Source: Anaerolineales bacterium | Lineage (GTDB): Bacteria > Chloroflexota > Anaerolineae > Anaerolineales > RBG-16-64-43 | Length of the DNA stretch: 50,075 nucleotides | Assembly (NCBI GenBank): GCA_016932475.1 | Contig: JAFGCU010000026.1 | Span: 156,111 to 206,185, forward strand | Direction of reading: 5' to 3' | Shown: positions 1 to 50,075 of the stretch, piece after piece | How positions within the stretch are numbered: position 1 is the first letter of the stretch | Layout: the number at the start of each line of letters is the position of its first letter | Program-made: the position numbers and the translations under genes | Notes under the pieces: generated by a model | The model's database searches: none | The model's input: the letters and a program-made list of their open reading frames with translations, nothing else | Told to the model about the DNA's origin: nothing

Positions 1-243
1 CGCGGCGACCTGGCGCTCGATCCGGGGAAGCACGCGCTGATCTATTCCCTGCCGATGCTGCCGCTGAAACCCGGCGCGTACAAATTGCATGCGTCGTTTT
101 ATGAACGCGAGGGGCGCAAACTCCTCGACGATTGGTGGGCCGCCCCCGAATTGATCGTCTCGCTGCCGCCTTCCTCGCATCCGGACGACGAGTGGCAGGG
201 AATCCTCAATCTGCCGTGCGGTTTGCGCGTCGAACGGGAATAA
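1..243 (+). CDS. C-terminal fragment of a polysaccharide ABC-transporter ATPase (Wzt-like C-terminal domain)
   Basis: The frame is open from the first base of the window and ends at TAA 241-243, leaving 80 residues of a longer protein. What remains is beta-rich, with LPLKPGAYKLHASFYE followed by a short acidic/hydrophobic tail. This pattern (hydrophobic strand, then PG-x-Y-x-L and a strand ending before the stop) resembles the carbohydrate-binding C-terminal domain of Wzt-type O-antigen/capsule ABC exporters, in which this domain recognises the glycan end. Walker motifs would lie upstream of the window, so the assignment rests on this tail and on the polysaccharide genes that follow after only 2 bp. 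It could be another beta-sandwich protein of the same locus. Confidence 0.5.
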   Translation, partial: RGDLALDPGKHALIYSLPMLPLKPGAYKLHASFYEREGRKLLDDWWAAPELIVSLPPSSHPDDEWQGILNLPCGLRVERE

Positions 244-245
244 CC

Positions 246-1316
246 ATGCGCCTGAAATCAGTTTTCCGCCGCGCGCGCCCGTTCCTGCGGACGGTCCGGA
301 TGGCTTTCCGCAGCCGGGCAGTTATCCTTCTCTATCACCGGGTTGCCGCGCCGCAGGCCGATCCGCTCCTGTTGTGCGCCTCGCCCGCGCATTTCGAACA
401 ACACCTCGCGCTGATCCAAAAGGAGTACACACCGTTAAGTCTGGCGGATCTCGCCGCGGCGCACGCCGCCGGGCGGATCCCCGATCGCGCGGTCGTGATC
501 ACCTTCGATGACGGATACGCGGATAATCTCCACGCCGCCGCGCCGATCCTCCGCCGCTATGGAGCGCGGGCGACGGTATTCGTCGCCGGCGCGTGCCTGG
601 AGGGCAAGCCGTTCTTCTATGACGAGATGGAGGAAATTCTCCTGCTAGCCCCGCGGCTCCCAAGGACGCTGCGCATTACAATCGACGGCGCCGCGCGCGC
701 GTGGGACCTGGCGGATTGGGCCCGGCTGCCGAAAACGGCGGACGAAACCTACTGGAAATGGAACCTGGAAAGCGCGTCCGATCCGACGCCGCGACACCGC
801 TGCTACCGCGAGTTGTTCGGTTTGCTGCGCGGGGCTTCGGCCGCGACCCGCAGCCGCGCGATTGCCGCGCTGCGCAAAGCGGCCGCGATCGGCGCGGCTT
901 CGCCCGGCGCGAAGCGCTGGATGACCCGGGCGGAGATTCGCAGGGCGGCAAAGGAGGGAACGCTCGAGTTCGGCGCCCACACCCGCAACCACCCGGCGTT
1001 GAATAAATTGGCTATCGAGGATCAGCGGGAAGAAATCGTTTCAGGAAAACGGATGTTGGAATCGGCCGCGGGTATGCCGGTGCGCGCCTTTGCGTACCCG
1101 TATGGATCTCCATGGGACGTGAGCCCCACAACCCTGCGCTTGGCGCGCGAGGCGGGGTTTTGCGCGGCCTGCGCCAACACGCCCGCGCCGGTCGATTCGG
1201 AGAGCGACCTTTTCTGGCTGCCGCGCTGCCTGGTTCGGGATTGGGACGGGGAGGAATTCGCCCGGCGCCTGAGCGCGTTTTTCGAGCCGCGGGCGGACAT
1301 TCCGCCCCAGGGATGA
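246..1316 (+). CDS. Polysaccharide deacetylase (NodB-homology, CE4-like)
   Basis: Predicted metal-dependent deacetylase of N- or O-acetylated glycans, 356 aa. The NodB motifs are visible: TFDDGY at about residues 86-91 (the Asp pair that gives the base and a metal ligand), HTRNH at about 245-249 (the HxxxH metal ligands) and FAYPYGSPWD for the Pro-Tyr substrate-groove motif. About 120 residues separate motifs 1 and 2, longer than in minimal NodB domains and likely an insertion. The frame extends upstream to a TTG inside the previous gene. ATG 246, 2 bp after the preceding stop, is preferred because the preceding gene is clearly coding. The N-terminus is basic with no clear signal peptide, so location is uncertain. 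It probably trims acetyl groups from the glycan built by this locus. Confidence 0.86.
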   Translation: MRLKSVFRRARPFLRTVRMAFRSRAVILLYHRVAAPQADPLLLCASPAHFEQHLALIQKEYTPLSLADLAAAHAAGRIPDRAVVITFDDGYADNLHAAAPILRRYGARATVFVAGACLEGKPFFYDEMEEILLLAPRLPRTLRITIDGAARAWDLADWARLPKTADETYWKWNLESASDPTPRHRCYRELFGLLRGASAATRSRAIAALRKAAAIGAASPGAKRWMTRAEIRRAAKEGTLEFGAHTRNHPALNKLAIEDQREEIVSGKRMLESAAGMPVRAFAYPYGSPWDVSPTTLRLAREAGFCAACANTPAPVDSESDLFWLPRCLVRDWDGEEFARRLSAFFEPRADIPPQG

Positions 1317-1319
1317 GCG

Positions 1320-3119
1320 ATGCGGATACTCGGTGATCTTCGAGCGCGCATAACGAAGGACCCCGCCGGGACGGCGGCCGCCGTGCTTGCCGCGCTGGTG
1401 TTTCTGGCGGTAGCCGTTTACGCTTTTGGCTCCGATATCCGCGAACTGGCGTGCAACCGCCTGCAGGATGATTCCTTCTATTACCTGCAGTCGGCCTGGA
1501 ACTTCTCCCGCAGCGGCCGCTTCACGTTCGACGGCGAGCACCCGACCTACGGATTCCAGCCGCTGTGGATGATCGTGCTGGCCATGCTCGCCCGGGTTTC
1601 GCCGGATAAGTTCTTCTTCCTGCGCGCGAGCGTGGCGCTGGGCGGCTTGTTCTTCAGCCTGACGGGCTGGATGCTTTTCCGTTTGGCGCGGCATTGGACA
1701 GGCGGCGGCCGGGCGCTGATCGCGCCGGTGCTGTGGACCGCGAATTTCTCGCTCCTGGGCGTTTACATCACCGGCAAGGAGAATGCGCTCTACGCCTTCC
1801 TGCTGGTCTTCGCCTGCCTCCGGATAATCCGCCGGATGACATCCTCCGGAAAAGAGGCGTGGTGGGACGGCATTCTCCTCGGACTGCTCGTGCTAAGCCG
1901 TCTTAATGCGCTGATCCCGGCGATCCTGCTCCTGGCGGTGCTCGGGATGTGGGGCGCGGGATCGCGCGCCGAACGCGCCCGAAGCATGCTGGCGGCGGGC
2001 GTTGGAATGCTCGCGGTCATCGCCCTCTGGTGCGTATATGCCCAGATCTCCTTCGGCGCGATTTTCCCCAGCAGCGGCACGGCCAAATTGTTCGGCGCGA
2101 ACGCGGCGCTGGCGGTCTTTCTTGAAAACCACCTCCCCTTCCTCCCGCAAGCCTGGATTGAGGCGTTCGTCCCGCAGGCGGAGCGGGTCCTGCTGGCCCG
2201 GCCGGATCTGCTCGTTTTGCCGTCCAAGGATCTCGGATTCTCCTACCTGGCCGGGCTGCTGCCCGAACTGGTCTATGGATCGTGGGCGGAATTTTTCGCG
2301 TTTCTCGGCCCGATGGAATTCCGAATCAAGGTCCTGGCGCTGGCGGCGATCGGGATCGGGGCGGCGGGCCGGGTTTTGCTACAATTGCGTTCTTCGGCGC
2401 GGGCCGGCGCCGCGGTCCTGGGGGTGATATGGCTTTCGGCAGCGGGCAACTCGCTCCTCAACTGGCTCCTCATGCCGGAATACCTGTTGTGGGGGATCTG
2501 GTATGCCGTCCCGGAAACGCTGGCGCTGGTCCTGGTGGTTGCGTACCTGGTGGATTGGCCGTTGGATCTGGCTGCCAGGGTAAAACCGGCTGTTGGAACG
2601 ATATTGCGGACGGCGGGAGCGGCGGCGGTCACAGTTTTGGCCGCGGCCGGGCTTGCGCTGGTGTGGATCCGGCTTGCACCGGGCGATTACACGATTGCGC
2701 CGGACGGCACCCAGCAGGAAGCCTACGACGCCGCGGCCTGGATGAACGAAAATCTCCCGCCGGGCGCGCGGGTCGGTTCCTTCAGCGCCGGGCTGCTCGG
2801 CTACTTCGGTCGCGCCTACACGGTGATCAATCTCGACGGGCTGGCCAACACGCCGCAGTTCGCCTCTCGGGAACTGGTCGGGCATCTGCTGTATGTACGC
2901 GGCCTTGCGCCGGTCGACCCGCTGCGGGAGTATCTGGCGCGGGAGAACATCGGCTGGTTGGCCAACGTCGATACGGTCGAGCGGATTGCGCGCGGGGAGT
3001 ATCTCGGGCTGGTGGATCCCGGGGGCGGCGTGTTGTTGTATCAGGGAGAGTATGCGATCTTCTGGGGCCCGGCCGATCCGGAGCGCAGAATGATCGTCGC
3101 TCGAATGGATGAGGCATGA
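1320..3119 (+). CDS. Polytopic GT-C-like membrane glycosyltransferase (paralogue 1 of 7)
   Basis: A 599-aa protein with one hydrophobic segment near residues 18-37, a loop rich in acidic and aromatic residues (DDSFYYLQ, then HPTYGFQPLW), many further hydrophobic helices to about residue 450 and a soluble C-terminal domain of about 130 residues. An Asp pair in the first extracytoplasmic loop is the hallmark of GT-C enzymes, which use polyprenyl-phosphate sugars. The C-terminal part contains INLDGLAN, matching the L-D-L-Y/F-G-L-A motif of the proteins at 21984 and 25218, so these are probably distant paralogues. It starts 3 bp after the deacetylase stop and overlaps the next gene by 4 bp (ATGA), so it is part of one operon. 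A Wzy-like polymerase role cannot be excluded. Confidence 0.7.
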   Translation: MRILGDLRARITKDPAGTAAAVLAALVFLAVAVYAFGSDIRELACNRLQDDSFYYLQSAWNFSRSGRFTFDGEHPTYGFQPLWMIVLAMLARVSPDKFFFLRASVALGGLFFSLTGWMLFRLARHWTGGGRALIAPVLWTANFSLLGVYITGKENALYAFLLVFACLRIIRRMTSSGKEAWWDGILLGLLVLSRLNALIPAILLLAVLGMWGAGSRAERARSMLAAGVGMLAVIALWCVYAQISFGAIFPSSGTAKLFGANAALAVFLENHLPFLPQAWIEAFVPQAERVLLARPDLLVLPSKDLGFSYLAGLLPELVYGSWAEFFAFLGPMEFRIKVLALAAIGIGAAGRVLLQLRSSARAGAAVLGVIWLSAAGNSLLNWLLMPEYLLWGIWYAVPETLALVLVVAYLVDWPLDLAARVKPAVGTILRTAGAAAVTVLAAAGLALVWIRLAPGDYTIAPDGTQQEAYDAAAWMNENLPPGARVGSFSAGLLGYFGRAYTVINLDGLANTPQFASRELVGHLLYVRGLAPVDPLREYLARENIGWLANVDTVERIARGEYLGLVDPGGGVLLYQGEYAIFWGPADPERRMIVARMDEA

Positions 3120-3964
3120 AACAAGAAGAAATCTTTCGCGAAAAGAACATCGCCCAGGTGCGGGATTACTGGAATGCGCGGCCCTGCAACATCCGTCATT
3201 CGACGCAGGCGGTCGGCACGCGGGAATACTTCGACGAAGTCGAGGCGCGGAAATATTTCGTCGAGCCGCACATCCCCGCCTTCGCCGAGTTCCCGCGCTG
3301 GGCCGGGAAGCGCGTGCTCGAGATCGGCTGCGGGATCGGGACCGATACGATCAACTTCGCGCGCGCCGGCGCGCGGGTGACCGCGGTCGACCTCTCGGAG
3401 AAGTCGCTCGAACTGGCGCGGCGCCGGGCGGAGGTCTTCGGCTTGACGGATAAAATTTTATTCCTCGCCGCGGACGCCGAGCGGCTGTCGGAGGCGGTCC
3501 GGCCCGAGCCGTACGACCTGATCTACTCCTTCGGGGTCATCCATCACACGCCCCACCCGGAGAACGTGATCCGCGAGGTTCGCGGGCATTTCGTCCATCC
3601 GGGCAGCGAGCTGAAGGTGATGGTCTACCACCGCAATTCCTGGAAGGTGCTGTGGATCCTGCTGGCCGAGGGCAAGGGCGCAATCTGGAAACTCGATGAA
3701 CTGGTAGCCCGCAATTCCGAGGCGCAGACCGGCTGCCCGGTGACCTACACCTATACGCCCGGAAGCGTGCGCCGGCTTCTGCGCGGGTTCCGGGTGGAGT
3801 CGGAATTCGTCGATCACATCTTTCCCTACCGGATCCCGGATTATGTGAAATACCGGTACGTGAAGAACTGGTATTTTCGGATCCTGCCGAAATCCGTTTT
3901 CCGCGGATTGGAGCGGCGCTTCGGGTGGCACTTGTGCGTCACCACGCGGCCCGAACCGGTATGA
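3116..3964 (+). CDS. Class I SAM-dependent methyltransferase
   Basis: A 282-aa cytosolic Rossmann-fold methyltransferase. Motif I is VLEIGCGIG at residues 67-75, the acidic ribose-binding end of strand 2 is AVDLSEKS, and the motif IV region reads DLIYSFGVIHHTPHPE, typical of Methyltransf_11/25-type enzymes. The C-terminal 100 residues are basic and aromatic and may bind the acceptor. It overlaps both neighbours by 4 bp, so it is translationally coupled to a membrane glycosyltransferase and an unknown protein. The context suggests methylation of a sugar residue or of the chain terminus. Terminal methylation is a known export signal in Wzt-dependent systems, but the substrate is not readable from sequence. 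Confidence 0.85.
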   Translation: MKQEEIFREKNIAQVRDYWNARPCNIRHSTQAVGTREYFDEVEARKYFVEPHIPAFAEFPRWAGKRVLEIGCGIGTDTINFARAGARVTAVDLSEKSLELARRRAEVFGLTDKILFLAADAERLSEAVRPEPYDLIYSFGVIHHTPHPENVIREVRGHFVHPGSELKVMVYHRNSWKVLWILLAEGKGAIWKLDELVARNSEAQTGCPVTYTYTPGSVRRLLRGFRVESEFVDHIFPYRIPDYVKYRYVKNWYFRILPKSVFRGLERRFGWHLCVTTRPEPV

Positions 3965-4875
3965 TCACGCTGTTTGCGATCCCCAAACCGATGGAGGGGG
4001 AGTTCGAGCGTCTGCAGGAGAATGCGATCGGCTCCTGGATCCGGCTCGGCTTCGGGGTTGAGGTCCTGCTGTTCGGCGGCGAGCGCGGCGTGGACGCCTT
4101 CGCGCGGCAGCTGGGCCTCGACCATGTGGCGGAGGTCGCGCGGACCGAATTCGGCACACCGCGGGTGGACGACCTCTTCGCGCAGGCGGAAAGACGGGCC
4201 ACGCAGGATCTGATCGGTTACATCAATGCGGATATCATCCTGGGCCGGAATTTTCTGGATGCGGTCCGCATGCTGGCCGCCGTCGAGCGGCCGTTCCTGG
4301 CGGTTGGCCGGCGGTGGGATTTGGAAGTTGCGGAAACGATCGATTACTCGGATCCCGGATGGGAGGAAATGCTCCGCTCCCAAGTGGCTGCGAAGGGATC
4401 TTTGCACAGCGAGACCGGGATTGATTATTTCATCTATCCGCGCGGTTTTTGGGGGCGGATTCCGCCCTTCGCGATCGGGCGCACGATGTGGGACAACTGG
4501 CTGATCCTCGATGCGCGCCGGCGGCGAATGATGGTGATCGACGCGACGGAGAGCATCTGGGCGGTGCATCAAAATCACGGGTACAATCATCACCCGCAGG
4601 GGGCGGAGGGCGTGTGGAAGGGGCCGGAGGCGGAGCGGAACGAACGCCTGGCCGGCGGATCCCTGCGGTTGTTCAGCATCCTCGACGCCACCCACCGAAT
4701 ACGGATGGGAACAATCGAAAAAATCACCGGTCCAATTCGCGTGCAGCGGGACCGGTATATGCTTCCGGCGATTTCCAAAACAGCCGCCTGGGCGGAAGCC
4801 GCGGGAAAATGGATCGCCCGCGGCGCCGGATTACTCCGGACGCGGCTGGCGCGGATGAAGGGCAAAAAATCCTAA
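3961..4875 (+). CDS. Uncharacterised nucleotide-sugar-transferase-like protein (paralogue of 6241-7119)
   Basis: A 304-aa soluble protein I cannot assign to a named family with certainty. It opens with MITLFAIPKP, has NADIIL near residue 91 (a possible GT-A-type DxD equivalent after a strand), GRRWD, DYFIYPRGFWG, then IPPFAIGRTMWDNWL and HQNHGYNHHPQG. All these blocks recur in the same order in the protein at 6241 (NADILF, GRRWD, DYFLFPKGGWG, FPPLAIGRSAWDNWL, HQNHDYSHHPQG), so the two are clear paralogues. ATG 3961 overlaps the previous stop by 4 bp and is preferred to an upstream GTG/TTG extension because MITLF aligns with the paralogue's start. It is probably a glycosyltransferase-like enzyme with a GT-A fold. 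Confidence 0.7.
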   Translation: MITLFAIPKPMEGEFERLQENAIGSWIRLGFGVEVLLFGGERGVDAFARQLGLDHVAEVARTEFGTPRVDDLFAQAERRATQDLIGYINADIILGRNFLDAVRMLAAVERPFLAVGRRWDLEVAETIDYSDPGWEEMLRSQVAAKGSLHSETGIDYFIYPRGFWGRIPPFAIGRTMWDNWLILDARRRRMMVIDATESIWAVHQNHGYNHHPQGAEGVWKGPEAERNERLAGGSLRLFSILDATHRIRMGTIEKITGPIRVQRDRYMLPAISKTAAWAEAAGKWIARGAGLLRTRLARMKGKKS

Positions 4876-4887
4876 CAAGGAGCAGGC

Positions 4888-6231
4888 ATGGCGAAAGTCA
4901 AGGGAGTGCCGCAAAAAGTGGCCGTAATCGGCTTGGGGAAACTGGGTTCGCCCATGGCGGCCGCCGTTTCCGCCCGCGGTGTGACGGTCATCGGGGTGGA
5001 TTTGGATTCGACCAAGGTGGAAAAAATCAACCGAGGCGAAGCGCCGGTCAACGAAACCGACCTGGCGGATTACATCCGCCGCGGCCGGGAACGCCTGCGC
5101 GCGACCACGGACCTCGAAGCCGCCACCGCCGAGGCGGAAATCGTTTTCATCATTGTGCCCACCCCGAGCGAGCCGCAAGGCGGCTTTTCGATCCGGCATG
5201 TGCTTGCGGCGTGCGAGCCGATCGGCCGCGGATTGAAAAAGAAGAAGGCTTTCACGGTGGTGGTGATCACCGCCACCGTGATGCCCGGTTCCACCGGCGG
5301 GGCGATCCGCGAGTGCCTGGAAAAGCATTCGGGCAAGACGGCCGGGAAGGAATTCGGCCTGTGCTACAGCCCTGAATTCATCGCGCTCGGCAGCGTGATC
5401 CATGATTTTCTCAACCCGGATTTTATTTTGTGCGGAGAGTCGGACCCGCGCTCGGGGGAGATCCTCGACGCGTTCTATCAGACGGTCTGCGAGAATGAGC
5501 CGTACATCGCGCACATGAATTTCGTCAACGCCGAGCTGTCCAAGCTGGCGGTCAATACCTTTGTCACCACCAAGATCACCTACGCCAACATGCTGGCCCA
5601 AATCTGCGAGCGTCTGCCCGGCGGCGACGTGGACAAGGTGACCGCCGCGATCGGCCACGACACCCGCATCGGCGAAAAGTACCTCAAGGGAGCGATCGGA
5701 TACGGCGGCCCCTGCTTCCCGCGCGACAACCTCGCGATGGGCGCGCTTGCGCGCTCCTTGGAAGCGCAGGCGGCGCTGGCGGAGACAACCGACCGCCAAA
5801 ACCGGGCGGAAGTTATCCGCCTGGCGGATCTGGTGAACCAGCATGCCAAGCCCGGCGCGAAGGTCGGGATCCTCGGCCTTTCCTACAAGCCGGATACCGA
5901 GGTGATTGATGAGTCGCAGGGGATCCTCCTCGCGCGGCAGCTGCTGGATGGTGGCCGGGATTTGTTGGTTTATGATCCGATGGCAATGGACGCGGCGCGC
6001 GTGGTGCTGGGCGAGGGGCCGCAATACTGCGGGAGCGCCGAGGAGTGCATCCGCCAATCGGACGTTGTCGTCATTGCCGTTCCCTGGAAGGAATTTTTCC
6101 TTGTTCCCGAAAACGCGTTTGCCGCGCGGCGAATCGTGCTGATTGACGCCTGGCGGATGGCGCCCGCCGGGTGGCGCAGCAAAACGCGGTACGTACCGGT
6201 CGGGGTGAACGTTCCCGCGCCGAAGGGATAA
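4888..6231 (+). CDS. UDP-glucose/GDP-mannose dehydrogenase family protein (nucleotide-sugar 6-dehydrogenase)
   Basis: A 447-aa NAD-dependent four-electron oxidase of a nucleotide sugar to the uronate, cytosolic. The N-terminal Rossmann motif GLGKLGSP lies near residue 16 and VPTPSEPQGG follows at the end of the NAD domain. The conserved lysine region is KLAVNTFVTTK, the catalytic cysteine is Cys276 in GYGGPCFPRDN, and a C-terminal UDP-binding domain begins about residue 330 (KVGILGLSYKPDT). It has a good ribosome-binding site (AAGGAG about 7 nt before ATG 4888). Whether the substrate is UDP-glucose, UDP-ManNAc or GDP-mannose cannot be decided; YSPEFIALGS departs from the common Y-x-P-E-x-x-x-x-G form. 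It sits between two paralogous unknown proteins and should supply a uronic acid to the glycan. Confidence 0.9.
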   Translation: MAKVKGVPQKVAVIGLGKLGSPMAAAVSARGVTVIGVDLDSTKVEKINRGEAPVNETDLADYIRRGRERLRATTDLEAATAEAEIVFIIVPTPSEPQGGFSIRHVLAACEPIGRGLKKKKAFTVVVITATVMPGSTGGAIRECLEKHSGKTAGKEFGLCYSPEFIALGSVIHDFLNPDFILCGESDPRSGEILDAFYQTVCENEPYIAHMNFVNAELSKLAVNTFVTTKITYANMLAQICERLPGGDVDKVTAAIGHDTRIGEKYLKGAIGYGGPCFPRDNLAMGALARSLEAQAALAETTDRQNRAEVIRLADLVNQHAKPGAKVGILGLSYKPDTEVIDESQGILLARQLLDGGRDLLVYDPMAMDAARVVLGEGPQYCGSAEECIRQSDVVVIAVPWKEFFLVPENAFAARRIVLIDAWRMAPAGWRSKTRYVPVGVNVPAPKG

Positions 6232-6240
6232 TCCTCCATC

Positions 6241-7119
6241 ATGATCACGCTGTTCACCACGGCCAAGCCGTTCACCGGGCACGCGGCCGTCACGCAGTAC
6301 AACGCGCTCGCCTGTTGGCGCAGGCTGCTGCCGCAGGGCGAAGTACTGCTGTTGGGGGCGGAAAAGGGCGCGGCGGAAATCGCGAAGGAGTTGGGGGTGA
6401 AACTCATTCCGGATGTGGAGCGGAATGAGTTCGGGACCCCGCTTCTGCGTTCGATGTTCGCCGCCGCCGAGCGGCACGCGGCCTTCCCGCTGCTGCTTTA
6501 CGCCAACGCCGATATTCTTTTCACAAGCCGTCTGCCTGAGGCGGCCGCACGGCTGGCCGCATGGAGAAGACCTTTCCTGTTGACAGGCCGCCGGTGGGAT
6601 ACCGATATCCGCCAGCGGATCGACTTCCGCCCGCGGGATTGGGAACAGCGGCTTACCGAGACGGCGCATGCCGTGGGGAAACCGGGGATTAAATCCGCGT
6701 TGGATTATTTCCTGTTCCCCAAAGGCGGCTGGGGCGGGGCGGAAGGGCTTGCCGAATTTCCTCCTCTGGCCATCGGCCGTTCCGCCTGGGATAACTGGCT
6801 TGTCTTCTGGGCGCTCGCCCGGAGAATGGATGTGATCAACGGATCGGATTTCATCCTCGCGGTGCATCAAAACCACGATTACAGTCATCATCCGCAAGGG
6901 GCGTATGGGGTGCTAAGCGGCGAGGAGCCCCGCCGGAACTTCGCCATGGCCAGTTACGAACGGTTTCTCTATGGGCCCCCGGATGCCACATTCAGGATCC
7001 GGCCGGATGGAAAAATCGTGCGCGCGTTCTCTGCGGATATTCTGCGCCGCCGACTAAAGACGCTCCCCGACCTGCTGCGAGTATGGATCCTGGGACGGAA
7101 ACGCTGGAAGCCCGGGTGA
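6241..7119 (+). CDS. Uncharacterised nucleotide-sugar-transferase-like protein (paralogue of 3961-4875)
   Basis: A 292-aa soluble protein that begins MITLFTTAKPFTGH and shares, in order, ERNEFGTP, LYANADILF, LTGRRWDTD, LDYFLFPKGGWG, FPPLAIGRSAWDNWL and HQNHDYSHHPQG with the protein at 3961. The NAD-I segment after a predicted strand could serve as the metal/nucleotide site of a GT-A fold, and the conserved Asn-Asp-Trp-rich block is probably the acceptor or catalytic region. It starts 9 bp after the dehydrogenase stop. Two copies flanking a nucleotide-sugar dehydrogenase suggest a shared pathway, for example two uronosyl transfers, but this is inference. No signal peptide or membrane segment is apparent. 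Confidence 0.7.
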   Translation: MITLFTTAKPFTGHAAVTQYNALACWRRLLPQGEVLLLGAEKGAAEIAKELGVKLIPDVERNEFGTPLLRSMFAAAERHAAFPLLLYANADILFTSRLPEAAARLAAWRRPFLLTGRRWDTDIRQRIDFRPRDWEQRLTETAHAVGKPGIKSALDYFLFPKGGWGGAEGLAEFPPLAIGRSAWDNWLVFWALARRMDVINGSDFILAVHQNHDYSHHPQGAYGVLSGEEPRRNFAMASYERFLYGPPDATFRIRPDGKIVRAFSADILRRRLKTLPDLLRVWILGRKRWKPG

Positions 7120-7151
7120 ACCGGATCCGCCGGTAGACAAAGGGTTTCAGG

Positions 7152-8774
7152 ATGGATAATTCCCCGACGAAAAACTCCGGACCGTCGCTGTTGGCAAATC
7201 GAAGAGCCGGAATCCTCATTTCCGTTTTTCTTTTTGCATTTGGAATCCTCTGCCAACTACCCGTGCTCACCGACAAGTTCCCCGGCCTGGACGACAGCGG
7301 GTACCTCTTCGACGGGGTGCGCCTGATCGAGCAGGGTACGCTGATGCCGCTGGGAAGCGGACCCCTCTCCGGAATTCTCAACGGTGTGCTGTACCTCTTC
7401 TTCCCGCGCGACCATATGCTTTTGGGATATGTATCGATTCTGCGCAGAATCCTCCTGCTCGTCGGCATCATGTCTGCGGCGGGAATCGCGGGGAAAGCCG
7501 TCGGCGGCCGCTGGGGCGGTTGGGCGGCGATAGCTCTCGCGGCGGTCGCCCGGCCGGTGACCACCGCGCTGATGGTGACGGCGGATTCGCTATATTCCGC
7601 GCTTGCCGGATTGGGATTCGCCGCGCTAATCGCCGCCTGGATCGCGGAAAAACGGAATGCGGGAGCGATCGGGGTCCGGCGCTGGACCGGGATCGGATTG
7701 CTTATGGGATTGGCGGCGCTCGCGCGCCTGGACGGGATGATCCTGGGAGCGGCGCTGATCGCGGTCATTTGGTTTTTCCGCGGGCGGAATAAATCCTCGG
7801 CGCGGGATGCGCTTGTCTTCGCCGGAGCGTTTCTCGCGCCGGTCGTCATCTACATCATGGCCTATGGAATGGCCAGCGGCCATTGGGATCCGCAGATCGG
7901 ACAGCGGAGTTACTTGGCCTTCGAGCAGGGGCATAATTTCCTTTACACCGACCGCTATGAGGTCATTCCATCCCCCAGTTCGGCCGAATTGTATGGAACG
8001 GCGGAGGAAAACGGCTATAGCGTTCCCCGCGCCATTTTGCGGAATCCCGGAGCGTTTCTTTCCCGGCTCCCGAAAACGGCAGCGAATGCCGTGCGGATGT
8101 TCTATGACGCATACAGCATCCTCGGCGGGGCGATGCTTCTTTTTCTAGCCGCCGGAGGGGCGCTGGCGTTGTGGAATGATGGAAGGCGTCCGGTGGCCGG
8201 CCTGGCGCTTCTGTGGTGTCTGCCGCTCCTTGGGTACGGGCTGGCTTCCTACCGTCCCGGATTCTTCGGGATGCTGTTCCCCGTCCTATTGACCCTGGTG
8301 ATTGCCGGCGCCGCTCCGATCGTTCCGCAATTGTGGATGTTATTGCAATCAAAACACGCGCCGCTGGCCGGGGTCTGGTTGTTGGTGATGGCGGCCATGC
8401 TCGGAGCCCATCTGGCGTTCACCGCGGGCCAAATCCGCGGGTGGAGCGCGAGGCGGCAGGCCGAGGACCGGTATCAAGCCTGGCTGACGGAGCTGTCCGA
8501 ACAGGTTCCGCGGGGGGAATGCATAATTTCCTACGGTACCGCGGAGGTTATTTATTCCAATCATGCCGTGTACGGGCATTGGCAGCTTTTCTATGAAGTG
8601 CATGATCCGGACGCCCTGCGGAAGGCGATGCAGGACGCCGGATGCCGCTACTTGGTGGTGGACGATGATCTGCGCGGGTTGGCCCCCGATTTCGTACCAA
8701 TTGCGGAGGACGGGCTGACGCCGATCTATACCAGCCGGGACGGATCCCGCACGATCTACGAATGGACACCCTGA
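7152..8774 (+). CDS. Polytopic GT-C-like membrane protein (paralogue 2 of 7)
   Basis: A 540-aa integral membrane protein. It has a short cytosolic N-terminus, a first helix near residues 21-40, then FPGLDDSGYLFDG (Asp pair in the first external loop), repeated hydrophobic helices to about residue 430, and a soluble C-terminal domain (CIISYGTAEVIYSNHAVYG) of about 100 residues. This is the GT-C layout (Pfam PMT/ArnT-like, GT39/GT83 superfamily), which uses lipid-linked sugar donors on the outer face. AAGGG lies about 8 nt upstream of ATG 7152. It is less similar to the others than the 21984/25218 pair. The sugar and acceptor are unknown, and a polymerase role is an alternative. Confidence 0.68.
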   Translation: MDNSPTKNSGPSLLANRRAGILISVFLFAFGILCQLPVLTDKFPGLDDSGYLFDGVRLIEQGTLMPLGSGPLSGILNGVLYLFFPRDHMLLGYVSILRRILLLVGIMSAAGIAGKAVGGRWGGWAAIALAAVARPVTTALMVTADSLYSALAGLGFAALIAAWIAEKRNAGAIGVRRWTGIGLLMGLAALARLDGMILGAALIAVIWFFRGRNKSSARDALVFAGAFLAPVVIYIMAYGMASGHWDPQIGQRSYLAFEQGHNFLYTDRYEVIPSPSSAELYGTAEENGYSVPRAILRNPGAFLSRLPKTAANAVRMFYDAYSILGGAMLLFLAAGGALALWNDGRRPVAGLALLWCLPLLGYGLASYRPGFFGMLFPVLLTLVIAGAAPIVPQLWMLLQSKHAPLAGVWLLVMAAMLGAHLAFTAGQIRGWSARRQAEDRYQAWLTELSEQVPRGECIISYGTAEVIYSNHAVYGHWQLFYEVHDPDALRKAMQDAGCRYLVVDDDLRGLAPDFVPIAEDGLTPIYTSRDGSRTIYEWTP

Positions 8775-8778
8775 CCCA

Positions 8779-9738
8779 ATGCCGGTTCCCGCGATCAGCG
8801 TCATCATCCCCTTCTTGAACATGCGCCGCTTTCTAGCCGATGCGGTGGAATCGGTGTATGCCCAGACGGTTTCCGATTGGGAGATCCTTCTGGTCGACGA
8901 CGGCTCGGACGACGGCGGCGCGGAGGCGGCGCAGGAGTACGCCCGGCGCGACCCGGCCCGGGTTCACGCGCTGCTGCCGGGCCCCGACGACGCACACGGC
9001 GCGAGTGCGGCGCGCAACCGCGGATTGAGGATCGCGCGCGGAGAATACATCGGTTTTCTTGACGCCGACGACATCTGGCTACCGGACAAACTTGAGCGCC
9101 AGTATAAGGTCCTGGAAGAATCCCCGCGGTCGGCGATGACCTTCGCGCGCGTGCATTATTTTTTCGATAATCCGGCGGAGGGAGAGGGCTGGGATCAGCC
9201 GTTCGCGCCGCTCGAGGACCGGATCTACGATCCGCCGGAACTCACCGTCGCATTTCTGCGCGACGCGAACATCTACCCGTGCCCGACCGCCACCCTGATC
9301 CGCCGCTCCGCCCTTCTTTCGGCGGGCGGATTCGAAGAGCGGTTCCGAAAAGTGCGCACCGACATGGCGGTGTGGGCCAAACTGAGTTTGAATTTTCCGG
9401 TGCGGGCGGATTCAGCCTTCGTCGCCCGTTACCGCCAGCACGGGCAATCCTCCGTGGCGCTGCTCTTCAGCGACCCGGCCGCCCATCAGAAGAACGAGCT
9501 GGAATTCTGGAGTTGGCTGCTCGGCTACCTCGACCGCTTCCCGGATAGCATCCGCCGGGAGCCGGAAGCACTCACCTGCCGGCAGGTGCTGCGGCTGATC
9601 CAGGCGGATGTCACCAAGGGAAAATCCATGGGCGCACTCGCCTGGCGGCGGGCCGTGCTTCCGCGGGTGCTGCGCTTTCCCGCTTTCCGGCGCGAAGCGC
9701 GCTGGCTCCGGATGCTCTTGCCGCGAGGATCCATCTGA
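8779..9738 (+). CDS. Family 2 glycosyltransferase (GT-A)
   Basis: A 319-aa cytosolic GT2 enzyme. The N-terminal nucleotide-binding strand is ISVIIPFLNM, followed by LLVDDGSDDGG, a long helix, SAARNRGLRIARGEYIGFLD and the DxD-type metal site DADDIW near residues 94-99. The C-terminal third carries the acceptor region (FRKVRTDMAVWAKLS). It starts 4 bp after the preceding membrane protein's stop and is probably coupled to it. It should add a sugar from an NDP donor to the growing lipid-linked glycan. Specificity cannot be read from the sequence. Confidence 0.9.
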   Translation: MPVPAISVIIPFLNMRRFLADAVESVYAQTVSDWEILLVDDGSDDGGAEAAQEYARRDPARVHALLPGPDDAHGASAARNRGLRIARGEYIGFLDADDIWLPDKLERQYKVLEESPRSAMTFARVHYFFDNPAEGEGWDQPFAPLEDRIYDPPELTVAFLRDANIYPCPTATLIRRSALLSAGGFEERFRKVRTDMAVWAKLSLNFPVRADSAFVARYRQHGQSSVALLFSDPAAHQKNELEFWSWLLGYLDRFPDSIRREPEALTCRQVLRLIQADVTKGKSMGALAWRRAVLPRVLRFPAFRREARWLRMLLPRGSI

Positions 9739-9807
9739 ACCTCCCCGCAGCCGAAAAATCATTTCGCACAGACCGGCGTCGCTTTTTAAGAGGGGGAAGA
9801 CGAAAGG

Positions 9808-11850
9808 ATGGTCACTGTCGTGGCGAATAACCCGGTGAAAAAAGATGCCGCCCTGTTTTCGGAAGCGAACGCTTCCGTTCCCGGCGCATCCGTTCAATCC
9901 GGCGGGAGCCTCTCGCCGGAAGCGCCGGCGGCGGGGATTCTTCCATGCCTCCAAAAATTCCTGAATCGCATTCGCCAATTCCCGAAACCGTATGAAAATA
10001 AAGGAATTTGGGTCGACATGTTGTTGATCCTGGCGGTCGGGACGTTGATTCTTCTCCTGCAATATGAAGGCTGGCGGAGCTGGGAATTAATAAACCTCGA
10101 TATGCTCCCGTATTATTCCGGCGCGCGGGATTTTCTGGCCGGCGGCCCGATCCTCGAAAAAGGAGAGCTGTCCAGTTACAACGCCTACAACCCGCCGGGC
10201 ACGGTCTATTGGATGATCCCGGGAATGTTGCTGACTTCGGATGCGCGGCTGCAGACTCTGGCGGGGACAACATTGTTGTTTTTCGGCGCCGTGTTCTTTC
10301 TTTACCTGGCGGTGCGGGAGGTTTCCCCGCGCGCCGTGGCGATAGCGACCGCCCTGGTGTTTGTGGTTTCCCACCACGGGTTGATCGGTCTTTGGCCAGT
10401 CGGCCATCCTTTTTACATCACGGCGGCCCTGTACTTCCTGCTGGTTTGGATCAAGCGGCGTTCTGCCGGAGCGCTCGGAGCGGCATTGGCGGTCCTCGTC
10501 TTCGGTTTGTACGTCGACCTGGCGATCTTGCCCTTCCTCTTCGTCCTTCCCGTCCTGTGGTTTTTCTTCCGGCCGCCCGTTCGGTGGAAGCCCCTGCTGC
10601 TGGCGGGAGTGTTCGGGTTGTTCGTTTGGTTCCCGTACCTGCGGTATGAATCCGGGCGCGGCTTTTCGGATCTGGCATCCCTGCTCCTCCTTCGGCCGGT
10701 CGGCGTGGTGGGGGAAAAAACATCTAGCACCGATATTTACTGCTACACCGCCATGCCCGGCGAGAACGACGAATTCAACGATGTGTATCTCCCCTTTATC
10801 GGCGGCCCGGAGATCGAACAACGGGTGGTCTACCCGCTTCCCGGATGGAAGAACGCGGGCGCCTACCGGATCTGCCGGACACTGCTCAACATCGATAGGA
10901 ATTTCGACACCGATCTGTTTGCGCTGGGAGCAAACTGGATGTGGAACGCCGTAATGTGGTGGATCTTTGCGATCGGCTGGTCGGCGTTGGGTTGGGCCGT
11001 CTTGGCGCTCTGGCGGCCTATCCGGAAATTGGTGGATTTCGGCCGTAGCCATTCCTGGGTGCCCCCGGCGCTGGCCGGCGCCGGCGCCATCGTTTTTTAC
11101 CTTGTATTGAATCCGGATCTGGTGTCGATGTTCGCGGCGGATAAAGCCCTCGACCGCAACATGACTCTCGCCGTCGAACAAATGAGGGCTTTCGTTCCAT
11201 GGATTTGGTCGGCCGCCTTCCTGGGATGGTTTCTTTCCGTGCGCACAACGGACAGCAAGGAGGATCATGCGGTCCTGTTCGCCGCCTTCAGCCTGCCCTG
11301 GTTGATTCTGGTGATCCTGGCGGAGCCCGGAAAGCCGGAACGATTCTGGTTCATGTGGCCGCTTCAGGTTTGGATCATGGTCATCGCCCTCCGTTGGGCG
11401 GCGCAAAAATTCCGCCGCGCAAATTGGATCCACGCGATTCTGGCGGTCTCCCTGGGAGCAGCGCTGCTGCCCATTCCACTTTACTCGCAACGAATCTCGG
11501 AGGCGGGGGCTTCCGGTTATTCCGGGAGCGATAGCGACCAATGGAGGGTGGTGGAGTACCTGGCTGGAAAAGCCGCTCCCGGAGAGAAACGATCCCTGCA
11601 TGTGGAATATTGGCTGGCCGATTCCGGTTCGGCGAGGGATGCCGAGCATCCGGGGTGCCGGATCGAAGATTGGTTTAACTACCTGCTGGAATCCGGGTTT
11701 AACGTCCACAACCTGGCATCGGCGAACGGCGGCCTTGCGCCGGGCGGCGCCTGGGAAGTGGTGGACCGGAATCTTCCCCTCCCGGCCGCTTTGGAGGGGT
11801 TGACGCCGGAAGCCGTGATCGGGCACTATGCCGTTTTCAAAATTTCCTAA
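9808..11850 (+). CDS. Large polytopic membrane protein, GT-C-like (paralogue 3 of 7; sister of 26897-28789)
   Basis: A 680-aa protein with an unusually long cytosolic N-terminus (about 65 residues, Ser/Ala/Pro-rich), a first helix near residues 67-85, the loop INLDMLPYYSGARDF, about ten further hydrophobic segments and a soluble C-terminal domain. It shares several blocks with the protein at 26897: PPGTVYWMIPGMLLTSDARL against PPGTSFLMVPGVLLMSDPRL, the external segment YCYTAMPGEN against SCYATLPGET, and NIDRNFDTDLFALG against NKMDRNFDSGHFLFG. The conserved Cys-Tyr/Pro-Gly-Glu loop is not one I recognise. ATG 9808 is used; the N-terminal extension is absent from the sister protein, so the true start could be later. 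Membrane glycosyltransferase or polymerase. Confidence 0.62.
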   Translation: MVTVVANNPVKKDAALFSEANASVPGASVQSGGSLSPEAPAAGILPCLQKFLNRIRQFPKPYENKGIWVDMLLILAVGTLILLLQYEGWRSWELINLDMLPYYSGARDFLAGGPILEKGELSSYNAYNPPGTVYWMIPGMLLTSDARLQTLAGTTLLFFGAVFFLYLAVREVSPRAVAIATALVFVVSHHGLIGLWPVGHPFYITAALYFLLVWIKRRSAGALGAALAVLVFGLYVDLAILPFLFVLPVLWFFFRPPVRWKPLLLAGVFGLFVWFPYLRYESGRGFSDLASLLLLRPVGVVGEKTSSTDIYCYTAMPGENDEFNDVYLPFIGGPEIEQRVVYPLPGWKNAGAYRICRTLLNIDRNFDTDLFALGANWMWNAVMWWIFAIGWSALGWAVLALWRPIRKLVDFGRSHSWVPPALAGAGAIVFYLVLNPDLVSMFAADKALDRNMTLAVEQMRAFVPWIWSAAFLGWFLSVRTTDSKEDHAVLFAAFSLPWLILVILAEPGKPERFWFMWPLQVWIMVIALRWAAQKFRRANWIHAILAVSLGAALLPIPLYSQRISEAGASGYSGSDSDQWRVVEYLAGKAAPGEKRSLHVEYWLADSGSARDAEHPGCRIEDWFNYLLESGFNVHNLASANGGLAPGGAWEVVDRNLPLPAALEGLTPEAVIGHYAVFKIS

Positions 11851-12008
11851 CCGCCCCTGGAACGAAGGCATGCGGCGTGTTCGTGAAAAACCGTCGAACA
11901 AGGGGCAACGAAAAGCGGCCCGACTTCGAGGATGGCGGTCCCAAAGAATGACGCTGAACGCGATCGGCGGGATTGAATTCTCATCCCGCTTCCGCTAGGA
12001 TGGTGATC

Positions 12009-12749
12009 ATGTCCAAAAAATCTCCCTTGCGCGGCTTTTCCTTTTTTATCCGGCGAACGGCGAACCGCTGGCGGTTCTGGCCGGCGGGCTTTCTCCCGCT
12101 GCCGGCCCGGCCGGCCAGCCGGAAATTCGCCTTCGACCGGGGCACGCCCATCGATCGCTATCTGATCGAACGGTTTCTGGGACGGCATTCGTCGGATATC
12201 CGCGGGCGGGTGCTCGAAATCGGCGCGCGGGGATACACGCTCCAATTCGGCGGAAGCCGCGTCACCCAGCCCGATGTGCTGCATGCTGTCAAGGGGAACC
12301 CGGAGGCCAACATCGTCGGAGACCTTGTCTCCGGGCGCGGATTGAAATGGGGGGTTTACGATTGCCTGCTGCTGACCCAGACGCTGCACGTTATTTACGA
12401 CATCCGTGCGGTGGTGAAGAACATTCACCGGCTGCTTAAACCCGGTGGGGCCGCCCTGGTGACCATCCCCGGTCTTTCCCAGATCAGCCGGTACGATGCG
12501 GACCGGTGGGGGGATTTCTGGCGGATGACTCCGGATGCCATCCGGCGGTTGTTCGGAGAGGCGTTTCCCGCGGAGGGAATCGAATTGGAAACACACGGCA
12601 ACGTGCGGATGGCGGCCGCCTTCCTGTACGGCCTGGCCGTGGAGGAGATCCCCCCGGATGTGCTCACCGAGACCGATCCGGATTACCCGGTTTTGGTTTG
12701 CGTCTGCGTCCGAAAAATATCGGGGAAGGGGCAGGGGAAAAGAAAGTAG
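12009..12749 (+). CDS. Class I SAM-dependent methyltransferase (degenerate motif I)
   Basis: A 246-aa predicted methyltransferase. VLEIGARG at residues 68-75 replaces the usual G-x-G-x-G, DCLLLTQTLHVIYD is the motif IV/post-IV region, and LLKPGGAALVTIPG is the typical helix-turn before strand 5. WRMTPDAIRRLF is also common in Methyltransf_11 proteins of glycan loci. ATG 12009 is chosen because AGGA (11997-12000) lies 8 nt upstream. An in-frame ATG at 12000 and a TTG at 11973 are alternatives. The 158-bp gap before it shows nothing clear beyond this ribosome-binding site. It converges on the minus-strand GT25 gene with 47 bp between stops. Probably methylates a sugar, though the unusual motif I leaves activity open. 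Confidence 0.75.
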   Translation: MSKKSPLRGFSFFIRRTANRWRFWPAGFLPLPARPASRKFAFDRGTPIDRYLIERFLGRHSSDIRGRVLEIGARGYTLQFGGSRVTQPDVLHAVKGNPEANIVGDLVSGRGLKWGVYDCLLLTQTLHVIYDIRAVVKNIHRLLKPGGAALVTIPGLSQISRYDADRWGDFWRMTPDAIRRLFGEAFPAEGIELETHGNVRMAAAFLYGLAVEEIPPDVLTETDPDYPVLVCVCVRKISGKGQGKRK

Positions 12750-12770
12750 GGGCGTCCCATTGGGTCGCCC
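12750..12770. other. Short palindrome between convergent genes
   Basis: GGGCG (12750-12754) and CGCCC (12766-12770) enclose CCCATTGGG. It forms a compact near-perfect palindrome exactly between two convergent stop codons. No T-tract follows on either strand, so it is not a canonical rho-independent terminator, though it could hinder read-through in both directions. Confidence 0.35.
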
Positions 12771-12796
12771 GTCCCAAGCAGGAGCGCCGCGAAGGA

Positions 12797-13591
12797 TCAC
12801 TTCCGTCGGCCTGATATCTTCTTATAAAGTTGCGTAATTCCGAAGAATCGGAAAATCGATTTTATAATTGCCGCACATTCCGCCCCTTTGCGGCTCACGA
12901 AACTCCGCTTCGGCACATCCCCCTTTTTCCAAATGCTGCTTTCCAAATCGCTAAGGATCACCACCCGCGGGTAGACTCCGTACGAGACCAGCCCGGTGAT
13001 ATCCGTCCGCCAGGTCAGCCCGTCGGCGGTATGGCCGATCGGGTAGGCGTGCTCCAGCAGCTTCCGCGCTCCGGCGGAATTGATCAGATACGCGCTGGCG
13101 CGGTCCGCCCACTGTTTATGGCGGGAGGCGCGGTAGACGTCGGTGAGAAAGGGGCCGAACGGTTCCTGGGGCGCGTCGGTGGAAAAATTGATGAACTCCC
13201 AATCCTTGGGAAATCGATTCCGATGGCGGAGGATGCCGGCCAGCGCCCCGGCGATCCACACGTCGTCCTCGAAGATCAACACTTCCTTTCGCTTCTCCGC
13301 AAGGATGCGTTCCCACATCCGGGCGTGGGAAAGGGACGTGGCGATCTCCCCGGAACTGAGTTCCCTCCGGGAATACTGCACCGCCCGGTCTTTCGAATAC
13401 AGCCGTAAATCCTCGGGCGTCAGAAAGGAACCGTCGACGGCCGGAACGACGGTAAAGGGGAGGTTCAGGGCGCGCAACTGCCGGCGCATGAATTGAAGCC
13501 GGCGCGCGTCTTGTTTGAGGTTAAGCACCCAAATGGGCGGATACGGATTTTTTTTCATGGGGGTCGGGCGAGTTCCTTTGCGGGTGACCAT
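12797..13591 (-). CDS. Family 25 glycosyltransferase (LPS-type)
   Basis: The only minus-strand gene of the cluster, 264 aa. It begins with the GT25 opening strand IWVLNLKQDARR. LPFTVVPAVDG and GEIATSLSHARMWERI follow, then the acidic metal site IFEDDV with EDD at residues 108-110, and a later AYLINSAGARKLL block. This set is diagnostic of the GT25 family of beta-galactosyl and related transferases in LPS and capsule loci. The start at 13591 is preferred because GGAGG lies just upstream, although with only 3 nt spacing. ATG 13558 (first Met before the conserved domain) is the main alternative. Its reversed orientation implies its own promoter in the divergent gap. Confidence 0.88.
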   Translation of the reverse strand: MVTRKGTRPTPMKKNPYPPIWVLNLKQDARRLQFMRRQLRALNLPFTVVPAVDGSFLTPEDLRLYSKDRAVQYSRRELSSGEIATSLSHARMWERILAEKRKEVLIFEDDVWIAGALAGILRHRNRFPKDWEFINFSTDAPQEPFGPFLTDVYRASRHKQWADRASAYLINSAGARKLLEHAYPIGHTADGLTWRTDITGLVSYGVYPRVVILSDLESSIWKKGDVPKRSFVSRKGAECAAIIKSIFRFFGITQLYKKISGRRK

Positions 13592-13627
13592 CTGCCTCCG
13601 GAAGTTCTTGCGTCGATCCGCGGAGGT

Positions 13628-13633
13628 ATTATA
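13628..13633 (-). promoter_or_regulatory. Putative -10 element for the GT25 gene
   Basis: Read on the minus strand this is an exact TATAAT, about 37 nt upstream of the GT25 start at 13591, in the divergent intergenic region. No convincing -35 hexamer is visible at 16-18 nt, so the call rests on the -10 match and the position. Confidence 0.45.
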
Positions 13634-13703
13634 AACAAAAGCCGCTCCTGCCACACCCGGATTTTATCCATGGCCGCAAATTCCAATCGCAGTTTTTCGA
13701 CGT

Positions 13704-13709
13704 TATAAT
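13704..13709 (+). promoter_or_regulatory. Putative -10 element for the GT61 operon
   Basis: An exact TATAAT on the plus strand, 24 nt before ATG 13734, with the matching motif on the other strand 70 bp away. The predicted transcription start near 13716 would give a leader of about 18 nt that contains the AAAGG ribosome-binding site. No clear -35 box is seen; TTCCAA at 13681-13686 is a weak candidate at 17 nt. Confidence 0.5.
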
Positions 13710-13733
13710 ACCTGTCGATTGGGAAAGGCGGAA

Positions 13734-14948
13734 ATGAAACTCCGGATCGCGCACTTCTGGTTCGTTCGATTGCGGCCGCTCCTGCGCCGGATTCAGGCCC
13801 GTATCCTTCGATTGCTTCCGATCTCTTCGCGGGACGGCGGCGTTCCCAAGGGGGTTATTTGGGATGCGGCCGAATGGATCCGGGAGACGGAACGCCGAAA
13901 TCCCCCCGCATCGGGAGGATCCGGGCATTGGCAGGTGAAGGTGCGGGACAGCGAACTGATCACCCTGCCGCCGCCGCGAACCATCGAATCATCAATCCCC
14001 CCGGTGTTCGACTCGTATCGAAGAGTCCGTTATCCGGAGCTCTCGGTCACCTGCATCCGGCGGGGACGGGTGGCAACCTCGGAGGGGACGGTCATCTCCC
14101 CGGATGACCGGGTTTTCGACCAGTTCGCCCACCAATGGGGGGACCCGGTTTGGAAAAATAAAGTTTTCGAGCTTCCCGGATTGGGCCGCCTGGAAAACCG
14201 CGACGGCCGGTGGGTGACTTTGATCGTTCCCGCGTCCGGCATCAACGTCGGTCACTGGCTGATGGACGGAATCCTCCGGTTGTCGGTGCTGGAAGCAGCC
14301 GGCCTGGCCGGGGATGCGAAGATCATCGTCCCCGATACCCGGCCCAAATACACCCAGCCGGTGGAAGCCCTGGGATACGGCCCGGACCGGTACGGCGGAT
14401 TACGCGAGGGGCACTGGGAGGTGGAACAACTGCTGGTGCCATCCTACCTTTCGGCGCCCGGTTTCATCCGGCCGTGGGGCGGCCGCTGGCTGCGCGAACG
14501 ACTCGGAGTGGAGGAGAAACCGCCGGGAAGCAGGCGCTTGTGGATCAGCCGAAACCGGGCCAGGTACCGGCGGCTCCAAAACGAAGAGGAAATCCTGGCT
14601 CTGCTTTCGCGGGAGGGATTCGAAAAAGTGGAATTGGAGGGATTAACCTTCCTCGAACAGGTCGATATCCTTTCGCAGGCCAATGCCGTGGCGGGGCCCC
14701 ACGGAGCCGGAATGACGAACCTGCTGTTTGCGCCGCATGGCGCCCGCGTGCTGGAGTTGTTCCCGCCTGAGTTCGTCAATCCGGTTTTCTATTCGATGGC
14801 CAATTCGCAGGATCAGGAATATTATTACCTTACCGGATACTCGCTCCGTGAAGACAGGAATCCCGAAGGCGCGAAGGATCTCGACCATTTCCGGGTGGAT
14901 CCGGGAAAAATCGTCCAAAGCCTTAAGTTGATGAATTTGTTGGCCTGA
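13734..14948 (+). CDS. Glycosyltransferase family 61 protein (DUF563-type), copy 1
   Basis: A 404-aa protein. The N-terminal third is variable. The GT61 core begins near VPASGINVGHWLMDGILRL (the N/H-W-x-x-D/E block) and continues with a basic strand (LWISRNRARYRR), a linker, VDILSQANAVAGPHGAGMTN and FAPHGARVLELFPPE. The GPHGAGMTN block is the family signature. GT61 enzymes include plant xylosyl- and arabinosyltransferases and many bacterial capsule-locus members. ATG 13734 is preferred over an upstream in-frame TTG (13719) because AAAGG precedes it. The stop overlaps the next start by one base. Together with the copy at 15777 it brackets an unknown enzyme. Confidence 0.86.
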   Translation: MKLRIAHFWFVRLRPLLRRIQARILRLLPISSRDGGVPKGVIWDAAEWIRETERRNPPASGGSGHWQVKVRDSELITLPPPRTIESSIPPVFDSYRRVRYPELSVTCIRRGRVATSEGTVISPDDRVFDQFAHQWGDPVWKNKVFELPGLGRLENRDGRWVTLIVPASGINVGHWLMDGILRLSVLEAAGLAGDAKIIVPDTRPKYTQPVEALGYGPDRYGGLREGHWEVEQLLVPSYLSAPGFIRPWGGRWLRERLGVEEKPPGSRRLWISRNRARYRRLQNEEEILALLSREGFEKVELEGLTFLEQVDILSQANAVAGPHGAGMTNLLFAPHGARVLELFPPEFVNPVFYSMANSQDQEYYYLTGYSLREDRNPEGAKDLDHFRVDPGKIVQSLKLMNLLA

Positions 14949-15775
14949 TGCCAATCTCAACCGCGTTGCTGGTTGTCTCCTGCGATAGATACCGGGACCT
15001 GTGGGCGCCTTTCTTCACGCTGCTGTTCCGCTACTGGCCGGATTGTCCGTACCCGGTTTTTCTCGGCTCCAACGACGAGGCGTATCCGGATCGGCGGGTG
15101 GAACCGCTGGCTGTCGGGGTGGATGTCGATTGGTCCACCAATCTCAAACGGATGCTGGACCTGATCCCGCTGGACGGAATTCTCCTCCTCCAGGAGGATT
15201 TTCTGATCGACCGGATGGTGGACACGGAACGGATCCGCGGGCTGATCGGGTACGCGGCGGAGAAGGGGGCGGCCTGCCTGCGCCTGATGCCGATCCCGGG
15301 GCCGGACAACCCGTGCGCGGATCACCCGGAAATCGGGGAGATCCGCAAAGGCGCACAGTACCGGGTTTCCCTGCAGGCGGCCTGGTGGCGCAAGGAGAGC
15401 CTGGAGGCGGTCCTGGCGGCGGGCGAATCGCCGTGGCAGTTCGAGGTTCAGGGGAGCCGCCGTTCGGATGCGCTGGCCATGCCGTTTCTAAGCCTGCGCG
15501 AAGGCGTCCAGTTCCCATTGGACTACTACACCACCGCAGTCTTCCGCGGCTATTGGGAGCCGGAGGCGGTGGCGCTCTGCCGGCGCGAGCATATTCCCGT
15601 CGACCTGCGCGCGCGGGGGGTGATGCCCTTCGGCATGCGTTTGGAACGCACACTGCGCACATTGGGTTTTCCGGACCGGGCGGCGCGCTTGCTGGCGCGG
15701 CCCTTCCGCTCCCGGATCCTCACCCGGACCGCCGGGACATTGCCGGAATCTTCCGGCCCGATCAGGAAACAATGA
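14948..15775 (+). CDS. Capsule-locus glycosyltransferase-like protein of unknown specificity
   Basis: A 275-aa soluble protein starting with a Rossmann-like strand (TALLVVSCDRYRDLW) and followed by YPVFLGSND, then ILLLQEDFLID near residues 79-89, where Glu-Asp could take the place of the DxD metal site, then LRLMPIPGPD and LQAAWWRKE. Similar S-C-D-x-Y ... L-L-Q-E-D proteins occur in capsule clusters as unassigned nucleotide-diphospho-sugar transferases. I recognise the pattern but not a named family. It overlaps the upstream GT61 stop by one base and is 1 bp from the downstream GT61 start, so it is tightly coupled to both. Confidence 0.65.
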   Translation: MPISTALLVVSCDRYRDLWAPFFTLLFRYWPDCPYPVFLGSNDEAYPDRRVEPLAVGVDVDWSTNLKRMLDLIPLDGILLLQEDFLIDRMVDTERIRGLIGYAAEKGAACLRLMPIPGPDNPCADHPEIGEIRKGAQYRVSLQAAWWRKESLEAVLAAGESPWQFEVQGSRRSDALAMPFLSLREGVQFPLDYYTTAVFRGYWEPEAVALCRREHIPVDLRARGVMPFGMRLERTLRTLGFPDRAARLLARPFRSRILTRTAGTLPESSGPIRKQ

Positions 15776-15776
15776 T

Positions 15777-16973
15777 ATGGCGAATTGGACGGCATCGATC
15801 TCGAAAACCGGCAAACGGATCGCGGCGTCGATCCTGAGCCTGATCCCCGGATCGCAACTGCCCCGGGGACGGATCTCCGATTACCGGGCGTGGAGCGATG
15901 CCCGCGAAGCGCGCCTGCCCTGGCCGGCCCGCGGCTGGGATCAATGGTATATCCCAGTCCGCGAAGCCGAAATGGTGGAGATGGCCCCGCCGCTCACCGC
16001 CGACGGGTCGGTTAATCCGGTCTACCGCGCCGCGCAATGCTACCGCTACCCGCCGCTGTTCCTGGCGCATGTCCGCAATGGGCGGTTGCTGGGGAGCGAC
16101 GGCGTCGTGCTGACGGCCGGCGGACGGGTGCTTGAGGAATCCACCTTCGCCTGGGAATTGCCGCCCGCCGAGTGGCCGGTGTTCTCGCGGCTGCGCGTTC
16201 CGAAGCTCAAGCAAAAGCCGGGTGCGATGCTGACCCTGCTTTCCCCGGTATCGGCGAAGCCGAATTACTTCCACTGGTGGGTCGATACGCTCCCGCGGCT
16301 GGCCGTCGCCGAGGCGGCGGAGATCCGTCACTTTCAAGTGATCGTTCCGGAGAAAATGGAAGGCTGGCAGCGGGAATCGCTTGAACGCCTCGGATATCCA
16401 TCCGACCGGTGGGTGACGTTCGGCGAAGAACACTGGCAGGTGGAAAGCCTGTTGCTCCCATCCTTCCTGGGCTACTCCGGCATGGTCCGCCCATGGGCGG
16501 CGGACTGGCTGCGCCGGAAGATCGGCCTGCCGAAATCCGCCAGCCCCAAACGGCGGTTCTACCTGAAGCGCGAAAAGGCCGGCAACCGCCGGGTGGTGAA
16601 CGAGGCGGAATTGGTGCCGATCCTGAAATCCTTTAAATTCGAGATGCTGGAAACGGAGGGGATGCCGCTGGGGGACCAGGTGAAGCTGTTTTCCAGCGCG
16701 GAATGCGTTGTGTCGATCCACGGGGCCGGGTTGGCCAATCTGCTTTTTGCCCCGCCCAAGACGCGCGTTGTTGAATTCATGTCCCCGCATCCGGCATACA
16801 CCAATACCTGCTACTATTCGTTGTGTTCGGCGATCGGTCACCGCTATGCGGTTGTCTTCGGCACCCATCCCGGACCGGTGGCGGCGGGCACGGCTCCGCG
16901 CCGCTGGCTCGATGATCTGATCGTCCCGCCCGATGCGCTCGAAGAAACTCTTTCCATACTGCTCGGGCGGTGA
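15777..16973 (+). CDS. Glycosyltransferase family 61 protein, copy 2
   Basis: A 398-aa GT61 enzyme. The core shows KPNYFHWWVDTLPRLAVAE (acceptor/donor block), a Lys/Arg-rich strand RRFYLKREKAGNRRVVN, then KLFSSAECVVSIHGAGLAN and FAPPKTRVVEFMSP. It shares the order of blocks and length with the protein at 13734, but the two are well diverged, so the duplication is old or they serve different linkages. It starts 1 bp after the preceding stop. It is predicted to be cytosolic or membrane-peripheral, as no signal peptide is evident. Donor sugar unknown; a pentose would fit the dehydrogenase and epimerase/decarboxylase in the locus. Confidence 0.86.
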   Translation: MANWTASISKTGKRIAASILSLIPGSQLPRGRISDYRAWSDAREARLPWPARGWDQWYIPVREAEMVEMAPPLTADGSVNPVYRAAQCYRYPPLFLAHVRNGRLLGSDGVVLTAGGRVLEESTFAWELPPAEWPVFSRLRVPKLKQKPGAMLTLLSPVSAKPNYFHWWVDTLPRLAVAEAAEIRHFQVIVPEKMEGWQRESLERLGYPSDRWVTFGEEHWQVESLLLPSFLGYSGMVRPWAADWLRRKIGLPKSASPKRRFYLKREKAGNRRVVNEAELVPILKSFKFEMLETEGMPLGDQVKLFSSAECVVSIHGAGLANLLFAPPKTRVVEFMSPHPAYTNTCYYSLCSAIGHRYAVVFGTHPGPVAAGTAPRRWLDDLIVPPDALEETLSILLGR

Positions 16974-17001
16974 CTCCGGAATTTCACACCGGCGATTTTC
17001 G

Positions 17002-17760
17002 ATGCGCGGACTCGGCCGTACCCTGGAATTACGAAGCAAATACCTTCTCCTGGCACCGGTGCCGCTGCGGGATGCGTTCGTCATGGTCACCGGCGCCGAC
17101 CGGACCCATTTCAAGAGCTTGTGCAACCTCTTGCGCAGCGTGGCGAAATGGGAGCCGGGAATGCGCTGCATCGTTTACGACCTCGGCCTGGAACCGGATC
17201 AGCGCTCGGAACTCGCCGGGAGCTTTCCCGGCCGCGAAGTGCGGCGCTTCGACTATTCCAGATACCCGCCGTATGTAAACATCCGGATAAACAAAGGGGA
17301 ATACGCCTGGAAGCCGGTCATTTTTGCGGAGGTGTTCCAGGAATGCCGGTGCAGTGTCGCATGGTTTGATGCGGGGAATTTGCTGTATGAACCGCTGCAT
17401 TGGATGCGCAAGGCGGTTCAGGCCAAGGGATTTTATTCCCCGCTGGCGAAAGGGACCGTGGAGGAGTGGACTCATCCGGCGACCTTGGCGTTCCTGAAGG
17501 CGGATCCGTCGATGTACGGGAAGCCAAACCTGGCGGGATATTGCGTGGCTGCCAACTTCCGTTTTCCTAAGGCCAGGTTGTTCGTCGAACGCTGGAGGGA
17601 GTGCGCGCTGGCGAGGGATTGCATCGCGCCCGAAGGATCCAACCGGTACAATCACCGGCAGGATATGTCGGTTTTATCGATCCTCGCCCACCAGATGCGA
17701 CTGCCGTTGTATCTCTCGAGGTTTCGTCTGGGGTTCGACTGCCAGCAGGATGTCGATTGA
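17002..17760 (+). CDS. DUF1647-like nucleotide-diphospho-sugar transferase
   Basis: A 252-aa protein. FVMVTGADRTHFKSL is followed by IVYDLGLEPDQR, RRFDYSRYPPYV, EYAWKPVIFAEV and VAWFDAGNLL. The order Y-D-L-G-L, R-x-F-x-Y-x-x-Y-P, W-K-P and W-x-D is the pattern of DUF1647, a group best known from animals and thought to have a glycosyltransferase GT-A fold; W-F-D would supply the metal-binding Asp. The start is ambiguous: ATG 17002 (28 bp after the GT61 stop) avoids a 41-bp overlap that ATG 16933 would need, but neither has a strong ribosome-binding site. It is probably a further sugar transferase of the cluster. Confidence 0.7.
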   Translation: MRGLGRTLELRSKYLLLAPVPLRDAFVMVTGADRTHFKSLCNLLRSVAKWEPGMRCIVYDLGLEPDQRSELAGSFPGREVRRFDYSRYPPYVNIRINKGEYAWKPVIFAEVFQECRCSVAWFDAGNLLYEPLHWMRKAVQAKGFYSPLAKGTVEEWTHPATLAFLKADPSMYGKPNLAGYCVAANFRFPKARLFVERWRECALARDCIAPEGSNRYNHRQDMSVLSILAHQMRLPLYLSRFRLGFDCQQDVD

Positions 17761-17811
17761 CCGGCGCGGGATGAGGCTTTCCATGCAGGAAGATCCAGGG
17801 AAAACCCAGGC

Positions 17812-18675
17812 ATGAAACTCTCCATCGTAACCCCGTCCTTCAATCAAGGACGGTTTCTGGATACGTGCATTCGATCGATCCTGGATCAGGAGTATCCGGA
17901 TTTGGAATATTTCGTGATGGACGGCGGATCCGCCGACGGCAGTCCGGAAATCATCCGCCGTTATGCGGACCGGCTGACCGGCTGGCGCAGCCAGCCCGAC
18001 GGCGGCCATATGGACGCCGTCCAGGAGGGGTTTGCCCGTTCCACCGGCGAGGTTATGGGCTGGCTGAATTCCGATGACATGCTCGCGCCATGGGCGTTGC
18101 GCGTCGTCGCGGAAGTGTTCCGCTGTTTCCCCGAGGTGGAGTGGATCACCAGCTTGTATCCGATGGTGATGAACGAGAACGGACTGGTGGCGGGGGCGCG
18201 ACGGTCCGAAGGGTTTAATGCCAAGGCGTTCTATCGCGGACGGAACGCCCCGTTTAGTCCGTGGTTTTACTCGAGTATGATCCAGCAGGAATCGACCTTC
18301 TGGCGGCGGGGGCTGTGGGAAAAGGCGGGTTCCAGGGTGGATAGTTCCCTGCGGGTAGCCGGCGATTTCGAATTATGGTCGCGGTTTTTCGAGCATTCCG
18401 AGCTCTGCGCGCTGGCCGTCCCGTTGGGGATTTTCCGCTTCCAGCCGGAATCTTTCACCGCCAGGGATTTCGAAGGGTACATGGAAGTTTGCCGACGCGT
18501 GCTCGCGCAGTATTCGCACAAGCCGCCCTCGCCGCTGGAATCGCTCGCGCGCCGCGTTGCGCGCGAGCTGCCGGACCGCTGGCAGCCGCTGACTGGTCTT
18601 GCCTACCCGGTTTCACACATCGTCCGGTCGACCGGCGATGCCCCTTTCGAGATCCGCAAAGCCTGGATTCTATAG
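17812..18675 (+). CDS. Family 2 glycosyltransferase, tandem copy A
   Basis: A 287-aa GT2 enzyme of the small GT-A class: LSIVTPSFNQGRFL, MDGGSADGS, then the metal-binding WLNSDDML near residues 83-90, and a conserved QQESTFWRRGLWEKAG plus GDFELWSRFFEH in the acceptor half. The Q-Q-E-S/T-F-W-R block is typical of WcaA-like enzymes of polysaccharide loci. The start at ATG 17812 fits the family N-terminus directly. It lies 19 bp upstream of a second gene of identical length with which it aligns end to end without gaps, marking a tandem duplication. Confidence 0.91.
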   Translation: MKLSIVTPSFNQGRFLDTCIRSILDQEYPDLEYFVMDGGSADGSPEIIRRYADRLTGWRSQPDGGHMDAVQEGFARSTGEVMGWLNSDDMLAPWALRVVAEVFRCFPEVEWITSLYPMVMNENGLVAGARRSEGFNAKAFYRGRNAPFSPWFYSSMIQQESTFWRRGLWEKAGSRVDSSLRVAGDFELWSRFFEHSELCALAVPLGIFRFQPESFTARDFEGYMEVCRRVLAQYSHKPPSPLESLARRVARELPDRWQPLTGLAYPVSHIVRSTGDAPFEIRKAWIL

Positions 18676-18694
18676 CCCGCAGGATGCCGCCTCG

Positions 18695-19558
18695 ATGAGA
18701 TTTACCATCGTCACCCCCTCCTTCAATCAAAATCGCTTCCTCCAGCGGTCGATGCGTTCGGTGCTCGGGCAGGAGGTTGAGGATCTCGAATACATCGTGA
18801 TCGACGGCGGGTCGACCGACGGCAGCGTGGAGACGATTAAAAAGGAAGCCGCTCGCCTCGCTTTTTGGCGCAGCCGTCCCGACCGCGGCTATGCCGACGC
18901 GCTCCACGAAGGGTTCGGGCGCTCCACCGGCGAAATCATGGGCTGGCTCAACTCCGACGACATGCTCACCCCCTGGGCGCTGCGCGCGGTGGAAAGCATC
19001 TTCCGCGCGTTGCCCGAGGTGGAATGGATCACCACGCTCTACCCTTTGGTGATGAACGAGGAGGGGATGGTCATCGCCGCGCGGCAGGGCGAAGGATACA
19101 ACGCCGGAGCGTTTTACCGTGGCCGGAATGTCCCGCTCTCGCCGCGTTTCTACACCTCCGTCATCCAGCAGGAATCCACTTTCTGGCGCAGATCGCTCTG
19201 GGAGCGGGCGGGCGCCCGAATGGACGACAGCCTTCGCATGGCCGGCGATTTCGAACTCTGGGCGCGTTTTTTCCAGCACGGCGCTTTGCACGCGGTCGGA
19301 ATCCCGATTGGGTGCTTCCGGTTTCAGAAGCAATCCTTTACCTCGAACGCGATGGCCGGTTACCTCGACGAATGCAGGACCGTTCTGCGCCGGTACCGGT
19401 ACAAGCCGCCTTCGGGAGTGGAGACAGCCGCGCGGCGGATCGCCCGGGTCCTCCCGCGGCGATTCTACAGGCTGACCGGAATGGCCTACCCGGTGTCGAA
19501 GATCCGCCAGGAAGGGCGCGGATCCGAGTGGATCGTTTACCGCGATTGGATCCTATAA
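18695..19558 (+). CDS. Family 2 glycosyltransferase, tandem copy B
   Basis: A 287-aa GT2 enzyme with FTIVTPSFNQNRFL, IDGGSTDGS, WLNSDDML, QQESTFWRRSLWERAG and GDFELWARFFQH. It is collinear with the protein at 17812 over the whole length, including the C-terminal R/K-x-W-I-L ending. The reading frame runs upstream to 18599 inside copy A. ATG 18695 is chosen because it aligns with the start of copy A. Substitutions are spread throughout rather than clustered, so the pair has diverged and may add the same sugar through different linkages or to different acceptors. Confidence 0.91.
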   Translation: MRFTIVTPSFNQNRFLQRSMRSVLGQEVEDLEYIVIDGGSTDGSVETIKKEAARLAFWRSRPDRGYADALHEGFGRSTGEIMGWLNSDDMLTPWALRAVESIFRALPEVEWITTLYPLVMNEEGMVIAARQGEGYNAGAFYRGRNVPLSPRFYTSVIQQESTFWRRSLWERAGARMDDSLRMAGDFELWARFFQHGALHAVGIPIGCFRFQKQSFTSNAMAGYLDECRTVLRRYRYKPPSGVETAARRIARVLPRRFYRLTGMAYPVSKIRQEGRGSEWIVYRDWIL

Positions 19559-19565
19559 CCCTGCC

Positions 19566-20936
19566 ATGAAAACGGCGGAACGGAAGCTTCGCATTCTGCA
19601 GATTGCCTCGGCGGTCGAAGGCGGCGGGGGCGAACAGATCTCGCTCCGCCTGCACCGCGCCTTCCGCCGGCTCGGGCATCGATCGATGCTGTTCGCCGGA
19701 CGGCTGAAGAATTTTTCGGAGGCGGACGTCTTCCAAATCCCTGACCGCTGGGACGTCTCGGCCCGGGCGCGGAACGCCCGCGCGGTTTTTTGGCGTGTGC
19801 TGGCCCTGACCGGCGGCCGCGGCGCGGCGCGCCTGTTTCCGTTCTTCGAGGCGCTGGCCTTCCCGCGGGTGACTTGGGATTTGTGGCGCGGGCACGAGGA
19901 TTTCACCCAGCCGGGTTCGCGCCAATTGCTCGCGCTTGCTCCAGAGCAACCGGACGCCGTGCTCCTGCATAATTTGCACGCGCGCTGGAACCGCCGCGAG
20001 GGTTTCTTCGACCTGGAATTCCTGCCGGAACTCGGCCGCAGCGCGCCGGTGATCCTCTTCCCGCAGGATCCGTGGCTGATCACCGGTCATTGCGGCCACC
20101 CGATTGAGTGCCCGCGCTGGCGGATCGGCTGCGGGAAATGCCCCGACCTGAAAATCTATCCCTCCGTCCGGCGGGATGCCACCGCCTGGAACTTCCGGCG
20201 CAAGCGGAGGATCTACAACCGCAGCCGGCTGTACCTTGCCGCGCCATCGCAGTGGCTGCTGGCGATGTTCGCGGAGGCGGGGATACCCCTGGCGGGAATG
20301 CGGGTGATCCGCAACGGGATCGACACCGCGCTGTTCAAACCCGGCGGCCGCCGCGCCGCGCGCGCCGAGCTCGGGCTGGATCCGAACCGGCGGATCATCC
20401 TGATCTCGGGCAACCACTTGAAGGCCAATCCGTGGAAGGGATACGGCTGGGTTCTGGAAACGGCCGAGCGGATGAGCCGGATGAAAAAACTTCCAAATGT
20501 GGATTTCCTGTGCGTCGGGGATGAGGGCGAACCGGTTGAGTTTGGCGGCGTGCGGATAATCTTCGCCGGCTTCGTCAAGGATCCTGCGCGCATGCCGGCT
20601 TACTACCGCACGGCGGACGTCTACTTTCACCCGAGCCGGGCCGATACGGCCCCGTACTCGGTCCTCGAAGCGATGGCGACCGGCCTGCCGGTCGTCGCCA
20701 CGTCGGTCGGCGGGATTCCGGAGCAGGTTGAGGACGGGCGGACGGGCCGCCTTGCCGCTCCGGGCGACGCCGAGGCGATGGCGGCGCGGCTGGCCGCGCT
20801 TCTGACCAAGCCGGAGGAAGCCGCCGCGATGGGCAGGCGCGCCCGCGCCCGCGCGGTGAAACTGTTTGACTTTACGGGATTGACTGAAGAATTTCTCGAG
20901 TGGATACAAAAAATTACCACTTCCAATAAAAAATGA
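19566..20936 (+). CDS. Family 4 glycosyltransferase (GT-B) with cysteine/histidine motif
   Basis: A 456-aa retaining GT-B enzyme. The N-terminal domain has ILQIASAVEGGGGEQISLRL and a distinctive block GHCGHPIECPRWRIGCGKC near residues 178-196, four cysteines and two histidines that look like a small metal-binding insertion seen in some colanic-acid-type GT4 proteins. The C-terminal donor domain has VIRNGIDTALFKP, ILISGNHLK, HPSRADTAPYSVLEAMATG (an Asp replaces the usual first Glu of E-x7-E) and VGGIPEQVEDGRTG. ATG 19566 lies 7 bp after the previous stop. It ends the run that starts at 13734. Confidence 0.9.
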   Translation: MKTAERKLRILQIASAVEGGGGEQISLRLHRAFRRLGHRSMLFAGRLKNFSEADVFQIPDRWDVSARARNARAVFWRVLALTGGRGAARLFPFFEALAFPRVTWDLWRGHEDFTQPGSRQLLALAPEQPDAVLLHNLHARWNRREGFFDLEFLPELGRSAPVILFPQDPWLITGHCGHPIECPRWRIGCGKCPDLKIYPSVRRDATAWNFRRKRRIYNRSRLYLAAPSQWLLAMFAEAGIPLAGMRVIRNGIDTALFKPGGRRAARAELGLDPNRRIILISGNHLKANPWKGYGWVLETAERMSRMKKLPNVDFLCVGDEGEPVEFGGVRIIFAGFVKDPARMPAYYRTADVYFHPSRADTAPYSVLEAMATGLPVVATSVGGIPEQVEDGRTGRLAAPGDAEAMAARLAALLTKPEEAAAMGRRARARAVKLFDFTGLTEEFLEWIQKITTSNKK

Positions 20937-20958
20937 GACATACCCGTGCCTAAACTCT

Positions 20959-21019
20959 CCCTCATCCCTGCCTTCTCCCGGCGTACGCTGGGAGAAGGTG
21001 GCCGAAGGCCGGATGAGGG
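20959..21019 (+). repeat. REP-like intergenic palindrome
   Basis: Nested perfect inverted repeats: CCCTCATCC (20959-20967) pairs with GGATGAGGG (21011-21019) and CCTTCTCCC (20971-20979) pairs with GGGAGAAGG (20990-20998), with a near-palindromic loop GGCGTACGCT. The right side also carries TGGCCGAAGGCC. This is the look of a dispersed REP-type element rather than a gene-specific terminator, as no T-run follows. It occupies the 149-bp gap between a GT4 and a GT2 gene and may separate two transcription units. Confidence 0.72.
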
Positions 21020-21072
21020 TGGTGAAAAGCGGGGATCCACCCCTTTACATCCGGTCTCTTCTGCCCCTTCGG

Positions 21073-21078
21073 TATAAT
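21073..21078 (+). promoter_or_regulatory. Putative -10 element before the GT2/GT-C block
   Basis: An exact TATAAT ends only 7 nt before ATG 21086, with AAGGA overlapping the same stretch. If used, the transcript would be leaderless or nearly so. No -35 match is visible at normal spacing (TTTACA at 21044-21049 is 23 nt away), so this is tentative. Confidence 0.35.
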
Positions 21079-21085
21079 CGAAGGA

Positions 21086-21994
21086 ATGCCGTCCTCCCCG
21101 CTGATTTCCATCGTCATCCCATCCTTCAATCAAGGCGCCTTCCTCGAAGAGTGCCTGCGTTCGGTATTGGACCAATCCCACCCCCGCAAGGAAATTATTG
21201 TCATCGACGGCGGTTCGACCGACTCGAGCCGGGAAATCCTGGGCAAGTACGAGCGGAGGCTGGATTTCTGGATCAGCGAGCAGGACCGCGGCCAGGCGCA
21301 TGCGGTCAACAAGGGCTGGGCGCGCGCGAAGGGGGACGTGCTGGGTTGGCTCAACTCCGACGATCGCCTGGAGGCCGGCGCGCTCGCGGCCGCGGCCGCG
21401 GCGTACGCCTCCCATCCGGGTGTGGCGGTCCTCTACGGCGACGTGCAGGAGATCGGCCATGCCGGCGGGGTGATCGGGAAGAAGACCATGGCAGGGTACG
21501 GACTCCGTTCGCTTTTACTTGGAAAAAACATGGGGCAGCCCGGCGTGTTCATCCCGCGGCGGACGTACGCCGCCGTGGGCGGTCTTGCGGAGGAGCTCCA
21601 TTTCGCGCTCGACTTCGAGTATTTTCTGCGGGTGTGGTCCGCATTCCCGGACGGGGGCGCTTATATCCCGCAGACCGTGGCTTCCTCACGGGTGTGGGAA
21701 GCGTCGAAAACGCTGAACCGGGGGGAGCGCTTCGGCGGGGAATACCGCGTTGTTCTGGAAAAATATTTCGACCGTGGAGATCTTCCGCCGGAGATTCGCG
21801 CGCTGCGGAAGAAATCTTTCTCGCGGTCGGTGTATTTCCGGCAGGCGCGGATCTTCCTGCGCGGGGGAAAAGTGCGCGCCGGGTTGGGCGACCTGTTCCA
21901 GGCGATGCGGTTGGAGGAATCGCCGGTCGAGGCGGCGCGCCTGGCGTACGCGGTCCTGCGGGCGCTTCTGGAGCGGAACAAATATGCGTCCTGA
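21086..21994 (+). CDS. Family 2 glycosyltransferase
   Basis: A 302-aa GT2 enzyme: ISIVIPSFNQGAFL, VIDGGSTDSS, then WLNSDDRL near residues 90-97 as the metal site and LHFALDFEYFLRVW in the acceptor half. The last 70 residues are basic and helical (SFSRSVYFRQARIFLRGGK), possibly membrane-associating. AAGGA sits directly upstream of ATG 21086. The 3' end overlaps the next membrane-protein gene by 11 bp. It resembles the tandem pair at 17812/18695 in the N-terminal motifs but has a different C-terminal half. Confidence 0.9.
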   Translation: MPSSPLISIVIPSFNQGAFLEECLRSVLDQSHPRKEIIVIDGGSTDSSREILGKYERRLDFWISEQDRGQAHAVNKGWARAKGDVLGWLNSDDRLEAGALAAAAAAYASHPGVAVLYGDVQEIGHAGGVIGKKTMAGYGLRSLLLGKNMGQPGVFIPRRTYAAVGGLAEELHFALDFEYFLRVWSAFPDGGAYIPQTVASSRVWEASKTLNRGERFGGEYRVVLEKYFDRGDLPPEIRALRKKSFSRSVYFRQARIFLRGGKVRAGLGDLFQAMRLEESPVEAARLAYAVLRALLERNKYAS

Positions 21995-23621
21995 ACCCGG
22001 TTTCCTCCGGCGGCACTGGCCGCTCCTCGCCGCGGCGGCGCTGTGGCTGGTGATTTTCGGCGCGATCCTGGCGCAGATATTCTCGATCAGCGGCGGGCGC
22101 CTCATCTATGCGTCCGACGACGTGTACATCCACATGTCCATCTCCAAAAATATCGCCCGCCACGGCGTGTGGGGGGTGACGCCGTTCGCGTTCACCTCCT
22201 GCGCCAGCTCGATCCTGTGGCCGGTTTTGATCGCGCTGACGTACGCGCTCTTCGGCGTGAACGAATGGAGCCCGCTGCTTCTGAATTTGGGGATCTCGCT
22301 CGCCCTGCTGGCGGTCGTGTATCGCGGCTTGCGCGCGCGCGGGCGCGGGGACTGGTTTTGCGCGGCGGTGCTGGCGGGATTGATTTTATTCGTTCCGTTT
22401 GCGGCGATCGCCTTCGACGGCATGGAGCACATGCTGCAGATTCTGATCTTCGTCCTGTTCGCCGAGCGGCTGCTGGCCGCGCTTGGCCGCGAGGATGCCG
22501 CCCGGCCGGATATTTGGTTCTTTGCGCTTGCCGGCGCGCTGACGCTCATCCGCTATGAGGGGTTGTTCCTGGCCGGCGCGGCGGCGGTGCTGCTGGCGTG
22601 GCGCCGGCGGTGGGCTTCCGCCCTCCTAATCCTGGCGGCCGCCGCCCTGCCGGTGGCGATCATGGCGGGCGTATCGCTGGCCCAGGGGTGGTACCCAATT
22701 CCGAATTCGGTTCTGATCAAAAGCGCGCCGTTCACCGACATCATCCCCGAAGCGCCGGCGCAGATCCTCACCCGGCCGCTGCGCTACATCACCGGGCGGG
22801 ATTACATCTTTGCGCTGGTGCTGCTTATTCTGCTTTCCTGGGTGCAAACGGCCGGTGCGGCGGTGCGCGGAAAATTATTCCCGCGACTCGCGCCGGGCGT
22901 GTTCTTTCTGATGATCGTTTCCGCGCACGGTGCGCTGATTAATATGGAATGGTTTTATCGCCACGCCGCCTACCTCATCGCGCTCGGCGTGTGGGCGCTC
23001 GAGGCCGCCTTGCCCCCGGGAGGATGGGCCTTGCGTATTCCCGCCGGAGCGGCGGCGCGCATTGCCGCCGGGATCCTGGCGACGATGCTGGCATACCCCT
23101 TCGCGGGGAGGGCATCCGGGGCGATCCTCCATACGCCGCCGGCGGCGCGCAACATTTACGAGATGCAATATCAAATGGCGATGTTCATAAACCGGTATTA
23201 TCCCGAAGGCCCGGTGGCGGCCAACGATATCGGCGCCGTCGCCTTCTTTAACGAGTTCCCGCTTCTGGATCTGTACGGCCTGGCGTCGATGGACGTGGCG
23301 CGCGCAAAACTCGGCGGCATGTACGACTCGTCGATGATCGAGCGGCTGGTCCGCGAAAGCGGCGCGACGGTGGTCGTCGTGTACGATTACTGGTTCGACC
23401 GCTACGGCGGCCTGCCGCAATCCTGGGTCAAGGTCGGTGAGTGGCGCTTTACGGATTGTTACGTGTGCGGCGGGGATGTCGTCTCTTTTTATGCTCCGGA
23501 TCCCGCCCGGGCGGACGCGCTGCGCGCGCAATTGGAGGAGTTTGCGGGCAGCCTGCCCGCGCGGGTGAAGTTCGTCCCGGTGACGGAGCCTGGATCGGTG
23601 GAGGATACGCATGGCGGCTGA
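21984..23621 (+). CDS. Polytopic GT-C-like membrane protein (paralogue 4 of 7)
   Basis: A 545-aa membrane protein. The first helix lies at about residues 12-34, then the signature loop YASDDVYIHMSISKNIARHG, GVTPFAF, SSILWPV, FDGMEHMLQ, a soluble tail with ANDIGAVAFF and LLDLYGLASM, and a final VVYDYWFDRYGG. The Asp pair after the first helix and the multi-helix body fit a GT-C fold. The same blocks in the same order recur in the protein at 25218, making the two a clear pair. ATG 21984 overlaps the GT2 stop by 11 bp; the frame extends further upstream but only inside the GT2 gene. Likely transfers a lipid-linked sugar outside the membrane. Confidence 0.72.
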   Translation: MRPEPGFLRRHWPLLAAAALWLVIFGAILAQIFSISGGRLIYASDDVYIHMSISKNIARHGVWGVTPFAFTSCASSILWPVLIALTYALFGVNEWSPLLLNLGISLALLAVVYRGLRARGRGDWFCAAVLAGLILFVPFAAIAFDGMEHMLQILIFVLFAERLLAALGREDAARPDIWFFALAGALTLIRYEGLFLAGAAAVLLAWRRRWASALLILAAAALPVAIMAGVSLAQGWYPIPNSVLIKSAPFTDIIPEAPAQILTRPLRYITGRDYIFALVLLILLSWVQTAGAAVRGKLFPRLAPGVFFLMIVSAHGALINMEWFYRHAAYLIALGVWALEAALPPGGWALRIPAGAAARIAAGILATMLAYPFAGRASGAILHTPPAARNIYEMQYQMAMFINRYYPEGPVAANDIGAVAFFNEFPLLDLYGLASMDVARAKLGGMYDSSMIERLVRESGATVVVVYDYWFDRYGGLPQSWVKVGEWRFTDCYVCGGDVVSFYAPDPARADALRAQLEEFAGSLPARVKFVPVTEPGSVEDTHGG

Positions 23622-25221
23622 AAAAGGATTTCGGGGTCCGGGAGGACGGGCGCAATGGCCGCTATGGACGGCATGGGGATTGTTTTTAATCCTCCTGGGG
23701 ATCACCCTCTCGGCGCAGATTTCCTCCGGGCAGATTTTGCTTCCGGATGAGGATGCCTACCAGCGGCTGGCCGTCGCGAAAAACCTCGCCGGCCGGTTGG
23801 CGTGGGAGATTTTGCCGGGTGAGTTCACCTCGGCATTCGGCACCCTGTTGTGGCCGCTGCTGCTGGCGCCGGTTTTCCTGCTGTTCGGCGCGAACGCTCT
23901 CTGGCCCGTGATCCTAAACGCAATTCTGTCCCTCGTCCTGATCGCGCTGGCGTATCGCTTTATCCGTGAGGCGATTGCTTCTCCGGCCGCGCAGGCGGTA
24001 TTGATGGCGGTCCTGATCGCCGGTCTGCCGCTGGCCCCGCTGGCGGCGGCCGGGATGGAACACGTGCTGTTCCTTGTCCTGATGCTCCTCTTCCTCGAGC
24101 AGTGGGCGCGCCGGATGCAGGATTCTTCAAGGGCGGGTGTGGCGCCAATGGCCCTGACGGCCTTCCTGCTGGCCTCGACCCGCTATGAAGGAATGCTGCT
24201 GATTGCGCTCGCCGCTTTCTTCCTGCTCCTCAAAAAGGATTACCGCGCGGCCGCCCTGCTGCCATGCGCGGCGGCGTTGCCGCTTGCGGTTTTTGGAATT
24301 ATTTCCTGGAAGGCGGGATGGCTTCCCGTGCCCTCGTCGGTGTATCTGCGGCGCGCGGAAATGATCCCGGCCGACCTATCGCAGTGGCCGTCGGTCGTGT
24401 TCCGGTCGCTGGATGTCCTCGGGGTAAACCCCGACTTGCGTGGAGTGGTTCTTCTGCTGACGCTGATCCCGGCTTGGCTGGGGATCACCGGCCGTCTGAA
24501 ATCCGTCCGCGAGCGGGAGTTCCACGCTCCGGCGTTTGCCTTCCTGACCATCCTGGCTTACCTCACCTTGGTCGGGAACCGCGGTTACCGCTACGATGCC
24601 TGGCTGGTGATGCTCGGGGCCTGGGCGATCCTCCCCGCGCTCGGGAAAATCCTTCCCGTGGATTTCCGGGATTTGCGGAAGGATGCGGTGACGCTGTTCG
24701 CGGGCGGAGCGCTGGCGGTCCTGCTCGCGTTCCCATTGATCAACCGGGGAGTGCAGGGCGCGATCCAGTTCAACCAGTCCATGGACCGGACCAAAGGGAT
24801 TGTCCGGTTGGCAGCCGATTGGGCGGCCGATTGCGGGTCCGGACCGGTTGCGACCGACGCGCCGGGGACTATCGTGTTCCAGACCGGGAACGACGCGGTC
24901 GTGGATATGAGCGGATTTGTCGGCCTGCGCGCTTTCCGCGAACGGCGCGCGGGGGAAATTCGGGCGGAGTGGATGCGCACGGAAGCGGAACGCTCCGGCG
25001 CGGTCGCGGCGGTCATTTTCCATCCGGCCCTGCAGGCCCAGGCGGCGCAGATCTGGGCCCGCGCCGGGGGTTGGATGCGGACCGGATGCGCCGTGTGCGG
25101 GTCGGCGGAGATTTTCTTCCTGTCGGACGATCCGGCACGGCAGGCTTGCACGGTTTCCTTCCTGAAAGACCTCCCCCTCGAGGTCGCACCATTGAACCCG
25201 GAAGGCGGAACGGCGGAATGA
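23611..25221 (+). CDS. Polytopic GT-C-like membrane protein (paralogue 5 of 7)
   Basis: A 536-aa membrane protein in the middle of the tandem run. It keeps the layout of its neighbours (helix at about 18-36, LLPDEDAYQRLAVAKNLAG, EFTSAFGTLLWPL, AAGMEHVLF, STRYEGMLLI) but the first-loop acidic pair is Asp-Glu-Asp and the C-terminal soluble part reads ATDAPGTIVF and VVDMSGFVGLRAF rather than the L-D-L-Y-G-L-A form. It is therefore a more diverged copy. It overlaps the previous gene by 11 bp and the next by 4 bp. Donor and acceptor unknown. Confidence 0.7.
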   Translation: MAAEKGFRGPGGRAQWPLWTAWGLFLILLGITLSAQISSGQILLPDEDAYQRLAVAKNLAGRLAWEILPGEFTSAFGTLLWPLLLAPVFLLFGANALWPVILNAILSLVLIALAYRFIREAIASPAAQAVLMAVLIAGLPLAPLAAAGMEHVLFLVLMLLFLEQWARRMQDSSRAGVAPMALTAFLLASTRYEGMLLIALAAFFLLLKKDYRAAALLPCAAALPLAVFGIISWKAGWLPVPSSVYLRRAEMIPADLSQWPSVVFRSLDVLGVNPDLRGVVLLLTLIPAWLGITGRLKSVREREFHAPAFAFLTILAYLTLVGNRGYRYDAWLVMLGAWAILPALGKILPVDFRDLRKDAVTLFAGGALAVLLAFPLINRGVQGAIQFNQSMDRTKGIVRLAADWAADCGSGPVATDAPGTIVFQTGNDAVVDMSGFVGLRAFRERRAGEIRAEWMRTEAERSGAVAAVIFHPALQAQAAQIWARAGGWMRTGCAVCGSAEIFFLSDDPARQACTVSFLKDLPLEVAPLNPEGGTAE

Positions 25222-26867
25222 TCCGGCTTTCGGTTTTTTTCCGGCGCAACTTCTTTCTGCTTGCAGCGCTCGCCATCGGGTGCGCCGCCGCGCTTGCATA
25301 TTTTTTTGTGATACTGGGCCAGACCGGCGGACGCTTCATATACAATCTCGATGACGCCTACATCCACCTGGCCATCGCCAAGCACATCGTGCGCGACGGA
25401 GTTTACGGCGTCACCCCGTTCGAGTTCTCCTCGTCCTCCAGTTCGATCCTGTGGCCGCTGCTCCTGGCGGGCGCGCTGCGGCTGTTCGGCGACCGCGAGA
25501 CCCTCCCGCTCCTGATCAATCTCGCGATTACAGGCGTCCTTATCGCCGTGCTGTACCGCGAATGGGACGGCGGCGGAAAAACCCCCCGCTGGGCGTTCGG
25601 CATGCTGATCGGGTGGATGGTGTTCCTGCCGTTCGGGCCGATCCTCTTCAACGGAATGGAGACGATGCTGCAGGCGCTCGCGGCGGTCGCTTTTTCCGCC
25701 GCGGCTGTGCGGGCTCTTTCCGGGGAAGGAAAGGACCGGCTGCTTTCGCTTTGCCTGCTGGCCGCGCTTTGCGCCGCGGTCCGATACGAAGGGTGTTTCA
25801 TTGCGGCCGCGGTTTGCCTGATGCTGATCCTGCGCGGCCGGTGGAAGGCGGCCGTCGCAGTCGGCCTCGCCGCCGCGCTCCCGGTTGTGTTGTACGGCGC
25901 ATATTCCATGAGTCAGGGATGGTCGTTCCTTCCCAACTCGCTGCTGATCAAACACAGCGGCGTGGCATGGACGGATCCGGCTTCGCTGTGGAACATGGTC
26001 GCCCGGCCGTTTCAACCGATCACCGATATCGACCTGGTCCACCTTCCGGTGTGGCAATCGCTGGCGGTGCTGCTTCTGGTCATGCTGCTTATGCGCGCGC
26101 ATTCGGAAAGGCCGGTTTCTTTCTGGGATGCCCGCGTCCTGCCCGCGGTCCTATTCCTGCTGGTCGCGGCGATGCATTCGATGTGGATTACCGTCGAGAT
26201 GTTCTTCCGTTATCAGGCGTATCTCAACGCGCTGGGAATTTGGGCCATCGGCTGCCTGGGCGCGCCGGCGGTGGAGTGGAAGATTTTCCGCCGCAACGCC
26301 GCCGCGGCCGCGGCGGGGTTTTCCGCCGCTGTTCTGGTGGCGCTTCCCCTCGGGCTGCTGGCATTTCAGGCTTTGTGGAAGACGCCGGCCGCCTCCCGCA
26401 ATATCTGGCAGCAGCAGTACCAGATGGGGCTTTTTCTGGATGCATACTATCCGCAGGCGGTCGTCGCGGCCAACGACATCGGCGCGATCGATTACCTGGC
26501 GGACCTGCATCTGGTGGATTTGTTCGGCCTGGCATCGCGGGAGGTTTTGCGGGCGAAACTCGACGGGGAATGGCAGCGGGATCTGGCCGGCGCGCTGGAA
26601 AGGCTTACCTCAGCCGAGGGCGCGCGGATCGCGGTCCTATACGATAATTGGTTTGGTTACACGCCGGCCGGCGGGAAGGCCGCCATCCCGCCGGGGTGGG
26701 TGCGGGTGGCCGATTGGACCATCCCGGGAAACGTCGTTTGCGGAGGCGCGACTGTGACGTGGTATGCGCTGCGGCCGGAAGAGGCAGAACGCCTGCGGAC
26801 GGCGCTCGAAGCGTTCTCGGAAAAACTGCCGGCAGATGTGGCCGTGCGTTATTATCAATCCCCCTGA
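25218..26867 (+). CDS. Polytopic GT-C-like membrane protein (paralogue 6 of 7)
   Basis: A 549-aa membrane protein with YNLDDAYIHLAIAKHIVRDG, GVTPFEF, a run of six Ser and ILWPLLL, FNGMETMLQ, AAVRYEGCFI, ANDIGAIDYL and LVDLFGLASREV, and IAVLYDNWFGYTP near the end. It is the closest relative of the protein at 21984. The last 130 residues are predicted soluble and extracytoplasmic, as in ArnT/PglB-type enzymes, where such domains help bind acceptors. ATG 25218 overlaps the preceding TGA by 4 bp; the frame is open far upstream only as an artefact of high GC inside the neighbour. Confidence 0.73.
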   Translation: MIRLSVFFRRNFFLLAALAIGCAAALAYFFVILGQTGGRFIYNLDDAYIHLAIAKHIVRDGVYGVTPFEFSSSSSSILWPLLLAGALRLFGDRETLPLLINLAITGVLIAVLYREWDGGGKTPRWAFGMLIGWMVFLPFGPILFNGMETMLQALAAVAFSAAAVRALSGEGKDRLLSLCLLAALCAAVRYEGCFIAAAVCLMLILRGRWKAAVAVGLAAALPVVLYGAYSMSQGWSFLPNSLLIKHSGVAWTDPASLWNMVARPFQPITDIDLVHLPVWQSLAVLLLVMLLMRAHSERPVSFWDARVLPAVLFLLVAAMHSMWITVEMFFRYQAYLNALGIWAIGCLGAPAVEWKIFRRNAAAAAAGFSAAVLVALPLGLLAFQALWKTPAASRNIWQQQYQMGLFLDAYYPQAVVAANDIGAIDYLADLHLVDLFGLASREVLRAKLDGEWQRDLAGALERLTSAEGARIAVLYDNWFGYTPAGGKAAIPPGWVRVADWTIPGNVVCGGATVTWYALRPEEAERLRTALEAFSEKLPADVAVRYYQSP

Positions 26868-26896
26868 ACGGGTCACCGGGCGTATGATTTCACTGA

Positions 26897-28789
26897 ATGC
26901 CGGATGGGAAGGATGATTTTGTGAGTAGAAGGCCGTTCCCCTGGGCGTCAATCATCGATTGGGGATGGATCCTGGCTGTCACCATTGCCAGCAGCCTGCT
27001 GCTGTATTCCGGCTGGAAGGAAAGGAGCCCCTATGACAGCCCGGACATCCTTGCCCATCAGGGAAACGCGATCGACCTGATCTCCAACGGCGTCATTCCA
27101 TACCGCGGCCAGGGGCTCTCCTATTCGGGATGGGCGCCGCCGGGGACTTCGTTCCTGATGGTCCCGGGAGTGTTGCTTATGTCCGATCCGCGCCTGGCGG
27201 AAGTTCCCGGCGCGGTTCTCCTCCACTTCGGCACACTGCTCTTTCTGTTTCTCATCATCCGCGACCTGTTCGGACGCGGTCCGGCCTGGGCGGCTGTCGC
27301 CGTGGCCGGATTCATGCCGGTCACGGGCCCCATGCTGTGGCCGAACGGCCACCCGTTTTTCGTCGTCGGGATGCTCTACTGCCTGATGGGCTGGGTGCGC
27401 GGCCGTTCGCCGCATTGGTTCTCCGCCGCGCTGCTCCTGGCGGGCCTCGGCATGTACGTGTATTTCTCGCTCGCGCCCGCGTTGGCGGCCATGGCGGCGA
27501 TCGCGCTGGTGTTCCGCCGTCCGGTCTCGCGGCGCAGCATCGCCGCGGTGTCGGTGTGCCTCTTCCTGGTATGGCTGCCGTATTTGATCTTTGAAGCCGG
27601 CCGCGGTTTTATCGACATCGGCAGCATGCTGCTTCGCCGCGACCTGACGGCCATGGAGACGCAGCCCGCCTCCGCGGTGAGCTGTTACGCCACGCTTCCC
27701 GGCGAAACCGATTTCCAGGATTGGAACTACCTCCCCTGGACCGGTTCCTACGATGTCGATCGTATGATTTTTCCGGGAACAGGCCGGCTGGCGGCCCTCT
27801 CGCTCCAAGCCTGCACTCTATTGAACAAGATGGATCGCAATTTCGACTCCGGACATTTTCTTTTCGGAGATCCGGCTTGGCCGACGGCCGCGCTCTTCGG
27901 AATGTGCGTCACGGGATGGATGATCCTCCTGTTCCGGTCGTGGAGCGGTTGGAAGCGCCCGGCGGCGTGGTTCCAGCGGCTGCGCACTGTTCCCGTGTGG
28001 AAATTCATTTTCGGCTGCGGGATCGGAGCGGCGGCGATTTTCCTGCTGGTCCAGCCGGTGGTGGTGGGCTCGATCCTTGCCGGGGATCCGGATTGGAATC
28101 TCCCCGCGCGCCTGCTGCTGGCCCAAATACGGTCCTACGGCATCGTGATCTGGACGGCCCTCGTACTTGGTTTGCTGCTGGCTTCCCGGTCTGATCTGCC
28201 CGCGGGCGACGCGGGAGTTCCGGCGATCATGATCGGCGTGTGCGGAATCCTCCTGTGGGCGCTGTCGGAGATCGAGCGATCCTGGAGGTTTTACTGGTTG
28301 TGGCCTCTGCAGGCCGCGGCGATCGCCGTCGCGGTCGGCTCGCTGATCCGCTGGTGGAAACCTCCGCGCCTGATTTCGGCGGGTCTGATCGTTCTGACGA
28401 TTGCGCTTTTCTTCCCTTACCGGCTGGATGCGTCGAAAGTGAATGCCATCCGGCAATACGGTTACGGCGGACGTGAAAGCGGACAGATGCAGGCGGTGGA
28501 GTGGATCTCCGGGCAGGCCGCGCGGAATCCCGCGCGCACGGTTACGGTCAGCGTGTCGCGCTACGGCGGCGGACAGGATGCCACCCGGGTCTGGGGCTGG
28601 CTGGAATTCGGGTTGAAATATCTTTTCGTCACCCCGAATGCCATGGTCTCCGACGTGAGTCCCGAAGACGATTTCCGGGTTCTGGAATTCACCGGTGCGG
28701 ACCTGGATCTCCATCCGCAAGCCTGTCCATGGGAGGGGTACGACCTGGTGTGGGAAGGCCGGAGGTACGCGATATGCCGGCGCCGGTAA
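26897..28789 (+). CDS. Large polytopic membrane protein, GT-C-like (paralogue 7 of 7; sister of 9808-11850)
   Basis: A 630-aa protein with a first helix near residues 22-38, the loop SPYDSPDILAHQGNAIDL, then YSGWAPPGTSFLMVPGVLL, an external segment VSCYATLPGETD, LNKMDRNFDSGHFLFG, several more helices and a soluble C-terminal tail. It is collinear with the protein at 9808 across these blocks but lacks its N-terminal extension. Start choice: ATG 26897 has no visible ribosome-binding site, while in-frame GTG 26921 has AAGGA 8 nt upstream, so the protein may be 8 residues shorter. It overlaps the next gene by 16 bp. Confidence 0.62.
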   Translation: MPDGKDDFVSRRPFPWASIIDWGWILAVTIASSLLLYSGWKERSPYDSPDILAHQGNAIDLISNGVIPYRGQGLSYSGWAPPGTSFLMVPGVLLMSDPRLAEVPGAVLLHFGTLLFLFLIIRDLFGRGPAWAAVAVAGFMPVTGPMLWPNGHPFFVVGMLYCLMGWVRGRSPHWFSAALLLAGLGMYVYFSLAPALAAMAAIALVFRRPVSRRSIAAVSVCLFLVWLPYLIFEAGRGFIDIGSMLLRRDLTAMETQPASAVSCYATLPGETDFQDWNYLPWTGSYDVDRMIFPGTGRLAALSLQACTLLNKMDRNFDSGHFLFGDPAWPTAALFGMCVTGWMILLFRSWSGWKRPAAWFQRLRTVPVWKFIFGCGIGAAAIFLLVQPVVVGSILAGDPDWNLPARLLLAQIRSYGIVIWTALVLGLLLASRSDLPAGDAGVPAIMIGVCGILLWALSEIERSWRFYWLWPLQAAAIAVAVGSLIRWWKPPRLISAGLIVLTIALFFPYRLDASKVNAIRQYGYGGRESGQMQAVEWISGQAARNPARTVTVSVSRYGGGQDATRVWGWLEFGLKYLFVTPNAMVSDVSPEDDFRVLEFTGADLDLHPQACPWEGYDLVWEGRRYAICRRR

Positions 28790-29955
28790 AGAACGCAGGC
28801 GCCGACCGCTTGCGGATTGCGCTCCCGACCGGCATCTTCCCGCCGGATATCGGCGGCCCGGCTTCGTATGTTCCACGGATCGCGGAGGCGCTGACCGCGC
28901 GCGGGCATGAGGTCGCGGTGATTACGCTGGCGGATGATCCGGCCGGCGGCGGTGCGTATTCGTTCCCGGTTCGGCGCATCCGCCGCGGGATGCCCCGTAT
29001 CCCGCGCATGATCCGGACCATTTCCGCCATCGCGGCTTCCGCGCGTGAGGCGGACCTGATCTTCGCCAACGGATTGTTCATCGAGGCGGCGATCGCCGCC
29101 GCATTTGCGCGCCGCAAGCTTGTGATGAAAATCGTCGGGGATTGGGCCTGGGAGCGCGCCAGGAACCGCGGGGAAAAGATTCCCTCCGTCGAGGAATTCC
29201 AGTCGCGCCGGCAATCCCCGCGATCGGAAGCGGTCAAATGGCTGCGCGCGCGGGTTACCCAACGCGCGAATGCGGTCATCACGCCCAGCCGGTATCTGAT
29301 GACGGTCGTCGCCGGTTGGGGAATCCCGGCGCGGAAGATCGAAGTGGTGTATAACGCGCTCGAAGCCCCGCCGGAAACGGAAGCCGCCCGGGTGCCGCCG
29401 TTTGCAGGGGCGACGCTGATAACCGTCGCCCGTTTGGTGCCCTGGAAGGGGATCGACACCCTGGTGGAAGTGACGGCGAAACGGGATGATTGGCGTTTGC
29501 TTGTAATCGGAGACGGCCCCGAACGGCGTAACCTGGAATCGCTGGCGGTCCGGTTGGGGGTTCCGGAAAGAGTGATCTTCACCGGAGGCGTTCCGCGGAA
29601 ACAGGTTTTTGCGTTTATGAAGGCGGCGGATGTTTTCGTTTTGAACAGCCTGTATGAAGGACTGCCGCACATCATCCTCGAGGCGTTCGCGGCGGGGGTT
29701 CCGGTCGTCGCCGCCTCCGCCGGCGGCACGAACGAAGTGGTGGAGGACGGCGTGAATGGATTGCTCGTCCCGATCCGGAGGATGGATTTGCTGGCCGCGG
29801 CAATCAACCGCCTGGTTTCCGAACCGGGATTGCGGGCCGTCCTGACGGACGGCGCGCAACGGACGCTGCGTGGAAAATTTCAATGGGAAACGATGGTATC
29901 CGGAACCGAAGCGGTTTTATACAGGGTTGCTTCCAATAAGGGCGCCGGCCGATGA
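28774..29955 (+). CDS. Family 4 glycosyltransferase (GT-B)
   Basis: A 393-aa GT4 enzyme. The N-terminal domain opens with RIALPTGIFPPDIGGPASYV (glycine-rich acceptor loop). The C-terminal donor domain has LITVARLVPWKGIDTLVE, VIGDGPERRNLE, FTGGVPRKQVFAFMKAADVF and NSLYEGLPHIILEAFAAGVP with an intact E-x7-E. GGAGG 8 nt before ATG 28774 fixes the start inside the 3' end of the membrane-protein gene. It is first in a chain of six overlapping genes. Resembles PimB/WcaL-type hexosyltransferases. Sugar unknown. Confidence 0.91.
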   Translation: MPAPVKNAGADRLRIALPTGIFPPDIGGPASYVPRIAEALTARGHEVAVITLADDPAGGGAYSFPVRRIRRGMPRIPRMIRTISAIAASAREADLIFANGLFIEAAIAAAFARRKLVMKIVGDWAWERARNRGEKIPSVEEFQSRRQSPRSEAVKWLRARVTQRANAVITPSRYLMTVVAGWGIPARKIEVVYNALEAPPETEAARVPPFAGATLITVARLVPWKGIDTLVEVTAKRDDWRLLVIGDGPERRNLESLAVRLGVPERVIFTGGVPRKQVFAFMKAADVFVLNSLYEGLPHIILEAFAAGVPVVAASAGGTNEVVEDGVNGLLVPIRRMDLLAAAINRLVSEPGLRAVLTDGAQRTLRGKFQWETMVSGTEAVLYRVASNKGAGR

Positions 29956-31115
29956 ACGTGCTGATGATCGGCCTGGGCGATTCCGGTTTGGACCGGCCCG
30001 ACAGCGAGCCGGTTCGCCGGCAATTGGAATACGCGCGACGCATCGGCGGGCATATCGATCTGATTGTGGAATCTCCTTCCGGCGGGACTTCCGAATTCGG
30101 CGCCTTGACCGTCCACCGGACCGGGACAAACCGGATCCGGTTCCCGCTTGCGTCGTACCGGCTTGCGCGGACCGCGGCTATAAAGCATCCGCCGGATCTG
30201 ATCACGACCCAGGATCCGTTCGCCACCGCGCTGGCAGGGTTATGGCTGCGGCGTGCGCTGCACCGCCCCCTGCTGGTGCAAAACCATTCCTGTTTCCTCT
30301 TCAATCCGCATTGGATCGCCGAGCGGCCGGTCGTGTTCCGCGCGTATCATGCCCTGGCGCGGTCGCTCCTCCCGCGGGCGGATGCCTGGCGGGTGGTGAA
30401 CACCGTCGAACGGGAGATCTACATCCGCAAACTCGGGTTGCCCGCCGACCGGGTGCGCGTGCTCCCCGTCCCCTGCGATCTGGATGCTTTTTCAAAACGC
30501 CGTTCCGGCGATGCCATCGCCGAAGGACGGAAGCGCTGGGGAATACCGCCCGGCGCGCCCGTCATCGCCTGGGCCGGCCGGCCGGTGTGGTTTAAGCGGT
30601 TGCCCCTTTTGTTCCAGGCCTTCGCCGGGATCCGCGAAAAAAATCCCGATGCCCGGCTGCTGATCGCCGGCCGGAAGGAATTGGCGCAGGAGGATTTGGA
30701 CCGCGCCGCGCGAAAATTTTTCCTAGAGGACGCCTTGACCTGGACGGGCGAGCTTGCCCATTCCGAACTGGCGGACGCGTTTGCCGGCGCGGATGTTTTT
30801 CTGCACGCCTCGATTTACGAGGGGTTCGGCCGCGTGTTGGCCGAAGCGGGCGCCGCCGGACTGCCGGTGACAGCGACGGCGACAGCCGGCGCAAGGGATA
30901 TTATTGTCGAGGGCGAAACGGGATTCCTCGTACCGGTCGAAAATGCCGCCGCGCTTGCGCGGCGCGCGTGCGACCTGCTCTCGGATCCGGAATCGCGCCG
31001 GAAGATGGGCGAGACGGCGCGGGAAAACATCCTGGAGCGATTCGATCCGGCGAAGATGGTTGATGGGATTGTCGCCCAATGGCGGGAAACAGCTGCGGCG
31101 GGAGTGAGTCCGTGA
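29952..31115 (+). CDS. Family 4 glycosyltransferase (GT-B)
   Basis: A 387-aa GT4 enzyme. The short N-terminal domain begins MNVLMIGLGDSGLDRPDSEP and contains LITTQDPFATAL and LLVQNHSCFL. The donor domain has VIAWAGRPVWFKRLPLL, LLIAGRKELAQEDL, FAGADVFLHASIYEGFGRVL and GETGFLVPVENAAAL, with E-x7-E intact. ATG 29952 shares ATGA with the previous stop. Its opening differs from classical G-G-x-x-x-H loops, suggesting a distinct acceptor. Membrane-peripheral or cytosolic. Confidence 0.9.
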   Translation: MNVLMIGLGDSGLDRPDSEPVRRQLEYARRIGGHIDLIVESPSGGTSEFGALTVHRTGTNRIRFPLASYRLARTAAIKHPPDLITTQDPFATALAGLWLRRALHRPLLVQNHSCFLFNPHWIAERPVVFRAYHALARSLLPRADAWRVVNTVEREIYIRKLGLPADRVRVLPVPCDLDAFSKRRSGDAIAEGRKRWGIPPGAPVIAWAGRPVWFKRLPLLFQAFAGIREKNPDARLLIAGRKELAQEDLDRAARKFFLEDALTWTGELAHSELADAFAGADVFLHASIYEGFGRVLAEAGAAGLPVTATATAGARDIIVEGETGFLVPVENAAALARRACDLLSDPESRRKMGETARENILERFDPAKMVDGIVAQWRETAAAGVSP

Positions 31116-32305
31116 AGAAATCCGATAGCAGGAAGAACAGGCTGCTGTATCTGCTGCCTCGCTATGATGCGGAATCGCCGGAGCATGTATACCATCTCTA
31201 CGGATTCCTACGGAAGCTGCAGGATCGGATACCGCTGGAAGTGATCGTCGAGCGGGTCTCGGGTTCTCTGCCGGAGGATGCGGCGATGCGCCCGCTGTGG
31301 ATCCGCACTCCGGCGCTGCGATGGATCGAGGAGGGAATCCGCTTTTTCCTGGCCCGCCTGCGCGGAATCAAGACCTTCTATGTGCATTATTCCTATACCG
31401 GCGCCATCGCTGCATCGATCGTGGTCCGCCTGTTGGGCGGCCGGGTGTTCTATTGGAACTGCAGCCTGTATAAGGATCTGCGGCCGGGCGCCGGCGCGCC
31501 GCTGCCGGCGCGGATGCGGCAGCGCCTGTATGAATGGATGCTTGAGCTCTCCGTGCGGGCCTGCACCCATCTGGTGACGGGAACCCCGCGGGTGGCGGAT
31601 TATTACGTCCGGCATGTCGGAATTCCACCGCAGAAAATCCGGCTGCTTCCGAATTTCACCGATGTGGACCGTTTCCGGAATGTGACGCGGACGGAGGCAC
31701 GGAAGGAATTGAATCTTCCCGCCGGGCGCAAGGTCGCCCTCTTCCTGCACCGCGTCGCGCCGCGCAAAGGGGCGCACTTCCTCCCGGAGATCGCGCGCAG
31801 GTTGGTGAAGGAGGCCGGCCCCGTGACTTTTCTGGTGGCCGGGGGAGGGCCGTACTTGGAGGAACTCCACCGCCGCGTGGATGCGGAAAAACTCTCCGCC
31901 TTTTTCGATTTCCGCGGGTGGATTCCAAACCGGGAAGTGCCGCTCTATTTCCGCGCCGCGGATCTTTATCTGATGCCGTCGGAAGAAGAGGGATTTCCGC
32001 GGGTGCTGCTCGAGGCGATGGCGGCGGGCTGCCCGTTCATCGCGTTCGATGTCGGCGGCGTGCGCGATATTCTCCCGAAGAGCATGACCGGCTGCGTGGT
32101 GGAGCGGCGCGATATGCAGGCATTCGTCCGGCAGAGTGTGAGCGCTCTGCAGAATCCGGCTTTGCGGGCCTCCTGGAGCAAGGCCGGGGGGAAACAGGTG
32201 CTCCTGTTCTCCGAAGACCGCGTGGTGGAGGCTTTTCTGCGCATGATCGACGGCCAGGCGCTCGATTGGGGCGCGTTCCTCGCTTCCCGGCAGGAAGGGA
32301 TATGA
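31112..32305 (+). CDS. Family 4 glycosyltransferase (GT-B), GTG start
   Basis: A 397-aa GT4 enzyme. It contains LLYLLPRYDAESPEHVYHLY at the N-terminus, YVHYSYTGAIAASIVVRLLG, VALFLHRVAPRKGAHFLPE, FDFRGWIPNREVPLYFRAAD and MPSEEEGFPRVLLEAMAAGCP (E-x7-E). The start GTG 31112 forms a GTGA overlap with the previous stop and has GGGAG 7 nt upstream; an in-frame ATG at 31079 would need a 37-bp overlap and is less likely. Third gene of the overlapping GT4 chain. Confidence 0.89.
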   Translation: MKKSDSRKNRLLYLLPRYDAESPEHVYHLYGFLRKLQDRIPLEVIVERVSGSLPEDAAMRPLWIRTPALRWIEEGIRFFLARLRGIKTFYVHYSYTGAIAASIVVRLLGGRVFYWNCSLYKDLRPGAGAPLPARMRQRLYEWMLELSVRACTHLVTGTPRVADYYVRHVGIPPQKIRLLPNFTDVDRFRNVTRTEARKELNLPAGRKVALFLHRVAPRKGAHFLPEIARRLVKEAGPVTFLVAGGGPYLEELHRRVDAEKLSAFFDFRGWIPNREVPLYFRAADLYLMPSEEEGFPRVLLEAMAAGCPFIAFDVGGVRDILPKSMTGCVVERRDMQAFVRQSVSALQNPALRASWSKAGGKQVLLFSEDRVVEAFLRMIDGQALDWGAFLASRQEGI

Positions 32306-33351
32306 CCGGCGCGGCGCGCAACCGGATGGCGTGGGCCGGCGCGTGGAGCCGGGAGCACAACAACGCGCGATACGAGGAACTGCTCCCGCGCCTCGCCAAC
32401 GTCGACCGGTTTTATGTCGATATGCATCCGTGGTGGCCGATCCGCGGGCTGCGGCGGAGGATTTGGCTGCCGCTTCTGACAATGTGGCTGGGCGTGCGAT
32501 ACCCGCTCCTGTTGTGCACCGATTGGAGAAAAATCCGCTGGATTCGGAACCGGGTGGTGGTGGATCATGATGATCCGCTCTTTGCGCCGGCGGAGGTCCG
32601 CGCCCTGAATGCTCCCAACGTCGCCGCCGTTGTGGTCACCAGCGACGCGGTTAAATCGAAATTCCTGGAATTGGGGGTGCGTCCTCCGGTGCATGTCGTG
32701 CCGCAGGGCGTCGCGGCTTTTGCCATCGATGAAAAACGGGTGCGCGCCGTCCGCGCCGGATGGAACCGGTCGAGCGGGGAAATTGCGGCGGGGTATCACC
32801 AGCCGCGCTTCGATTTTTCGGATGAGCTGCCGGCCGGTGCGCAACAGATGTATGCCGTGGATACGCTGATCGAAGTGATGGAACGTTCCCGCAGGAAGGA
32901 TCCGCGGTTGGTCCTTTGGCTGGTGGGCGAACCGAGCGCGAAGGTGAGGGAGTATGCGGAACGGAATTCGTGGATCCGGCTAATCGGATACCAGCGGCGG
33001 CCGGAATTGATGGATTATGTCGCTGCCTTCGACATCGGACTCTATCCGCGCCGGCTTGATCTGATGGGGCGCGCCAGCATCAAGGTGCTGGAATATATGG
33101 CTTGCGGTGTGCCGGTGGTCGGGTTCCGGGTCGCGGAGATGGGCGCGGTGGTGGAAGGCGAGGCGGGGATAGCCGCTACGACGGATACGGCTTTCGCCGC
33201 CGGGCTGGTTGCGTTGGCAAAGGATCCGCGCCGGCGGTTACGGCTGGGACGGAATGGCATGAAAACCGCGGCGGCATTCGACTGGGATCTATTGGCCGAA
33301 AAATACCGCGGATTGCTGGATCAATACAGTAGTTATAAAGAGGACGAATGA
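32302..33351 (+). CDS. Glycosyltransferase family 4-like protein with divergent active-site region
   Basis: A 349-aa GT-B-like protein. The N-terminal domain is short and unusual (NRMAWAGAWSREHNNARYEE; DHDDPLFAPAEV), followed by VVVTSDAVKSKFLELG, VHVVPQGV, LVLWLVGEPSAKVREYAE and YVAAFDIGLYPRRLDLMG, ending in IKVLEYMACGVPVVGFRVAE. The second Glu of E-x7-E is present in VLEYM, but the first position is not Glu, so catalysis may differ or the protein may be a weak family member. It overlaps both neighbours by 4 bp. Confidence 0.8.
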   Translation: MTGAARNRMAWAGAWSREHNNARYEELLPRLANVDRFYVDMHPWWPIRGLRRRIWLPLLTMWLGVRYPLLLCTDWRKIRWIRNRVVVDHDDPLFAPAEVRALNAPNVAAVVVTSDAVKSKFLELGVRPPVHVVPQGVAAFAIDEKRVRAVRAGWNRSSGEIAAGYHQPRFDFSDELPAGAQQMYAVDTLIEVMERSRRKDPRLVLWLVGEPSAKVREYAERNSWIRLIGYQRRPELMDYVAAFDIGLYPRRLDLMGRASIKVLEYMACGVPVVGFRVAEMGAVVEGEAGIAATTDTAFAAGLVALAKDPRRRLRLGRNGMKTAAAFDWDLLAEKYRGLLDQYSSYKEDE

Positions 33352-34232
33352 ACGAGAGCGGTTTGTCATTTCTTGGACGAGCTGCGGCGGCGGTCCGGAA
33401 TGCCGGCCTGCAACCGCTGCTTACCTTCGGCCGGAACACGGCCGACGCGGTTTTCCGGATGATCCGGTTTCCGCCCCTTTCGGCCGAAATCGACGGCATT
33501 CGACTGCACGGTTTTTTGCGGCACCGCAGCATGCTGGAGGAATTCGCCCGGGGCGCGTATGAGCCCTTAACCCGGAGGATGTTCCGCGAACTGGTCCCCT
33601 CGGCGGGAGTGTTTGTCGACGCCGGCGCCCACATCGGATTGTTTTCCTCGCTGGCCGTCCGATACGGCTCCCCGGGATTGGTTGTTTTTTCCTTCGAGCC
33701 TGATCCGTATAATCAGCGGGCTTTCCGTTGGAATATGAACCATAACCGGTGCCGGAATGTCCGGCTATTCCCGGCGGCCGTCTCGGATGCTAACGGCACA
33801 GCCCGGTTATTGGTCAGCGACGGCACCATCGGCAGCTCCCTTGTGCTGGGGCGCACGAAAATCGGCGGAACGCACCAGCTCGCGGTGGAGACCGTCGCGC
33901 TGGACGAAATCCTGCGGGATGCCGTCTCCAAACCCATCCTTGTCAAAATGGATATTGAAGGCGCGGAAATTTCGGCGTTGCGCGGGATGTCCGACACGCT
34001 GCGCAGGGCGCAGAGGATCGCCGTTTTTTGCGAAGTGAATCCGGAAGCCCTCGCGGCCGGCGGCCGGACTCCGGCAGATCTGATCGCCGCTCTGCGCGGT
34101 GCCGGATTGCGGATTTTCTTCATTTCGGATGCCGACGGCGGGCTGATACCGGTCACCGGCACGTGCAATGCGAAGGGCAACCTTCTGGCTGTGAAGGATT
34201 GGGCATTTCCTGAGGATTGGATTCATGCGTAG
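33348..34232 (+). CDS. FkbM family methyltransferase
   Basis: A 294-aa predicted O-methyltransferase of the FkbM family (SAM-dependent, Methyltransf_21). Motif I is FVDAGAHIGLFSSLAVRYG near residues 86-104, followed by VFSFEPDPYNQRAFRWNMNHN and the family hallmark LVKMDIEGAEISALRGM. FkbM enzymes methylate hydroxyl groups of sugars or polyketides and are common in capsule loci. It overlaps the GT4-like gene by 4 bp and the next GT4 by 8 bp, so it is made in step with them. Probably caps or decorates the glycan. Confidence 0.9.
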   Translation: MNESGLSFLGRAAAAVRNAGLQPLLTFGRNTADAVFRMIRFPPLSAEIDGIRLHGFLRHRSMLEEFARGAYEPLTRRMFRELVPSAGVFVDAGAHIGLFSSLAVRYGSPGLVVFSFEPDPYNQRAFRWNMNHNRCRNVRLFPAAVSDANGTARLLVSDGTIGSSLVLGRTKIGGTHQLAVETVALDEILRDAVSKPILVKMDIEGAEISALRGMSDTLRRAQRIAVFCEVNPEALAAGGRTPADLIAALRGAGLRIFFISDADGGLIPVTGTCNAKGNLLAVKDWAFPEDWIHA

Positions 34233-35337
34233 CCTTCACCTTTTAAAAGCCACCGGGATCGCCGGTGCGGAAACCCATCTGCTGGCGCTGTTGCCGGCGT
34301 TGCGCGCGTTCGGCGTGGAATCCACGGTGGTGGTTCTGGAGGACCCGCGGCGGCCGCAATCGGCTTTGCGCGACCGGTTTCAGGCGGAAGGTATTCCCGT
34401 ATCGATCCTGGCCATCCGCTGGCACCTCGACCCGGCGCTTCCTGCCGCACTGGGAACCCTTCTCCGGCGCGAACCGTTCGACGTCCTTCATGCCCATCTT
34501 CCACACGGGGAGGTCTACGGCGAGATGGCCATGCGCGCGTTTCCCGCGCGCCGGTTTGTGATCTCTCGCCACAATGACGACCGCTTCCGCCGCTGGCCGC
34601 TCCTGCGGAACGTGTTTGCCCCGTCCTTGCGGCGCGCCGGCCGGATCATCGCTATCTCGCAGGCCGTCCGGCGATTCCTGATCGACGTGGAAAAGGCGGA
34701 TCCCGGCAAGATCGATGTCGTTCCATACGGGATCGATGCCGACGCCCGCGCGCGCGCCGCGCACCCCAACCTCTTCCGGCGCGCGATCGGCGCGGAGGCG
34801 GAACCGATCGTCGGATTTGTCGGCCGGCTGACGCGCCAAAAGGGCGTCGATGTGCTTCTGCGGGCTTTCGCAAGGGTGGAAAAGCGCCATCCGGAGGCGC
34901 GCCTGGTGCTGGCTGGCGACGGTCCGGACCGCCCGGCTTTGGAGCGGTTGGCGCGGTCGCTCGGCTTGCGGCGCGTCATGTTCCTCGGCTGGCGCAACGA
35001 TGTGGCGGATATCATGAGTGATATTTCACTGCTCGCGGTTCCCTCGCGCTGGGAGGGGTTCGGCCTGGTGGCGCTGGAGGCCATGGCGCTCGGCAAACCG
35101 GTCGTCGCGGCGCGGGTTTCCGCCCTGCCGGAAATCGTGGCGGCGGAGGAAACCGGCCTGCTGGTATCCTCCGGCAGCGAAACGGAACTGGCGGAAGCGC
35201 TGCTTTCGCTGTTGCTGGATCCGGCGCGCGCCGGGCGGATGGGGCGGGCTGGGAAGGCGCGGGTGATCAAGGAGTTTCCCGTCGGGCGGATGGCGCAGTG
35301 GACGGCGGAGATCTACCACAAGGTGATTCTGGCATAA
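34225..35337 (+). CDS. Family 4 glycosyltransferase (GT-B)
   Basis: A 370-aa GT4 enzyme: LHLLKATGIAGAETHLLALL (glycine loop, G-x-x-x-H), VLHAHLPHGEVYGEMA, IAISQAVRRFLI, VVPYGIDADA, IVGFVGRLTRQKGVDVLL, LAGDGPDRPALERLA and PSRWEGFGLVALEAMALGKP with intact E-x7-E. It closes the six-gene overlapping unit that begins at 28774. The stop at 35337 is followed by the AT-rich gap. Confidence 0.92.
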   Translation: MRSLHLLKATGIAGAETHLLALLPALRAFGVESTVVVLEDPRRPQSALRDRFQAEGIPVSILAIRWHLDPALPAALGTLLRREPFDVLHAHLPHGEVYGEMAMRAFPARRFVISRHNDDRFRRWPLLRNVFAPSLRRAGRIIAISQAVRRFLIDVEKADPGKIDVVPYGIDADARARAAHPNLFRRAIGAEAEPIVGFVGRLTRQKGVDVLLRAFARVEKRHPEARLVLAGDGPDRPALERLARSLGLRRVMFLGWRNDVADIMSDISLLAVPSRWEGFGLVALEAMALGKPVVAARVSALPEIVAAEETGLLVSSGSETELAEALLSLLLDPARAGRMGRAGKARVIKEFPVGRMAQWTAEIYHKVILA

Positions 35338-35541
35338 TGCGGCTGATCGGTTGCCTTGGTGAATCAATAAAAAAAATTTTGGAAATGCTGGATGGAAATT
35401 AATTATTTCCCCCCATACCTAGTCAGGAAAAACTTGTTTGAAAAAACCCTAAATAATGGCAAGCTGAGCGCAGCGAAGAATCAATTCCTGCATTAACCGA
35501 CGGTAGTATATAATCGTCCCAATATCCCGGAAATCAACCGC
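35338..35541 (+). promoter_or_regulatory. AT-rich promoter-like gap with exact -10 and hairpin
   Basis: A 204-bp gap much richer in A/T than its surroundings. It contains an A-tract and T-runs at 35366-35380, a perfect 6-bp inverted repeat GGAAAT (35394-35399) / ATTTCC (35405-35410) with a 5-nt loop, and an exact TATAAT at 35509-35514, 27 nt before ATG 35542. No good -35 box is seen at 16-18 nt. The composition and -10 make it the best promoter candidate in the window, for the WecA/WbaP-type gene set downstream. The hairpin has no T-run behind it and may be an operator. Confidence 0.55.
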
Positions 35542-36729
35542 ATGATCCCAAAGCGTCCTTTACGGATAGCCATCGCCATTGCGCGCCTGAACGTCGGCGG
35601 GCCGGCCACGCATGTCATCGAACTGGCGGCGGGGCTGCCCCGCGACCGGTTCGCGGTCCGTTTGTTCGCCGGCCGGGAGGGACGCGGCGAGACCGGCATG
35701 CACTACCTGGCGGATGAAAAGGGGGTGCAATCGGAAAGCGTGCCGGCCCTATCGCCCCACCTCGGTCCGGCGGACCTCATTGCATTTTTTCAACTGCTCC
35801 GCATCTTCCGTGCATGGAAACCGGACGTGGTCCACACCCATACCGCCAAGGCCGGGGCCGTCGGGCGGGCCGCCGCCCGCTGCGCGGGTGTGCCGGTGAT
35901 CGTCCACACCTTCCACGGGCATGTCCTGCGCGGATATTTTCCACGCCCGCTGGAAGGTTTTTTCCGCGGCGTCGAACGCAGCCTGACCCGGATCACCGAT
36001 CGGATCGTCACCCTGAGCCCGGCGCTTAAGGCCGATCTGGTCGAGATCGGTATTGCCGGGCCGGAGAAGATCGAAGTCGTCCCGCTGGGAATGGATCTTG
36101 CGGCGCTCCTGGAATGCGATTCCCGCCGCGGTGAATTGCGCGCGGAACTGGGTTTTGGCACCGGCGAGCCGATCGTGGGAATTGTAGGCCGGTTGGTGCC
36201 GATCAAGAATCACCGTCTTTTTTTGGAGGCGGCGCGAAGCATGGTAAACTCGGGAAGTTCCGCCCGGTTTGTCATCGTCGGAGACGGCGAATTGCGCGAA
36301 GTTCTTGGAAATCTCGCCGCAGAAATGGGAATTGCGGATCGGATACGATTCCTGGGCTGGCGGAAAGACATGGTTCCGGTTTATGCCGGGCTGGACCTGC
36401 TGGCGCTCTCCTCGGATAACGAAGGCACGCCGGTGGCGCTGATCGAGGGGATGGCTGCGGGGGTGCCGGTTGTGGCGACCGCGGTGGGGGGCGTGCCGGA
36501 CGTCGTCCGGGATGGAACTACCGGCCGGCTGGTGCCGCCGGGCGACCCGGAGGCGATGCGACGGGCGTGGCGCTCGGCGTTCGAAGAAAAGGAAACGACA
36601 AAACGGATGAGCACGGTGGCGCGGCGGGAAGTGGAAGAGCGATTCGGGTGCGAACGGATGCTCTCCGCGATGGCCGCGCTGTACGGCGAATTGACCGACC
36701 TGAAAACGGGCGCCACGCGCCCGCGGTGA
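35542..36729 (+). CDS. Family 4 glycosyltransferase (GT-B)
   Basis: A 395-aa GT4 enzyme. IAIARLNVGGPATHVIELA is the glycine-rich loop of this subgroup (G-G-P-A-x-H), followed by VVHTHTAKAGAVGRAAAR and the long hydrophobic HTFHGHVLRGYFPRPLEGFF, typical of GT4 enzymes that touch the membrane. The donor domain has IVGIVGRLVPIKNHRLFLE, VIVGDGELREVLG, FLGWRKDMVPVYAGLDLL and SSDNEGTPVALIEGMAAGVP (E-x7-E). It resembles the WbnK/PelF-like group next to sugar-phosphate transferases, and here it lies 6 bp before the WecA-type gene. Confidence 0.92.
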   Translation: MIPKRPLRIAIAIARLNVGGPATHVIELAAGLPRDRFAVRLFAGREGRGETGMHYLADEKGVQSESVPALSPHLGPADLIAFFQLLRIFRAWKPDVVHTHTAKAGAVGRAAARCAGVPVIVHTFHGHVLRGYFPRPLEGFFRGVERSLTRITDRIVTLSPALKADLVEIGIAGPEKIEVVPLGMDLAALLECDSRRGELRAELGFGTGEPIVGIVGRLVPIKNHRLFLEAARSMVNSGSSARFVIVGDGELREVLGNLAAEMGIADRIRFLGWRKDMVPVYAGLDLLALSSDNEGTPVALIEGMAAGVPVVATAVGGVPDVVRDGTTGRLVPPGDPEAMRRAWRSAFEEKETTKRMSTVARREVEERFGCERMLSAMAALYGELTDLKTGATRPR

Positions 36730-36735
36730 TCCATA

Positions 36736-38244
36736 ATGGATTTATACCTCCCACTCGTGATTTTCTCGTTCCTCGCGGCGTTTATCGCCACCCCGCTCAT
36801 CGGAAGGGTGGCGACCCATACGGGGTTTGTCGACGAGCCCAAGCCGCACAAAATGCACGTCCGGCCGATGCCGCTGCTCGGCGGTCTGGCGATCTATCTC
36901 GCCTTGTGCGTCGCCCTGTTTCGGGTGGATTTTTCGACCGAATGGCTCCCGATGCTGGCGGTGGCGGTCGGCGCGACGATGCTCATGCTCATCGGCCTGT
37001 GGGACGACCGGCGCGGGATCGCCCCGCGCGCCAAGCTTCTGGCGCAGGTCGGCGCGGCGCTGCTGGTGACCGCCGCCGGAGTGCGGGTGGAACTCACCCC
37101 GTGGCCGGCGGTCAACATCCTCATCAGCGTGTTCTGGTTCGTGGGAATCACCAACGCGATCAACCTGATGGACAACATGGACGGGCTGGCGGCGGGGACA
37201 TCGGCCGTCTCGGCGCTGTTCTTCACAATCCTGGCCGCCTCCGCCGGGCAGGGGCTGGTGGCCAGCCTGGCCGCGGCGGTGACCGGCGCCTCGCTGGGAT
37301 TTCTCTACTACAATATTTCCCCGGCGATGATCTTCATGGGGGATACCGGCTCGCTGCTCCTGGGTTTTTTACTGGCGGTGATCGGAGTGCGTTATGCTCC
37401 AAGCGAACTGCCGCTCGGATCGACCTGGATGGTGCCGATCGTCGTCATGGGATTGCCGATATTCGACACAACGCTGGTCACGTTCTCCCGCATCCTGAAC
37501 CGGAGGCCGGTTTCCCAGGGCGGGACGGATCATACGTCGCACCGGCTTTCCAAACTCGGGCTGGGCAACCACCGCGCCGTTTTTTCGATGTACCTGGCCG
37601 CGGGGATACTGGGGATCCTCGCCGTCTTCATGACGCATTCGTCGCCGGAATTGGCGACGGTTATTTTCGGTGTGATCCTGGCCGTCGGGCTGATCGCGCT
37701 CATCATCCTGGAGCGGATGCCGCCGATCCCGCCCAACAATCCGCAGGTGGTGATCCTGGCCGAGGATGAGCAGGGGATGGATGCGATCGCCGCGGCGCGC
37801 AGGCTCTCCTCCAATATCGTGGCGGCCGCCTCGCCGCGGACCGAACAGGCGACTCTCCGGAATTATCTGCGCGCATTGGCGTTGGAGCCGGAGGCGTTTG
37901 ACCGCTGGCTGAACGCGGGCGCCGGCGCGGTCCTCGGGCCGGCCGCCGAATGGCAAAAAATCTTCCGCCTGGCCGGACGGATCCTGCCCTGTCCGGAAGA
38001 TCCCGGCATGGAACAACTCCATGCCCTTCTGCGGACGGCGGACCTGATCGTGGCCTGCCGCGGAGGCGGATGGCCCGCGGAGATCCAAGCGGCCGCGGCT
38101 CGCGGCCGAATGCTTGCCGCCCCCGGCGCAACAATTTCCGGCGTTGTGGCCACGGCGGATGATGTCTGGAAAAATTCCATCGGTTTGACCCGGGCGATGG
38201 AAGAGGCGATTCTCGGAGCCCGTCGAAAGGAAAAATCGAAATGA
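36736..38244 (+). CDS. WecA/MraY-type undecaprenyl-phosphate sugar-1-phosphate transferase with C-terminal extension
   Basis: A 502-aa protein. Residues 1-330 are the polytopic transferase: DEPKPHKMHVRPMPLLGG (residues 33-50), GLWDDRRG, NLMDNMDG with Asp146 and Asp149, FMGDTGSLLLGF with Asp203, and the cytosolic GGTDHTSHRL (H-x-x-H active-site loop). This set marks transfer of GlcNAc-1-P or a related sugar phosphate to undecaprenyl phosphate, the first step of many surface glycans. Residues 331-502 are an extra soluble domain (VVILAEDEQGMDAIAAARRL; LNAGAGAVLGPAAEWQ; LIVACRGGGWPAEI) that I do not recognise and that WecA, TagO and MraY lack. The gene overlaps the epimerase gene by 4 bp. Confidence 0.9.
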   Translation: MDLYLPLVIFSFLAAFIATPLIGRVATHTGFVDEPKPHKMHVRPMPLLGGLAIYLALCVALFRVDFSTEWLPMLAVAVGATMLMLIGLWDDRRGIAPRAKLLAQVGAALLVTAAGVRVELTPWPAVNILISVFWFVGITNAINLMDNMDGLAAGTSAVSALFFTILAASAGQGLVASLAAAVTGASLGFLYYNISPAMIFMGDTGSLLLGFLLAVIGVRYAPSELPLGSTWMVPIVVMGLPIFDTTLVTFSRILNRRPVSQGGTDHTSHRLSKLGLGNHRAVFSMYLAAGILGILAVFMTHSSPELATVIFGVILAVGLIALIILERMPPIPPNNPQVVILAEDEQGMDAIAAARRLSSNIVAAASPRTEQATLRNYLRALALEPEAFDRWLNAGAGAVLGPAAEWQKIFRLAGRILPCPEDPGMEQLHALLRTADLIVACRGGGWPAEIQAAAARGRMLAAPGATISGVVATADDVWKNSIGLTRAMEEAILGARRKEKSK

Positions 38245-39215
38245 CGCATACGCTCATCACCGGGGGCGCCGGTTTCATCGGCAGTCATCTTTCCGAAGCG
38301 CTCCTGGCACGCGGAGACCAGGTGACGGTCATCGACGACCTGTCCACCGGCCGCTTTGAGAACATCGAGCCGCTGACCGCCAATAAAAATTTCCGCTTCG
38401 CCCTCGAAACCATCACCAACGAAACGGTCATGGACCGGCTCGGAAGCGAATGCGACCGCATTCTGCACCTGGCGGCCGCCGTGGGAGTCCAGCTGATCGT
38501 CAACGACCCGGTCCGCACGATCGAAACCAATGTAATGGGCTGCGAAGCGGTCCTGCGCGTCGCGCGCCGGTACCGCCGCAAGGTGTTCCTGGCCTCGACC
38601 TCCGAGGTCTACGGAAAAAACAACAAAGTCCCCTTTTGTGAAGAAGACGACGGAGTCTTCGGCGCGACGACCGTCACCCGCTGGGCGTATGCGACCTCGA
38701 AGGCGCTGGACGAGTTTCTGGCGCTGGCCTACCACCGATCGCAGCACCTGCCGGTCGTGATCGGCCGGTTCTTCAACACCGTCGGCCCGCGGCAGAGCGC
38801 GCAATACGGCATGGTCATTCCGCGCTTCGTCAGCCAGGCGCTGCGCGGGGATCCCATCACCGTCTACGATGACGGCACGCAATCCCGCTGCTTCTGCAAT
38901 GTGCGCGACGTCGTCCGTGCGATCCTGCTCCTGATCGAAAATCCGGCCGCGGAGGGGCAGGTGTTCAACATCGGCTCCGTCGAAGAGATCTCCATGCGCG
39001 CGCTGGCCGAAAAGGTGAAAAGCCGCACCGGCTCCGCCTCGAAAATCACGCTCATCCCGTACGAACAGGCGTATAACGGCGGATTCGAGGATATGCGCCA
39101 GCGCATTCCGGACATTCAGAAGATCCGCCGGGTGACCGGATGGCAGCCGGAAATCTCACTCGAAAAAACCCTCGACGAGATCATCGAATTTTTCCGCCGG
39201 CAGCCCAAAGCGTAA
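38241..39215 (+). CDS. NAD-dependent epimerase/decarboxylase (extended SDR; UDP-glucuronate decarboxylase or epimerase-like)
   Basis: A 324-aa cytosolic extended short-chain dehydrogenase. TGGAGFIGSH is the NAD-binding loop (residues 7-16), VIDDLSTG the ribose-binding end, STSEVYG the Ser/Thr part of the active site and YATSK (Tyr150, Lys154) the catalytic pair. GRFFNTVGPRQSAQYGMVIP and TQSRCFCNVRDVV match UDP-xylose synthase/UDP-glucuronate decarboxylase-like and related 4-epimerases. With the dehydrogenase at 4888 a UDP-glucose to UDP-glucuronate to UDP-xylose route is attractive, but epimerase activity is equally possible. It follows the WecA-type gene with a 4-bp overlap. Confidence 0.9.
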   Translation: MTHTLITGGAGFIGSHLSEALLARGDQVTVIDDLSTGRFENIEPLTANKNFRFALETITNETVMDRLGSECDRILHLAAAVGVQLIVNDPVRTIETNVMGCEAVLRVARRYRRKVFLASTSEVYGKNNKVPFCEEDDGVFGATTVTRWAYATSKALDEFLALAYHRSQHLPVVIGRFFNTVGPRQSAQYGMVIPRFVSQALRGDPITVYDDGTQSRCFCNVRDVVRAILLLIENPAAEGQVFNIGSVEEISMRALAEKVKSRTGSASKITLIPYEQAYNGGFEDMRQRIPDIQKIRRVTGWQPEISLEKTLDEIIEFFRRQPKA

Positions 39216-39227
39216 TCCGCGTTCTTT

Positions 39228-40649
39228 ATGACGACCACCTCCTCGATCCCGCGTTCCGGCCTGACCATGTCCGAGCGGCAGGCATTGCTGCTGACGGGAG
39301 ATTTGATATGCGTGGTCATGGCCGTCCTGATCTCGTGGGGGGTCTGGATCTGGATCGACGGCGCGCTTGCGGATCCGATCGGATTCCTGCGGTCGAAGGA
39401 CGCGCTGACGCCGTTCCTGCTGCTCGGGCCGCTGTGGTTTTTCCTCATCTTCCATCTGTACGACCCGCACGTGGCCTTCCATCGGGAACGCACGATGTTC
39501 GGCCTGGCCCTGGCCACCGGCATCTCCCTGATCCCCTACCTTGGGATGTATTTCTTCGCCGCTCCCGGAACGCTGCCCCGCGTCGCCATTCTGGTTTTCC
39601 TCTTTTCCGTTTCGGCGCTGGAGTTCGGCTGGCGGATGCTGGCGATCCGGCTGTTCACGCTTCCGATGCTGCGGCGGCCGGTGGCGATCATCGGCGCGGG
39701 GCGCGCGGGTGCGATGATCCTGCACGTGCTGACCAAGGAGGTTCCGGGGCACTTCCGCGTCTGCGGCATGATCGATGACGACCCGGAAAAACACGGCGGC
39801 AAAGTGCAGGATATCCCGGTTGTGGGAGGCTGGGAACAACTGGAACGGACGATAAAGGAACAAGGTATCTCGGCCCTGATCCTCGCGATCACCGGCCGGA
39901 TCCGCCCGGAGCTCTTCCAGGCCATCCTGGACTGCCAGGAGCGCGGGGTGGAAGTGATCCGCATGCCCGCGTTGTACGAATCCCTGCTTGGGAGAGTCCC
40001 GATCGGCTACCTCAGCGCGGATTGGCTCCTGACCTCGTTCCTCGACAGCGTCCAGCTGTACGACCTCTACAGCCCTCTCAAGCGGCTGATCGACATCCTG
40101 GCCGCGCTCAGCGGGCTTGTGTTCTTTGTTGCGACATTGCCCCTGTTCGCCCTGTTGATCCGCCTGGACAGCCCCGGCCCGATCCTCTTCCGGCAGGAGC
40201 GGTCCGGGAAGGGCGGCCATTCCGTCTGGATCTGGAAATACCGAACGATGGTGCACGACGCCGAATCCGACGGCGAGGCGCGCTGGGCGTCGCCGGCGGA
40301 TCCGCGCGTGACGCGGGTCGGTAAATGGATGCGCCGGACTCGGATGGACGAAATCCCGCAGTTCTGGAATGTGCTGAGCGGAGATATGAGCCTGATCGGC
40401 CCGCGTCCGGAACGGCCGGAGTTGATCGCGCAACTGGAAAAACAGATACCCTTCTACCGCGCCCGCCTGCTGATCCAGCCGGGACTGACCGGCTGGTCTC
40501 AGGTGAATTTTGGTTACGTCCGGACGGTCGAAGACACCGCGCTCAAGCTGGAATATGATCTGTATTACATCCGCCACCGCTCCCTGATGCTCGATTTTAA
40601 AATTTTTCTCCGGACGCTCGGAACCTTCGTCCGGTTCCAGGGATCCTGA
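39228..40649 (+). CDS. Polyprenyl glycosylphosphotransferase (WbaP/Bac_transf type)
   Basis: A 473-aa membrane enzyme that starts a glycan by moving a sugar-1-phosphate (often Gal or Glc) to undecaprenyl phosphate. The N-terminal part has four or five hydrophobic helices, residues about 145-260 hold a CoA-binding-like Rossmann domain (VAIIGAGRAGAMIL), and the C-terminal catalytic domain begins at YSPLKRLIDILAALSG with the re-entrant helix, then WIWKYRTMV, RRTRMDEIPQFWNVL, GDMSLIGPRPERPE and PGLTGWSQV. The Asp-Glu pair in RMDEIPQ and the G-P-R-P-E block are the family active site. ATG 39228 has no strong ribosome-binding site. Its presence beside a WecA-type enzyme means two initiating enzymes in one unit. 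Confidence 0.93.
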   Translation: MTTTSSIPRSGLTMSERQALLLTGDLICVVMAVLISWGVWIWIDGALADPIGFLRSKDALTPFLLLGPLWFFLIFHLYDPHVAFHRERTMFGLALATGISLIPYLGMYFFAAPGTLPRVAILVFLFSVSALEFGWRMLAIRLFTLPMLRRPVAIIGAGRAGAMILHVLTKEVPGHFRVCGMIDDDPEKHGGKVQDIPVVGGWEQLERTIKEQGISALILAITGRIRPELFQAILDCQERGVEVIRMPALYESLLGRVPIGYLSADWLLTSFLDSVQLYDLYSPLKRLIDILAALSGLVFFVATLPLFALLIRLDSPGPILFRQERSGKGGHSVWIWKYRTMVHDAESDGEARWASPADPRVTRVGKWMRRTRMDEIPQFWNVLSGDMSLIGPRPERPELIAQLEKQIPFYRARLLIQPGLTGWSQVNFGYVRTVEDTALKLEYDLYYIRHRSLMLDFKIFLRTLGTFVRFQGS

Positions 40650-40701
40650 TGAGGAGCGCCGCCGCGGCGCCGGCTTCCCCCGAACCCGCCCCGCATTCAC
40701 G

Positions 40702-41688
40702 ATGAATCCGAATCCGCCCGCACCCGGCCCGCGCCGCGCGAATTTTCCGCAGGATGTCCCCCAGATCACCCGTCTGGTGGAGGTCGGTTTCGGCGGCATG
40801 CTGGATTATGCATCGCGCCGGATGCTGCGCGACGTGCGCGCGGTCGCCGAGATGGGCGGGCCGGTGTGGAGCCTTTCCCGCCGGATAGGGGCGGTCCAGC
40901 CCGGCGAATGGGCGTATGCATCCGTGTGGGACGAGGCGGGAAGGATAACGGGAAACGTCACCATCTCGCGCCGCGCTCCGGAACGCGATGCCTGGCTGCT
41001 CTCGAATGTGACGGTCCATCCGGAATGCCGCCGGCAGGGCATCGCCCGCGAATTGGTCCGGCATGCGCTGGAAAGCATCCGCCGGGAAGGCGGGCGAAAC
41101 ACGTACCTCCAGGTGGACGCGGACAACGAATCCGCGCTGCGGATGTACCGGGAGGCCGGGTTTGTGGAGATCGGCGGGCGGACCGCCTGGTTTCGCCCGC
41201 GGGAGGAGCGCAGGATTGCGCAGCCCGGAGCGGCGGCCGGGTCCGCCCGCACATGCGCGCCGCGGAAGCCTTCCGAGTGGGCCGAGGAACTTGCGCTGTG
41301 GAGGGAGGTCAGCCCGCATGGCGTGGCGTGGAACACGCCGCTGACGGAACGGACGCTTCGGCCGTCGCTTCGCAAGAGCCTGGAATGGTTCCTTGCGGGC
41401 GAGAAGGAAAGGCATTTTCTCGCCCGATGCGGTGGACGCGTCGATGCCGCGCTTTCGGCGTTCAGCCGCCTTCCCGGATGGGAAGCCGTGCTGATCCAGC
41501 GGGAGGGAACCCGGGGAATGGTGGAGGCGGGATTGCTGGATGCGGCCTGGAAAATTTTTCCCCCGGCGCAAAGCCTGCTGCTGGAGGCGACTCCGGAAGC
41601 CTCCTCCGAAATCCTGGTACAACTCGGGTTCCAAAAACGTCGTACATTCATCTGGATGCGATATACTTTTACCGGAGGTGCCCTATGA
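40702..41688 (+). CDS. GNAT-family N-acetyltransferase with duplicated domain
   Basis: A 328-aa protein. The N-terminal half (about residues 15-165) is a GNAT fold: WLLSNVTVHPECRRQGIARELV carries the acetyl-CoA pyrophosphate loop R/Q-x-x-G-x-A, and ALRMYREAGFVEIGGR is the usual late motif. The C-terminal half (about 190-328) repeats the general pattern with a weakened loop and ends in LVQLGFQKRRTFIWMRY, which looks like a second, degenerate GNAT domain. It overlaps the next gene by 4 bp. The substrate is unknown; an amino-sugar or protein N-acetylation role would be inference. Confidence 0.82.
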   Translation: MNPNPPAPGPRRANFPQDVPQITRLVEVGFGGMLDYASRRMLRDVRAVAEMGGPVWSLSRRIGAVQPGEWAYASVWDEAGRITGNVTISRRAPERDAWLLSNVTVHPECRRQGIARELVRHALESIRREGGRNTYLQVDADNESALRMYREAGFVEIGGRTAWFRPREERRIAQPGAAAGSARTCAPRKPSEWAEELALWREVSPHGVAWNTPLTERTLRPSLRKSLEWFLAGEKERHFLARCGGRVDAALSAFSRLPGWEAVLIQREGTRGMVEAGLLDAAWKIFPPAQSLLLEATPEASSEILVQLGFQKRRTFIWMRYTFTGGAL

Positions 41689-42074
41689 CCCGCTTTCTCA
41701 TCCGATTGGGTATTAATGTGGTCGCAATTTACGCGGCCATCCGCCTGGTGCCGCTGCTGTATAGCGGGGGCCTCGTTTTGGAGAATACCAACTGGGCGGC
41801 GGTCGTCGTTCTGGCCCTGATTCTCGGGCTGGTGAATTCGTTCCTGGCGCCGCTCCTGAAGTTCCTGACCTGCCCATTCATCCTGGTCACGCTCGGCTTG
41901 TTCACGCTGCTGATCAATACCTTCCTCTTCTGGCTGACCGGCCAGATCGGCGGATTGTTCGGCTTCGGGTTCCAGGCGGATTTCCTGGCTTCCTTCCTCG
42001 GGGCGGTTATCGTGACGATCGTCAACATGATCCTTATGGGGATCTTCAAGGATTATTTGAAGAAGTCCGACTGA
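41685..42074 (+). CDS. Phage holin family 4 (4-TMS) membrane protein
   Basis: A 129-aa integral membrane protein with four hydrophobic segments (about residues 5-23, 34-50, 56-77 and 90-119), polar tips and a short charged tail. Sequences such as LVNSFLAPLLKFLTCPFILVTLG and FLGAVIVTIVNMIL are typical of the PF04020 holin-IV/YvlD-like membrane family, widespread in bacteria and rarely a true phage holin. GGAGGTG 5 nt before ATG 41685 fixes the start, and the ATGA overlap ties it to the acetyltransferase. Function unknown; no phage genes are nearby. Confidence 0.85.
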   Translation: MTRFLIRLGINVVAIYAAIRLVPLLYSGGLVLENTNWAAVVVLALILGLVNSFLAPLLKFLTCPFILVTLGLFTLLINTFLFWLTGQIGGLFGFGFQADFLASFLGAVIVTIVNMILMGIFKDYLKKSD

Positions 42075-42096
42075 CCCGTCCGGCGCAAATTCTTGG

Positions 42097-42154
42097 GGCG
42101 TCCCCGCCAACTCCATCCGGATACGAATGGAGGACGCGGGGACGCCTTTTTTTT
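42097..42154 (+). terminator. Rho-independent terminator after the polysaccharide operon
   Basis: GGCGTCCCCGC (42097-42107) pairs perfectly with GCGGGGACGCC (42136-42146), extended inside by CTCCAT (42111-42116) / ATGGAG (42127-42132), and is followed by eight T (42147-42154). It starts 23 nt after the stop at 42074 and is by far the strongest terminator in the window. It marks the end of the block that begins near 35542 and separates it from the GH5 gene. Confidence 0.93.
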
Positions 42155-42214
42155 CGGCGCGGAGGTGAGAAAAGAGCTCGCCGCAAAGCCTGCCCCGGTT
42201 GGGGTAAGCCGGCC

Positions 42215-42233
42215 CCGCAAAGAACGCAAAGGA
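42215..42233 (+). repeat. CGCAAAGA-type purine-rich repeat fragment
   Basis: The string CCGCAAAGAACGCAAAGGA lies in the 42155-42340 gap and resembles the arms of the stem-loop at 47137-47208, CCGCAAAGAGCACGAAG. Another CCGCAAAG occurs at 42181-42188. It looks like a decayed copy of a dispersed repeat. No promoter motif was found in the rest of the gap. Confidence 0.45.
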
Positions 42234-42340
42234 TGGTCTTTGTAAAACGGTAGCAAGTTGCCATTCCATACGCAATCTCCGGTTTTTTGATGTACAGTAA
42301 TTGCGGGTGCGGGGAGCTGCACCGAAAAGGAGTTGCAAAG

Positions 42341-44209
42341 ATGATCCGCATCACCGGCCCCCATTTCACCGACGAACATAAACGCACGCTGCTCTTGCGG
42401 GGGGTCAACCTGGGCGGGAGCACAAAGGTGCCTTTCCGGCCCGACGGCGCCACCTACCGGCGCGAAGGATTCCTCGACCACCGCAACGTGTCTTTCGTCG
42501 GGCGGCCGTTCCCGCTGGAGGAGGCGGACGAGCACCTTGGGCGCTTAAAATCGTGGGGATTTAATTTCCTCCGATTCCTGGTTACCTGGGAGGCGATCGA
42601 ACACGCCGGGCCCGGCCAATATGATGAGGATTACCTCGAATACGTGCGGGCGGTGGTGGAGAAAGCGGGCCGCTACGGGTTCTCCCTTTACATCGACCCG
42701 CATCAGGATATGTGGAGCCGGTTTTCCGGCGGCGACGGGGCACCGGGCTGGACACTCGAGGCCGTCGGTTTCGATATCGCGAATCTGCACAATTCGGGAG
42801 CGGCGGTACTGCATCAGTTTTATGAAGGCGAGCTCCCGCGGATGATCTGGCCAGCCAACGAAAGCAAACTCGCGGCCGGGACCATGTTCACGGTTTTCTT
42901 CGGCGGGAACGATTTCGCCCCGGCCTGCCGCATCGAAGGCGAGCCGGCCCAGGATTTTCTGCAGCGGCACTACATCGACGCTATTCGCCGCCTGGCCGGG
43001 GTTTTGAAGGACCTGCCCAACGTGGCCGGGTATGACACGTTGAACGAGCCCGGGAAAGGATTTATCGGTTGGGAGGACCTGCGCCGGCCGGGCGGAAACG
43101 TAAAGGTCGGCCCGATGCCGAGCCCGTATCAATCGATGCTGCTCGGTTCGGGTTTTGCGCAGGCCGTTGAAGTGTGGGAGACCAGCCCGGCGGGATTCCG
43201 CCGAACGGGCAGCCGCATCCTGAACGAAAAGCGCGCCCGGGCCTGGCGGCCGGGGAAGGAATGCATCTGGCGCGCGCACGGCGTGTGGGATGCGGACGCG
43301 AACGGCAATCCGCGCTGCCTGCGGCCGGATCATTTCGCCGTCCGAAACGGGAAGCGTGTGAATTTCCCGCAGGATTACTACCTGCCCTTTGCGCGCCGCT
43401 TCACCGAGGCGATCCGGGCGGTGGATCCGAAGACGATGATCTTCCTGGAAAGCCCTCCGGGAACCCTGCCGCCCAAATGGGAAGCGCCGAATATCGTCTA
43501 TGCCCCGCATTGGTACGACGGGTATGTATTGCTGTTTAAAAATTTTTCGGATTGGCTGGCTTCCAACATCCATACCGGCGGGTTGATCGTTTCGCCGTGG
43601 TACATCCGGCATTCGTTCGCCGGACAGTTGAACCGCTACCGCTGCCAGGCGGCCGGACTCCTGGGCAATCCCCCGGTCTTGATCGGCGAATTCGGCATCG
43701 CCTACGATATGCAGAACAAGCGGGCCTACCAAACGGGGGATTTCCGGAAGCAGATCGGGGCGATGAACCGCATGCTGCGCGCGCTGGACGACACGCTGCT
43801 TTCCGGGACGATCTGGAATTACACCGCGGACAACACCAATGCCCGCGGCGACGGCTGGAACGACGAGGACCTCTCGATCTTCAGCCGCGACCAGCAAAGG
43901 GATCCGAAGGATGTGAATTCGGGAGGGCGGGCGCTGGAGGCGGTGGTGCGGCCGTATGCGCGCGCGGTTGCGGGGGCGTTGTTGCGCATGGGCTTCGATT
44001 ATCGCAGCCGGGTGTTCGAATGCGCCTTCCGGCACGATCCGCGCGCGGTCGCGCCCACGGAGATTTACGTTCCGAAATTCCAATATCCAAGGGGCGTGGA
44101 GGTAAGGGTCTCCGACGGAACGTACAAGGTAAATCCGGAGACCCAGACGCTCGAGTATTCCCACACGACCGGCCGGGAGATACATACCGTTAAGATCCGG
44201 CCCGGGTAA
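42341..44209 (+). CDS. Glycoside hydrolase family 5 enzyme, glucosylceramidase/sterylglucosidase-like
   Basis: A 622-aa retaining glycosidase with a TIM-barrel catalytic part and a C-terminal beta domain from about residue 545. Acid/base Glu236 lies in YDTLNEPGKGF and the nucleophile Glu450 in LIGEFGIAYD, both after strands as in GH5. LLLRGVNLGGSTKVPF is the early strand, and IDPHQDMWSRFSGGDGAPGW and NYTADNTNARGDGWNDEDLS resemble the endoglycoceramidase/EGCrP2 (GH5_12-like) group. There is no signal peptide, so it appears cytosolic. AAGGAG 8 nt before ATG 42341 fixes the start; an upstream ATG at 42287 is out of place. It stands alone after the terminator, so it probably has its own transcript. 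Confidence 0.86.
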   Translation: MIRITGPHFTDEHKRTLLLRGVNLGGSTKVPFRPDGATYRREGFLDHRNVSFVGRPFPLEEADEHLGRLKSWGFNFLRFLVTWEAIEHAGPGQYDEDYLEYVRAVVEKAGRYGFSLYIDPHQDMWSRFSGGDGAPGWTLEAVGFDIANLHNSGAAVLHQFYEGELPRMIWPANESKLAAGTMFTVFFGGNDFAPACRIEGEPAQDFLQRHYIDAIRRLAGVLKDLPNVAGYDTLNEPGKGFIGWEDLRRPGGNVKVGPMPSPYQSMLLGSGFAQAVEVWETSPAGFRRTGSRILNEKRARAWRPGKECIWRAHGVWDADANGNPRCLRPDHFAVRNGKRVNFPQDYYLPFARRFTEAIRAVDPKTMIFLESPPGTLPPKWEAPNIVYAPHWYDGYVLLFKNFSDWLASNIHTGGLIVSPWYIRHSFAGQLNRYRCQAAGLLGNPPVLIGEFGIAYDMQNKRAYQTGDFRKQIGAMNRMLRALDDTLLSGTIWNYTADNTNARGDGWNDEDLSIFSRDQQRDPKDVNSGGRALEAVVRPYARAVAGALLRMGFDYRSRVFECAFRHDPRAVAPTEIYVPKFQYPRGVEVRVSDGTYKVNPETQTLEYSHTTGREIHTVKIRPG

Positions 44210-44276
44210 GAAGGATTGTAAAAGGATCAACCGATTTCTTCCCTCGCTTCCCTTCGCTTTCCCTCGCTTCGCTCGG

Positions 44277-44301
44277 GACAGGCGCTCGAGACAGGCGCTC
44301 G
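44277..44301 (+). repeat. Short tandem direct repeat
   Basis: GACAGGCGCTCG occurs at 44277-44288 and again at 44290-44301, preceded by CCTCGCTTC repeats (44231-44275). This low-complexity tract is the left part of the 290-bp gap after the GH5 gene. No T-run or hairpin consistent with a GH5 terminator was seen in it. Confidence 0.6.
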
Positions 44302-44322
44302 GGACAAGCTGCCGGAAGGTCT

Positions 44323-44355
44323 CTCGGAATGACTCTCGGAAGAGGTCATTCCGAG
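44323..44355 (+). repeat. Perfect 11-bp inverted repeat at the left edge of the element
   Basis: CTCGGAATGAC (44323-44333) is the exact reverse complement of GTCATTCCGAG (44345-44355), with an 11-nt loop. The right arm doubles as the outer left arm of the larger element 44345-44482, so the structure can fold in two alternative ways. Confidence 0.8.
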
Positions 44356-44482
44356 GAACCCGGAAAGAGCGGCGAGGAATCGGTAACGCAAAAGACAGGA
44401 CTCGAGTCAAATTACAGATCGGCTCGACGATTCAATCAATATCGATTCCTCGCCCTCGCCTTCGGCTCGGGTTCGGAATGAC
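44345..44482 (+). repeat. Four-arm inverted-repeat element, copy 1
   Basis: Outer arms GTCATTCCGAGG (from 44345) and TTCGGAATGAC (44472-44482); inner arms GGCGAGGAATCG (44371-44382) and CGATTCCTCGCC (44443-44454), the inner pair being perfect over 12 bp. The same four blocks in the same order recur at 49521-49629. It lies between the GH5 and PNPOx-like genes and its right end is 17 nt from the downstream start codon. It contains no open frame of note, so it is a non-coding dispersed element. Confidence 0.8.
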
Positions 44483-44499
44483 GGACTCAGGAGGCATCC

Positions 44500-44873
44500 A
44501 TGATCGATTGGAATGAAAAATCCGCCCGCAAAGCAGGCAAACGGCTGGCGAAGGAGCGCATCGGCCGGTGTGGTTTGTGCGGGAAGGCGACACGACCCTG
44601 GTGTGCGGCCGTCCCGGGGCGCGCACGGTCGCCCATTTCGCCGCGCATCCGAAGGTCGCATTCCATCTCAACACGGATAAGGAGGGCGGCAGCGTGACGG
44701 TTCTGGTCCGCGAGGCGGCGGCGGATCCGAATTTTCCTCCCGCGCCCAAGATGCCCGCGCATCTCAAGAAATGCCGGAAGGGAATCCGTGAGCTCAAAAT
44801 GACGCCGGAAGACTTCGTAAAAAATTATTCGGCCGAGATCCGGATAAATCCGCTTGGCTTGCGCGGGTGGTGA
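44500..44873 (+). pseudogene. Damaged PNPOx-like F420/FMN-dependent oxidoreductase (TIGR03667-like)
   Basis: The gene opens well: AGGAGG 5 nt before ATG 44500 and an N-terminus MIDWNEKSARKAGKRLAKERIG, which fits this family. Frame 1 then becomes meaningless after about residue 21, while from about 44565 another frame gives PVWFVREGDTTLV, VAFHLNTDKEGGSVTVL, AHLKKCRKGIRELKMTPEDF and a normal R-I-N-P-L-G-L-R-G-W end (TGA 44871-44873). Family members have about 15 more residues (a strand with the T-V-R-P-D-G-R-P block) between these parts. So a stretch of about 45 nt plus a frame change is missing near 44560-44568. Either a true deletion or an assembly error. A 101-aa product from GTG 44568 would lack the flavin-site strand. 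Confidence 0.75.
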
Positions 44874-44922
44874 TGTATTAAAACCCCCGCGCATCTCTCG
44901 GCCAATTGCATGAGGATTTCGA

Positions 44923-45657
44923 ATGACCGTTTCCGTCCTGAATTGCGGGGAAATGCACCCGCCCCTGCTGGCCTGGCGCGTGGGAACGGCGTGCGTTTTG
45001 CACCGGGCGGAAAACCGGGCATTGCTGATTGATACCGGGTTGGAGACGCGGTATTATGAATCGCCGGCCGGGAAACAGAAATTATTCAAGAAGATTTTCG
45101 GTGTCGTCGAGGATCCGGAATATTCCGCCGTCCGGCAAATCCGGCGGTTGGGATGCCGACCGGAGGATGTCTCTGACATCATCCTGACCCACCTTCACTT
45201 TGACCACGCCGGAGGACTTCCGGATTTTCCAAATGCCGTAGTGCATGTCCACGCGAAAGAACTGAAAGCCGCGCGAAATCCCGGGCGCTGGATCGATATT
45301 GCCTTTGATCGCGAAAATTTCCGGCACCAACCCCGTTGGGAGACGTACGAACGGATCACCGATGAGTGGATGGGATTGCCCGCCATCCGCCTGCCCTTCA
45401 CGACCGAGGTTTATTTCATACCGCTGCACGGCCATTCGGCCGGACACTGCGGAGTGGCATTGCGGGACGGCGCCGGTTGGGTTTTCCAATGCGGCGATTC
45501 CATCCCGGTCAGCGCGGCATTCGGCGCAACGCCGGCATGGCTGAACGCGATGGTGGTCGGACCGCAATTTCGATGGATGCCCCTGTGGATCCGGGAGCAT
45601 CCCGAGGTGAGGATATTGGCCGGTCACATGTGGTCCTCCGATTTTTCACGAGAGTAG
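44923..45657 (+). CDS. MBL-fold metallo-hydrolase (AHL-lactonase-like)
   Basis: A 244-aa metallo-beta-lactamase-fold hydrolase. HLHFDHAGG (His90, His92, Asp94, His95) is the metal motif, GHSAGHCG supplies the next His, QCGDS the bridging Asp and AGHMW the final His. The layout and length match AiiA/AttM-like N-acylhomoserine lactonases and related glyoxalase II-like enzymes, but the sequence alone does not show lactone specificity. It follows the damaged PNPOx gene by 49 bp. TGAGGA precedes ATG 44923. Confidence 0.88.
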   Translation: MTVSVLNCGEMHPPLLAWRVGTACVLHRAENRALLIDTGLETRYYESPAGKQKLFKKIFGVVEDPEYSAVRQIRRLGCRPEDVSDIILTHLHFDHAGGLPDFPNAVVHVHAKELKAARNPGRWIDIAFDRENFRHQPRWETYERITDEWMGLPAIRLPFTTEVYFIPLHGHSAGHCGVALRDGAGWVFQCGDSIPVSAAFGATPAWLNAMVVGPQFRWMPLWIREHPEVRILAGHMWSSDFSRE

Positions 45658-45836
45658 GGCGTCGATGCCGCTCGCGGTTTCATCCCGACTCCGCGCCAAA
45701 TTCAAATAACCCTTCGGTTCAAACGGGCATTATGATAAAACGGTGATGAATCCTCCCGTGCTTGGAAAGCGCGCCATTCATCCATGCGAACCGTACTCTT
45801 TCAACCCTGGTCGATTGGAATGGAGAGCAGGAGAAA

Positions 45837-47135
45837 TTGATCAATAAATTGGATGCAACCCTCCCCAAGAACTGGCTGGCGCGATTTTCCACCATCTGGG
45901 CCGGCCAGGCCTTCTCGCTGTTCGGGTCGATGCTGGTGCAATTCGCGCTGGTCTGGTGGCTCACCGCCCAGACCGGTTCGGCCACGGTGCTGGCCGTCGC
46001 CACGCTGGTGGCCCTGCTGCCGACGGTGCTGATCGGTCCGATCGCCGGCGCATTCGTCGACCGCCACAGCCGCCGCTGGATGATGGTCGGGGCCGACAGC
46101 CTGGTGGCGCTGGTCACGTTATGGCTGGTGATCCTGAACGCCCAGGGCTGGATGCAGGTGGGGCATGTCTTTGCGGCCATGTTCCTGCGGGCTACCGCGG
46201 GCACATTCCAGTGGCCGGCGATGCAGGCATCCACTTCGCTGATGGTGCCGAAGAAACACCTGGCGCGGGTGGGCGGCCTGAACCAGACTCTGTACGGCCT
46301 GCTCGGGATCGTCGCGCCGCCGACAGGCGCCCTGCTGGTGATGGCCCTGCCGATGCAATGGGTGCTGGCGATCGACCTTATCACCGCGGCGCTGGCGGTC
46401 CTGCCGCTGCTGGCGATCGGCGTTCCCCAGCCGCCTGCGCCCGTGGAGAAACCGGACGAACCGCGGAAAAACCTCCTGGAGGATATGCGCATGGGTTTCC
46501 GGTATATCCGCGCCTGGAAGGGCGGGATGATGATCATCGCCGTGGCGGTGGTGGTTAAATTCTTCCTCAATCCGGCGTTCGCGCTGCTGCCCATCCTTGC
46601 GGTCAAGCATTTTCACGGCGGCGCGCTGGAAATGGGCTGGCTGGACGCCGCGTCCGGCATCGGCACGGTGGCCGGCGGACTGCTGCTTTCGGTGTGGGGC
46701 GGTTTCAATCGCAGGATCGTGACGGTGCTGGTCGGTTTGGTAGGGATGGGCATCGGGATGGTGCTGGTCGGGCTGACTCCTTCCGGATTGCTGGCGATGG
46801 CGCTGGCCGCCATTGCGATCTCCGGCATGACGGGGTCGCTGGTCGACGGGCCGATCTTTGCGATTTTTCAATCGGCGATCGATCCCGGGATGCAGGGACG
46901 GGTGATCTCCGTTTTTATGAGCCTGGTCTCGATGGTGGTCCCCTTCGGGATGATCTTCGGCGGGCTGTTCGCCGATCGGTTCGGCGTGCCGCTGCTTTTC
47001 CTGATCGCCGGAATCGTCAGCCTGGGCGCCGCCGGAGTATCGTTTGCTTCCCCGACGATCCTCTCCCTCGAGCAAAACACTCCGGGCGCGATGGGAATTC
47101 CGGCGGAGGCCTCGTCGGGGGAAACCGCGCCGTAG
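45837..47135 (+). CDS. Major facilitator superfamily transporter (MFS_3-like exporter)
   Basis: A 432-aa protein with about twelve hydrophobic segments in two halves. LARFSTIWAGQAFSLFGSML is the usual first helix of the MFS_3/enterobactin-exporter-like group, and DRHSRRWMMVGAD is the loop 2-3 motif (D-R-x-x-R-R). LPILAVKHFHGGALEMGWL and GRVISVFMSLVSM lie in the second half. The start is a TTG (45837) with AGGAG a few bases upstream; an earlier TTG (45762) gives 25 extra residues of unlikely sequence, and no in-frame ATG exists near the conserved N-terminus. The 179-bp upstream gap has TATGAT at 45731-45736 as a possible -10. Substrate unknown. Confidence 0.87.
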   Translation: MINKLDATLPKNWLARFSTIWAGQAFSLFGSMLVQFALVWWLTAQTGSATVLAVATLVALLPTVLIGPIAGAFVDRHSRRWMMVGADSLVALVTLWLVILNAQGWMQVGHVFAAMFLRATAGTFQWPAMQASTSLMVPKKHLARVGGLNQTLYGLLGIVAPPTGALLVMALPMQWVLAIDLITAALAVLPLLAIGVPQPPAPVEKPDEPRKNLLEDMRMGFRYIRAWKGGMMIIAVAVVVKFFLNPAFALLPILAVKHFHGGALEMGWLDAASGIGTVAGGLLLSVWGGFNRRIVTVLVGLVGMGIGMVLVGLTPSGLLAMALAAIAISGMTGSLVDGPIFAIFQSAIDPGMQGRVISVFMSLVSMVVPFGMIFGGLFADRFGVPLLFLIAGIVSLGAAGVSFASPTILSLEQNTPGAMGIPAEASSGETAP

Positions 47136-47136
47136 A

Positions 47137-47208
47137 ATCCGCGAAGAGGACGAAGGGCACGAAGAAATATTTTCCAAATCCCTTATGCTCTTCGTGCTCT
47201 TTGCGGAT
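47137..47208 (+). repeat. 22-bp imperfect stem-loop (CGCAAAGA-type repeat)
   Basis: Left arm 47137-47158 and right arm 47187-47208 are reverse complements at 19 of 22 positions; two of the three differences would be G-U pairs in the plus-strand RNA. The right side is followed by a run of A, not T. The arms (core CCGCAAAGAGCACGAAG) recall the fragment at 42215-42233. It sits between the MFS and helicase genes and is best seen as a dispersed repeat that may also limit read-through. Confidence 0.75.
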
Positions 47209-47289
47209 AAAAAATTTCATTGGAATTCGTAATCGGTTTATGGTACAACCTCACGATCACCATCGCGAAACCGCAAAGAAAAAACGCCA

Positions 47290-49506
47290 ATGGATTATCT
47301 GGAATCGCTGAATCCTCAACAGCGCCAAGCCGTGGAATCCGGCGAAGGGCCGGTCCTGGTCGTGGCTGGGCCCGGAAGCGGCAAGACGCGCGTCCTGGCC
47401 TGCCGCTTCGCGCATCTCGTGCTGCGCGCCGGCATCGCGCCGCAGCAGATTCTGGCCGTCACCTTCACCAACAAAGCCGCGCGCGAAATGCGCGAGCGCA
47501 TCGAACGGCTGCTGGCCGAGGCGGAAGCGGACTCCGCGGGCCGTATCGACCTGCGCAACCTCTCGCTTGGAACCTTTCATTCCCTGTGCGCCCGCTGGCT
47601 CCGGCGCGACGGTGAAGCAGTCGGGCTGCCGCGCGATTATGTGATTTTCGACAGCGACGATTCCGAGCGCTCGGTCAAGCAGGCGCTCCTGGACCTCGAC
47701 ATCAACATCAAGCAATATTCCCCGTCGGCCGTGCAAAATGCCATCTCGCGCGCCAAGAACGAGATGCTCGGCCCTGCCGAATTCCCGTCCGTCACCCCGT
47801 TCGAACGAATCGCCGGGAAAGCCTACCGCCGCTACCAGGAACTGCTGGCCGCCAGCCGCGCCGCGGATTTCGACGACCTGCTGCTCCTGGTGGTGCGCCT
47901 GTTGCGTGACCAGCCCGACATCCTCGCCCGCTACCAGGACCGCTACCGGCACATCCTGGTCGACGAATTCCAAGATACGAACGAAGTCCAATACACGCTG
48001 GTCAAGCTGCTGGCGGACAGGCGGCGCAACCTCTACGCCGTGGGCGACGCGGACCAATCCATCTACCGCTGGCGGGGCGCGGATTACCGGAACGTCCAGC
48101 GCTTCCGGAAGGATTATGCCGAAGCGCGCACGTATCTGCTTGAGGAAAATTACCGCTCGGTGCAGAACGTGCTCGACGCGGCGATGGGCGTGATCCGGGT
48201 CAACCGCGGGCGGGTGGATAAGAAGCTCTTCACCCGGCGCGGAGCGGGGCTGCCGATCGTGCTGCGCGAATGCTACGATGAAAACGACGAGGCGCGCTTC
48301 GTGGTGGATGCCATTTCCGAACTGACCGCGCAGGCGCCCGCCGACGGTCAGCCGCCGGTCCATCCCGGCGGGTGCGCGGTCATGTACCGCACCAACGCCC
48401 AATCCCGCGCATTGGAAGAGGAATTCATCCGCGCCAACCTCCCCTACCGGCTGGTCGGCGCGCAGCGGTTTTATGGCCGGCGCGAGGTAAAGGATGCGCT
48501 CGCCTACCTGCGGCTGGTGCACAATCCGGCGGACGCGATCAGCCTCGCCCGCGTGATCAACACCCCCGCCCGCGGGATCGGCGAAAAGGCGTTTGCCGCG
48601 CTGCAGGAGGCCGCGGCGCAGGAACGGATCGGCCCGGGGATGCTGCTGCTTTCGCTTGCCGATCCCGGGAGGATGGCGCCGCTTGCCGCTTCGCTTCCCG
48701 CGCGCGTCGGAAGCACCTTCGCCGCGTTCGGACGCATGCTGGCCGATTGGCGCGCGGCGGCCGAAACGGAAAAAGTCCCGGACCTCCTGCGCCGGATCCT
48801 GAAGGACGTGAAGTACCGCGAGTTCCTGCAAAACGGATCGGAGGAGGGGGATGAACGCTGGGAGAACGTGGAACAACTCGTGGCGGTGACCGAAGAGTTC
48901 GAAGAGATACCGCTGGACCGGTTTTTGGAGGAGATCGCGCTCGTTTCCGACCAGGATACGCTTACCGAGCAGCAGGATGCGCCGGTGATGCTGACGCTGC
49001 ACGCCGCCAAGGGCCTCGAGTTCCCGGTGGTGTTCCTTGTCGGGATGGACGACGGGCTGCTGCCGCATGTCCGCTCGATGGACGATCCGGAGGCGATGGC
49101 CGAGGAGCGGCGGCTGTTCTATGTCGGCATTACCCGCGCGATGGACCGGTTGTACCTGGTGCGGGCTTTCCGGCGGTCGGCGGGCGCCGGCGGCGGATTG
49201 ATGGATCCATCGCGGTTCCTGCGCGATATCCCGCCGGGCCTGCTCGGTGTCGAGGCATCCTCCGGGCGGACCACCTTCCCCTTCCGCCGGAATGTGGAAA
49301 CGCCGCTGCGGGAATCCGCGGCGGCTTCGAGCCCGCGGGAAGCGCGATTCCGCGGCGGGATGCGCATCCGGCACCCGAAATTCGGCGAGGGGATGATCCT
49401 CGAGAGTCAGGTTCACGGATCCGACGAGGTGCTGACGGTGGAATTTGAAACGGTGGGGCTCAAGCGCCTGGATGCGGACGCCGCGCCGATAGAGATAATC
49501 GAGTAA
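47290..49506 (+). CDS. pcrA: UvrD/PcrA-type superfamily 1 ATP-dependent DNA helicase
   Basis: A 738-aa 3'-5' helicase used in repair and replication restart. The N-terminal Q motif LNPQQRQAV, Walker A AGPGSGKT (residues 26-33), motif Ia TFTNKAAREM, Walker B VDEFQDTN, motif III GDADQSIYRWRGAD and motif IV EENYRS are all intact, followed by motif V LHAAKGLEFPVVF and motif VI EERRLFYVGITRA. The C-terminal region has the PcrA/UvrD tail with a Tudor-like end (FGEGMILESQ and VEFETVGLKRL). Length is normal for PcrA. It is a conserved housekeeping gene and marks the right border of the accessory region. ATG 47290 has no strong ribosome-binding site. Confidence 0.96.
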   Translation: MDYLESLNPQQRQAVESGEGPVLVVAGPGSGKTRVLACRFAHLVLRAGIAPQQILAVTFTNKAAREMRERIERLLAEAEADSAGRIDLRNLSLGTFHSLCARWLRRDGEAVGLPRDYVIFDSDDSERSVKQALLDLDINIKQYSPSAVQNAISRAKNEMLGPAEFPSVTPFERIAGKAYRRYQELLAASRAADFDDLLLLVVRLLRDQPDILARYQDRYRHILVDEFQDTNEVQYTLVKLLADRRRNLYAVGDADQSIYRWRGADYRNVQRFRKDYAEARTYLLEENYRSVQNVLDAAMGVIRVNRGRVDKKLFTRRGAGLPIVLRECYDENDEARFVVDAISELTAQAPADGQPPVHPGGCAVMYRTNAQSRALEEEFIRANLPYRLVGAQRFYGRREVKDALAYLRLVHNPADAISLARVINTPARGIGEKAFAALQEAAAQERIGPGMLLLSLADPGRMAPLAASLPARVGSTFAAFGRMLADWRAAAETEKVPDLLRRILKDVKYREFLQNGSEEGDERWENVEQLVAVTEEFEEIPLDRFLEEIALVSDQDTLTEQQDAPVMLTLHAAKGLEFPVVFLVGMDDGLLPHVRSMDDPEAMAEERRLFYVGITRAMDRLYLVRAFRRSAGAGGGLMDPSRFLRDIPPGLLGVEASSGRTTFPFRRNVETPLRESAAASSPREARFRGGMRIRHPKFGEGMILESQVHGSDEVLTVEFETVGLKRLDADAAPIEIIE

Positions 49507-49520
49507 CGCTTTTGCAGGAG

Positions 49521-49629
49521 GTCGTCCCGAGGGGGCTGTAGACCCCGAGGGATCGGATGAGGTGGAGTAGAATGCATCGCCGGAGAGGGCGAAGACGATT
49601 CCTCGGGACCTGAAGGCCCTCGGAGTGAC
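49521..49629 (+). repeat. Four-arm inverted-repeat element, copy 2
   Basis: Outer arms GTCGTCCCGAGGG (49521-49533) and CCCTCGGAGTGAC (49617-49629) match at 10 of 13 positions; inner arms CCCGAGGGATCG (49544-49555) and CGATTCCTCGGG (49596-49607) match at 11 of 12. The order and core sequences (T-C-C-G-A-G-G; G-A-G-G-A-A-T-C-G) repeat those of copy 1 at 44345-44482. It fills the gap between pcrA and galE and ends 18 nt before the galE start codon. Confidence 0.75.
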
Positions 49630-49647
49630 ACCTGTGCGGAGGATCGA

Positions 49648-50075
49648 ATGAACATTCTAGTAACCGGCGGGGCCGGATACATCGGATCGGGATGCGCGCA
49701 GATGCTGCTGGAGGCGGGCCATACCGTGACGGTGCTCGACGCGCTCGTCACCGGCCACCGCGCCGCGGTTCCGGAGGGGGCGCGGTTCATCCAGGCGGAT
49801 CTCGCCGACCGCGATACGGTCCGGAAAACAGTCTCCGAGGGCAAATTCGACGCGGCCATGCACTTCGCGGCCTTCATCGAAGCCGGCGAATCGATGCGCG
49901 ATCCGGGCAAGTACATGCAGAACAATGTTTCCTGCTCGATCATCCTGCTGGAGGAAATCCGGCGCGCCGAAATCGGGAAGTTCGTGTTCTCCTCGACCGC
50001 GGCGGTGTATGCCTCGAGCGACAAACCGCTTTCGGAGGATTCCCCGATCAAGCCGAGCAACGTCTACGGCCAGAC
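49648..50075 (+). CDS. galE: UDP-glucose 4-epimerase, N-terminal part
   Basis: An open frame runs from ATG 49648 to the window end (142 codons). GGAGG 5 nt upstream fixes the start. The NAD-binding motif TGGAGYIGSG is at residues 6-15, VTVLDALVTGHRAAV carries the ribose-binding Asp, IQADLADRDTV precedes the adenine pocket, and MHFAAFIEAGESMRDP and FSSTAAVYASS (Ser/Thr active-site part) are classic GalE. The catalytic Tyr appears in NVYGQ at the last codons; the Lys lies beyond the window. It interconverts UDP-glucose and UDP-galactose and could feed the glycan locus. The first Gly-x-x-Gly-x-x-Gly is intact. Confidence 0.93.
   Translation, partial: MNILVTGGAGYIGSGCAQMLLEAGHTVTVLDALVTGHRAAVPEGARFIQADLADRDTVRKTVSEGKFDAAMHFAAFIEAGESMRDPGKYMQNNVSCSIILLEEIRRAEIGKFVFSSTAAVYASSDKPLSEDSPIKPSNVYGQ

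Follow-up and report, generated by a model that had tools for sequence, protein, structure and literature searches.

A WecA-type phosphoglycosyltransferase of Anaerolineales fused to a degenerate YvcK/CofD-type Rossmann domain, a possible regulator in cis

A polytopic WecA-type phosphoglycosyltransferase of an Anaerolineales bacterium carries a C-terminal tail that almost certainly descends from the YvcK/CofD (UPF0052, GlmR) Rossmann family. The protein is encoded in the window, by which we mean the whole stretch of 50,075 nucleotides analysed here. An enzyme that commits the lipid carrier and a domain of YvcK/GlmR lineage are here a single polypeptide, which suggests a built-in control switch and can be put to test. 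We consider it about an even chance (probability near 0.5) that the tail acts in cis, in the broad sense, as a regulator with no catalytic activity of its own; its ligand or partner and the direction of its effect are matters that we can only infer.

Results

The earlier note on this DNA had described a WecA-type transferase with an extra C-terminal tail, and the protein proved to be indeed such a fusion, an intact frame of 502 aa ending in a tail of 176 aa (Table 1). The Glycos_transf_4 profile (PF00953) matched residues 74-219 with an E value of 2.5e-33 and 115.8 bits against a cut-off of 27, placing the core in that family. In an alignment of 10 rows the positions D90, D91, N140, N143, D146, D149, D203, H266 and H269 were invariant, and we take these Asp, Asn and His residues to be the active-site positions, as in the work on MraY and WecA. 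The predicted model of the core matched MraY (9zno) over 284 residues with a Z of 27.7, and human DPAGT1 with a Z of 26.6. The score against the enterobacterial WecA profile TIGR02380 was 104.6 bits, far below the curated cut-off of 326.05, so that 'WecA-type' is correct as a class label and leaves the sugar specificity unassigned. The strongest hydrophobic 19-residue segments of the last membrane helix were centred on residues 311-323 (peak 3.0), and the tail beyond this helix reached a maximum of only 1.06. The active-site loops of the MraY/WecA family are established to face the cytosol; the order of the membrane helices, taken with this topology, would place the tail on the cytosolic side.

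Table 1. Features of the fusion gene and its neighbours, in window coordinates
Feature	Position	Strand	Remarks
GT4 glycosyltransferase	35542..36729	+	adjoins the fusion upstream
Fusion ORF	36736-38244	+	502 aa, no internal stop
Phosphoglycosyltransferase core, WecA/MraY-type, PF00953	36736..37713	+	residues 1-326
C-terminal CofD/YvcK-type domain	37714..38241	+	residues 327-502; fold match begins at residue 334
First strand and loop VVILAEDEQGM	37747..37779	+	residues 338-348; equivalent of the YvcK IGGG(T/H)G loop, glycines lost
LRNYLRALAL helix	37855..37884	+	residues 374-383; opposite LRNCLAALAE in the alignment with the own-genome YvcK (L113)
FRLAGRIL	37963..37986	+	residues 410-417; equivalent to RGR in YvcK and most fused tails
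TADLIVACRGGGW	38035..38073	+	residues 434-446; alignment partner in YvcK is ADLIVVGPGSLF
C-terminal helix with basic end GARRKEK	38176..38238	+	residues 481-501; helix from the model; end conserved
Fusion stop codon	38242-38244	+
NAD-dependent epimerase/dehydratase	38241..39215	+	start overlaps the fusion stop by 4 bases
Monotopic initiating transferase, PF02397 with CoA_binding_3	39228-40649

The tail recurs in close relatives. The fusion proteins of L004 (same genus), L005/L033 and L006 have tails of 168-178 aa with an identical ending motif, (L/S)GxRRK(E/D), and that of L033, the Anaerolineae MAG fen_1073, is 67% identical to the window protein. Since the tails of these relatives agree with that of the window in length, start and basic end, the fusion is not a sequencing error. 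A frame error fusing two genes and a common disordered extension, the two findings named beforehand as fatal to the idea of a fused domain, were both looked at and neither applies: conserved tails, purifying selection (see below) and a folded model rule them out. The three stretches quoted in the earlier note (VVILAEDEQG, VACRGGGWPAE and VVATADDVW) all lie in the tail, and the alternation of strands and helices read from them agrees with the full-length model, in which the tail is alpha/beta. Mean pLDDT per ten-residue block of this model was 60-86 at residues 331-380 and 421-500 and 38-53 at residues 381-420; a model of the isolated tail was poor (pLDDT 48). The window tail is a trimmed form of a longer domain, which measures 192-256 aa in other relatives.

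Neither the window protein nor its tail matched PF01933, and the tail had no match in Pfam or NCBIfam. The best 15 phmmer matches of the tail in the PDB were all TPR or DXPS look-alikes, and the PDB matches of a profile made from the four window-family tails were chance ones. The tail, previously called an unknown domain, could nevertheless be identified as YvcK/CofD-type by way of longer-tailed relatives, profile-profile links and the structure model. Nine of 15 fusion proteins matched PF01933 CofD at E values up to 10 (best 1.5e-8), eight matched TIGR01826 YvcK (best 4.1e-5) and one matched TIGR01819 F420 CofD. Relative to the PF01933 cut-off, one of six long-tailed relatives (L008) scored above it (34.6 against 30), four scored below and one had no match. 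Because L008 passes, domain databases may already list this architecture uncommented; no published description of such a fusion was found in the literature searched, a scope that excluded subscription papers and preprints. A profile built from 11 long tails retrieved YvcK/CofD-type proteins as all of its six best PDB chains: 2ppv (3.3e-8), 2p0y (1.9e-6), 2hzb (1.4e-5), 2o2z (2.1e-5), 2q7x (3.8e-4) and, of FbiA type, 6uvx (0.048).

Profile-profile comparison by hhalign joined the long tails end to end with YvcK of the same order (probability 98.7, E 2e-16). It also linked them, over 119 columns, to the four tails of the window family (97.6, E 4e-12). Aligned directly to YvcK, the window-family tails gave a non-significant E of 0.024, in an alignment that covers the expected first strand and helix. 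In HMM searches against the long-tail profile, the window tail scored E 5.5e-5, L033 2.4e-9, L006 1.4e-6 and L004 0.0052, and the best of 200 shufflings of the window tail gave 0.016.

The structure model led to the same family. With residues 334-502 as query, all five solved YvcK/UPF0052 entries ranked at the top over 151-164 residues, namely 2ppv (Z 11.4, 164 residues), 2p0y (10.5), 2q7x (10.5), 2hzb (10.1) and 2o2z (9.9). CoaBC came next (9.7, 128 residues), then GT-B transferases (9.0). As Z values within 1 of each other count as tied, only 2ppv stands clearly above the non-YvcK folds; the predicted model would place the tail in the YvcK/CofD fold ahead of other Rossmann folds, by a moderate margin, and supports the earlier label 'Rossmann-like'. 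In a Foldseek search with the full model, the 20 matches at E<=0.001 were all transferases, and YvcK was absent from the best 50 matches. Just two of the ten proteins in the model alignment, those of the window and L033, had a tail, so the structure model is independent of the sequence profiles, and the two approaches chose the same YvcK entries separately. Two other origins were considered. CoA_binding_3 showed no profile similarity to window-family or long tails. An F420 CofD origin is less likely than a YvcK one, given one of 15 matches to TIGR01819 against eight to TIGR01826 and the PDB E values of 0.048 against 3.3e-8.

The motifs DDGG, GDxRN and HxxGN were present in all seven YvcK rows of the alignment and in none of the 20 fused tails, which therefore do not carry the motif set of the YvcK/GlmR functional family. 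The fused tails also lack the asparagine of the VCN motif and an insert, about 45 residues long, that YvcK has. YvcK of B. subtilis binds UDP-GlcNAc, and its contacts T14, N218, Y265 and R301 were assayed, of which Y265 and R301 were critical (PMC5482804). Two of these contacts were mapped onto the tails by alignment: T14, which lies in the GGG loop, and N218, placed in VCN by counting. Neither position is kept. The LxxxLxxLA helix, the RGR element, the (A/T)DLIV strand and the last helix are retained. Judged by these motifs lost and elements retained, the tail is a descendant of the YvcK family and not a member of it by function. The GGG loop is present in 13/20 tails, and an asparagine after the DLIV strand in 16/20 (L222 read by eye), in the loop following the strand that bears GPGS in YvcK. 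The four tails without this shared Asn are those of the window's family, and three of the four have CRGxGW in common instead.

A survey of domain architectures, which the earlier note had proposed, was carried out with a whole-fusion profile, a match being counted when it extended to position 468 of 541 or beyond. Of the 201 genomes surveyed in the order, 20 had the fusion; they belong to six families (f1, 4 genomes; f2, 1; f3, 2; f9, 2; f10, 3; f15, 8). In G025 (L231) there is an additional fusion, interrupted by an unread base, whose tail fragment matched the long-tail profile at 7.4e-7. Among 301 genomes of the phylum, only the two window-family genomes included (G000 and G003) matched beyond position 345; the other matching genomes had the same type of core and no such tail, in keeping with the earlier statement that WecA, TagO and MraY do not have this part. 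A survey of the class with the long-tail profile misses tails of the window type, for example G000 and G003. In a plasmid search, 130 records contained the core at below 60% identity, and none contained the tail.

A tree of 63 cores (21 fused, 42 unfused) required two changes for the fusion, compatible with one gain and one loss as read from these sequences, and the fusion probably arose once, within this order of Anaerolineae (Chloroflexota). Twelve unfused cores are nested beside fused ones, the enclosing group of 33 rows having support of 98/97. This group of 12 appears to have lost the tail, which implies that the core is able to work without it.

PF01933 was also run on 12 of the fused genomes, G025 included, and 11 of them had a separate strong YvcK match (E <1e-90), the exception being G037, which is 78% complete; the tail therefore does not replace YvcK. 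The window genome (assembly size 3.65 Mb, with the window on contig C45) has a separate intact YvcK (L113) and a separate CofD-like protein (L114). The former (L113:10-1263 (+), contig C13) is a true YvcK with an N-terminal extension of about 100 residues containing two hydrophobic stretches by eye, and may on that account be membrane-bound; L144, L145, L146 and L147 resemble it.

We computed dN/dS for nine long-tailed pairs. In the six pairs with dS of 0.24-0.80, it was 0.15-0.29 for the tail and 0.06-0.31 for the core, the tail exceeding the core in all except L176/L225. Two of the remaining three pairs, with dS >1, gave tail values of 0.33 and 0.19, and L223/L224 gave no usable value. Such low values indicate purifying selection on the tail, in most cases about half as stringent as that on the core; in most pairs the tail evolves at about twice the core's rate. 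The window compared with L004 gave 0.30 for the tail and 0.15 for the core at a dS of about 1, near saturation, and with L006 a tail pN/pS of 0.79-0.96, which is saturated. Between L223 and L224, DNA similarity stops at base 5895, the core/tail border, and returns at 6616, past the gene; protein identity is 88.9% for the cores and 35.7% for the tails, which have no remaining DNA-level similarity. The edge is sharp at the domain border, and a recombination swap and fast adaptation are both candidate causes. In the comparison of the window with L181, part of the tail has a DNA identity of 53-61%, as against 84-92% for the gene that follows. The tail stands out as a local hotspot of divergence bordered by better-conserved flanks.

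The fusion gene lies in a glycan cluster with GT4 enzymes, an FkbM methyltransferase, an epimerase/dehydratase and a monotopic initiating transferase. A homologue of the adjoining GT4 gene is found directly upstream in 18/21 fusion loci (exceptions L175, L176 and L225). The window carries two unrelated initiating transferases, one polytopic and one monotopic, with one gene between them, an order conserved in L180, L181 and L182. In the L174 locus, a separate degenerate CofD-domain protein of 337 aa (L174:1726-2739 (-); PF01933 34.3 bits against a cut-off of 30; N-terminal part hydrophobic by eye) is encoded in the same operon, two genes downstream of the fusion.

Other fusions were met in the surveys. 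In other genomes of the class, a DDGG-less YvcK/CofD-type domain is fused to phosphoglucomutase/phosphomannomutase (L146:826-3165 (+) and L171:1144-3159 (+), the latter with CofD at 4.7e-41 plus PGM_PMM I, II and III); nine class-survey matches had open frames of 760-945 aa, and two of them were read in detail. L022:1501-3297 (+) encodes a WecA-type transferase with a hydrophobic segment and a CoA_binding_3 tail (PF13727, 7.4e-9), and L023, L026, L027 and L032 resemble it, so that such tails make up a second kind of built-in nucleotide-binding-like domain on WecA-type transferases of the order. In an Acidimicrobiia MAG, the 947-aa product of L041:7974-10814 (+) joins a WecA-type transferase to DUF4012 (PF13196 8.5e-29).

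Discussion

In the history that we propose, a Rossmann domain of YvcK/GlmR/CofD type was joined to the C-terminus of the transferase and later lost its catalytic motifs. In this organism the polytopic core would put a sugar-1-phosphate on undecaprenyl phosphate and so initiate a surface glycan. The tail would bind either a cytosolic partner or, at a remodelled site, a nucleotide sugar, and this binding would adjust transferase activity and with it the amount of undecaprenyl phosphate committed to the glycan. The loss of the known ligand residues, taken with the wide conservation of the new Asn loop, suggests a changed ligand or a partner-binding role. That a function is kept is favoured by the low tail dN/dS in six pairs and by retention in six families; the faster evolution of the tail, its loss of DNA-level similarity between L223 and L224, the unfused group of 12, the failure of the window tail to match PF01933 and the non-significant direct comparison of its family with YvcK speak against this explanation. 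There are two precedents: EpsW acts on the initiating transferase EpsZ (PMC12802240), and GlmR/YvcK of B. subtilis has been described as switching partners according to the level of UDP-GlcNAc (PMC7525490).

The narrower proposal that the tail is a nucleotide-sugar gauge, through which the level of a UDP-sugar throttles the use of undecaprenyl phosphate by the enzyme, is rather doubtful. The earlier suggestion that the domain could sense a nucleotide or sugar does gain a basis from its YvcK/GlmR lineage, the B. subtilis member of which binds UDP-GlcNAc, but the mapped catalytic and ligand-contact residues are missing.

The same losses would suit a ligand-free scaffold or dimerisation domain that holds the transferase by the GT4 enzyme, or pairs with itself or with YvcK. 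The GT4 gene adjoining upstream in most loci is in line with this, and rapid divergence between conserved flanks is what a surface co-evolving with a partner might undergo. A pure scaffold, however, would have no need of the GGG loop and the shared Asn that most tails keep, and we regard this explanation as possible, though somewhat improbable. A different question is raised by the window's own family, in which the tail could be a decaying relict, functional in the long-tailed relatives. Its tails are the shortest (168-178 aa as against 192-256 aa) and have neither the GGG loop nor the shared Asn, the tail pN/pS against L006 is high, at saturation, and the neighbouring group is entirely tail-less. 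Decay is nevertheless unlikely in view of the tail dN/dS of 0.30 within the genus, the retention of frame, length and ends in four genomes of the family and of CRGxGW in three, and the fair confidence with which most of the window tail is modelled.

An active enzyme, making UDP-sugar at the membrane from sugar-1-phosphate and UTP, is very improbable. It would have a precedent in the lineage, as GlmR of Listeria is a uridyltransferase that makes UDP-GlcNAc from GlcNAc-1-P and UTP; joint mutation of D40, D41 and N198 lowered its activity about 100-fold (PMC10128056). The DD pair, however, is absent from all 20 fused tails, and the YvcK insert is missing too. With the catalytic motifs and the mapped UDP-sugar contacts lost and the fold kept, the tail is probably not an enzyme, and a regulatory domain in cis is the reading that we carry forward.

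Intact YvcK, the tails that keep GGG and the trimmed window type form a series in which the change of an enzyme fold into a regulator may be followed. Should the gauge be true, the degenerate YvcK domains that are fused to the mutase or stand alone would belong to a broader pattern in Chloroflexota, in which sugar-nucleotide enzymes are under YvcK-derived control. How envelope pathways that share limited undecaprenyl phosphate and nucleotide sugars are regulated is presented as an open question in PMC12802240.

Comparison with known systems

With YvcK/GlmR (TIGR01826, PF01933, UPF0052; PDB 2ppv, 2hzb and 2o2z) the tail shares the predicted fold and the order of elements throughout, with counterparts of the first strand, the LRNxLxALA helix, RGR, the ADLIV strand and the final helix. 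The window tail differs in being a 176-aa remnant of a domain of roughly 320 aa and in being fused to a membrane enzyme, in a genome that also has an intact YvcK. CofD/FbiA of F420 biosynthesis (TIGR01819) belongs to the same superfamily (PF01933) but is farther from the tail than YvcK. Like the polytopic phosphoglycosyltransferases WecA, MraY and DPAGT1, the window protein has a full core in which the acidic and His positions are invariant, and it differs from them by the additional C-terminal domain and a score below the enterobacterial WecA cut-off. In Myxococcus xanthus the cytosolic regulator EpsW acts on the initiating transferase EpsZ (PMC12802240). What the two systems share is only the idea of a cytosolic protein acting on a committing transferase: EpsW is a separate response regulator and EpsZ an unrelated monotopic enzyme, whereas here a Rossmann domain is fused to a polytopic one.
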